In this document: positions 1 through 34,061 of the stretch, in pieces
Numbering within the stretch: the first letter of the stretch is position 1
How the letters are laid out: each line of letters starts with the position of its first letter
Source of the DNA: a virus
DNA length: 34,061 nucleotides
Reading direction: 5' to 3' (one strand)
IMG/VR virus record: IMGVR_UViG_3300045051_000028
Coordinates: 1 to 34,061 of that record
The notes under the pieces: generated by a model
What the model was told of the DNA's origin: nothing
What the model saw: only the letters and a program-made list of their open reading frames with translations
Databases searched by the model: none
Position numbers and translations under genes: made by a program

Positions 1-127
1 GTGGTTCACGCACCGCTGGCCGCTGTTTGTGTGCGGAATTCACCAAGGCCAGTTCTGTCTGTGCCTTTGGGTGGTCGATGTGACCATCTGGAGATACTGA
101 TGGACAAGCGTTATGTCCTGATGGCCG
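1..127. repeat. Terminal overlap, left copy (identical to 33935-34061)
   Basis: The first 127 bases match the last 127 bases exactly. The repeat cuts through two overlapping small genes that are intact only when the ends are joined. A length of 127 is a common assembler k-mer size, so this is best read as an assembly overlap of a circular or circularly permuted molecule, not as a biological terminal repeat. The unique genome length is then 33,934 bp. Confidence 0.95.
2..100 (+). CDS. 3' end of the 42-aa junction-spanning small protein
   Basis: This is the C-terminal 32 codons plus stop of the small gene whose complete copy is at 33906-34034. It appears twice only because of the terminal overlap. 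The stop overlaps the ATG of the next gene at position 100, in a TGATG arrangement. It should be counted once, with the full-length copy. Confidence 0.7.
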   Translation, partial: WFTHRWPLFVCGIHQGQFCLCLWVVDVTIWRY

Positions 128-252
128 TCCTTCGGCCTTCATCCATCCACCTGGCCGCGTGCCGGGCACTTTCCTGCGGTTCACGGCCAGCGATGGCTGT
201 GTTCCTTGACCGAGTTGAAAAGACATTCAGCATCCTGGAGTACAAGCCATGA
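100..252 (+). CDS. Small hypothetical protein, 50 aa
   Basis: I do not recognise this 50-residue protein. The ATG at 100 overlaps the upstream stop by one base, and its own stop overlaps the next ATG at 249 by four (ATGA). This continuous coupling supports it as a real operon member. The composition is mixed, with several Cys, Arg and Met and a short Ala/Leu-rich middle, and no clear membrane segment or domain. A longer reading from GTG at position 1 is an artefact of the contig start: on the joined circle that stretch is already occupied by the preceding gene in another frame. Translation is probably coupled to its neighbours. Confidence 0.55.
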   Translation: MDKRYVLMAVLRPSSIHLAACRALSCGSRPAMAVFLDRVEKTFSILEYKP

Positions 253-797
253 CCGAAGACGAGATGAAGCTAGACATGCTGGTGGCCGAGCTGGAATACG
301 AGAACCGGCTTTTACGCGCACGAAACGAGCGATTAGTATCCGAGGCCCAAGCCAGCAACTTCGAGCGCACAGCGGCCTGGCTGAAGGCCTGCGGCAAGGT
401 TCCTGGGGCTGCTGCGCTGTCGGTGCAGATCGGATGCCACCTTGAGGAGTTCATTGAGTTCCTGATGCGAGTGGACTTTGATTCATTTGAAGACGCGGCA
501 AGCCTGGAGCGCAGCGTGGCCGACCTGCTGCGTGTGGCCAACGGTCTGAAGAAGGGTCTGGTCATGGCCAGCATTAACCCAAGCGACCGCATCGAGGCGC
601 TGGATGCTTTGTGCGACAGCGAGGTCACCGGCAACGGTGTGGCGTACCTGGCAGGCTTTGACAAACGCGGAGCCGATCAGGCTGTGCTGACCAGCAATGA
701 CGCCAAGCTGGTCGATGGCAAGCCAGTCATCCTGCCAGGCGGGAAAATTGGGAAGCCAAGCGGGTGGACGGCCCCAGACCTGTCGGGGTTCGTGTGA
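249..797 (+). CDS. MazG-like nucleotide pyrophosphohydrolase (PRA-PH superfamily)
   Basis: This 182-residue protein has a charged coiled-coil-like N-terminus (about 1-45) and then an all-alpha domain of the MazG/phosphoribosyl-ATP pyrophosphohydrolase type. The family's acidic metal-binding pattern is visible as EEFIE at 66-70 and EALDALCD at 116-123. A typical phage-type tail follows, with NDAKLVDGKPV near 150-160 and a PDL motif near the end. Family members hydrolyse (d)NTPs to monophosphates plus pyrophosphate, and phage versions have been linked to nucleotide pools or alarmone control; the substrate here is unknown. The start is the ATG in an ATGA overlap with the preceding gene. It lies in the rightward operon downstream of the counter-defence genes. 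Confidence 0.75.
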   Translation: MTEDEMKLDMLVAELEYENRLLRARNERLVSEAQASNFERTAAWLKACGKVPGAAALSVQIGCHLEEFIEFLMRVDFDSFEDAASLERSVADLLRVANGLKKGLVMASINPSDRIEALDALCDSEVTGNGVAYLAGFDKRGADQAVLTSNDAKLVDGKPVILPGGKIGKPSGWTAPDLSGFV

Positions 798-1282
798 AAA
801 AACCAAAGCGCCAGCCACGCCCGAAGCGTTACACATTGCTGGATGAGATGACCGCCAGCCCGACCGAGCCTTTGCCAGAGGCTTGGCGGGTTGGCCAGCT
901 CACCAAGATGTACGAAGCCCTGCACCAGCTCGAACAAGGCGATCATCCAACACCAAACGACTGGAGGCTCTGTTCTGACGCTGTGAACCTGGTTGAGACG
1001 CTGGTGGTCGACATGAAGGTCTGCCAGGACGACAGCGGCCTGCTGATGGACGCCATCACCGCGCTGGCCATGGCAGGCAGGCGAAACAAGGAAGGCAAAA
1101 CTCTGCGCCTAGACGGTGCAGGCATCGTGGCCGTGCGTGCGATCCTGCAGGACTATTCAGATCTGATCGAGGTGCTGCCTGCTCGGGTTATGGTGCGCTG
1201 CCACCGGCTGACAGAGAAACGCCTGCATGAAATCCTGGACGGCAAGAAGCGACCGCACGACGTGGAAATCGTCGATTTATAG
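794..1282 (+). CDS. Conserved hypothetical basic protein, 162 aa
   Basis: I do not recognise the family. The N-terminus is strongly basic (KKPKRQPRPKR), followed by a mostly helical, charged body with no membrane segment. I chose the GTG at 794 because it forms a GTGA overlap with the MazG-like stop, matching the coupling used throughout this arm. An in-frame GTG at 764 would add 10 residues and overlap the upstream gene by 34 bases, with a possible purine-rich ribosome site. The basic leader suggests nucleic-acid contact, but this is only inference. It is the last gene before the candidate promoter at 1298-1330. Confidence 0.65.
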   Translation: MKKPKRQPRPKRYTLLDEMTASPTEPLPEAWRVGQLTKMYEALHQLEQGDHPTPNDWRLCSDAVNLVETLVVDMKVCQDDSGLLMDAITALAMAGRRNKEGKTLRLDGAGIVAVRAILQDYSDLIEVLPARVMVRCHRLTEKRLHEILDGKKRPHDVEIVDL

Positions 1283-1297
1283 GGTTTATCCTAATAC

Positions 1298-1330
1298 TTG
1301 CACTTGTGGTTGTATGTGGTAGGATGTGGT
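1298..1330 (+). promoter_or_regulatory. Candidate promoter/operator with three TGTGGT repeats at 10-bp spacing
   Basis: TGTGGT occurs at 1305-1310, 1315-1320 and 1325-1330, so the three copies face the same side of the helix. A TTGCAC at 1298-1303 and TAGGAT at 1320-1325, 16 bp apart, could act as -35 and -10 boxes, giving a leader of about 20 bases to the ATG at 1353. The 70-base gap (1283-1352) is the only sizeable non-coding stretch in the rightward arm after 29959. A regulator binding the repeats, for example the Arc-like protein at 33757, is speculation. Confidence 0.4.
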
Positions 1331-1352
1331 CATCTTAACCAAGGAGCAAAGC

Positions 1353-1517
1353 ATGAAACATCACCAGCACACTCAGTACCCATACAGCGCCGAGATCAAG
1401 CGCCGTTTGTTCATCAGCAAGACCGAGCGCCGCTGCGAAGCCGCTGCCGGGTTCCTTCTGGCCGTTGCCATCGGTGTCGGCCTGGCCTGCTTGTTGGTTG
1501 CATGGTGGTCGTCATGA
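1353..1517 (+). CDS. Small single-pass membrane protein, 54 aa
   Basis: This 54-residue protein has a His-rich start, a basic amphipathic stretch (about 20-36) and one hydrophobic segment near 39-52 ending in WWSS. That suggests an inner-membrane protein with its N-terminus probably in the cytoplasm. The ATG at 1353 is preceded by AAGGAGCAAAGC, a good ribosome site of the type repeated through this arm. It is the first gene after the candidate promoter, and its stop overlaps the next ATG (ATGA). I do not recognise a family. Superinfection exclusion is a possibility for such small phage membrane proteins but is not shown. Confidence 0.65.
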   Translation: MKHHQHTQYPYSAEIKRRLFISKTERRCEAAAGFLLAVAIGVGLACLLVAWWSS

Positions 1518-1774
1518 GCTACATCACCGAAATCGAAAGCCGCGTGGCTGGCATCCCTTGCCTGATCGGTGTGACGCACTTTGACTGTGTCAGCGGGTCG
1601 TACTCCTACAACGCAGCCAGCGACATGGACTATTACGGTTACAGCGAAAGCGAGTGGGACGTGCTCGACCGTCGAGGCCGTCCGGCTGCCTGGCTGGAGC
1701 GCAAGCTCACCGACGACGATCGCCAGCGCATCGAGCAGGAAATCGCAGAGGCCATGACCGAGGAGGCGTACTGA
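1514..1774 (+). CDS. Conserved hypothetical protein, 86 aa
   Basis: This acidic soluble protein starts at the ATG of an ATGA overlap with the membrane-protein gene and ends in a TGATG overlap with the next gene. Its layout, an N-terminal part with two Cys, an aromatic acidic stretch (SDMDYYGYSESEWDVLD) and a charged C-terminal helix, resembles small phage proteins I have seen in other genomes. I know no function. Nothing suggests export or a membrane. Gene reality is well supported by the coupling on both sides. Confidence 0.65.
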   Translation: MSYITEIESRVAGIPCLIGVTHFDCVSGSYSYNAASDMDYYGYSESEWDVLDRRGRPAAWLERKLTDDDRQRIEQEIAEAMTEEAY

Positions 1775-2325
1775 TGAACCCGTTTGCACACTTTGAAGAC
1801 CAGTTCTGGCACTTGCAACTGTCCGACAACGACGCAGCGCTGCACGTGTTCTTGGCTGGATGGAACAGCGCCATGATGGAGATGATGCAGCGGGTCAACA
1901 AGATGCCGTTCGGTGACGACACACGGGCCAGCTTTGCGGTTTACTTTCAGAGCCAGATGGTTAATGTGGACGCCATCGAAAAGCCAGAACAGAAAGAGCC
2001 TGTGGCAGTTGTGTCTGGGTATTACGGAGGGCAATGCGTCATCCTACCGACAGACCCTGCGCGGATATACAACTCAAACACACCCCTGTACACCGCCCCA
2101 CAACTATGCCCAACGTGCGAAGCATTGGCGCGAACCGTGATGCTTGACCAGACATCGCACGACGCACAGCGCAAGCCGCTGACGATTACCGAAGAAAGCG
2201 CATGGGACTTGGCCAGCTACGTCTACGCAAGGTCAAACCCGCACGAAAGCCCGCAGATTCTTCTGAGCGCAATGGAGATCAAGCAGATCATTGAAGCCGC
2301 CCACGGCATCAAGGAGAACACATGA
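1774..2325 (+). CDS. Conserved phage hypothetical protein, 183 aa
   Basis: The protein has an aromatic N-terminal half with a Met-rich helix near 30-45. Next comes a 'GYYGGQCVI...LYTAP' segment near 90-112 that I recall from many phage proteins without a known role, and then a CPTCEA zinc-like motif. The last residues read IIEAAHGIK, and nearly the same words recur in the 15-codon frame at 2504-2551, pointing to a past duplication. The start is fixed by the TGATG overlap at 1774. The stop overlaps the ATG at 2322 (ATGA). The function is unknown. Confidence 0.65.
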   Translation: MNPFAHFEDQFWHLQLSDNDAALHVFLAGWNSAMMEMMQRVNKMPFGDDTRASFAVYFQSQMVNVDAIEKPEQKEPVAVVSGYYGGQCVILPTDPARIYNSNTPLYTAPQLCPTCEALARTVMLDQTSHDAQRKPLTITEESAWDLASYVYARSNPHESPQILLSAMEIKQIIEAAHGIKENT

Positions 2326-2507
2326 CCATAGACGACAAGCCGAAACTGACCGTCATCCCATCGTCCGATCAAAAGGCGATGGGGCTTGACTTGATGAATG
2401 ACATCCGCGAGCTGGTCAATTCCCCCAAGTATGACCACATGACTGTGGCCACCGTAATCGGCGTGCTTGAGATGACCAAGCTGCATTATTGGAACGTGAA
2501 TTTATGA
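2322..2507 (+). CDS. Small hypothetical protein, 61 aa
   Basis: This 61-residue soluble protein has a polar, Lys/Asp-rich N-terminus and a C-terminal helix pair (about 24-57). Its ATG overlaps the upstream stop and its stop overlaps the ATG of a 15-codon frame at 2504, both as ATGA. I recognise no domain. Coupling on both sides and the absence of membrane or low-complexity segments make it a plausible real gene. Confidence 0.6.
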   Translation: MTIDDKPKLTVIPSSDQKAMGLDLMNDIRELVNSPKYDHMTVATVIGVLEMTKLHYWNVNL

Positions 2508-2551
2508 CCAAAGCCATCGAAGCCGCACACGGCATCAAGGGGGACGCATGA
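2504..2551 (+). CDS. 15-residue coupled mini-ORF, possible duplication remnant
   Basis: The frame encodes MTKAIEAAHGIKGDA and is joined by ATGA overlaps to the gene before (stop at 2507) and the gene after (ATG at 2548). Its core nearly copies the last residues of the 183-aa protein (IIEAAHGIK at about 2280-2315), and the DNA is similar too. It may be a remnant left by duplication that now only keeps ribosomes moving to the next gene. Whether the peptide has a function is unknown. Confidence 0.35.
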   Translation: MTKAIEAAHGIKGDA

Positions 2552-2724
2552 AAACCCAGCACTGCGACGAGTGCAAGCACGCAACCATGCGAGCGCTGCC
2601 AAAGCCAGTGCTGATCTGCGCCATGCTGCACAAGCCACGCTTTTACGCGCCTGTGTACTGGCTCAAGGATTCGTGGGGCTGGAAGCGCAAGTGCGAGGAC
2701 TTCGCAAAGAAGGAGCAGCAATGA
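2548..2724 (+). CDS. Small Cys-containing phage protein, 58 aa
   Basis: This 58-residue protein carries a CDEC pair near residues 6-9 and two more Cys (about 24 and 50), spaced as in a small zinc-binding fold. It ends in an aromatic and basic segment (WGWKRKCEDF) that I recall from many small phage proteins. The ATG at 2548 overlaps the mini-ORF stop, and its stop overlaps the ATG at 2721. No enzyme motif is seen. A structural zinc site is likely but the role is unknown. Confidence 0.6.
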   Translation: MKTQHCDECKHATMRALPKPVLICAMLHKPRFYAPVYWLKDSWGWKRKCEDFAKKEQQ

Positions 2725-2999
2725 GCAACGTGATCGAGCTTCGGCCGAAGTCAGACCCGCACGGCTCTGGACAGGCTTTCTGCCTTCAGTGTGGCCACGA
2801 ATGGATGGCGGTCGCTCCTGTTGGCGAGACGCGGTTTGAGTGCCCAGAGTGCCACACACACAAAGGCCTGTGGAAGTTTGAGTTTGCGCCCAAGGTTGGC
2901 GACATGGTGCGCGAGTGCAGATGCGGCAACCAGCTGTTCTACATCAAGCCTGAAGGTCACATGTGCGCCAACTGCGGCACGGTTCAGGATTACAGCTGA
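2721..2999 (+). CDS. Zinc-ribbon protein, 92 aa
   Basis: Four Cys pairs are visible (CLQC, CPEC, CRC and CANC), suggesting two zinc ribbons of about 40 residues each, separated by a 'KVGDMVRECRCGNQLFYI' strand region. Similar phage proteins are known only as conserved hypothetical zinc-ribbon proteins; they may bind nucleic acid or protein. The start is the ATG overlapping the upstream stop, preceded by AAGGAGCAGCA. It is the last gene of the rightward arm, and its final 10 bases overlap the 3' end of the opposing gene at 2990. No separate terminator is seen for this arm. Confidence 0.7.
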   Translation: MSNVIELRPKSDPHGSGQAFCLQCGHEWMAVAPVGETRFECPECHTHKGLWKFEFAPKVGDMVRECRCGNQLFYIKPEGHMCANCGTVQDYS

Positions 3000-3205
3000 C
3001 CAGCACGCCGCTTGGCGTTTGAATGTGCCTGCCATTGATCTCGGCACTCAGGGCCGCAGAAGCGCCTGTCGTCGGCCACAACGTCCTCGCAGTAGTGGCA
3101 TAGGCCAGTCGGCTGCAAACGCTGGTGCGGCTCCCTGGCGGTGCGCAGGCAGGCCTCGCGTTCTTGTTCTTCTCGGATGGTTGCTTGGTCGGAAACGTCG
3201 GTCAT
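2990..3205 (-). CDS. Small treble-clef-like zinc-finger protein, 71 aa
   Basis: The protein has an acidic/basic helical N-terminus and a CHYC...CGPEC cysteine set (about 43-60) as in small treble-clef zinc fingers. I recall similar short phage proteins with a start like this one (MTDVSD...), which supports the ATG at 3205. However, no Shine-Dalgarno lies before it: the upstream bases are the T-run of the terminator-like hairpin at 3208-3233. Translation may depend on terminator read-through or a non-standard start. An in-frame TTG at 3265 directly follows the holin stop. It converges on and overlaps the rightward arm by 10 bases. Confidence 0.5.
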   Translation of the reverse strand: MTDVSDQATIREEQEREACLRTAREPHQRLQPTGLCHYCEDVVADDRRFCGPECRDQWQAHSNAKRRAGQL

Positions 3206-3207
3206 AG

Positions 3208-3233
3208 AAAAAAGCCCGGCACAGAGACCGGGC
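3208..3233 (-). terminator. Rho-independent terminator, leftward, after the lysis genes
   Basis: On the minus strand GCCCGG, an 8-base loop and CCGGGC form a perfect 6-bp GC stem, followed at once by six T. This is a standard intrinsic terminator. It lies just after the holin gene stop at 3266 and would end the long late transcript. The zinc-finger gene at 2990-3205 lies beyond it. Confidence 0.8.
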
Positions 3234-3265
3234 AAGGCGGCCGAAGCCGCTGGAGACAACTGCAA

Positions 3266-3679
3266 TCAGGCTTTCCCTTTGATGCGCTCAAAGGTGCGAA
3301 GTCCACCAAGGCCCAACATGCCGGTCAGCAAGACCATCAGGGTTTCATTGTCGATGGGTGGCAAAGGCGGCACAGAACCGCCACAAACGGCCACCAGCCA
3401 CGGCAAAACAGGCTGAAGCAGGAACTGGTACACCAGGCCAAAAACGCACGCCCAGCCGGTTGCTGGACGCCAGCCACCACGGAACATGTCGGTGCCTGCC
3501 TCGACCTTGTTGACATCAAGTTGGCCAAGCGCCAGTTTGGTCTCTGCGTCCAGCACGGCCAGCTCGCCTTTCTGGGCCAGCTCCATGAGCTTGATCTTGG
3601 CCTCTGCGCTGGCCTGTGGGTCGGGCAGCACCTTCTCGAGGACGGTGCCGATCACGGGGATGAGTGCTTGCCAGATCAT
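3266..3679 (-). CDS. 3-TM holin (GTA_holin_3TM family)
   Basis: This 137-residue protein has hydrophobic stretches near the start (3-14), at about 73-97 and at about 111-126, separated by a charged helix (20-60) and a Pro-rich turn. That matches the 'holin of 3TMs' family found in gene-transfer agents and phages. Such proteins permeabilise the inner membrane so that endolysin reaches the cell wall. The ATG at 3679 overlaps the stop of the endolysin gene (ATGA), confirming the pair. Longer in-frame extensions upstream would lie inside the endolysin gene. The leftward terminator follows at once. Confidence 0.75.
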   Translation of the reverse strand: MIWQALIPVIGTVLEKVLPDPQASAEAKIKLMELAQKGELAVLDAETKLALGQLDVNKVEAGTDMFRGGWRPATGWACVFGLVYQFLLQPVLPWLVAVCGGSVPPLPPIDNETLMVLLTGMLGLGGLRTFERIKGKA

Positions 3680-4047
3680 TGGTACTCCCAGATCACGTTG
3701 GACGGCAGGCCATGGCCACCCAGGCCAAGGTGCACGAAGTTCTTGGCAATTCCGATGCGGTGGAATCCGTGCTTGAGCGCCAGGCGGATCAAGTCGAATC
3801 TGTCGCTGCCAGAGGTGCACGCAACGTCGCAGCACATGCCACGGGTGTGCTCGCCATCAGAACGCAGCTTCCTGGCCTCCACAGGGTGTGTGGGGTGCCT
3901 GTAGCCGCTGGTGATGGTCATGGGCCGACCATACTCAGTGCGCAAGGCCTGAAGGCGCTCCATAAAGTCAGGAAGCATGCCATTCAGGCCTGAGTGCTTG
4001 CAGTCGAACTCGGCCTTTGTGAAGTTTGGGTAGTCCGACCAGTCCAT
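3676..4047 (-). CDS. Endolysin, peptidase M15A family
   Basis: The 123-residue protein fits peptidase M15A (D-alanyl-D-alanine peptidase) endolysins. The zinc-site motifs are visible: EHTRGMCCDV, supplying a His and an Asp near 65-75, and FVHLG, supplying the third ligand near 104-108. The substrate-binding start (F-T-K-A-E-F) and the TSGYRHP turn are typical. It would cleave peptide cross-links in peptidoglycan during lysis. There is no signal peptide, so release needs the adjacent holin. I chose the ATG at 4047 because AAGGGTGG lies at the right distance upstream; a GTG at 4056 would sit inside that site. Confidence 0.85.
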   Translation of the reverse strand: MDWSDYPNFTKAEFDCKHSGLNGMLPDFMERLQALRTEYGRPMTITSGYRHPTHPVEARKLRSDGEHTRGMCCDVACTSGSDRFDLIRLALKHGFHRIGIAKNFVHLGLGGHGLPSNVIWEYQ

Positions 4048-4048
4048 T

Positions 4049-4264
4049 TCATCCACCCTTCATATGGCTGGCAACCCACGCCACAGCTGCGCCAACAGAC
4101 GACGCGATGGTCATGCCCATCCAGAAGCCGCCGCGCCCTTTGTTGGCGAGCGCAAGCAGCTCCTCGACGTTGCGTTCCATCTTGTCCACCTTCTTATCCA
4201 TGTCCTGGACTTTCTGCCAGAGCACGCCGTACTTCACCAAGTCGATCTCGTTCCCATCCGCCAT
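4049..4264 (-). CDS. XhlA/BhlA-like small membrane protein, putative lysis accessory
   Basis: This 71-residue protein has an N-terminal coiled coil (about 18-47: a QDMDKKVDKMERNVEELL pattern) and then one hydrophobic segment (about 53-68) with a basic end. That is the layout of haemolysin XhlA/BhlA-type holin partners. The ATG at 4264 has GGAGG eight bases upstream; an in-frame ATG at 4282 lies before that site and is less likely. It directly precedes the endolysin and holin genes and probably helps permeabilise or signal at the inner membrane. It could instead be a spanin-like part, since no Rz/Rz1 pair was found. Confidence 0.6.
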   Translation of the reverse strand: MADGNEIDLVKYGVLWQKVQDMDKKVDKMERNVEELLALANKGRGGFWMGMTIASSVGAAVAWVASHMKGG

Positions 4265-4282
4265 GACGTCGGCCTCCAACAT

Positions 4283-4636
4283 TTACAGGCCTTCGCCTGG
4301 GGTGACGTAGACGGTGGTCGCTCCGGAGGCCAGACCGCTGAAGAAGGTGTCCTTGTTGAAGCGAATCACCTCAACAGCGCCAGGCACCAGGACGATGGCA
4401 TCCGAAGGCGTGCCAGCAACAGGTGCAACGGCAGCAGCGGCAGCAGCGGCAGCAGTCGGGCCAGTGCCCAAGAACACGGTGTTCGTGCCAGCGTTCACAA
4501 AGCGGTACTGGCCTGTGGCTTGGGGGTTGAACTTCTCATAGACGGGAGCCTGCACGCCTGTGGGGGCTGTGCCTGCGGCAGCGACAACGACTGTCTTGCC
4601 TTGGGGGTTAAATGCGATTTGCGAATTGGTAGACAT
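4283..4636 (-). CDS. Small Ala-rich beta protein, probable virion component, 117 aa
   Basis: The protein alternates short beta-strand-like segments with a run of Ala near residues 62-70, encoded by three copies of a 9-bp unit (4430-4456). The pattern 'FNPQATGQYRFVNAGTNTVFLG' suggests a small beta-sandwich, as in phage decoration or fibre-tip proteins. Its place between the tailspike cassette and the lysis genes favours a structural role, but I recognise no named family. The start ATG at 4636 sits just after the upstream gene's stop. Confidence 0.55.
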   Translation of the reverse strand: MSTNSQIAFNPQGKTVVVAAAGTAPTGVQAPVYEKFNPQATGQYRFVNAGTNTVFLGTGPTAAAAAAAAVAPVAGTPSDAIVLVPGAVEVIRFNKDTFFSGLASGATTVYVTPGEGL

Positions 4637-4637
4637 A

Positions 4638-4949
4638 TCAGATTCCTCGTGCAGCAGTGGCTGCGTTGTATGTTGACATCACTTCTTCTGACTGGCTAAC
4701 GCGTGGATCGTCAGCTAAATATAAGCTGCCATCAATTCCAACAACCACTTCAGCCTCATCCTCAAAGGCAAATTCTGGCATTGGATTTCTTGCAACAATT
4801 ACAGTTTTTGGTTTGTAATCATCAATATTTGTTTCAAACGTCAAATCTGAAAAGTCAGATGCTTTATGCACGATTTTCTCTTCGTACATGTAATCCCATT
4901 CTCCAATATTGATGCAATTACCTTTTGCGTCACGATAAATTTTTGTCAT
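4638..4949 (-). CDS. Spike-linked hypothetical protein, 103 aa
   Basis: This acidic 103-residue protein is coupled to the tailspike by an ATGA overlap at 4946-4949, with GGTGGCAAA before the ATG. An in-frame ATG at 4961 lies inside the spike gene and would give 107 residues. It has no membrane segment and no motif I recognise. Its DNA is visibly AT-richer than most of the genome, like the spike gene, suggesting the two arrived together. A spike-specific folding helper or cap is a reasonable guess from the position; nothing proves it. Confidence 0.6.
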   Translation of the reverse strand: MTKIYRDAKGNCINIGEWDYMYEEKIVHKASDFSDLTFETNIDDYKPKTVIVARNPMPEFAFEDEAEVVVGIDGSLYLADDPRVSQSEEVMSTYNAATAARGI

Positions 4950-6142
4950 TTTGCCACCCATCCTGTGTTACCAGTTCCAGATTGTTTAACATACAAAGTA
5001 GTGCTCGCACCACCAGAAAGATTGCTGTAAAGGCTTCCTGGACTTGCCACAACAAATCCTTCTGGACTTCCTGTACCAACCGTCCAGTTCGCACGCACTG
5101 TATAACCGTCATCAGCAATAAAATCAAATCCTGAAATTGATGGCCTGCATGTGCTCGGAACTACAGGTGTTGGCCCAATAAAAAAGTTGTTGTCTGCTTT
5201 TACTATTCTGCCATTTCCAGGAGTAACTTCATACCACAATCCAGTTCCGGTGTTATAGCTGAAAGAGCTGATGCTGCCAGCTCCAGTAACAAGTGCCACA
5301 TAACCGCCGCTGTAAACACTATTGACAAATCTGTTGTTGTTGATGTCAACAACATAATTGCCAATGCTATTGAGAGTGTTGTTCGTTAATGCAATGCAAA
5401 ATTGGCTGTTATTGTTTTCAAACCAGTTGCCCAAGATGCTGATGTCTGACATTCCAGCCAGTGTCAATGCTCTTGATGTGTTTGTTTCAAACACATTACC
5501 CCAAACATTCAACCGATAACCAGACTCAAAATAACAAGACTCTGTGACTCCACTTGCGTTGTAGAACTTGTTGTCAATGATCCGGTTTATGTTTGCCGTG
5601 TTGCCAATCGCAGAATCGCCTTTGCAGTAGATGTGCCGGTGGGCAGTCTGTGATGGTGCAGATGGGCCGTGGTAACCAAACGTGTTTCTTTCTATTGTGG
5701 CTTGCTGCAAATTTCCATAAATGCACTCAGTCAATGAGTAAAAGAAATCACAATCGCGCCACACGCATGTAAACGTGTAAACAGTTAGGTCTGTTTGCTT
5801 AAACGCAGAACAGCCAGCAACAGCGGCAGAAAAGGACAATTTCTCAAATACGCAGTTATCTAACGATGCGTAGGTAAATATGGATGTGCTGTGACCAACC
5901 AAACACGACTTATTGAATCCACCATCTCCGTAAAGATAGACTTGGCCAGTCAATGGAACAGGAGTCGCAATTTTGTAGATTTTTGCTGGAAAGTAAACAG
6001 CCGTTTGATTCGTTACACCATATGCAATTGCAGCTGAAATGGCCGCAGAGTCGTCAGTCACTCCGTCACCAACAGCGCCAAAGTCTAAGACGTTGACAGA
6101 AGCTCCGTCAATCATCGAGTAAGAAACTTTTGTGAGACTCAT
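4946..6142 (-). CDS. Tailspike with pectate-lyase-like beta-helix
   Basis: The 398-residue protein opens with a short linker and then the pectate-lyase-3 signature 'VLDFGAVGDGVTDDSAAISAAI' region (about 18-40), which caps right-handed parallel beta-helices in phage spikes. Repeated N/G/V-rich rungs fill about 60-300 ('NRIIDNKFYN', 'ISILGNWFENNN', 'VVDINNNRFVN'). The C-terminal 100 residues are Ser/Gly/Thr-rich and probably beta-sandwich. Such spikes bind and often cleave surface polysaccharide. It lacks a P22-type head-binding domain, which is encoded separately at 6876-7379. The leader TTTAAGGAAAAATCATG is identical to that of the coat gene. The AT-rich DNA suggests lateral acquisition. Confidence 0.85.
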   Translation of the reverse strand: MSLTKVSYSMIDGASVNVLDFGAVGDGVTDDSAAISAAIAYGVTNQTAVYFPAKIYKIATPVPLTGQVYLYGDGGFNKSCLVGHSTSIFTYASLDNCVFEKLSFSAAVAGCSAFKQTDLTVYTFTCVWRDCDFFYSLTECIYGNLQQATIERNTFGYHGPSAPSQTAHRHIYCKGDSAIGNTANINRIIDNKFYNASGVTESCYFESGYRLNVWGNVFETNTSRALTLAGMSDISILGNWFENNNSQFCIALTNNTLNSIGNYVVDINNNRFVNSVYSGGYVALVTGAGSISSFSYNTGTGLWYEVTPGNGRIVKADNNFFIGPTPVVPSTCRPSISGFDFIADDGYTVRANWTVGTGSPEGFVVASPGSLYSNLSGGASTTLYVKQSGTGNTGWVAK

Positions 6143-6151
6143 GATTTTTCC

Positions 6152-6865
6152 TTAAACAGTGTATGTGCATGTAAACGTCAAAGACGCACTTGCGGCAATT
6201 GCGGTAGTCCCAAACAATCTTGTGTCATTTGAAAGAACAGAGTAAGCAACAGTCTGCGCTCCGTTTGTTCCAGCACCAATTGATTGACCAGATCCGCTGT
6301 AAGGCAAACCACCGCAAAGAACGCCGCCAGTAGAGTTAAGTGCAAGCGATGTTGTGGCGTTAAGAACAGCAGTTACTGTCACAAGCCTGCCAACCCTCGT
6401 GTATGTACCCGAAGAACTGAACGTGCCAACAACAGTAAGCCCCGCGCCTTTAGTCGGCATCCAAGTCCCCTCCTCGTACCAGTTTAACAATTCACTGGTC
6501 ATGCCTGGTGCGTTGCTGTTGGCGCTGAAATTGACACCCTTGCCTTGGCTGCCTTGTGTCAAGTTGTCTGAAAACGTGACGTTTCCAGCAAGTGCGCTTG
6601 CGCCTGAAACAGACAAATTCACGCCATTTAGATCTGCACCACCTTCTACTCTTTGCCAAACGCTGCCATTGAACGTGGCCCAATCACCAACGCCCCAATT
6701 GCTGATTCCGTCCAGTGCTGTTGTCCCAGCAACAGAGACCACGTAGTAATCGCCCTTGGCTCCAGCACCAGATGCCAAAGCAGGCGAATTGGTGCTGGCA
6801 TTCCATGTGCCTTTATAGTTCAAAGCTCCAAGAGCATTAACGATTGAAGAAACTGTTTTCAGCAT
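6152..6865 (-). CDS. Tail fibre/spike middle protein, 237 aa
   Basis: This Ser/Gly/Ala/Thr-rich protein begins with a short helix and then a segment ('YKGTWNA', 'GDYYVVSVAGTT', 'GDWATFNGSVWQRVEGG', about 17-77) common in phage tail fibres. A beta-rich C-terminal half follows. It lies between the head-binding adaptor and the beta-helix spike and most likely forms an intermediate shaft or a second branch. AAGGAGACAGCA precedes the ATG. Enzymatic residues are not evident. It could instead bind sugar itself. Confidence 0.75.
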   Translation of the reverse strand: MLKTVSSIVNALGALNYKGTWNASTNSPALASGAGAKGDYYVVSVAGTTALDGISNWGVGDWATFNGSVWQRVEGGADLNGVNLSVSGASALAGNVTFSDNLTQGSQGKGVNFSANSNAPGMTSELLNWYEEGTWMPTKGAGLTVVGTFSSSGTYTRVGRLVTVTAVLNATTSLALNSTGGVLCGGLPYSGSGQSIGAGTNGAQTVAYSVLSNDTRLFGTTAIAASASLTFTCTYTV

Positions 6866-6875
6866 TGCTGTCTCC

Positions 6876-7379
6876 TTAAATCAAAAACTCGATAACCGAG
6901 TTAATGGGTGGTGCCTCTGAAAACGTGACGTTTCCAGATGCAAACGTGTAAGTGTTTTTGTTTTGGTAGACGCCATTGATATAGATAAACGATGGCTCAG
7001 ATGTAACGGCAAAAATTGTTTGAACACCATCACCAGTTTGATTAGATGGAATAAATGTAATGTCAACCACGGCACGGCTATAACGTTCAGTTGCGCTTGG
7101 TGCGCTATACACCACACTGCCATTGCGGTTCATGACTCGGATGCTGTAGTCGCTGTTGACGTACAGGCGGGCAGGCGTTCCATTGCGCGATGGGTAGCCA
7201 GCCAGAGTTCGGATTGGCTGAGGAGCTGCGATGGTCAGTGCCGCATCCCAATACACGTTGATCGGGTTGGTTTGAGGGTCAAGATTGGAAGTGCCAATCC
7301 AGACGTAACCAGCCTCAAGAGGCTGGCCATCGATGTCCGTGAAAATCGGATAGGTGGGCTGAATGCTGAGTGCGGACAT
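6876..7379 (-). CDS. P22-tailspike head-binding-domain-like adaptor
   Basis: About residues 5-95 ('PTYPIFTDIDGQPL', 'GYVWIGTSNLDPQ', then 'YSIRVMNRNGSVVY') match the order and spacing of the P22 tailspike N-terminal head-binding domain, which docks spikes to the tail hub. The rest (about 100-167) is a small beta domain with 'FIYINGVYQNKNTYTF', typical of fibre connector domains. In P22 this domain is the N-terminus of the spike itself; here it is a separate 167-residue protein. GGAGAACCAGTA precedes the ATG, and the ejection-protein gene stop overlaps at 7379. Confidence 0.8.
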   Translation of the reverse strand: MSALSIQPTYPIFTDIDGQPLEAGYVWIGTSNLDPQTNPINVYWDAALTIAAPQPIRTLAGYPSRNGTPARLYVNSDYSIRVMNRNGSVVYSAPSATERYSRAVVDITFIPSNQTGDGVQTIFAVTSEPSFIYINGVYQNKNTYTFASGNVTFSEAPPINSVIEFLI

Positions 7380-9802
7380 TACTGGTTCTCCTGGTCAAAT
7401 TGGCGTCCTGTCTGGACAGCGGATTGCAGCCACTGCACTCTCGCGTCCAGGGATTGTGGCAGCTTTGCTGCGTTTGCAAAATCGGAAAATGCCTTGCTCG
7501 CTGCAGTGCGACGGAGCACAGCCTGGCTTGGCTCGGTCTTTGTTGCCGCTTCGATGGCGAGCTTCTGGAAGTCGTCGCTGGCGAATAGCTTACCGGCAGC
7601 TTTCACTGCATCTGCGTTGCCCTTGGACATGAACTGCACGATGTCGGGTGCAACGAAGCCGCCGCCAGGGATTGCACTTGCTGCACCTGTGACGACGCGT
7701 TGGGCTGTCGTGCTTTGCATGACCTTGCCGATCAAGCCTTCGGCCTTCATGGCCTCCACCAGCGCCTGGTTGGCCTTGCCGGTGGTGAGCACCTGGGCGC
7801 GTGCGTCGGTGATCCTGCGAGAGATCTCGAACAGGTCGCGCAGCACCGGGTCTGCGTCCTTGCCGAGCACCTCGATCACCTGCTTGTAGACAGGGGGGTT
7901 GGCACGCAGGCCGCGATATGTCTTGGCGAACTCGGCAAAGCCAAACGCGCCTTCTTGAGCAGCACGGCCAGAACTTGCGACGGATGCCAGGGCCGTGGCG
8001 ATGGTCTCCTTGCGCAACTCAGGTGGCACGACCTTGATCAGCTTATTGAACTGCGCCGCGTCGCCCTTTGCTGCCGACTTGATGGCCGACTGCATGAGGG
8101 TTGCCACGCTGCCGTCGCTCTCTTTGCCAAAGGCACCGACGATGCGGTTTTCCAGGGCTTTGCGCTTGGCGGTCAGCAGGTTGGCTGCACGCAACTCTTG
8201 GCGCAGTGCATCGCCACCGATCTGGCCGACGTTGGTCAGCTGGTCTTCAGCCAAGGCACCATAAAGGCGCTTGAGGTCGCCTGCGGCCATGTTGCCGTAA
8301 GGAGACTCTTTGCCAGCCATTGCCTGGCCGATCAGGTTCTTCTCGCGCAGCAGGCGGCCGTATGTCACAGCAGGGTCAGTGGCCAGCTCGTAGAGCTTCT
8401 TTTCTTGTGCGGACAAGCCTTTTTCACCGACCTCGGCCAGCACGTCGTCGAGCGTTTGCGTCAGGCGAGGGAACTGAACGGTCGAGGTCTTTGGAATGGT
8501 GGCATCCACACGTTTGTAGATCACGTCAGCATCGTTGAACAGCTGCGTGCGTGTCGAATTCAGGCTGTCCAAGATGCGCTGAGAAGTTGCGCCAGGAGCA
8601 GGACGGCCCTCGATGAAGGCCGCGTCAAACTGCTGCACCACGTCGTCTGCCTTGCCGATTGCGGTGCGCACGGTATTCACCCAGGCAGCCTCAGCCTCAC
8701 CACCGGCCACAGATCGGGTCAGGCCAACGGCCGCACGCACCTGTGGGTTGTCGCTGAACACGTCGAACGGCAAGTCCATGCCAAGGCGCTCGGCTGCGGA
8801 ACGGGCCTCAGGGTTTACCTGAGCAACGTCGGCCAGCTTGGCTTTGGCTGCGGCAGAGCCTGGGCCGCTGCCGGAGGCTTTGCGCACCAGGTCGCCAACT
8901 TCCTCGAAGGCCTCGGTGGCCACCTGAGCAACAGGAGCAGCTTCGGGTGCCATAGCCGTGCCCATTGGTGCACCAGCAGGGGCCGCAGGAGCCGTCGGCG
9001 CAGCTGGCGCAGGCATTGGCTCAAGCGTTGGCTCAATTCGCGCAGCAGGGGCCGGAGCAGGGGCCGCAGCTGGTGCTGCAGGCGCTGGAGTCACCGGACG
9101 GCCTGTGGCACGCTGAACGGTACGCCTCACGGCAGGTGCGGCTGCTTGCACGGCACGCTGCACGACTTGGCCAGCACCACCAGCAGCGCCAGCGGTGACA
9201 ACCTCGCCAGTGTCAAAGCGGCCACCAGTGCCTGCTTGGGTTGCCTCAATCACCGCCTGGGTGCCAGCGCCAGCGGCAACTGCACCTGGAAGCGTTGTGG
9301 CGCGACCGGCAGGGGTGAAGGCCAGCAAGCCACCAAGAGCACGCGGAATGTCACCAACTGAGAAGCCGGGTGGGATGGCGTACTCTTTCTGGTCAACAGA
9401 CGATTTCAGGATGAAGTTTCCCTTGGCGTCTTGGCGTGCCTCGATGCCTGGGAAGTTGGCCTTCAAAATCTGCACGGTTTCCTGTGGGTTTGAAACCAAG
9501 GTGCCCAAGGCGGATTTCAAAGAAGCCACGCTCATCTGGTTCAGCTCTGGCATGCCAGTCCACTCAGGCAGCGCCTGGGTTTCAGGCGTTGCACGTCGTG
9601 CGCCGGTGACCATCTCGCCAACGGACTCAAAGAACCCCATCTTCTGAGGTTCAGCTTGGCCGCCGAACTGCGTGGCCATGGCCGCATAGTCGACGGCTGG
9701 AGCTGCGGCAGGTGCGGGTGCAGGCGCTGCCGGAGCAGGCGCAGCGGGACTGGTGGCCGTGCCACCGAACTGTCGTGCGAGTGCTGCGTAATCGGTTGCC
9801 AT
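7379..9802 (-). CDS. DNA-ejection (internal virion) protein, P22 gp16-like position
   Basis: This 807-residue protein is third in the ejection-protein block, as gp16 is in P22. The N-terminus holds two copies of a short motif (DYAALARQFGG at 4-14, DYAAMATQFGG at 38-48) separated by a Pro/Ala linker. A Gly/Ala-rich amphipathic segment (about 155-205), a long Pro/Ala linker (about 235-290) and a large helical C-terminal region follow. Such proteins are carried in the capsid and form a conduit across the envelope during infection. I see no lysozyme motif. AGGGATTCGCTG precedes the ATG, and the gene overlaps both neighbours by a base. Confidence 0.8.
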   Translation of the reverse strand: MATDYAALARQFGGTATSPAAPAPAAPAPAPAAAPAVDYAAMATQFGGQAEPQKMGFFESVGEMVTGARRATPETQALPEWTGMPELNQMSVASLKSALGTLVSNPQETVQILKANFPGIEARQDAKGNFILKSSVDQKEYAIPPGFSVGDIPRALGGLLAFTPAGRATTLPGAVAAGAGTQAVIEATQAGTGGRFDTGEVVTAGAAGGAGQVVQRAVQAAAPAVRRTVQRATGRPVTPAPAAPAAAPAPAPAARIEPTLEPMPAPAAPTAPAAPAGAPMGTAMAPEAAPVAQVATEAFEEVGDLVRKASGSGPGSAAAKAKLADVAQVNPEARSAAERLGMDLPFDVFSDNPQVRAAVGLTRSVAGGEAEAAWVNTVRTAIGKADDVVQQFDAAFIEGRPAPGATSQRILDSLNSTRTQLFNDADVIYKRVDATIPKTSTVQFPRLTQTLDDVLAEVGEKGLSAQEKKLYELATDPAVTYGRLLREKNLIGQAMAGKESPYGNMAAGDLKRLYGALAEDQLTNVGQIGGDALRQELRAANLLTAKRKALENRIVGAFGKESDGSVATLMQSAIKSAAKGDAAQFNKLIKVVPPELRKETIATALASVASSGRAAQEGAFGFAEFAKTYRGLRANPPVYKQVIEVLGKDADPVLRDLFEISRRITDARAQVLTTGKANQALVEAMKAEGLIGKVMQSTTAQRVVTGAASAIPGGGFVAPDIVQFMSKGNADAVKAAGKLFASDDFQKLAIEAATKTEPSQAVLRRTAASKAFSDFANAAKLPQSLDARVQWLQSAVQTGRQFDQENQ

Positions 9803-11169
9803 CAGCGAATCCCTGCTGCTTTCTTGAAGGCGTCAGCCGCCTGCTGGTTCGGGAATGTGATCACCTGACCATTGGGAGCCGTGACGCTCACTTGGACGGG
9901 TGCTGGCGTAGGTGTACCGGGTGCGGCAGGAGCAGGCGCGCCAGGCGCAGTCGGTGCGGTTTCGGTTGGCGAGTAGAAGATGTTTTCCGTCTTCAAGCCA
10001 TAACCCTTTGCGATGCGCTCCAAACCGGTGCGGACTGTTTTCTCACCTTCAAGTGCGCTGTTGTACAGGCCTTTAGCCTGACCTTTGAACGCTTCACGCT
10101 GTGATTTGTTCAGACGTTCACCACTGGCCACCTTGTTGTAGACGTTCATGATTCGCTCTGGAACACCAGCTGCGTTTTGCGCTGTGGCAAATTCGCCCTC
10201 GCGCACCACAGAGCCTGGGTCGAGCATCTTCATGTAGCCAAAGATCAGCGACAAGTCACCAACTGCGGTGTCTTCAGAAGAAAGCACGCGGCCATAAGCC
10301 GACTTCACCTCTTGGTAAGGCTTAGTCTGGTTGTTGTACTCGTTGCGGAACTTTGTCTCTGTTTCTGGTCGCTTGTCGGCAGGAATGATGCCTGCGCTGA
10401 TCTGATCTGCCTCTGCCTGGGCACGTTTTGCATCTGCGCCAGACTTTGCGGCCGCAGCATCAGAAGCACGACGCGCCGCTTTGGCTTGATCAATTTGGGA
10501 TTGCGTGAGGTTAATTTCCAGGCCAAACTTTTCTGGCGCGAACTTTGCCTCGGCTTCTTTGATGATGGCCTCGGATGTGGCTTTGCGCAGCGTGAACGGC
10601 TGGAGTTGCTCCTTGCGACGGTCTTCTTCCAGCTTGACAGCGCTCTCGATGACTTTGTCACCACCTGGCATCTGCGAGATGGTGAAGCCGAAGTAATCCT
10701 CGGCTGCCTTTGGGTTTTCCTTGGCCACGTCACGCCATGTCTCCAAGAACTTCGCGCCTTCCTCGTCGCCGCCATTGCGTCGTGCTGTGATCTGCTGGTC
10801 GAGCAGGTTCACAGCGATGTCAGGCTTGCCTGACTTGAAGGCCGAGAACACTTGACCAGATCGCTGCAGTGCGTTTTGTTGCTGGTCGGCATTGATCAGG
10901 CCGAAGCTCTCGCGCACGGCCTTGGCCTGTGTCTCTGGAAGCATCATGGCCAGATCGGCATAGTCCTTGGCCGTTGCGCCGGGCTGGCGCAGACGCTCAA
11001 AGGCTTGCATAACGGTCTTTTGCTGCTCGGCCTGGCGCTGTGCCTGCTCCTGAGCCATGCGGGTTTCAGTGATGGCCGTGCCAGTCTTGAAAGCCTGCAG
11101 GAATGTCTGCGACGGGTCTGGCACGTCAATGCCGTAGTTGATTGGGGCCATTGGTAGTTGAAGTGCCAT
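9802..11169 (-). CDS. DNA-ejection protein, P22 gp20-like position
   Basis: The 455-residue protein is highly charged and helical, with a Gln/Glu/Ala-rich N-terminal coiled coil (about 35-75). The region 'YGRVLSSEDTAVGDLSLIFGYMKMLDPGSVVREGEF' (about 288-325) is one I recall from podovirus DNA-transfer proteins, and a Pro/Ala linker precedes a small C-terminal domain. It probably assembles with the gp7-like and gp16-like neighbours into the periplasmic channel after leaving the capsid. GGAGGTAAATTCTG before the ATG is one of the strongest ribosome sites in this arm, fitting a multi-copy virion protein. Confidence 0.8.
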   Translation of the reverse strand: MALQLPMAPINYGIDVPDPSQTFLQAFKTGTAITETRMAQEQAQRQAEQQKTVMQAFERLRQPGATAKDYADLAMMLPETQAKAVRESFGLINADQQQNALQRSGQVFSAFKSGKPDIAVNLLDQQITARRNGGDEEGAKFLETWRDVAKENPKAAEDYFGFTISQMPGGDKVIESAVKLEEDRRKEQLQPFTLRKATSEAIIKEAEAKFAPEKFGLEINLTQSQIDQAKAARRASDAAAAKSGADAKRAQAEADQISAGIIPADKRPETETKFRNEYNNQTKPYQEVKSAYGRVLSSEDTAVGDLSLIFGYMKMLDPGSVVREGEFATAQNAAGVPERIMNVYNKVASGERLNKSQREAFKGQAKGLYNSALEGEKTVRTGLERIAKGYGLKTENIFYSPTETAPTAPGAPAPAAPGTPTPAPVQVSVTAPNGQVITFPNQQAADAFKKAAGIR

Positions 11170-11816
11170 CAGAATTTACCTCCAAGGCCAGAGAAGATGC
11201 CCAGGCCGCCGGAGATGGCAGACGGGATCGATGCAAAGGCCTTACCTGCAGCCATCTGGCCGCCAGCCGTTGCCGCGCCCTGTGCTGCAAGAAGTGACGC
11301 AATGTTGCTGCCTGTTTCTTGTGCCGCAGCGCCTGTGCCTGCAGCAGATGCTTGGCCGAACTTGGCCAAACCGCCAAGCTGGCCATATTGCTGCTCAATC
11401 AGCTGGCTGAGAATTTGCGGCCGGAACTGAGCGAGCGCGGCCTGGACGTTGCCACCACGCAAGCCGCCAGTGGCAGATGCGCGTTGCAGCAGGGCGTTTT
11501 CGCCTTGTTCTGTCAAAGCCTGAAAGGCCGGGCCTTGCTCGATGGCAGAAATGGCAGCACGCTGTGCCTCTGGGCCTTGCACACCGACCAGGGCTTGCTG
11601 CTGCTTGAACGCCTCAGTGCCTCCGGTGACATACGGCTCCAGCAGCTTTTGCACAACGTCGAACTGGCGACGCTGCTCCTCGATGCCAGCTTGCGATGCG
11701 CCAGCCTGTGTTGAGGCCGCGTCTTTCGCAGCCTCGCCTTGCATGTAGCCAGAAACCAGCGTCGCGCCGCCAACGGCAACGCCAGCCAGTGCGGCTCCAG
11801 ATAGTCCAAAAGTCAT
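11169..11816 (-). CDS. DNA-ejection protein, P22 gp7-like
   Basis: This 215-residue protein has a hydrophobic Gly/Ala-rich N-terminus (about 5-22), a Gln-rich helical middle ('QRRQFDVVQKLLEPYV' near 48-65) and a Gly/Ala/Ser-rich C-terminus (about 150-215). That is the usual pattern of the smallest podoviral DNA-transfer protein, probably the part that inserts into the outer membrane. It stands first in the three-gene ejection block, as gp7 does in P22. GGAGGGCGCAAA precedes the ATG. Confidence 0.75.
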   Translation of the reverse strand: MTFGLSGAALAGVAVGGATLVSGYMQGEAAKDAASTQAGASQAGIEEQRRQFDVVQKLLEPYVTGGTEAFKQQQALVGVQGPEAQRAAISAIEQGPAFQALTEQGENALLQRASATGGLRGGNVQAALAQFRPQILSQLIEQQYGQLGGLAKFGQASAAGTGAAAQETGSNIASLLAAQGAATAGGQMAAGKAFASIPSAISGGLGIFSGLGGKF

Positions 11817-12271
11817 TTTGCGCCCTCCAGGTGCGGGTGTTGGACGGCCTCCAAAGCCAAAGCCGGTGCCGGGACGGTGTACATGTCCCAGATGGTCTTT
11901 GGATCAGTCTCGTTTGTTGGGTTCGCGTGAAAAGTGGTCACCTCGACGTCAGTCAGCGCAACGCCAGCACGCTTGGTGTGTGGTTTGGTGACGCTCATGA
12001 AGCCGGGGCCAACCTTTGCCGAACCGTCGTCAGTGGTGACGATCAGGTGGCCTTTGCGAACAACGAAGAAGGACTCGTCCTTGTGCACTGCGCCGGTGAG
12101 GACTGTGCCAGCCGGGATGTGCATGGTGCGAGCGTAGAGGCCATTGCAGAAGTCGTGATCGACTGGCATCTCAACCTGGGGCAACTTGAGCAGTTCGGCC
12201 TCCAGGCGATAGATCGGCAGGTGCTCTGCTGGCACTTGCTTCTCAATTTCCTGAACCGCAGCATTGCTCAT
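11813..12271 (-). CDS. Cupin-fold phage protein
   Basis: The core (about 46-120) reads as a single cupin barrel: 'ARTMHIPAGTVLTGAVHK', 'GHLIVTTDDG', then 'TKPHTKRAG' and 'VTTFHANPTNETD'. Small cupin proteins of this kind occur in virion gene clusters of many podoviruses; their role is not established. Candidate metal ligands (His in AVHK, His in KPHTKR) are present, but enzyme activity is uncertain. The ATG at 12271 has AGGAGTGCCCC upstream; a longer frame from 12343 lacks such a site. It couples to the gp7-like gene by an ATGA overlap. Confidence 0.7.
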   Translation of the reverse strand: MSNAAVQEIEKQVPAEHLPIYRLEAELLKLPQVEMPVDHDFCNGLYARTMHIPAGTVLTGAVHKDESFFVVRKGHLIVTTDDGSAKVGPGFMSVTKPHTKRAGVALTDVEVTTFHANPTNETDPKTIWDMYTVPAPALALEAVQHPHLEGAK

Positions 12272-12349
12272 GGGGCACTCCTGTGAAGGGTGAGCCACTG
12301 GCAGCTCGGACAGCTCAGTGCCGGTATTGTCCCACATTTGCATGGCCTG

Positions 12350-12748
12350 TCAATCCATCTCAAAGTCGCGCTCTTCCCAGGCTTGGCAAGAACGCAGGTC
12401 GTGACAGATGAAATCGAACTTGCGGCAGTAACCACGGAAACCAGCGTCGGTGTCCCAGTCGTTGCGCGGGATGCGCTCCATAATCGCCTGTTTGTAGGTG
12501 CTGTTGTCGTAATACTCGCAGTTCGAGCAGCGACGACGACGGGCCTCTTTCTCGTCCACCTGCATGGCCTTGCCAAGTGCAACCCAGTAGACCTTGTTGG
12601 CCGTTGGCTCGTTGCTTGGGTTCTCAGGGCCAAGCATCCAGTCGTCGATGACTGTCTGGGTGTTCTTTTTGTTCTCGGCCGTGGTGATGAACGGCATTGA
12701 ATCTGGCAAACCAGTGAATCCGGCCATCATGATCTTTGGCATTTCCAT
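12350..12748 (-). CDS. Cys-rich metal-binding hypothetical protein, 132 aa
   Basis: The C-terminal half carries five Cys and a His in a distinctive layout: CSNC near 74-77, then GYCRKFDFICHDLRSCQAW near 106-124. This looks like a small zinc or iron-sulfur site; similar Cys clusters appear in proteins from other podovirus structural regions, but the metal is unknown. The N-terminal half is unremarkable. AAGGAGAACACC precedes the ATG. Its place among virion genes suggests a minor structural or assembly role. Confidence 0.6.
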   Translation of the reverse strand: MEMPKIMMAGFTGLPDSMPFITTAENKKNTQTVIDDWMLGPENPSNEPTANKVYWVALGKAMQVDEKEARRRRCSNCEYYDNSTYKQAIMERIPRNDWDTDAGFRGYCRKFDFICHDLRSCQAWEERDFEMD

Positions 12749-12758
12749 GGTGTTCTCC

Positions 12759-13094
12759 TTAGGTGATCTCGCGGCCAGAGGCGCGAATGGTCAGCGATGT
12801 GGCTGCGCTTGCGATGGTGGAAATGAAGCCACCAGGCTCCAAAGCCTGTCCAACCAACTCTGGGAAAGTGTAGGTCTCGTCAGGCGCAATGCTGCGAGTG
12901 TCAACGATCAAATTTGAAGCGCCTGCAGAACCACTGACGGTCACCAAGTTGACGCTGATAGTCACGTTGCCAGATGTTGTGTTCGTGGCGGTGAACTTGT
13001 CGATGATGGTTTTGCAGTTCACAGCGGTGTACTGCGTGGTCTGCGCGTTTTCGGCCTGCTTGGCAGGGATTAGCACCTTGATTGAAACGGTCAT
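12759..13094 (-). CDS. Probable virion beta-sandwich protein, paralogue A, 111 aa
   Basis: This all-beta protein is related to the next gene upstream (13105-13440): both are exactly 111 residues, share an N-T-T turn near 38-40, a 'GSAG' turn near 55-58, and end in S/G-LTI-ASG-E-T. The pair probably arose by tandem duplication. The beta-rich profile and place beside tail genes suggest a decoration or tail-appendage protein. AAGGAGATCGAC before the ATG predicts good expression. No specific family is recognised. Confidence 0.65.
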   Translation of the reverse strand: MTVSIKVLIPAKQAENAQTTQYTAVNCKTIIDKFTATNTTSGNVTISVNLVTVSGSAGASNLIVDTRSIAPDETYTFPELVGQALEPGGFISTIASAATSLTIRASGREIT

Positions 13095-13104
13095 GTCGAT
13101 CTCC

Positions 13105-13440
13105 TTATGTGGCTTCGCCGCCGCTGGCGATGATGGTCAGGCCAGCAGATGCCGCCTGAATTTGAATGGTGTCGCCTGCGTTCAGCACCTCGATGCCGTT
13201 GTACTGCAGCGTGTTGTTTGCAGGAACCGAAACATCGTACAAGAACGCATTGCCAGTGCCTGCCGATCCTGCGGATGGCACCAAGAAAACGCGCACATTG
13301 ATGGCCGCTCCTGTGGTGTTGGCAATGCTAAATTCCTTGAGTAGCGTGCGCGTGCTTGCCGGTACGGTGTAGAGCGTGGTGACGCCAGTCGTGATGGCCG
13401 CTTGGCCTAGTTTGGTCGGGGTGATTACATCGAAAGCCAT
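13105..13440 (-). CDS. Probable virion beta-sandwich protein, paralogue B, 111 aa
   Basis: The protein is beta-rich ('TTLYTVPASTRTLLKEFSIA', 'INVRVFLVPSAGSAG', 'GLTIIASGGEAT') and is the paralogue of the 111-residue product of 12759-13094. The start 'TTLYTVPA' is a phrase I have seen in phage decoration and fibre-type proteins. The 5' end overlaps the 136-aa gene by 16 bases, and AGGTGCTCAC precedes the ATG. Function by position: virion surface or tail knob component. Confidence 0.65.
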   Translation of the reverse strand: MAFDVITPTKLGQAAITTGVTTLYTVPASTRTLLKEFSIANTTGAAINVRVFLVPSAGSAGTGNAFLYDVSVPANNTLQYNGIEVLNAGDTIQIQAASAGLTIIASGGEAT

Positions 13441-13835
13441 GTGAGCACCTGGTTAGATCGCACGGATGCGGGTAGATTGGCGAATGGCAGGATGCCGTTT
13501 ACATCATGCTCCAGCTCGATATTGTTGCGCACAGGAGCCAATGCCAAAAGCTCAAGCGCTTGGGCCAAACGCGGAATGGCATCCAATGCAAACTGCAGTT
13601 TTGCTTCAAACACGGCGTCTGTGACAGCGGTTGACTGCGTAAGAACTGCAATCTGAGCTAGAGCCTCAGTGGCAGCAGCCTGGGCTGTATCGGCGGCAAA
13701 TTCGAAGTCTGTGCCGACAATCGGCTCCAAGGTATCCACTGTCTGGAATAGCTTTTCAAACTGCTTGATCTGCTCCTGATTTTTCAGGAACGTCGCAAGC
13801 TGGTCGCGGGTAAGGTTGAGCTTTTGCGTTGCCAT
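13425..13835 (-). CDS. Tail-associated coiled-coil protein, 136 aa
   Basis: The N-terminus ('LTRDQLATFLKNQEQIKQFEKLF', about 8-31, quoted in part as its helix) is one I recall from podovirus tail proteins that carry a coiled-coil stalk before a fibre domain. Residues about 45-105 are Ala/Gln-rich and predicted helical, and the C-terminal 30 residues are a short cap. It follows the gp10-like gene directly, the slot of the tail needle (gp26) in P22. It could be a short needle or plug, but it is much shorter than gp26, so this is inference. Confidence 0.6.
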   Translation of the reverse strand: MATQKLNLTRDQLATFLKNQEQIKQFEKLFQTVDTLEPIVGTDFEFAADTAQAAATEALAQIAVLTQSTAVTDAVFEAKLQFALDAIPRLAQALELLALAPVRNNIELEHDVNGILPFANLPASVRSNQVLTWLSM

Positions 13836-13837
13836 TG

Positions 13838-15241
13838 TCAGTAGGCCAGCGGCTCAAGTTGTGCCTCAAGACGGGCAAAGGACAGGTGCGCCTGGCTGTC
13901 ACCACGGAAGCGCTGGATGCGCCAGTTGCGCATGTGGCCCTGCTGGAACCATGCCAGCCGCTTGGTGGTGTTGCCGGTCGTGCCAACGCGCAGCGGACGG
14001 TCTTGACTCCAGGCCATGCCGTCAACCGAGTAGCTGGTCGTGATGATCGGGTCAATGCCCAAGGCCACGCGGCCGGTAAGGCTGACCAGCTCCAGCTTGT
14101 TGAAAATCGCGCCGTTGCCTTCGTTGTAGACGATGATGGTGCCGAATTCCCAGCGGACAATCTGGCCCCAATGCGTGCCGATGTTGTCCACCAGGTAGCC
14201 GATGGCGCTTGACTGCGGGTCACCAACCAGCCACTTGTCGTAGGCCCAGACCAGGTTTCGCGCACGGTACTGGCTGAAGCCGACAGTCGAAGTTGTCAGC
14301 GTGAACCAGACCTGCGTCTGCATTTCCTGCGATGCGGCTGCGTCATAGACCAGCGTTTTGTCTGGCAGGTGCACATACAGGTGCTCGTGCGCCTTGTCGT
14401 TGCGTGCCTCCATCTTCACCGCAGCCAGTTGCGCCTCGGTGTAGGTCTGCAACAGTTCGTCGATTTCCTGAGTGCTGATTTTTGTGGCAGTTGCGTTTGC
14501 GCCGAGGTAGATGCCTGGGGCTTCATTGCGGCCGCTGCCTAAGAAGGCGACTGTCTCAATGAACACGCAGCAACCAAAGGTGCCAATCACGCCCTTTTGA
14601 ATCTGAGCACCATCTACACGCTGAAATGGGAAAAATTCGCCGCCAACGTTGTCGAACACCTCGATGGTATTGCGGTTGAGCGCATAGATCTCGTTGCGCA
14701 GCTTGAGCAATGCCACCACGGGGTCGGGGTCAACTTCGGAACTGCCGTACTTCAGTGGGTTCACCACCAGAGGGTCGGTCAGTTCTGTCACGACCAAGCT
14801 GGTGCCATCTGTGGTCATGAAGTAGCCATCCACCCATACCACATCGAGCACGACGCCAAGATCGGGGTCGGTCACTTGCGTGAGTGCGCCGTTCCAGTAG
14901 TACAGGCGGCCACCGGAAGCAATGGCCAGGCGGTCAAAGCTGTAATCCATGGTCACCAGCGTGTTGACAGGGCCGCCAACGTCACCGAGCACAGTCACAG
15001 CGCCATTGCTTGCCACGGTCACGAGCTTGGTGCCCATGACGCGGTAGCAGACGCCGTTCCAGTTGATTCCGCCACGGTCAATGCCTGGGCCTGTGCCATT
15101 GGCCACAATGCCGTCGCCAGGACGCAGAAAACCGGCACTGATGCCGGACTGCTTTGGCACTGGCACCATGTTCACCGGGTAGCTCGTGCGCAGGTCAGGG
15201 CCGTTGTCGGTGTAGATGCCGTTGAGGATTTGAATTTGCAT
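13838..15241 (-). CDS. Packaged-DNA stabilisation / tail hub protein, P22 gp10-like
   Basis: At 467 residues it is nearly the length of P22 gp10 (472). The same landmarks occur in order: an N-terminal 'SYPVNMVPVPKQ...GFLRPGDGI' segment, 'DGYFMTTDG', 'IEVFDNVGGEFFPF', 'QKGVIGTFGCC', 'HLPDKTLVYDAAAS' and 'YDKWLVGDPQSSAIGYL'. The fold is a beta-propeller-like hub that closes the tail below the gp4 ring and anchors spikes. The ATG at 15241 follows the stop of the 95-aa gene by a few bases. Three extra genes separate it from gp4, unlike in P22. Confidence 0.85.
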   Translation of the reverse strand: MQIQILNGIYTDNGPDLRTSYPVNMVPVPKQSGISAGFLRPGDGIVANGTGPGIDRGGINWNGVCYRVMGTKLVTVASNGAVTVLGDVGGPVNTLVTMDYSFDRLAIASGGRLYYWNGALTQVTDPDLGVVLDVVWVDGYFMTTDGTSLVVTELTDPLVVNPLKYGSSEVDPDPVVALLKLRNEIYALNRNTIEVFDNVGGEFFPFQRVDGAQIQKGVIGTFGCCVFIETVAFLGSGRNEAPGIYLGANATATKISTQEIDELLQTYTEAQLAAVKMEARNDKAHEHLYVHLPDKTLVYDAAASQEMQTQVWFTLTTSTVGFSQYRARNLVWAYDKWLVGDPQSSAIGYLVDNIGTHWGQIVRWEFGTIIVYNEGNGAIFNKLELVSLTGRVALGIDPIITTSYSVDGMAWSQDRPLRVGTTGNTTKRLAWFQQGHMRNWRIQRFRGDSQAHLSFARLEAQLEPLAY

Positions 15242-15244
15242 GGC

Positions 15245-15532
15245 TTACCACTTCACCTTGTTTGCCCAATACGCAGCGCTCATTTTGCCTTTGGAGATGT
15301 TCTCCGCGTGCCTGGCTTTGAAAGATTCGCGCCGGGTCTTGTCGGCCTTGCTCTCGCCTTCACGCTTTGGAGACCCAGACACGCCTTGCTGGCCAAAGCG
15401 GATGGTTTTCACCTGATCGCCTTCCTTGGCCACAACGACGTGCGACTTGGTGGGATGCGAAGGCGTGCGCTTGGGCTTGTTGTAGCCCGGCACGCCGACG
15501 CGCTCCAGCCGTGGGTCTTTTTTGGTAGCCAT
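15245..15532 (-). CDS. Small basic conserved phage protein, 95 aa
   Basis: This strongly basic protein has a 'PGYNKPKRTP' start, then 'KSHVVVAKEGDQVKTIRFGQQG' in the middle and a highly conserved-looking end, 'SFKARHAENISKGKMSAAYWANKVKW'-type (quoted in parts), which I recall from many phages and cyanophages. The Lys/Arg content and place among virion genes suggest a DNA-contacting or head-tail component. The ATG at 15532 overlaps the region just after the preceding gene's stop. A longer frame upstream would lie inside the 396-aa gene. The function is not known. Confidence 0.65.
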   Translation of the reverse strand: MATKKDPRLERVGVPGYNKPKRTPSHPTKSHVVVAKEGDQVKTIRFGQQGVSGSPKREGESKADKTRRESFKARHAENISKGKMSAAYWANKVKW

Positions 15533-15534
15533 GG

Positions 15535-16725
15535 TCAGAAGCTGATCATAAGCTTGTAGGCTTCCAGGCGCACCACGTTGTTTGCTGCCGCAGGCTGTGC
15601 GGTGAAAGCAAACGTCTGGTTTTGGGTGGCATCCACGTTCAGCACCACGTTTGCGCCAGTTGACAAGCCGTGGCCGACTTGGTTGGCTGCGTTGCTGATG
15701 ATCTGCGAGCCGCCACGGTTGCACATGAGCTTTTGAGCGCAGGCGCTGGCGTTGCTTGCACCGCTGACAGCCATCAAGACGCCACCGCCGTAGGTCATGC
15801 CGATGTTCTTGGCCGTTGCGCTGTTGGTCAGGGTGTACAGGGCATCGATCTCCATGCCGCCGCCAACACCCATCGACCAGCCAGGGACGGTCAAACTTGC
15901 CAGGGTCACGGCTGTGTTAGCAACGGCAACGACTGCGGTGCCGTACCAAACCAATGCGGTCTGGGTGCCGGATTGCGTGCCGCTGGTTGTGATGGCTGCT
16001 CCGCCAGCTGTTGCCGACACGGTGAAGGTGTTGGCCGACAGAACTGTTTTGACGTAGTAGGTGGTGTTGATGGCCAGGCCGGTGGGCAAAGCACCACTGG
16101 TTGTGAAGCGGATGGTGTCGTTCACCGACAGGCCGTGGTTCGTCCAGGTCACCACGCCAGGTGCAGCGATGCTGATCGTCACGGTGGCGTCGATGTAAGG
16201 CAAGTCAACGGTCACGGCTGTGCCGGTGGTGTCGGTGTCTAGGCCGGTGACTTCGTAGAAGCCTGTCTCGCCGATTCCGCCACTCCATGTGACATAGACG
16301 TCCTCGCCAACAGCCACGGCAGCGGTCAGGCCATGAGCGCCAGCGCTGTTCAGGCGAACATTGCCAGAGTCGTCGTCATAGGTCAGGGTAACAAACGTTG
16401 CCGCAGGCTCGACCAGGCTGACGGGCGTCAGGCTGCCAAGCACCAGGGCAGGAAAGCCGCGCAGCTTGGGCTGTGCGCCAACGTCGTATTCCACGGTGGC
16501 ATTGCGGTTCTGAATGCGAATCGTGCGCTCTTGCGTGTACGGGCCGAATGTCTGGGCGCTGTTGGACAGCGTGCCGATGGTGGTGTAAATCCACTGCTGG
16601 CCTGGATAGGCTGTTTGCAGTTGAACGATGGTCGGCTCGTTGCCGGTGTTGCCGATGCTGATGTACTCGCCAACAGGCAAGACCACATCGACGTCGCTGG
16701 TGGTTTGGCTTGGTTGAATGAACAT
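15535..16725 (-). CDS. Large beta-rich virion protein, 396 aa
   Basis: The protein is almost all beta, Thr/Val/Gly/Ala-rich. It has an N-terminal 'PVGEYISIGNTGNEPTIVQL' region, a repeat-like middle with the 'NHGLSVNDTIRFTTSGALPTGL' and 'TYYVKTVLSANTFTVS' phrases common in phage fibre or baseplate-type beta domains (about 195-245), and a Gly/Ala-rich C-terminal half. CCAGGAGAAAACC precedes the ATG. It stands between gp4-like and gp10-like genes, suggesting a tail fibre or decoration protein; P22 has nothing here. Confidence 0.65.
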   Translation of the reverse strand: MFIQPSQTTSDVDVVLPVGEYISIGNTGNEPTIVQLQTAYPGQQWIYTTIGTLSNSAQTFGPYTQERTIRIQNRNATVEYDVGAQPKLRGFPALVLGSLTPVSLVEPAATFVTLTYDDDSGNVRLNSAGAHGLTAAVAVGEDVYVTWSGGIGETGFYEVTGLDTDTTGTAVTVDLPYIDATVTISIAAPGVVTWTNHGLSVNDTIRFTTSGALPTGLAINTTYYVKTVLSANTFTVSATAGGAAITTSGTQSGTQTALVWYGTAVVAVANTAVTLASLTVPGWSMGVGGGMEIDALYTLTNSATAKNIGMTYGGGVLMAVSGASNASACAQKLMCNRGGSQIISNAANQVGHGLSTGANVVLNVDATQNQTFAFTAQPAAANNVVRLEAYKLMISF

Positions 16726-16743
16726 GGTTTTCTCCTGGTGGGG

Positions 16744-17199
16744 TTAAGCGATGCGATACCAGCTATTGGTGGACTGCACGAAGCGCATGCGGAAGAAGTC
16801 CTCAGCGGCCAGAGTGGTCGGGTCGCCATAGGCAGCGCTTGCGCCGTTCAGAGCCAACGTGAAGGCGGTGATCTGCTGCGTGGTGGTGATGAGCACTTCG
16901 GTGCCGTCAGGCGTTTGGGTGTTCAGAGGCAGGGTCACAGTGCCAGCGGCTAAAGTGCCAGCAGGCTGAATCAGCATCCACTGCTGCTGCGCCACGGGCG
17001 TCGGCACGGCCACATTGAAGCCGGTGCCTGGCGTGAAAATGCTGGTGGCCAGCGTTGGGCTGGCAAAGTTCTGCTGAAAGAACTGCAACAGCGCACCAAT
17101 GGGCAAACGACGGGCGTCGCCGTTGTTCGGTGTGTAGACGGGAATCTGGTCGCCTGGGGAGGCAACAGCGAGCAGCGGCAGTTGGTTGATGTAAGCCAT
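16744..17199 (-). CDS. Conserved virion-associated protein, 151 aa
   Basis: The sequence opens with 'AYINQLPLLAVASPGDQIPV' and ends with 'FVQSTNSWYRIA', landmarks of a short phage protein family I recall next to tail genes. The middle ('QQQWMLIQPAGTLAAGTVTL') is beta-rich, as in small head or tail decoration domains. AAGGATTCACC precedes the ATG. The role is inferred only from position between the gp4-like gene and the 396-aa beta protein. Confidence 0.65.
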   Translation of the reverse strand: MAYINQLPLLAVASPGDQIPVYTPNNGDARRLPIGALLQFFQQNFASPTLATSIFTPGTGFNVAVPTPVAQQQWMLIQPAGTLAAGTVTLPLNTQTPDGTEVLITTTQQITAFTLALNGASAAYGDPTTLAAEDFFRMRFVQSTNSWYRIA

Positions 17200-17208
17200 G
17201 GTGAATCC

Positions 17209-17691
17209 TTAGTTGAACTGGAGTGGGCCGTCTGGGCCAGCGTCGACAGGATCGACAGGCGGACGGATGAACGGGTTGTCGTAGACGCGCCATGGCTTGT
17301 TGCCAGCGCCAGCAGGCATGGTGGCCGGGAGCTGTTGCTCTGGCGGCATGGCGGCACGTTGCAGCAGAGTGTTGTAGCTGTCCTTGGCCACGGCCTTGGT
17401 TTCAGGCATCACCACCTTGCCGTAGCCTGGTGCAAGCCGAACAGCACCGTTGGTGATGATGGCTTCATTCGCCCAGTCTGGCACCAGTGTCGGCTCGTCC
17501 AGATCGCTGTCTTGTGGGCTGTTTGGCAGTGGGTAGCCAAGACGGATGCCCTTGCCGTTCCAGTCGGCCATCATGGCATCGATGCGACGCATGGCGGACT
17601 GGAGCTGTTCTGGCTGCAGGTCAAAGACATAGGACGCAAGGCCGATCTCTTCAAATGCCGCCGCGACGAATTGGCGCTTGCTGTAACCCAT
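17209..17691 (-). CDS. Tail accessory factor, P22 gp4-like head closure protein
   Basis: The 160-residue protein matches P22 gp4 (166 residues) in length and layout: a helical N-terminus ('FVAAAFEEIGLAS', 'LQPEQLQSAMRRIDAMMADWNGKGIRLGY'), an exposed loop, a second helical pair with 'AIITNGAVRLAPGYG', and a tail ending in 'MPAGAGNKPWRVYDNPF'. In P22, gp4 rings the portal exit and joins it to gp10. Some gp4 proteins also have peptidoglycan hydrolase activity; no catalytic residues can be assigned here. GCAGGAGGCCTGAC precedes the ATG. Confidence 0.8.
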   Translation of the reverse strand: MGYSKRQFVAAAFEEIGLASYVFDLQPEQLQSAMRRIDAMMADWNGKGIRLGYPLPNSPQDSDLDEPTLVPDWANEAIITNGAVRLAPGYGKVVMPETKAVAKDSYNTLLQRAAMPPEQQLPATMPAGAGNKPWRVYDNPFIRPPVDPVDAGPDGPLQFN

Positions 17692-17692
17692 G

Positions 17693-17995
17693 TCAGGCCT
17701 CCTGCTTGTTGAGTGCTTCGGTGATCATGGCCAGCAGCTTTTCGTCGCTGGTGCGCTTGGTGAAGGTTAGGCCAAGTTCTTTGGCCTTATCGACCAGCTC
17801 GATGCGAGTCGGAGCTTCGCTGTCGTCAGGAACTGAGGTTTCCACGACTTCGGGCGATTGAGGTGCGGCTGCAGCTGCGGCTGCCTGCTCGCGCAACAGA
17901 CGGTGATTGATGCCGTCGATTGGCCGGGATGGCTTGCGAACCTTCACGGGCTTTTTGTTCTTGCGGTACTTGGGCGTGAGGATGTTGTCTTGCAT
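17693..17995 (-). CDS. Small protein with C-terminal HeH/SAP-like motif, 100 aa
   Basis: A basic N-terminus (KYRKNKKPVKVRKPSRP) is followed by a run of eight Ala with acidic linker, then a short helix-extended-helix segment 'ELVDKAKELGLTFTKRTS' to 'LLAMITEAL' (about 66-95), like HeH/SAP/Rho-N DNA-binding folds. The ATG at 17995 overlaps the stop of the 58-aa gene (TGATG). HeH proteins sit near head genes in many phages and may contact DNA or other head parts. The role remains a guess. Confidence 0.65.
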   Translation of the reverse strand: MQDNILTPKYRKNKKPVKVRKPSRPIDGINHRLLREQAAAAAAAPQSPEVVETSVPDDSEAPTRIELVDKAKELGLTFTKRTSDEKLLAMITEALNKQEA

Positions 17996-18171
17996 CACTT
18001 GGCCTTTCTTTTCATGGGCTTTGCTGTTTTCGCAGCGGCTTTGAACGCTGCAGAGGTCGGTGCGCCCTTGGTGCCAGGCTTGCGCATGCGCTCAGGCGTC
18101 TTGCCTGCAGCCTTCTGCTTTTCGATGCGCTCACGCTTGGCGTGGATGTTGGCGTACAGACCGGCCTTCAT
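17995..18171 (-). CDS. Small basic phage protein, 58 aa
   Basis: The frame encodes a Lys/Ala/Arg-rich protein starting MKAGLYANIHAKRERI, with 'MRKPGTKGAP' in the middle and a Lys-rich tail. I recall near-identical short proteins next to major coat genes in many podoviruses, which supports that it is real although under 60 codons. AAGAAGGCCAAGAA precedes the ATG. It overlaps both neighbours by 1-4 bases. With its basic neighbour it may be packaged or condense DNA; this is not shown. Confidence 0.75.
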   Translation of the reverse strand: MKAGLYANIHAKRERIEKQKAAGKTPERMRKPGTKGAPTSAAFKAAAKTAKPMKRKAK

Positions 18172-18338
18172 TTCTTGGCCTTCTTTGGCGCTTTGCTTGG
18201 CTTGCCAGCAGCTTTGGCCGCCTTTCGAGCGACGTTGAGTGCAACGGCCACGGCTTGCTTTTGAGGCATGCCAGACTTCATCTCCTTGGAGATGTTCTTG
18301 CCGATGGACTTGCTTGAGTAACCTTTGGTCAGTGGCAT
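18168..18338 (-). CDS. DUF6496-like small basic protein, 56 aa
   Basis: The protein starts 'MPLTKGYSSKSIGKNISKEM', continues 'SGMPQKQAVAVALNVARKAA' and ends Lys/Ala-rich. This matches the DUF6496 pattern that occurs beside phage capsid genes. AGGAGACCAAA precedes the ATG. It is the first gene after the coat gene and the hairpin at 18359-18376. The role is unknown; the basic composition and conserved place suggest a virion or assembly factor. Confidence 0.75.
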   Translation of the reverse strand: MPLTKGYSSKSIGKNISKEMKSGMPQKQAVAVALNVARKAAKAAGKPSKAPKKAKK

Positions 18339-18358
18339 TTTGGTCTCCTATGCAGAAA

Positions 18359-18376
18359 GGGGGGCCGGAGCCCCCC
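18359..18376 (-). terminator. Hairpin after the coat gene, possible partial terminator
   Basis: GGGGGGC and GCCCCCC form a perfect 7-bp stem with a 4-base loop, placed 14 bases past the coat stop at 18391. On the minus strand only three T follow, so termination would be incomplete. Such hairpins after coat genes often set a step-down in expression of later genes or protect the mRNA end. Confidence 0.55.
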
Positions 18377-18390
18377 AGTCTTTTGCCAGA

Positions 18391-19671
18391 TTACTGGTTG
18401 AACAACAAGATGCCGGACATCTCGGGGTTCTTGTTCACCACACCGAACAGCGTGTCCATACGGTACTTGATGGTCATGCTGTCAATGTCGTAGAACTTCT
18501 GCATGACCAGCTCGATGCCTTGGTCGGTGGTGGCACGCATCACTGCGACGCCAGCGTCCGAAGGCACGGCATAACGGCCGGGCAAAATTTCCAGCGAGTC
18601 ACGCTGCCAGAACACGTTTACCGAGGCGGCATTCACGTTCAGGAAGGTGATGGCGGCTGTGTTGGATGGAGCCGATACTTCCACGTTCTTGTACTGCAGT
18701 TGGGCGTCGGTGGCAACGCTCTGTGCGCCAATGATCGGGGGAGTGATCACCATGGTGGTGCTGTTGGTCACGCTCACGACACGGAATGTCTTGAGTTGGC
18801 CAGTGCTTTGCTTGGTGATGTGGTGCACAGCGAACACGCCAGCAATCGTGAAGGCATCGCCTGCGGCCACGCTGGTGGTCGAGGAGACGGTCACGGTCTG
18901 GAAGCGGTTGTCCACGTTGATCTGGCCGCCGACGGATGTCGATGTTGCCTGAGGAGCGTAGTTCGCTTGTGTGCCTGCGCCACTGGTGTCGATGGTGATC
19001 GAGCCGCCGCCAGCTGCTGCTGTTTGACGGTTCGCGTAGTCCATCTTGTAGGTGTCAAAACCAGCGACCATGCCGACGTAAGAGCGCTCATAAGCCTTGT
19101 CAGACTTCTGATTGCCGAACGAACGGGCGGTGCCAACCAGGTTACCAGCCAAACCGTTGTAGTCGCGGCTGGACAGGGCCATGAAGCGGTCGTAGTCAGG
19201 CACGCCTTGCTCGTTCATGATGGCGTCGCACAGGGCCACGTCGTCATAGTCACCAGCAGCAGCTGCGATTGGCACAACCAAAGAACCCAAGCCAGCGGCT
19301 GCGTTCATGATGGCGATGTTGATGTCGCTGGCCAGTTTTTGCTTGGCGGAGTCGCCCAGACGGCCTTCTTGCAAAGCGTCGCGCAATTCGAGAGAGGTCA
19401 TTTCCCAAGGCACGGTCTTGCTGAAGCCCAAAGTCGCAGGGACGGCCAACTGAGTCATGCCCTGGTAGCCGGGGATTGGCGTGCCAGGTGTGCTGTTGAT
19501 CGACTGAGCGATGTAGGGCTGTGGACGCCAGATGGTGTTGTTGGCGCGTTCCATCATTGTCTGGTCTGTGTTGTAGACCGAGACGTTGCGGGACAGCACG
19601 AGAGCGTCTTGGAAGCCTTCGAGGAGGTCTTCAAACGCGACGCGTTCTTCTTTCGAGAAACTATTAGACAT
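18391..19671 (-). CDS. Major capsid protein, P22 coat family
   Basis: This 426-residue protein (P22 gp5 is 430) has the family landmarks: 'NNTIWRP' at 44-50, 'NVDNRFQTVTVSSTTSVAAGD' around 252-272 beside 'FTIAGVFAVH', and 'VNVFWQRDSLEILPG' at 351-365. It adopts the HK97 fold with the extra I-domain and builds the procapsid around scaffold. TTTAAGGAAAAATC precedes the ATG, the same leader as the tailspike gene, and fits high output. A GC hairpin follows the stop. The order portal-scaffold-coat is as in P22. Confidence 0.93.
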   Translation of the reverse strand: MSNSFSKEERVAFEDLLEGFQDALVLSRNVSVYNTDQTMMERANNTIWRPQPYIAQSINSTPGTPIPGYQGMTQLAVPATLGFSKTVPWEMTSLELRDALQEGRLGDSAKQKLASDINIAIMNAAAGLGSLVVPIAAAAGDYDDVALCDAIMNEQGVPDYDRFMALSSRDYNGLAGNLVGTARSFGNQKSDKAYERSYVGMVAGFDTYKMDYANRQTAAAGGGSITIDTSGAGTQANYAPQATSTSVGGQINVDNRFQTVTVSSTTSVAAGDAFTIAGVFAVHHITKQSTGQLKTFRVVSVTNSTTMVITPPIIGAQSVATDAQLQYKNVEVSAPSNTAAITFLNVNAASVNVFWQRDSLEILPGRYAVPSDAGVAVMRATTDQGIELVMQKFYDIDSMTIKYRMDTLFGVVNKNPEMSGILLFNQ

Positions 19672-19691
19672 GATTTTTCCTTAAAAAATGG

Positions 19692-20585
19692 TCATTTTGA
19701 AGCTGCACGCTTCTGCGCCTTGTACTGGATGACCTTGGTCATGTTGCCAGTACGGGCGGCTTCTTCGCGCAGCCGTTCGAGGGTTGAGTCCACCGCGCCA
19801 GACACTCGACCAGTTGAGCTGATCATGCGTTCGGGTGCAGGGGCTGCCTTTCGGTTCGTAACTTTCAATTCCTTCTCCAGTTTCGCTACCGCAAAGGCAA
19901 ACTTTACGGGGTCTTCAATTTTGGCCAGCTCTGCCGCCTTCTTTGGGTTCTTGCCGAGTGCGTAAATCACCAGAGCAGGATTGTCTGCACCTTGCAGCAC
20001 GACGCCTTGTTGCGTGATGTTGAAGAGTTCCTGGGCCACGGCCTCGGCATCCTCAAAATCTCGCACCTTCAGCTCAGCTTTCGCCTTGCCGTAGCCTTCG
20101 AGCTTTTCCTGCCAGGCTTGCTTTTGCGCTTGCTCGGCCTGCTGCAGCTTGTTGGCTTCAGTGTCGGCTTGGCGTTTGCGCTCGAACCAGTCTGTCAGGG
20201 CAGATTCAAACTTGTCAGCGTCATAGTCGAAATCTTCCAGCTTCGGCTTTGCCCCAAGTGCGACCGGCTTTTTCTCAGTCGTCTGGGTCAGCTTCGCTTC
20301 GAGTTCTCGAATGCGCTTTTCCTTCTCGCGGTTTGCTTTACGCAGCTCTTTCACCCAACCAGGTGCGTGAGCTTGCTCATCGGGAGGTGGCGCGTCCTCA
20401 CCAATGGAGACGATCACTTCGTTGTCGTCGCCTTCTTGATCGTCGCCGGATTGCTGGTCGTTCTGGTCGGTGCCGGAATTTTGCTCGTCACCCACGTTCT
20501 CAGAATCGTCCTGGCTTTCCTGATCGTCGATCACCAAGGTGTCGTCGTCGAGGTTCTCATCTCCTGTTGCTGCCTTTTTAGTCAT
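19692..20585 (-). CDS. Scaffolding protein
   Basis: The 297-residue protein has a very acidic N-terminus (about 1-65, rich in Asp/Glu/Gln/Asn), a charged helical middle with a coiled coil (about 75-105 and 130-165) and a basic C-terminal end ('QYKAQKRAASK'). This is the standard design of P22-type scaffold (303 residues), whose basic helix-turn-helix end binds coat. Its place between portal and coat confirms it. Scaffold should leave the procapsid intact. Confidence 0.88.
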   Translation of the reverse strand: MTKKAATGDENLDDDTLVIDDQESQDDSENVGDEQNSGTDQNDQQSGDDQEGDDNEVIVSIGEDAPPPDEQAHAPGWVKELRKANREKEKRIRELEAKLTQTTEKKPVALGAKPKLEDFDYDADKFESALTDWFERKRQADTEANKLQQAEQAQKQAWQEKLEGYGKAKAELKVRDFEDAEAVAQELFNITQQGVVLQGADNPALVIYALGKNPKKAAELAKIEDPVKFAFAVAKLEKELKVTNRKAAPAPERMISSTGRVSGAVDSTLERLREEAARTGNMTKVIQYKAQKRAASK

Positions 20586-20662
20586 TCAAATACCCCATTT
20601 AACTCATCCACTTCAAACGGCTGGATGGATACCGTGTACCCACATTCTCCACCATATCGATG
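20586..20662 (-). other. 77-base gap between portal and scaffold genes
   Basis: It contains two very short frames (18 and 6 codons on the minus strand) without clear ribosome sites. GGGGTATTTGA just before 20585 can serve as ribosome site for the scaffold gene. No hairpin with T-run was seen. I find no further feature. Confidence 0.4.
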
Positions 20663-22729
20663 TCATCTGACAACAGGCTGCACTTGATCGCCAAGTGCGG
20701 CTTGTTCCAGCGCCTCGATTGTGGTCAATGCGATGTTCTGATCGATCTCGCTGGCCTTGGCGATGGTCTCAGCCGTCTGGGCGCGTTTGAGTTCTGCGCT
20801 TGCGATGGTCTCCACCGTATCGGCACGTGCCTTGGCAGCCTTGGCCACGGCTTCTTCGGCAGCGGCTTGCAGGAAGATCGCGTTCGGGTCTTGCTGCTGT
20901 CCAGCGGCTTGCATCTCGGCAATGAGCGCTTCTGCTTCTGCGTCTGTCGGCTTGACCACCCCCATGCGAATCAGGCGCTTGCGGAAGTAGTCCTGCACGT
21001 CGCCAACGCCCTCGCCTTCCATGTTCATCATGGCCATGGCTCCCAGCACTTGCAGGGTCTCTGGGTCTTGGGTGATCTGCATCATGCCGGTCAGGGCACG
21101 CACGGTGGCAGCACGCTTTGAGCTGGATGACGGGCCGACGTCCACATCCACATCGAACTTGGCAGCGCCCAGGTCGTTGGCCATCTTGACCTCGCCAGTC
21201 TCCTGGTCGATGGTCGGCTGCATCAGGGTCACTGAGTCGGTGTCGCCGTTGTCGGTGATTACCTTCATCTGGCGGCCTTCCTCGACGTAGACGTCCTTGG
21301 CCATGCTCAGCCAGATTTCGCCGCAGCGCTTCATGGCCTTGGCGAAGTTGCTCATGTAGATGAACGTCTGCATGTCCAGGCGCTGCTGGATCATCTCCAC
21401 GGCCTTGCCTGACACATTGCTGACGACCTTCTCGCCTGCCTGAGGGTTGCCCAGAATGTCCTGCATGTCCTGCTCTGTCACCTGCAGCAGGGCTGCCATG
21501 GCTGGAGGGATTGCCGGGCTGCGGGTGTAAGCCACCGGGCCGCTGATCGTCTGACTGCCGTCTGCATTGGTGATCGGGTTGATCAGCAGGTAAGGGTAAT
21601 CCTTGAGGTTGTCCTCTGCCCACATGAGCTGGTGGCCAGCGATCTGCTCAGGCGTAAGGATAGGCTTCTCGACGCTGGACAGGGCACTGATCTCGCCCAG
21701 CTTGGACAGCTGCATGTTCTTCAGGCGCTGCGCGTCCTTGGCCAGGCGCACGTGGCCCATGCAGCGCTCAACGTTATCCACGAACCAGCGCTTGCCGTAG
21801 ACCGGCACGATGGGGATGCACTTGCCTGCGATGTAGCCGCAGTCCTCCAGCACCTTGCCACCGGACATGATGTACTTGTGAATCTTGCGGGACTTGATCT
21901 TGCGCTGGCGAACCTCGACGCTGCCAATGGCGGCCAGGGTTTCTTCCAGGGCCGGGTCGTCGGTGAACTCGCTGGACTTGTAGCGCTCCTCGGTGCCGTC
22001 AATGGCTCGGAAGATGCGGATAGTTTCGGTGACGTCCTCGACTTTGTAGTATTCCGCGATGTAGACCACATCGGGCGTGCACCAGTCGAACTCATACTGG
22101 TGGATGATCTTGGGCCAGTCGGTCGGGTCGTCGTTCCACTCTTCCTTGTAGGACTCGTAGGTCATCGAGTAGATGACATAGCAGAAACGGGCGTCGGCCT
22201 TGTCCTGGCGCTTGGCGTTTAGGTCAAAGAACACGGAGCTGTCGGCATCAAAGATCGGCTCGATCTGGATGCGCTGGCGCTCGTTGTCCTCGTCCTCGTC
22301 GTCCTCGTAGGTGGTGCGCAGACGCCAAGCACCAAAGCCACCGCCGACGGCCTCTTCAAATGCGTTGTCGTAGGCTTCGTTGGCCACGCTGTCGTGCTCG
22401 TCGGCACGGTACAGGCCATCGCAGGTGTCGGCCAGCTTGTCGTTCTCCGCGCCGTCCTTGGACACAAAGTCCACGGTGATGCGGTTGTTGCGGTATTCCG
22501 AGATGATGCGCATGACAGCCAGGGCGATCTTGTTCACCTCGAACTTGGGCTTGTTCTCGTAGATGTCCCAGAGTGGGCCTTCCCATTGAGCACCGGCCAG
22601 CGAGTAAAAGCGCCGGTCTTGCAAGCACTGAAGGCGCTCGTCACGCAGCGCCGTTTGGACGTTGTCAAACTGTGAGAGCGCTTCTGCGTGGAGATTCGCC
22701 AGTCGCTGCTCTTTGGAAATGCGTGCCAT
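20663..22729 (-). CDS. Portal protein, P22 gp1-like
   Basis: The 688-residue protein (P22 gp1: 725) has the typical P22 portal start ('QWEGPLWDIYENKPKFEVNK', 'RIISEYRNNRITVDF', about 49-88), a core with 'GGFGAWRLRTTYEDD' and 'IFDADSSVFFDLNA', a 'PIVPVYGKRW' segment and a stem-clip region. A long charged helical C-terminus (about 590-688) resembles the barrel of P22 portal. It forms the dodecameric DNA gate at one vertex and docks the terminase. GAGGGCAAAAAT precedes the ATG. Confidence 0.92.
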   Translation of the reverse strand: MARISKEQRLANLHAEALSQFDNVQTALRDERLQCLQDRRFYSLAGAQWEGPLWDIYENKPKFEVNKIALAVMRIISEYRNNRITVDFVSKDGAENDKLADTCDGLYRADEHDSVANEAYDNAFEEAVGGGFGAWRLRTTYEDDEDEDNERQRIQIEPIFDADSSVFFDLNAKRQDKADARFCYVIYSMTYESYKEEWNDDPTDWPKIIHQYEFDWCTPDVVYIAEYYKVEDVTETIRIFRAIDGTEERYKSSEFTDDPALEETLAAIGSVEVRQRKIKSRKIHKYIMSGGKVLEDCGYIAGKCIPIVPVYGKRWFVDNVERCMGHVRLAKDAQRLKNMQLSKLGEISALSSVEKPILTPEQIAGHQLMWAEDNLKDYPYLLINPITNADGSQTISGPVAYTRSPAIPPAMAALLQVTEQDMQDILGNPQAGEKVVSNVSGKAVEMIQQRLDMQTFIYMSNFAKAMKRCGEIWLSMAKDVYVEEGRQMKVITDNGDTDSVTLMQPTIDQETGEVKMANDLGAAKFDVDVDVGPSSSSKRAATVRALTGMMQITQDPETLQVLGAMAMMNMEGEGVGDVQDYFRKRLIRMGVVKPTDAEAEALIAEMQAAGQQQDPNAIFLQAAAEEAVAKAAKARADTVETIASAELKRAQTAETIAKASEIDQNIALTTIEALEQAALGDQVQPVVR

Positions 22730-22756
22730 ATTTTTGCCCTCGTTTCAAGTATTTTC

Positions 22757-24223
22757 TCACCATTTCGACACGGTAGGCAATGGTTTGACCATCGCCGCCT
22801 TGTTTGCCGGTAGGCGCTGCACCAGGTTGATCGCGTCAAACATCGGGTCAAGCTGGTCGTCGTGAGCGCCTGACGGGAATGCCGCAACCTCGGCCAAGAA
22901 GTCGGAAAGCCAAGGCGCGTCCTGCGGCAGCAGCACGTTTCCGGTCTCGATGAACGGTGCCGCGTCGTAACCTCGGCTGATCTTGTCCTTGTTGCGCTGC
23001 ACGGCAATGACCGGCAGGCCTTCCCTGCGCAGGGTCTGAATCAGGCCGGTGCCTGAAACCTTGTCCTCGACGTACATGCCGCGCATGGTGGCCGCGTTGG
23101 CCAGCGGCCTCGGGTCGTTCAGATGCTTGAGCCAAAAGGCACGGGCCTGCACCAGCAGCTCTGGCGCTTCCCACTTGCCGCGAATCTGGTCGAGCTTGAC
23201 GGCCTTGCCAATGGATGAGCGCGCCCAACACTGCAGCACAGACCAGTCGTTGTGGTCGGCGGTCTTTTGAGCCGTGTCCACGGTGATGAAGCGGAACTCA
23301 AGCTGCGGGACGTGCGACCAGTAGCCGAACCAGTCGGTGTTGATGATGCCGCCGCCTCGGGGTGCTGGCCGCTGTTGGAGCTGGCCAGCCGTGCCGTAGG
23401 TTCCCAGGGTCTTTTCCAGTTCAGAAACCTGCGTCTCACCAAAGCGCTCGGGGAACATCAGCTCGCCTTCCACGGTGCGCGGGTCAGTCCAGCCGATGCT
23501 GGTGGTGCACCGGAACTCAGGCTCAAAGCGCATCGGGATGCACAGATGCGTGTAAGGCAGGCCCATTTCTTTGATGACGCCGGAAATGTCTTTCTCGTTC
23601 AGGCGTTGCATGATGACAACAATGGCCGACTTGTCGGAGTTGACTCGGGTCGGCAGAGTCTCGGTGAAAGCAATGCGTGCGGCCTCCAGCTTGGCCGCGC
23701 TGTTGGCGTTGTCGGCGCTGATCGGGTCGTCCAGGATGACGCGGTCGCCGCGCACGCCGGTCATGCTGGTGAAGGCTCTGGCCTGTCGGATGCCCTTGCG
23801 GGTATTCCCGAACTCTCGCTTTCCGTCCAGGTCGGCCAGCAGGTCAAGCGGCCACAGCTTCTGGAACCATTCGGACTTGATCAGATCGCGGCAGCGTCGG
23901 CTGTCACGGATTGCCAGCTGCTCCTCGTGGGCCGTACCCACAAAGCGCATCTCAGGAAGGCCAACTGGCCCCCATTCCCAGGCTGGCCAGATGACGCCGG
24001 TCAGCAGGGACTTCATGGAGCCGGGCGGCACGTTCATCAGCAGGCGGGTGATTTCGCCCTTGGTCACGGCTTCCAGGTGCAGGCAGATAGCATCCAGCGC
24101 CCAGCCCCACTTCAGTTGGGCAGCCGGTTCAAGCACGCGCCAGGCACGCTTGGCAAACTCGGCCAGGCTGCGCTTGCACAGTTCGCGCTCAATGGCCAGC
24201 AGGTCAGCTTGCGTCAGTTGCAT
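22757..24223 (-). CDS. terL: Terminase large subunit
   Basis: The 488-residue protein has a Walker A-type loop PPGSMKS (66-72), of the variant seen in Terminase_6-type phage packaging motors. Walker B is RVILDDP (161-167) and the coupling motif is 'VIMQRLNEKD' (203-212). The RNase H-like nuclease residues are D316 in FITVDTA, D387 in VEDKVSG and D455/D456 in HDDQLDP. It pumps DNA into the procapsid and cuts the concatemer. The ATG at 24223 gives the expected N-terminus and overlaps the small-subunit gene by 20 bases; a longer frame from 24262 lies deeper in that gene. Confidence 0.92.
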   Translation of the reverse strand: MQLTQADLLAIERELCKRSLAEFAKRAWRVLEPAAQLKWGWALDAICLHLEAVTKGEITRLLMNVPPGSMKSLLTGVIWPAWEWGPVGLPEMRFVGTAHEEQLAIRDSRRCRDLIKSEWFQKLWPLDLLADLDGKREFGNTRKGIRQARAFTSMTGVRGDRVILDDPISADNANSAAKLEAARIAFTETLPTRVNSDKSAIVVIMQRLNEKDISGVIKEMGLPYTHLCIPMRFEPEFRCTTSIGWTDPRTVEGELMFPERFGETQVSELEKTLGTYGTAGQLQQRPAPRGGGIINTDWFGYWSHVPQLEFRFITVDTAQKTADHNDWSVLQCWARSSIGKAVKLDQIRGKWEAPELLVQARAFWLKHLNDPRPLANAATMRGMYVEDKVSGTGLIQTLRREGLPVIAVQRNKDKISRGYDAAPFIETGNVLLPQDAPWLSDFLAEVAAFPSGAHDDQLDPMFDAINLVQRLPANKAAMVKPLPTVSKW

Positions 24224-24686
24224 CTTTTGCGGCCATGATCTGCGCCAGCACCTCGGTGCCAAGTTGGGAAACGTCTAGGGTGGCCACGGCAATCGGTGCG
24301 CCGTTGGCTCCGGTGTGCTCCAGCTGCCTGGGCGGTTCTTTCCAGCCCATCTGGCACTTAGACCACCAAATCTGCGCGGTCGTGTCGCCTGCCATGGCCT
24401 TCTGGAAGATGCCCTTGCCGATCTGGGCGTTGGCCTTGGCCTTGCCGTTCACCAGCTCGGTGGCGAACTTGTCGCGCAAGGTGTCGATGCAGATGCCTTC
24501 CCGAATCAGGGCCGCGATCTGCTCAAACGGCACGCCGTAACCCGACATTGCCTCCACCTGCTTTCGCTCGGCATCGGTCGGTTCAAAGGGTTTGCGACCA
24601 GCGCCAGGACGTGCGCCGCCGTTCTTTTTGGGTTGAACTGCCTCTTTTTTAGGCAGTCGGGTGGATTTTTCAGGTGTTTTTGCCAT
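24204..24686 (-). CDS. terS: Terminase small subunit
   Basis: The 160-residue protein has the N-terminal 'GGARPGAGRKP' signature (23-33) seen in many small terminases, then a helix-turn-helix-like stretch ('GVPFEQIAALIREG', 'IDTLRDKFATEL') and an oligomerisation helix near 85-100. It recognises the packaging site and hands DNA to the large subunit. GGAGGTTACAA precedes the ATG. The 5' end overlaps the methyltransferase gene by 17 bases. Confidence 0.88.
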   Translation of the reverse strand: MAKTPEKSTRLPKKEAVQPKKNGGARPGAGRKPFEPTDAERKQVEAMSGYGVPFEQIAALIREGICIDTLRDKFATELVNGKAKANAQIGKGIFQKAMAGDTTAQIWWSKCQMGWKEPPRQLEHTGANGAPIAVATLDVSQLGTEVLAQIMAAKDATDAS

Positions 24687-25908
24687 TTGTAACCTCCGCG
24701 AAAGGTTCGCCAGTTTCTGCGTGAATTGCTATTTTGCCTGTGAAATCCTGCCACCGCTTCACGATCACATCGCAATACTTCGGGTCGAGTTCCATCAGGC
24801 GAGCGACGCGGCCGTTCTTCTCGGCTGCGATCAGGGTGGTGCCGGAGCCTCCGAAGCTGTCCAGGACTTGATCGCCGCCCTTGGTGTTGTTCAGGAGCTG
24901 GTACTCGAACAAGGCCACCGGCTTCATGGTCGGGTGCTCTCCGTTGCGGGATGGCTTCTCGAACTCCAGGATGGTGGTCTGCTTGCGGTCGGCTGCCCAG
25001 AGGTGCCCGGCTCCTTCCTTCCAACCGTACAGGCAAGGCTCGTGCTTCCAGTGGTAGTCCTGGCGGCCCATGACCATCGAGGACTTTTTCCAGATCAAAC
25101 ACTGGCGGACTTTCCATCCTGCGTCCTGGGCGGCACCTCGGAAGTTATAGCCCTCTGAGTCTGCATGCCAGATGTAGAACACAGCACCGGGCTTCATCAC
25201 CATGTCGGCTGCCGTGTAAGCATCGCGCAAGAACTGGCGGAATTGGTCGTCGCCCATCTCGTCGTTCTTGATCTTGAGGGCGTCCTTGGTCTTGCCCTCG
25301 TAGGCCACGTTGTAAGGTGGGTCGGTCAGCCACATGTCCACCAGCTGGCCGTCGGTGAGCTTTTCCAGGTCGCTGACGCTTGTGCTGTCGCCACACAGGA
25401 GGCGGTGCTTACCCATCACCCAAATGTCACCGGGCACGGTGCGCGGGTTCTCAGGCAGCGGTGGGGCATCGTCGGGGTCGGTCAGGCCTTCCGTGCCAAC
25501 GGGTGCCAGCAGCTCCTTGATCTCATCCAGGTCGAAGCCGGTCAGCTCCAGGTCGAAACCAAGCTCCTGCAGGTCGGCAAACTCAACCTTCAGCATTTCG
25601 GTGTCCCATCCGGAGTTCAGCGCCAGCCTGTTGTCGGCAATGACGTAAGCGCGTTTTTGCGCGTCGGTCAGGTGGTCGAGTCGGATGCACGGCACGTCGG
25701 TCAGGCCCAACTTGCGTGCAGCGAGCACTCGGCCATGTCCGGCAATGATTCCCCCCCCCCCATCAATCAGCACCGGATTGGTGAATCCGAATTCCTTGAT
25801 GGATGCCGCGATCTGGGCCACCTGCGCGTCGCTGTGTGTCCGGCTGTTGCGTGCGTAAGGTATGAGCGCATCGATCTGGATGGCTTCGAGTGTGTCTGGA
25901 AGTTTCAT
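24670..25908 (-). CDS. ParB-like domain fused to beta-class DNA methyltransferase
   Basis: Residues about 8-95 form a ParB/Srx-like domain ('LIPYARNSRTHS', 'SIKEFGFTNPVLIDG', then GHGR at 57-60). Residues about 155-395 form a DNA amino-methyltransferase with DPPY (196-199) before the SAM motif FGGSGTT (352-358) and HPTMKP (325-330), the order of beta-class enzymes. It would methylate adenine N6 or cytosine N4 of a site I cannot read. The G11 run (25751-25761, plus-strand C) encodes GGGG at 50-53. The ATG at 25908 has AAGGCCATAAA upstream; a longer frame to 25983 has no better site. No restriction enzyme is nearby. Confidence 0.88.
   Translation of the reverse strand: MKLPDTLEAIQIDALIPYARNSRTHSDAQVAQIAASIKEFGFTNPVLIDGGGGIIAGHGRVLAARKLGLTDVPCIRLDHLTDAQKRAYVIADNRLALNSGWDTEMLKVEFADLQELGFDLELTGFDLDEIKELLAPVGTEGLTDPDDAPPLPENPRTVPGDIWVMGKHRLLCGDSTSVSDLEKLTDGQLVDMWLTDPPYNVAYEGKTKDALKIKNDEMGDDQFRQFLRDAYTAADMVMKPGAVFYIWHADSEGYNFRGAAQDAGWKVRQCLIWKKSSMVMGRQDYHWKHEPCLYGWKEGAGHLWAADRKQTTILEFEKPSRNGEHPTMKPVALFEYQLLNNTKGGDQVLDSFGGSGTTLIAAEKNGRVARLMELDPKYCDVIVKRWQDFTGKIAIHAETGEPFAEVTNGKNT
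25751..25761 (-). repeat. Eleven-base poly-G tract inside the methyltransferase gene
   Basis: Eleven C on the plus strand read as G11 in the coding strand, encoding most of DGGGGI in the ParB-like domain. Nothing else in the window approaches this homopolymer length. A change of one base would shift the frame near codon 53. It could allow slipped-strand on/off switching or could be a sequencing-length error that happens to keep the frame. Confidence 0.9.
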
Positions 25909-25922
25909 TTTTATGGCCTTGG

Positions 25923-26051
25923 TCAAAAGCCGCCGTTGCGGGTGGTGGTGCAGGTAACGCTGCCATCCCAGTTCTTGACGCACCGGGTGGTGGTCTGTGC
26001 CTGGGCAAAGGTGGCGGCCAAGGTGATGGCGAGGATGATGATGGCTTTCAT
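25923..26051 (-). CDS. Small secreted peptide, 42 aa
   Basis: The 42-residue frame starts with a short hydrophobic signal peptide (MKAIIILAITLAATFAQA, with a cleavage-like AQA), followed by a mature part of about 24 residues containing two Cys and many Thr. AAAGGTAAATC precedes the ATG, and the start overlaps the NinG stop (ATGA). It is too short for usual gene-calling cut-offs but has good coding signs. Export to the periplasm is likely; whether it is a lysis, exclusion or other factor is unknown. Confidence 0.6.
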   Translation of the reverse strand: MKAIIILAITLAATFAQAQTTTRCVKNWDGSVTCTTTRNGGF

Positions 26052-26614
26052 GATTTACCTTTCTTGGTTGCGAGCGCTGCCGCCCGATAGTGTTTGGCCA
26101 GTTCGATCAGGCCTTCGTGAGAGTATTTGCGCACAGTGTTATCGCTCTCGATGCTTTCAACGGCTTGCAGGCCGATCCGTTCGACCAGGCGCTTGCGGTA
26201 TTCCACATGGTTCCCGGCCAAGTAGTTATTGCAGTGCTTGCATTGGCCGTGGCAGTTTTCCTCGACGAATCTCATGTTCGGTGCGCTGCCGACCGATCGG
26301 TAGTGTCCAGCATCGTAGGTGTTCGGCTCGTTGCTCAGTGGCGTACCGCAGGAAATGCAGGGTTTACCCGCGTCCCTTGCCCGGATGAATGCGTTGAAGG
26401 CCGTCTGCGCTTTCTTGGTCAGCTGCGGCTTGGTTTGCATGGCGTCCAGCTTTTGGCGGGTTTCCTTGCGGTCTTTGGCCTGCTCCTTGGCTTGGGACTT
26501 CTCCGTGGCTTTTCTTGCCAACACAAGGGCGCATGTTGGGCTGCACACCGTTTGCAGTGGCCGGGTCTTGGTGTAGGTGCACTGGCAGACTTTGCACTTG
26601 GCTGGCTTGGTCAT
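26048..26614 (-). CDS. ninG: NinG-type recombination protein
   Basis: The 188-residue protein carries an N-terminal Cys pair set (CKVC ... CSPTC), a long Lys/Gln-rich helix, and then the NinG core 'CISCGTPLS', 'YDAGHYRSVGSAPNMRF', 'NCHGQCKHCNNYLAGN'. Lambda NinG (Rap) is a nuclease that resolves branched DNA in recombination. The ATG at 26614 lies in an overlap with the DUF5664 gene and matches family starts. It pairs with NinB upstream, as in lambdoid nin regions. Products probably act on concatemers made with Erf/YqaJ. Confidence 0.9.
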   Translation of the reverse strand: MTKPAKCKVCQCTYTKTRPLQTVCSPTCALVLARKATEKSQAKEQAKDRKETRQKLDAMQTKPQLTKKAQTAFNAFIRARDAGKPCISCGTPLSNEPNTYDAGHYRSVGSAPNMRFVEENCHGQCKHCNNYLAGNHVEYRKRLVERIGLQAVESIESDNTVRKYSHEGLIELAKHYRAAALATKKGKS

Positions 26615-26898
26615 TTGACGCCCCTGTCGTCCAGCCAAAGCATGAAAAGCAAACAGCATCCAGCGTGGGCCAGGTGGTGCAGGCCGCTTTCCGGGTCGTT
26701 CTTCTCACCATCGCGCCAGGCATGTACGTGCCGCATCAAGGCGTCGTAGTAACGCTCTGGGCCTCGATCAACGTGCTGCCAGTTGTTCTCGGTGTACTTT
26801 GCTACGCCGAACTCGAGCACGGCAATGATCTGTTGAACTGTTCCGACAGGCAGAAGACTCCAGCGTGGTTTCTTTCCGTCGTGCTTCGTGCCGATCAT
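26611..26898 (-). CDS. dATP/dGTP diphosphohydrolase-type protein (DUF5664)
   Basis: This 95-residue protein matches the DUF5664 / dATP-dGTP diphosphohydrolase N-terminal family: 'KPRWSLLPVGTVQQI', 'EFGVAKYTENNW', then 'YYDALMRHVHAWRDGEKND' and 'GLHHLAHAGCCLLFMLW'. The His and acidic residues in MRH...H..W..GE..D and the HHLAH segment are the family's likely metal site. It would act on deoxynucleotide triphosphates. It is linked by ATGA overlaps to both neighbours. With the MazG-like protein at 249-797 it makes two nucleotide-hydrolase-type genes on opposite arms. Confidence 0.8.
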   Translation of the reverse strand: MIGTKHDGKKPRWSLLPVGTVQQIIAVLEFGVAKYTENNWQHVDRGPERYYDALMRHVHAWRDGEKNDPESGLHHLAHAGCCLLFMLWLDDRGVK

Positions 26899-27605
26899 AA
26901 TACTGCCTCGATCTTGTAGTCGTGAAAAATTGCGCCCTTGCTGGCGTCACCGACCTTGCAGGCCTTAACCCAGACGTTTTTCCCGGTGGTCAGCCTGCGA
27001 AGGTGTCCTCTGCGGTCGTGCAGCCTGGGTGATGCGTGTGTGCCGCCTTTGCTGTCCGATCGGGGTTTTGCAGGCTCAATGTAGACCGTCGTCCAGTCGT
27101 AGGTTGGTGCTTTGCCTTGCTGCATTTTCCTTCGGTTTGTAAAGGTGTCGCGCACTGTTGGAATGTATGCCTCGATTCGACGATCCATCAGGCCGTACCA
27201 AACGCCGACCTGCGCTAGCATCAATTCTGCCAACTCCTTGTCCACCAGTTCGTCATCATTGACAGCGCCGTAGCGGATTTGGTCGCCTTCTATGAAGTAA
27301 AACATGGCCGGGATTGGCCGAAGCCTGGTTCCGGTTGGTCCTTTCCACATTGAGACGGTGATTCCGTCCTCTGGGTCATTTCCAGCCACCAGCATCAGCA
27401 CTTCGTAGCTGGCGTGGGTTTTGGTCTTTCCTTTCCAAACCACAAAGCATTTATCAAATGGCGGTCTGTGCGTCATCACTGGGTCCAGGTCTGCGCGTTG
27501 CTGATCGGTGAATCCGCCGCTAAGGTCAAACCATTTGATGTCCACAATGTCAATGCCTGCATCGGCCATGAGCTTCATGGAGTCTCGGACCAGTTGCGTC
27601 GTCAT
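26895..27605 (-). CDS. Conserved phage hypothetical protein, 236 aa
   Basis: The protein is soluble and mixed alpha/beta. The C-terminal third has a striking 'GGTHASPRLHDRRGHLRR' segment (about 187-204), followed by 'GKNVWVKACKVGD', a phrase I recall from many phage proteins of unknown role; the basic end suggests nucleic-acid binding. It lies between NinB and the DUF5664 gene with ATGA overlaps at both ends, inside the replication/recombination cluster. No enzyme motif is recognised. Confidence 0.7.
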   Translation of the reverse strand: MTTQLVRDSMKLMADAGIDIVDIKWFDLSGGFTDQQRADLDPVMTHRPPFDKCFVVWKGKTKTHASYEVLMLVAGNDPEDGITVSMWKGPTGTRLRPIPAMFYFIEGDQIRYGAVNDDELVDKELAELMLAQVGVWYGLMDRRIEAYIPTVRDTFTNRRKMQQGKAPTYDWTTVYIEPAKPRSDSKGGTHASPRLHDRRGHLRRLTTGKNVWVKACKVGDASKGAIFHDYKIEAVL

Positions 27606-28039
27606 GTGATCTCTCCGGTGTCAGGGTCGATGAACTCTGGCGCGGTGAACTTCACGCCTTGCTGCGCACCGAAGGCCTCGATCAGTTCTTGAAGCTCGCA
27701 CATCTCGGGCTTGGTCATGTTGCTGGTGGACTTTCCTAAGGCAACAAAGCCGCCATCGATGCCTGGAACGACGTCCTGCTTTGTCAAGGCAGCGGTCAGC
27801 ACGTCCTTCCAGTTTTCTGGGGTCAGCTTTCTGCCGTACCAGTTCACCTGCTTGCTGACGTCGGTCAGCATGGCCCAAAGCCTTCTGTTTTGTTCCAGGC
27901 TGCGCGTTTCTTTCCTGACCTCAACGACCATCCGGTGGCCAGCCATCAGGGACGCCTTGATCAGCGGCCAGATCTGCTGCGTCAGGACTTTGTGAGCCTG
28001 GACTGGCTCGAACAGCGTGATCTTTATGCGGTCGGTCAT
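27602..28039 (-). CDS. ninB: NinB recombination protein
   Basis: The 145-residue protein fits NinB (Orf of lambda): 'VVEVRKETRSLEQNRRLWAML' near 41-62, a 'KLTPENWKDVLTAAL' helix and 'FVALGKSTSNMTKPEMCELQELI' before the end. NinB binds SSB and single-stranded DNA and helps recombinases load. The ATG at 28039 has GGGAGTGCTTGAC upstream. Its phage SSB partner could be the one at 31883-32305 on the other arm. Confidence 0.88.
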   Translation of the reverse strand: MTDRIKITLFEPVQAHKVLTQQIWPLIKASLMAGHRMVVEVRKETRSLEQNRRLWAMLTDVSKQVNWYGRKLTPENWKDVLTAALTKQDVVPGIDGGFVALGKSTSNMTKPEMCELQELIEAFGAQQGVKFTAPEFIDPDTGEIT

Positions 28040-28040
28040 G

Positions 28041-28295
28041 TCAAGCACTCCCGGACTGCGATCCAGCACTCGTCGGCGCTGAGAGGGGTTTCGTCAAGGT
28101 CTGGCGCACGCACTCCAAGATGCGCTCCCGGCCAGGGTTGTCTGGAAAGCGCTCGATGGCCGCCAGCATGGCCGCAGCCAGGCGCTTGTCTGGCCTGGTG
28201 CTGAGTACCAGCCTTGAGCAGCACTCCACGCATTTGAACGAATACGCCCCACTGTGCGGCCGTTGTTTCGATGATTCGCATTGCTGGCATGTCAT
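28041..28295 (-). CDS. Small zinc-finger-like protein, 84 aa
   Basis: A CQQC pair near the start and CVECC about 20 residues later suggest a zinc ribbon, followed by a helical end ('DKRLAAAMLAAIERFPDN', 'ERILECVRQTL'). I chose this frame over an overlapping one (28036-28359) because the ATG at 28295 couples to the upstream stop (ATGA), GGAGGGAGA lies before it, and the composition is protein-like. Short proteins of this type occur in phage replication modules; no function is known. Confidence 0.7.
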   Translation of the reverse strand: MTCQQCESSKQRPHSGAYSFKCVECCSRLVLSTRPDKRLAAAMLAAIERFPDNPGRERILECVRQTLTKPLSAPTSAGSQSGSA

Positions 28296-28822
28296 TCTCC
28301 CTCCTGGAGGCGCAGCGCCTTCTTGGCCATGTCAACGCTGCCTGCGCTGATTCGCGCACCAGCTGCCTGCCTGGCCAGAATCTTTCTCGCCCAGTCTCTC
28401 CCGTCGTTCATGGCCACAAACTCCACCGGGCCGATTGGCTTTTCCTCTGGCGGTGGCAGCCTGCGCGGATGGTCGTCGCTGAAGGTCTTGCGCGGCATCA
28501 CGGCTTTGCAGATCGATTCAAACTGTGGAAGGTTCGGCGGGAACTCTGGACAAACCTCGGTCAGGCGCTTGGCGGCAGTCTCGATGGTGTCCGGTTGATA
28601 CTTGGCCAGGGTCGATTCCCAGACCAGCATGGCAGCTCGGATTCCCTTGTCCTTGCCGTTGGCGTCGCGCTCGCCTGTGGAAAACTTGGTTGTGAACAGG
28701 CTGCCGTAAGACCCGTGCAAGACCAGAAACAACTTGCGGATCGTCGGGTTGTCGCCACGTGGTGCGGGGTGTTGGCCAGCATTCTGGATGGCCTGGCTTG
28801 CCATTTCAGCGAGGTTATTCAT
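28292..28822 (-). CDS. Lambda P-like replication protein (helicase loader candidate)
   Basis: The 176-residue protein has the central pattern of the Replication_P group: 'LFLVLHGSYGSLFTTKFSTG', 'RAAMLVWESTLAKYQPDTIETA', 'CPEFPPNLPQFESICKAVMP'. In lambda, P brings host DnaB helicase to the origin. It follows the DUF1376 initiator-like gene, as P follows O. No phage helicase gene is present, which fits reliance on the host. The ATG at 28822 overlaps the upstream gene by eight bases. Confidence 0.75.
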   Translation of the reverse strand: MNNLAEMASQAIQNAGQHPAPRGDNPTIRKLFLVLHGSYGSLFTTKFSTGERDANGKDKGIRAAMLVWESTLAKYQPDTIETAAKRLTEVCPEFPPNLPQFESICKAVMPRKTFSDDHPRRLPPPEEKPIGPVEFVAMNDGRDWARKILARQAAGARISAGSVDMAKKALRLQEGE

Positions 28823-29519
28823 CGTCGAACACCCCGTCAAAGATTGCGCGAGAAGCCGCAGCGTGCTTGTGCTCATTGCGTCCAGCCGTCCGGGCTTGGT
28901 TCTGTCGCCTCACCCAGTTGCGCCAGGTTGCATCCCAATCAGTCTTGACGCCTTTCTGGCCAGGCTGGGCGATCCAGTAATCCCTGAACTCGTCGAACAC
29001 CTGTTTGGGCACAAGGTCTGGGCGTTCCTGTTTGCAAAAGTGAAACCAGTCAGTCGGTAGAAGGCAGTCTGCTGGCAAGCGCGAACCGCGCTGCTTTCCT
29101 GTCTCCTGTTTCTTGGTTACTGGTTCTTGGTTTATGGTTATTGGTTCATGGTTAGGTGGAGCTTCGTTAACGCTTGGTGCACGATTCGTGCTTTTCTCAC
29201 GACGCTTCGTTTCACGGTCAAGGGCGATCTGTTTGTTTTTATCGGCCTTGGCGTGGTAGTCCAGCAGTTCTGCCAGTATGCGGTCTTGCACATATTGGCC
29301 ATCGTCAGCCAGTTTGAAAAACCGGCTGAGCACAAACTTTACCGCCTCAACTTCGGCATCAGTACTGGCCCAAGTCCACTCGATGGCTTCTTCAAGCGTT
29401 GGGAACTTCTCACGGTCGTAGCACGAATCAATCAGAAGCGTGTACGCACCGTGCTGCAACATGGACAGCCGTCCGCATTTTTTGGCGTAGTCGCCTAGGT
29501 TTCTTTTGTAATAGTGCAT
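28815..29519 (-). CDS. DUF1376-family replication initiator-like protein
   Basis: The N-terminal 90 residues ('YYKRNLGDYAKKCGRLSMLQHGAY', 'WASTDAEVEAVKFVLSRFF', quoted in parts) fit DUF1376, a winged-helix-type domain in phage replication proteins. A polar linker (about 105-150) holds a repeat-like EPITINQEPVTK segment. The end ('DWFHFCKQERPDL', 'FRDYWIAQPGQKGVKTDW', 'TWRNWVRRQ') is a well-known phage replication C-terminal domain. The layout is like lambda O: DNA-binding start, repeats, partner-binding end. GAGGAAGTGCA precedes the ATG at 29519. Confidence 0.82.
   Translation of the reverse strand: MHYYKRNLGDYAKKCGRLSMLQHGAYTLLIDSCYDREKFPTLEEAIEWTWASTDAEVEAVKFVLSRFFKLADDGQYVQDRILAELLDYHAKADKNKQIALDRETKRREKSTNRAPSVNEAPPNHEPITINQEPVTKKQETGKQRGSRLPADCLLPTDWFHFCKQERPDLVPKQVFDEFRDYWIAQPGQKGVKTDWDATWRNWVRRQNQARTAGRNEHKHAAASRAIFDGVFDDE
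29112..29153 (-). repeat. Six tandem 7-bp repeats (AACCANN), candidate replication origin iterons
   Basis: On the minus strand the units are AACCATG, AACCAAT, AACCATA, AACCAAG, AACCAGT and AACCAAG, all in exact 7-bp register. They lie inside the replication initiator-like gene at codons about 123-136. In lambda the origin iterons lie inside gene O in the same way. Because seven is not a multiple of three, the array is not simply a protein repeat. Origin function is inferred. Confidence 0.55.
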
Positions 29520-29623
29520 TGCACTTCCTCGCAAACCCTCCAGAAAGACTTACGGCAGGCGGGAGGTTCGCTTTTCGAGTGGGTAGCTACTCCCACCCTA
29601 GCCGGGTCTTGCATCACTTTACC
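29520..29623 (-). other. 104-base gap between replication and Cro-like genes
   Basis: It holds an imperfect dyad at 29579-29596 (GTGGG ... CCCAC around GTAGCTAC), which could be an operator or weak hairpin, and GAGGAAGTGCA, which is the ribosome site for the gene at 29519. No T-run follows the dyad. No coding frame of note is visible. Confidence 0.35.
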
Positions 29624-29836
29624 TCAGACGACCAGGTCGCTCAAGGACTTTCGGAAGGCCGCGCCAAACTTCTTTTCCAGCACTGGCCGCCACTTGTGGG
29701 CCACGCCATTCCGCGCCCAGGCTTGGACAGCCGGGCCATTGGGCACGCCCAGGGCTTTGGCCAGCTTGGTGTAGCTGCCAGCTTGCTTGTGCGCGAAGGC
29801 ATAGACCTGCTCGTAATACTGATCGTCTTTGTTCAT
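29624..29836 (-). CDS. Cro/YdaS-like HTH regulator, 70 aa
   Basis: The centre 'GSYTKLAKALGVPNGPAVQAW' (about 20-40) reads as a helix-turn-helix, followed by 'RNGVAHKWRPVLEKKFG', the wing/helix typical of Cro-like or YdaS-like phage repressors. It is the first leftward gene next to the divergent control region and probably binds there. The ATG at 29836 has no Shine-Dalgarno; a TATAGT lies only eight bases upstream, so its mRNA may be leaderless, as cI mRNA from lambda PRM is. No partner repressor gene was found. Confidence 0.7.
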   Translation of the reverse strand: MNKDDQYYEQVYAFAHKQAGSYTKLAKALGVPNGPAVQAWARNGVAHKWRPVLEKKFGAAFRKSLSDLVV

Positions 29837-29958
29837 GGTGGTGGACTATAACAGAAAATCACAGCGCCTATAAAATTATTTTTTCGAGGGAATATAAAAT
29901 TTTGTTTTTATGGTGTATGATTCGTTTCACCAACAACCACCCACGAAAGGTAAACACG
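29837..29958. promoter_or_regulatory. Divergent control region with two TATAAAATT repeats
   Basis: This 122-base AT-rich gap separates the two arms. TATAAAATT occurs at 29869-29877 and 29893-29901, 24 bp apart. For the rightward arm TATGAT at 29916-29921 is a fair -10 box, and AAAGG before 29959 is the ribosome site. For the leftward arm TATAGT on the minus strand (about 29845-29850) is a fair -10 box. Each repeat would sit over the -35 area of one promoter, as operators for the Cro-like protein might. Promoter strength is uncertain because -35 boxes are poor. Confidence 0.6.
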
Positions 29959-30144
29959 ATGCAAGACAACTTTTACATAAACGCGGTGGACGGCAATGCC
30001 GCCATCGTCAGCCAAAACGAGGAGCACATCTCGCTTGGCCTGCACATCCGAGGCGGAAGCTGCCGCATAGACCTGACACCAGCGCAGGCCCAGGAACTGA
30101 TCAACGCAATCACCAAAACTTTGAACCAGGAGACAACAGCATGA
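29959..30144 (+). CDS. Small hypothetical protein, first gene of the rightward arm, 61 aa
   Basis: The 61-residue protein is polar with beta-like segments ('AAIVSQNEEHISLGLHI', 'GGSCRIDLTP') and a C-terminal helix ('AQAQELINAITKTL'). GAAAGGTAAACACG precedes the ATG. Its stop overlaps the erf ATG (ATGA). As the first gene behind the control region it would be made earliest. I do not recognise a family. Confidence 0.65.
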   Translation: MQDNFYINAVDGNAAIVSQNEEHISLGLHIRGGSCRIDLTPAQAQELINAITKTLNQETTA

Positions 30145-30719
30145 AAGAGATCGCCGCCGCATTGGTCAAGGCCCAGAAAGCCTTTGGCCCAGCCCTCAAG
30201 TCATCCAGCAACCCACACTTCAAAAGCCGCTACGCCGACCTGGCAGCGTGCGTCGAGGCGGTGATGGATTCCCTCAACGACAACGGCATTGCCCTGGTTC
30301 AGCAGACCCACGAATGCGAAGCTGGCGTAATGGTCGAGACGGTCTTTGTCCACGAGTCTGGGGAAATCTTCTCGGCAGGCAAGCTGCACGTGCCAGCGGT
30401 CAAGCACGACGCCCAGGGTTACGGAAGCGCCCTGACCTACGCACGCCGCTACAGCCTGATGGCTGCTTGCGGTATTGCCCCAGAGGACGACGATGGCAAC
30501 GCCGCCAGCAAGCGCACACCAGCGCCTGTGGCCGGTTACGGTGAGTTTGAGGCAGCCACCCTGCCAGCCATGCGTGAAGCCGCCCTGCAAGGCAGCGAAG
30601 CCCTAGCCGCAGCGTTCCAGGCTTTGCCCAAGTCGGCACACAAGGCCGCGTTCTGGCAAGCCCAAGGGCCAGCACTTAAGAAGGCCGCCAAGACCGCAGA
30701 CGAGCAGGTGGCAGCATGA
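30141..30719 (+). CDS. erf: Erf-family single-strand annealing protein
   Basis: The 192-residue protein has the ERF signature: an N-terminal 'AAALVKAQKAFGPALKSS...KSRYADLAACVEAV' pattern, then 'GIALVQQTHE', and the hallmark 'GSALTYARRYSLMAACGI' (about 93-110), followed by an acidic stretch (EDDDGN). P22 Erf anneals complementary single strands and circularises incoming DNA. With the YqaJ exonuclease and SSB downstream it makes a complete annealing-type recombination set. The start overlaps the preceding stop. Confidence 0.9.
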   Translation: MKEIAAALVKAQKAFGPALKSSSNPHFKSRYADLAACVEAVMDSLNDNGIALVQQTHECEAGVMVETVFVHESGEIFSAGKLHVPAVKHDAQGYGSALTYARRYSLMAACGIAPEDDDGNAASKRTPAPVAGYGEFEAATLPAMREAALQGSEALAAAFQALPKSAHKAAFWQAQGPALKKAAKTADEQVAA

Positions 30720-30979
30720 GCAATCACACACCGGGGCCGTGGACGCACGAAGGCCAAGGCGACATTACGGGAATTGAAGATAACGGTTTTGGGCGCGGCC
30801 CGGTCGATGTTTGCAGCGTCTACCTGCGAACGGTCGAGGGACGGCATGAAGCCAACGCCCGCCTGATCGCCGCTGCGCCTGATCTGCTGGAGGCGTGCAA
30901 AGCAGCTCTAAGCGATGACCAGCCGTACATAGAGAAATGCAAAGCCGCCATCTTCAAAGCAACAGGGGAGCAAGCATGA
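30716..30979 (+). CDS. Conserved small phage protein, 87 aa
   Basis: The start 'MSNHTPGPW' and the middle 'EANARLIAAAPDLLEACKAAL' are the marks of a very common phage and prophage protein family of unknown function. The C-terminal part is a charged helix. It overlaps erf (ATGA) and the exonuclease gene (ATGA). Its frequent place among recombination genes suggests an accessory role in DNA metabolism, unproven. Confidence 0.75.
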   Translation: MSNHTPGPWTHEGQGDITGIEDNGFGRGPVDVCSVYLRTVEGRHEANARLIAAAPDLLEACKAALSDDQPYIEKCKAAIFKATGEQA

Positions 30980-31602
30980 GAGTCATCACTGCAGATCAAG
31001 GCACCGAAGAGTGGAAGCAGGCACGCGTCGGTGTGCCATCCGGCTCTAAGTTCAGCGACATCATGGCCAAGGGAGGCGGGGCAACCCGCGCCACTTACCT
31101 GACCGCATTGGCCTTGGAGCGCATCACCGGGGTGCGCGAAGAGTTCAAGACAACCTTTGCCATGGAGCAGGGAACCGAGCGCGAGCCTTTCGCCCGGTCG
31201 GCATACGAGGCCCACACAGGCCAGTTTGTCACCGAGATCGGGTTTTGCATGCACGACACGCTGCAGGTCGGGGTCAGCCCTGATGGCCTGGTTGGCAAAG
31301 ACGGCATGACCGAATACAAGTGCCCGATGCCAAAGACCCACCTGGAATACTTGCGGCTTGAGCCAGGCAAGTGCCCGACGGCTTACCGATGGCAGGTGCA
31401 GGGCCAGCTCTGGGTGGCCGAGCGTGAGTGGTGCGACTTCGTGTCCTACAACCCAGACTTTCCAGAGAACGCACAGCTCATCATTCGCCGGGTTTTGCGC
31501 GACGAGAAGGCCATCAAGGAACTGGAGATCGAGGTGCTCAAGTTCCTCGGGGACATCGAGCGCGAGGTCGAGTTCATCCAGTCTTACAAGGATGCAGCAT
31601 GA
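30976..31602 (+). CDS. YqaJ-type viral recombinase exonuclease
   Basis: The 208-residue protein fits the YqaJ/lambda-exonuclease-like fold: 'GTEEWKQARVGVPSGSKFS' at the start, 'MEQGTEREPFARSAYE' with an active-site Glu (about 57-72), 'GVSPDGLVG' with the metal Asp (about 97-105), and 'TEYKCP', the E-x-K motif (about 114-119). It would digest one strand of double-stranded DNA to expose single strands for Erf. GGGGAGCAAGC precedes the ATG. Confidence 0.9.
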   Translation: MRVITADQGTEEWKQARVGVPSGSKFSDIMAKGGGATRATYLTALALERITGVREEFKTTFAMEQGTEREPFARSAYEAHTGQFVTEIGFCMHDTLQVGVSPDGLVGKDGMTEYKCPMPKTHLEYLRLEPGKCPTAYRWQVQGQLWVAEREWCDFVSYNPDFPENAQLIIRRVLRDEKAIKELEIEVLKFLGDIEREVEFIQSYKDAA

Positions 31603-31886
31603 AAGGCCGCGACCTTCGAGACGCTGGCATCGCCGCGGTGTCCATTGGCCGAGAGGACTGGATCGCCAAGGCACGCGACATGGCCATCTGGATTGCCAAG
31701 CAATCCGGCAAGGTGACCATCAACGACGTTCGGCAGCTGATCGATCTGCCTGACGATTTTCACCACAACACCTGGGGTGCGGTTTTGAGGGGTGACGCCT
31801 TCGAGCCGATTGGATACTGTCAAGCAACCCACCCATCAGCCCACGCTCGGGTTGTTCGGGTTTACAAACTGAAGGAGCAAGCATGA
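31599..31886 (+). CDS. Small winged-helix-like hypothetical protein, 95 aa
   Basis: The N-terminal half is helical ('DAGIAAVSIGREDWIAKAR'). The rest, 'GKVTINDVRQLIDLPDDF' followed by 'WGAVLRGDAFEPIGYCQ' and a beta hairpin ending in 'RVVRVYKL', reads like a winged helix. Similar phage proteins have no assigned role. It sits between exonuclease and SSB with ATGA overlaps, so DNA metabolism is likely. Confidence 0.65.
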   Translation: MKGRDLRDAGIAAVSIGREDWIAKARDMAIWIAKQSGKVTINDVRQLIDLPDDFHHNTWGAVLRGDAFEPIGYCQATHPSAHARVVRVYKLKEQA

Positions 31887-32305
31887 AAGCACAAGGACTG
31901 GCACGCATCGGCAAAGACGCTGAGGTGCGATTTACACCAGGAGGCACGGCCGTGGCCAATGTCTCGCTGGCGTTCACCTACGGAAAGAAGGGCGAGGACG
32001 GAAAACGCCCAACGCAGTGGGTCGATGCCTCGATCTGGGGCCAACGCGCCGAGCCGATGGCACCTTACCTGCTCAAGGGCAAGCAGATCGTGGCGTACCT
32101 GGAGGACGTGCACCTGCAGACCTACACCAAAGGCGACGGCACGCAGAACACCAAGATGGTGGCACGCTTAGCCGATCTGGAATTTGTCTCTGACAATTCA
32201 GACCACAAACCAACACAAAAGCCGCAAAGTGCGCCACAATCACGTCCAGCGCCAGCACCGCAAGGCTCTGGGTTTGACGACATGGATGACGATATTCCCT
32301 TCTGA
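31883..32305 (+). CDS. ssb: Single-stranded DNA-binding protein
   Basis: The 140-residue protein has an OB-fold with the bacterial SSB layout ('ARIGKDAEVRFTPGGTAVANVSLAFTY', 'WVDASIWGQRAEPMAPYLLKGKQI', quoted in parts). A disordered Gln/Pro/Ser linker (about 105-128) follows, and the acidic tip DMDDDIPF recruits partners. It is shorter than E. coli SSB (178), as phage copies often are. AAGGAGCAAGC precedes the ATG. It coats single strands for Erf, NinB and replication. Confidence 0.93.
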   Translation: MKAQGLARIGKDAEVRFTPGGTAVANVSLAFTYGKKGEDGKRPTQWVDASIWGQRAEPMAPYLLKGKQIVAYLEDVHLQTYTKGDGTQNTKMVARLADLEFVSDNSDHKPTQKPQSAPQSRPAPAPQGSGFDDMDDDIPF

Positions 32306-32316
32306 TGGAGACAAAA

Positions 32317-32823
32317 ATGGAAGAGCAACAACCAAAGCGGCCACCGTTTAAGGTGTCTGGGTCGGCAGCGATCAAGCACCTCAACGTGCGCAAGGAAGGG
32401 CCGGAAGACGAGAAGATTCTAGCTGTGGACATCAAGATGGAAATCAAAGGCATCGACAGAGCGCTGTGCGGGTACTTTGACGACGCCCTGGAGGCTTTCT
32501 TGTGGCGAGGTGATACCAATGCCCTGATCGTCCGCAATCTCTGGCTGACGCCGGTGCAGTACGGCAATCTGGTGTCGTCGGCCACGGCTGAGATCGGCAG
32601 CCAGAAGTTTGTCGGTGCTGAGATCAAGAAGTTCAGCATCGCACCGCGTGACGGTGGAGTGATTGCGCTGACCTGCAGCGTGACCATCTACCCCACCGCG
32701 CAAGAAGTCTCGCAGCTGGCCAAGCTGGTGCAAGACGAAACCCGAGTCCTTCTTGAAGGGCCACCAGACCTTTTCGATTCATCAACCACAACGGAGCAAC
32801 CATGCACGAACAACGTCAACTGA
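32317..32823 (+). CDS. Conserved phage hypothetical protein, 168 aa
   Basis: The protein is mixed beta/alpha; 'AEIGSQKFVGAEIKKFSIAPRDGGVIALTCSV' (about 90-120, quoted in pieces) and 'VSQLAKLVQDETRVLLEGP' are phrases seen in phage proteins that often sit next to SSB or recombination genes, with no known role. I prefer the ATG at 32317, with GGAGACAAAA in front; an ATG at 32305 in a TGATG overlap with ssb would add four residues. The 3' end overlaps the Acb2-like gene by 22 bases. Confidence 0.68.
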   Translation: MEEQQPKRPPFKVSGSAAIKHLNVRKEGPEDEKILAVDIKMEIKGIDRALCGYFDDALEAFLWRGDTNALIVRNLWLTPVQYGNLVSSATAEIGSQKFVGAEIKKFSIAPRDGGVIALTCSVTIYPTAQEVSQLAKLVQDETRVLLEGPPDLFDSSTTTEQPCTNNVN

Positions 32824-33038
32824 CTTTTGGAGAGAAGGCCGTCGGCCTGACATTCAACCCAAGTGGAGACCCAACGGTCGAAGCCATCAAACGCAAGTGC
32901 GCAGACCTGATCGACGAGATTCACGAGCTGCGCACCAATCAGCCAAACGCTGAGATCGCACGGATGGCGAGTTTAGCCATCACGGAAATTCAGGCTGGCC
33001 AGATGTGGGCAGTCAAAGCAGCCACTTGGAAATTTTGA
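32802..33038 (+). CDS. Acb2/Tad1-like protein, candidate cyclic-nucleotide sponge
   Basis: The 78-residue protein reads 'FGEKAVGLTFNPSGDPTVEA' (9-28), a first helix with 'KCADLIDEIHELR' and a second helix with 'ASLAITEIQAGQMWAVKAATW' (quoted in parts). This helix-hairpin layout and the 'ITE-Q--QMWAVKA-TW' ending are what I recall for the Acb2/Tad1 hairpin family, whose members bind cyclic nucleotides and block CBASS or Thoeris defence. The match is from memory, and members with this start are mostly uncharacterised. CGGAGCAACC precedes the ATG. It lies 233 bases before the Tad2 fusion. Confidence 0.55.
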   Translation: MHEQRQLTFGEKAVGLTFNPSGDPTVEAIKRKCADLIDEIHELRTNQPNAEIARMASLAITEIQAGQMWAVKAATWKF

Positions 33039-33047
33039 GGAGCAACC

Positions 33048-33275
33048 ATGAGCACACGCATTTACCTGGTCACCGACGTGGAGACCAACAAGCACCGCCT
33101 GATTCGCGCAGGCAACCAGGCGCAGGCCATCCGGCACGCCGCCCAGACACGCTTTGACATCGAGGTGGCTGGCCAGGACGATCTGGTGAGCCTGCTGACA
33201 AGCGGCATTCCGGTCGAGATGGCTGGCGCTGGTGCCACAGCCGACATGTTTGAAGAAGCGCAGGAGGCGGCATGA
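33048..33275 (+). CDS. Small conserved phage protein between the two anti-defence candidates, 75 aa
   Basis: The start 'RIYLVTDVETNKHRLIRAGNQAQAIRHAAQ' (in parts) gives a beta-strand pair and a helix, then 'VAGQDDLVSLLTSGIPVEMAG', a pattern I recall from many small phage proteins of unknown role. GAGGAGCAACC precedes the ATG, and the stop overlaps the Tad2 fusion ATG (ATGA). Its position between two likely counter-defence genes makes it a candidate for the same kind of role, by context only. Confidence 0.65.
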   Translation: MSTRIYLVTDVETNKHRLIRAGNQAQAIRHAAQTRFDIEVAGQDDLVSLLTSGIPVEMAGAGATADMFEEAQEAA

Positions 33276-33760
33276 AACGCTACATTGGAACCAAACTGAT
33301 CAACGCCAAGCCGATGACACGGCAGGCATACAACGACTTCCGATGCTGGACTTTGCCAGCCGACGAGAACGGTGCAGATGAGGGTTACCTTGTCGAATAC
33401 GTGGATGGCGGCAAAGGCAACACCGACCATTACGCCGGTTACGTGAGCTGGTCGCCTGCCGACGTTTTTGACCGCGCTTACCGTCCATGCGAAGGCATGA
33501 CGTTTGGCCAGGCAATCGAATCACTCAAGACTGGCCAGAAGGTCGCACGCAAAGGATGGAACGGCAAAGGCATGTTCGTGTACTACGTGCCAGCCAATGC
33601 TTACCCTGCACAGACTGGCGTGGCCAAGAGTCACTTCGGATCTGATGCGCTCGTTCCATACAACGCCTACATGGCCATCAAGAACGTGAACAACACCGTG
33701 AGCACTTGGGTGCCAAGTGTCAACGACTGCTTATCCGAAGACTGGGAGATCGTGGAATGA
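33272..33760 (+). CDS. Tad2-like (DUF2829) anti-Thoeris protein with N-terminal phage domain
   Basis: Residues 1-72 ('KRYIGTKLINAKPMTRQAY', 'EGYLVEYVDGG', 'GYVSWSPADVFDRAYRP') form a small domain common in phages. Residues about 75-162 fit DUF2829/Tad2: 'MTFGQAIESLKTGQKVARKGWNGKGMFV' (in parts), 'YNAYMAIKNVNN' and 'TWVPSVNDCLSEDWEIVE'. Characterised Tad2 proteins bind the Thoeris signal, a glycocyclic ADP-ribose, and stop NADase activation. The fusion of both parts in one chain is seen in other phages. ATGA overlaps lie on both ends. Ligand and target remain to be shown here. Confidence 0.8.
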   Translation: MKRYIGTKLINAKPMTRQAYNDFRCWTLPADENGADEGYLVEYVDGGKGNTDHYAGYVSWSPADVFDRAYRPCEGMTFGQAIESLKTGQKVARKGWNGKGMFVYYVPANAYPAQTGVAKSHFGSDALVPYNAYMAIKNVNNTVSTWVPSVNDCLSEDWEIVE

Positions 33761-33909
33761 CCACTGGAAACAAACGCCAATACGTGACCGTTCGCCTGCC
33801 GGACGACATCATGGCCAAGCTCAAGGCCGAGGCCGAGCGCAACACCCGCAGCCTGTCTGCCCAGGTTCTGCATTACCTGAAGCAAGGCTTGGAAAAGGTG
33901 AAAGCATGA
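33757..33909 (+). CDS. Arc-like ribbon-helix-helix regulator, 50 aa
   Basis: The 50-residue protein reads 'RQYVTVRLPDDIMAKLKAEAERN' (in parts), then 'TRSLSAQVLHYLKQGLEKVK': one beta strand and two helices, as in Arc/MetJ-type repressors. P22 Arc (53 residues) is the closest known example in role and size. It would dimerise and bind tandem operator sites, and the 10-bp-spaced repeats at 1305-1330 are one candidate. The ATG overlaps the Tad2 stop (ATGA). It might control anti-defence gene dosage or the downstream promoter. Confidence 0.8.
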   Translation: MTTGNKRQYVTVRLPDDIMAKLKAEAERNTRSLSAQVLHYLKQGLEKVKA

Positions 33910-34034
33910 AGCGAGGCTGGCAGTTTGACGTGGAGTGGTTCACGCACCGCTGGCCGCTGTTTGTGTGCGGAATTCACCAAGGCCAGTTCTGTCTGTGCCT
34001 TTGGGTGGTCGATGTGACCATCTGGAGATACTGA
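33906..34034 (+). CDS. Small aromatic/hydrophobic protein across the genome join, 42 aa
   Basis: The 42-residue protein is rich in Trp, Phe, Cys and Val ('WQFDVEWFTHRWPLFVCG' then 'QFCLCLWVVDVTIW'). The ATG overlaps the Arc-like stop (ATGA) and the stop overlaps the next ATG at 34034. I do not recognise it; it may fold as a small beta sheet rather than a membrane helix. Most of this gene lies in the 127-base end repeat, and its 3' part is also at 2-100. Confidence 0.65.
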   Translation: MKRGWQFDVEWFTHRWPLFVCGIHQGQFCLCLWVVDVTIWRY

Positions 34035-34061
34035 TGGACAAGCGTTATGTCCTGATGGCCG
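33935..34061. repeat. Terminal overlap, right copy (identical to 1-127)
   Basis: Exact copy of positions 1-127. Joining the two copies continues the 42-aa and 50-aa genes without a break, which supports circular closure. See the left copy for interpretation. Confidence 0.95.
34034..34061 (+). CDS. 5' end of the 50-aa gene, continued at 100-252
   Basis: The first nine codons of the small gene at 100-252, cut by the end of the contig. It is a duplicate created by the terminal overlap and should be counted once. Confidence 0.55.

Follow-up and report, generated by a model that had tools for sequence, protein, structure and literature searches.

Gene organization of the locus

The window, that is, the whole stretch of DNA analysed here, is a 34,061-base record of a freshwater-type phage in which bases 1-127 are identical to bases 33935-34061, and it is therefore probably a complete phage genome of approximately 33.9 kb with a circular map. 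Close to its end lies a row of genes on the + strand. An ORF for an ERF single-strand annealing protein (29910-30719; PF04404, 79.3 bits, with the domain from about codon 81) is followed by genes for a YqaJ-like exonuclease (30937-31602; PF09588, 88.2 bits) and a single-strand DNA-binding protein (SSB; 31883-32305; PF00436, 44.8 bits). The YqaJ proteins of this phage group are of two allelic types, approximately 88-97% or 43-47% identical to that of the window. A 172-aa ORF that varies among relatives (32305-32823) overlaps by 22 bases the start of an acb2-type gene for a predicted cyclic-oligonucleotide sponge of 78 aa (32802-33038). The row continues with mid, encoding a 75-aa protein (33048-33275), a tad2-type gene encoding a 162-aa protein (33272-33760), a gene for a 50-aa ribbon-helix-helix (RHH; Arc/CopG-like) protein (33757-33909) and a 42-aa ORF (33906-34034), which is kept beside the RHH gene in relatives and for which Pfam and PHROG profile searches gave no family match.

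An earlier note on this DNA had described the 78-aa, 75-aa and 162-aa ORFs, 233 bases between the first and the last of them, and an Arc-like regulator after the sponge genes. The ORFs and the distance were confirmed, and the 50-aa protein exceeded the Pfam cut-offs for both RHH_5 (PF07878, 28.6 bits against 26) and Arc (PF03869, 23.0 bits against 20.4). The third small gene that the note placed between the two sponge genes does lie there, but it is not free-standing, since it overlaps the Tad2 gene through an ATGA.

GGAG-type ribosome sites precede 32802 and 33048, start and stop codons overlap as ATGA at 33272, 33757 and 33906, and the + strand shows no site resembling a terminator. We therefore read these genes as an operon. 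The starts of the last three genes (those for the 162-aa protein, the RHH protein and the 42-aa ORF) on ATGA overlaps with the preceding stops suggest that their translation is coupled. Downstream of this operon, across the genome join, is a gene for a MazG-like nucleotide pyrophosphohydrolase (249-797; PHROG 671, E 9e-26); a phage MazG-like protein, Atd1, was reported to block TIR-STING (PMC10419184). In relatives the interval from the 42-aa ORF to the MazG-like gene is a third variable place, with ORFs of 88-185 aa, one of which has a sub-threshold match to a WDGH domain.

The 78-aa protein is of the Acb2 type

Residues 21-75 of the 78-aa protein match the Pfam family Acb2_Tad1_hairpin (PF24729) with 45.5 bits (cut-off 27, E 8.6e-12). 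The protein also falls into PHROG 717 (E 1.1e-6), the group used by Jenson et al. to define the homologues of T4 Vs.4 (Acb2) (PMC10097602). Close homologues of the 78-aa, 75-aa and 162-aa proteins are each conserved in many phages. This conservation, together with the E value of the hairpin match and that of the Tad2-like match of the 162-aa protein (1.4e-25), indicates that the matches to sponge families are not due to chance. PADLOC and NCBIfam gave no above-cut-off match for any of the three proteins. The earlier note had assigned the 78-aa protein to an Acb2/Tad1 group; the hairpin family stands, but not the Tad1 type. In Tad1 a four-stranded N-terminal beta-sheet domain lies ahead of the hairpin (PMC12043709). 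The 78-aa protein has only some 20 residues ahead of its hairpin and lacks the beta-sheet domain, so that it is Acb2-type rather than Tad1.

T4 Vs.4 is a measured cGAMP sponge: its hexamer takes up three cGAMP molecules, with a Kd of about 30 nM (PMC10097602). A profile built from 23 homologues of the 78-aa protein matched the solved Vs.4 structure (7uq2) weakly (E 0.046). The cGAMP-contact residue R79 of Vs.4 falls on K72 in the alignment, its interface alanines A66 and A77 fall on A59 and A70, and these positions are conserved in the 23 homologues; A73 of Vs.4 corresponds to G66, a position at which many homologues have alanine. For Y8, H11 and F82 of Vs.4 the automatic alignment, which rests on this weak profile match, gave no counterpart. 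By hand only, the segment FNPS...AIK30 of the 78-aa protein can be seen to resemble YKPH...AIK23 of Vs.4, with K23 corresponding to K30, and we regard this as a lead. The N-terminal motif of the family, LTFGEKAVGxTFNPS, differs from that of Vs.4. The ligand of this predicted sponge is uncertain, because the protein is far from the solved Acb2 structures and because the N-terminal ligand residues and F82 are unaligned.

The 162-aa protein joins a Tad2 domain to an additional N-terminal domain

Residues 76-161 of the 162-aa protein match the whole of the Pfam Tad2-like profile (PF11195, positions 1-73 of 73) with 90 bits (cut-off 25), and comparison with solved Tad2 chains in the PDB gave E values down to 3e-30. 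An AlphaFold2 model of the protein (pLDDT 91.6) was compared with solved structures in VIA, yielding Z scores of 11-12.5 to the SPO1, Hgm and Spt Tad2 proteins and of about 4 to unrelated structures; Z was 12.5 to 8wjd and 9eib, with 87 residues aligned. The profile and the predicted fold thus bear out the proposal that the second half of this protein is Tad2, and we place the predicted sponge domain at residues 74-162 (33491-33760). The closest solved structure is ModTad2 with His-ADPR (9eib), at 56% identity. His-ADPR is the signal of type II Thoeris. Because of the ligand of this closest homologue, His-ADPR is a likely ligand of the 162-aa protein, besides cyclic ADPR isomers.

All of the matched Tad2 structures align to residues 73-162 only, which leaves an extra N-terminal domain (residues 1-73; 33272-33490) outside. 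This domain had no Pfam match, and its best fold resemblance, a weak one (VIA Z about 4), is to Tudor/SH3-like domains, so that a small beta fold of this kind is predicted. In relatives it mostly precedes Tad2 and occasionally other small phage proteins: among 125 distinct carriers, drawn from Tad2-linked queries, 121 are Tad2 fusions and four have other C-termini. With such a sample and these four exceptions, the domain is at most a possible marker of anti-Thoeris proteins. Fusions to C-termini without a Tad2 domain were seen in loci L257, L281, L308 and L314, L186 encodes a longer Tad2 fusion protein, and PHROG 18865 hints at a fusion of the N-terminal domain to RyR. We also considered the domain as a diverged copy of Tad2, after the resemblance between SWSP and WVPS; profile comparison found nothing (probability 0.2%) and the idea was rejected.

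The middle protein most likely belongs to the recombination machinery

Searches of Pfam, PHROG, NCBIfam and PADLOC assigned no family to the 75-aa Mid protein, but its gene has consistent neighbours in distant phages and prophages. It lies between the genes for YqaJ exonuclease and RecT in Limnohabitans phage DC33, in phage ctQRb9, in zth2-2 and in 10 out of 10 further loci (L389-L398), and a Luteibacter genome has the gene order ERF-YqaJ-mid-SSB. It is also retained in relatives that carry neither sponge. Given the YqaJ, RecT and SSB neighbours and this retention, we assign mid to the recombination module, and its predicted product is most likely a component of the recombination machinery. 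The genome matches of mid are in Malikia, Limnohabitans and Luteibacter, a weak hint of hosts in the Burkholderiales or Xanthomonadales.

The earlier note had instead offered Mid as a counter-defence candidate, and its retention without both sponges and its fixed place beside YqaJ and RecT or SSB in distant phages argue against this. They argue equally against the view that the three genes form a purpose-built counter-defence module, with Mid as another sponge or as an inhibitor that acts together with Acb2 and Tad2, a reading that we consider improbable. It would account for the finding that mid adjoins acb2 also in the diverged phages zth2-2, L119 and L103, and it could draw on a resemblance of the predicted Mid fold (pLDDT 75.7) to the anti-CRISPR protein AcrIC9 (Foldseek E 0.07, probability 0.96; VIA Z 4.7). 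That match is no better than the one to RNA polymerase epsilon (Z 4.8), and all of the fold matches, including one to I-TevI, are weak, with Z under 5, and say little. With its recombination-module neighbours, Mid as a third sponge was rejected as the leading view.

A single-gene exchange slot lies between mid and the RHH gene

From 225 relatives of mid the nearest 80 were taken, and 54 of these together with the window share the SSB, mid and RHH genes (n = 55). These core loci are nearest relatives only and are not independent. In 54 of the 55 the borders of the place between mid (upstream) and the RHH gene (downstream) are both ATGA, one at the end of mid and one at the start of the RHH gene. 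The slot is empty in 19 loci and holds Tad2 in 13, an RyR-domain protein in 12, Tad3 in two and uncharacterised genes alone in nine. Known anti-Thoeris families include Tad2 and Tad3. For phage proteins with an RyR domain, work published in 2026 showed that they break down or sequester the signals of Thoeris (PMC13232231), and H58, W61, H83 and D100 of the slot RyR protein have spacing identical to that of H75, W78, H100 and D117 of RyDEP. A known anti-Thoeris family (Tad2, RyR or Tad3) is thus present in 27 of the 36 filled slots, and the slot is an exchange site that holds different known anti-defence genes between conserved genes. The slot may be a general accessory site, since the other nine filled slots hold genes without a known anti-defence role.

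The Tad2 occupants are of two C-terminal alleles (seven and six loci). The DNA of the two is as alike as within one allele until about base 240-280 of the gene and is 64% alike from there on. This switch is near the GWNGKG motif, so that the ligand-binding part is exchanged and the N-terminal domain is kept. Four of the 12 RyR-domain genes are accompanied by a second, RNase H-like gene. The nine slots with uncharacterised genes alone comprise two with an RNase H-like gene and seven with helical proteins without relatives. The latter, of 122-135 aa (L019, L023, L024, L028, L004, L040 and L054), all end in IDL and may form a single family; a search of 50,697 phage records with one of them gave no match. 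A 144-aa RNase H-like nuclease (PHROG 2259) is encoded in the slot of L013, L030, L035, L044, L045, L051 and L064, in four of them with an RyR-domain gene. With the balance somewhat against it, we put forward tentatively that the slot is devoted, as a single-gene cassette site, to inhibitors of TIR/ADP-ribose signalling. The helical and the 144-aa RNase H-like occupants (L013, L051, L064) would then be new anti-Thoeris or anti-CBASS proteins, and swaps after GWNGKG would retune the specificity of Tad2 with the N-terminal domain kept.

The two sponges occupy separate variable places

A second variable place extends from the SSB gene to mid. It contains acb2 in 16 of the 55 loci, and it may also hold the 172-aa ORF, a gene of the HNH type or a block of two genes, or be empty. 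In nine of the 16 core genomes that have Acb2, the slot carries Tad2, Tad3 or RyR as well. Among the 55 core loci the window alone combines Acb2 with Tad2; the combination recurs in L103, which is from a related group. Soil phages (L134, L135, L138, L140, L147-L149 and L153, with the order reversed in L156) have a stand-alone Tad2 as the immediate neighbour of Acb2, and in L135 the stop and start of Tad2 and Acb2 overlap. The pairing of Acb2 with Tad2, as seen in L103 and in the soil phages, therefore arose more than once. Acb2 is present in one of 13 core loci with Tad2 and in 15 of 42 without it (Fisher p 0.08, ignoring kinship), and we do not claim that the two avoid each other. The earlier note had suggested a compact counter-defence module. 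Both sponge families are indeed in one gene row, but each sits at a variable place of its own next to a recombination operon, and relatives mix and match their contents.

Discussion

We consider it highly probable that this segment forms the accessory end of a recombination operon (ERF-YqaJ-SSB-mid), which carries an Acb2-type and a Tad2 sponge against CBASS and Thoeris, with Tad2 in an exchange slot and mid most likely a recombination gene. For the expression, oligomeric state, ligands and anti-defence effect of the predicted sponges we infer the following course. The recombination operon would be expressed early in infection. The Acb2-type hairpin protein would form a hexamer and take up the cyclic di- and trinucleotides of CBASS, and the Tad2 protein would form a tetramer and hold the ADP-ribose signals of Thoeris, among which His-ADPR, cyclic ADPR isomers or both are the likeliest. 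The suicide effectors of CBASS and Thoeris would then stay silent during infection. Homologous recombination within the conserved flanks could let the phage population change its anti-Thoeris tool at the slot, and this activity may be the one encoded next door.

The proteins might instead belong to these families and have another main target, which we regard as a slim chance. Tad2 would then be an AcrIIA7-type anti-CRISPR protein, or the ligand range of Acb2 would have changed, to cyclic trinucleotides only or to the cA3 of type III CRISPR. The solved HgmTad2 has also been deposited as AcrIIA7, an overlap in sequence and fold only; Acb2 homologues vary in ligand range (PMC12043709); and the motif LTFGEKAVGxTFNPS is unlike the Vs.4 N-terminus. 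However, His-ADPR is the ligand of ModTad2, the nearest homologue with a solved structure, and the alternative slot occupants RyR and Tad3 are anti-Thoeris proteins.

Several anti-signal proteins in one phage are known, for example Acb1 and Acb2 in T4 and Tad2 and Acb4 in SPO1 (PMC11722364), and variable anti-defence loci are already known as a kind. For a single-gene slot with exact ATGA borders, common to Tad2, Tad3 and RyR-domain genes, we found no description in the literature examined. Phages can stack predicted CBASS-type and Thoeris-type sponges beside recombination genes, and the presence of the Thoeris-type gene in a clean exchange slot, where relatives carry other anti-Thoeris families, offers a simple rule for finding new counter-defence genes among the uncharacterised occupants. 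Acb2 and similar sponges can themselves set off the Panoptes defence (PMC12657218), and the swapping of sponges may therefore face two-sided selection.

Among known systems, the 162-aa protein is most like Tad2 (ModTad2, SPO1, HgmTad2/AcrIIA7 and SptTad2), with which it shares the predicted fold along the entire Tad2 domain, identity of up to 56%, and conserved GWNGKGM and W-x-x-S-x-x-D motifs. It differs in the 73-residue Tudor/SH3-like domain ahead of the Tad2 domain and in the swapping of the sequence after GWNGKG between two alleles in relatives of the window. The 78-aa protein shares with Acb2 (T4 Vs.4; PaMx33 gp24) the hairpin profile, the PHROG, a MWAxKA-like C-terminal helix, interface alanines and a basic residue equivalent to R79. 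It differs in having only 78 aa, another N-terminal motif and very low overall identity. With Tad1 it has in common the family of the two-helix hairpin domain, but not the N-terminal beta-sheet domain. RyDEP, the phage RyR-domain anti-Thoeris proteins, are represented as the slot alternative in 12 relatives with four active-site residues spaced alike, although the RyR gene is absent from the window itself. Finally, the locus resembles phage anti-defence islands and accessory hotspots, in which a fixed position flanked by conserved genes carries variable genes that are rich in anti-defence families. It differs from them in that the slot takes a single gene, has exact ATGA start-stop borders and holds mostly inhibitors of one signalling class.
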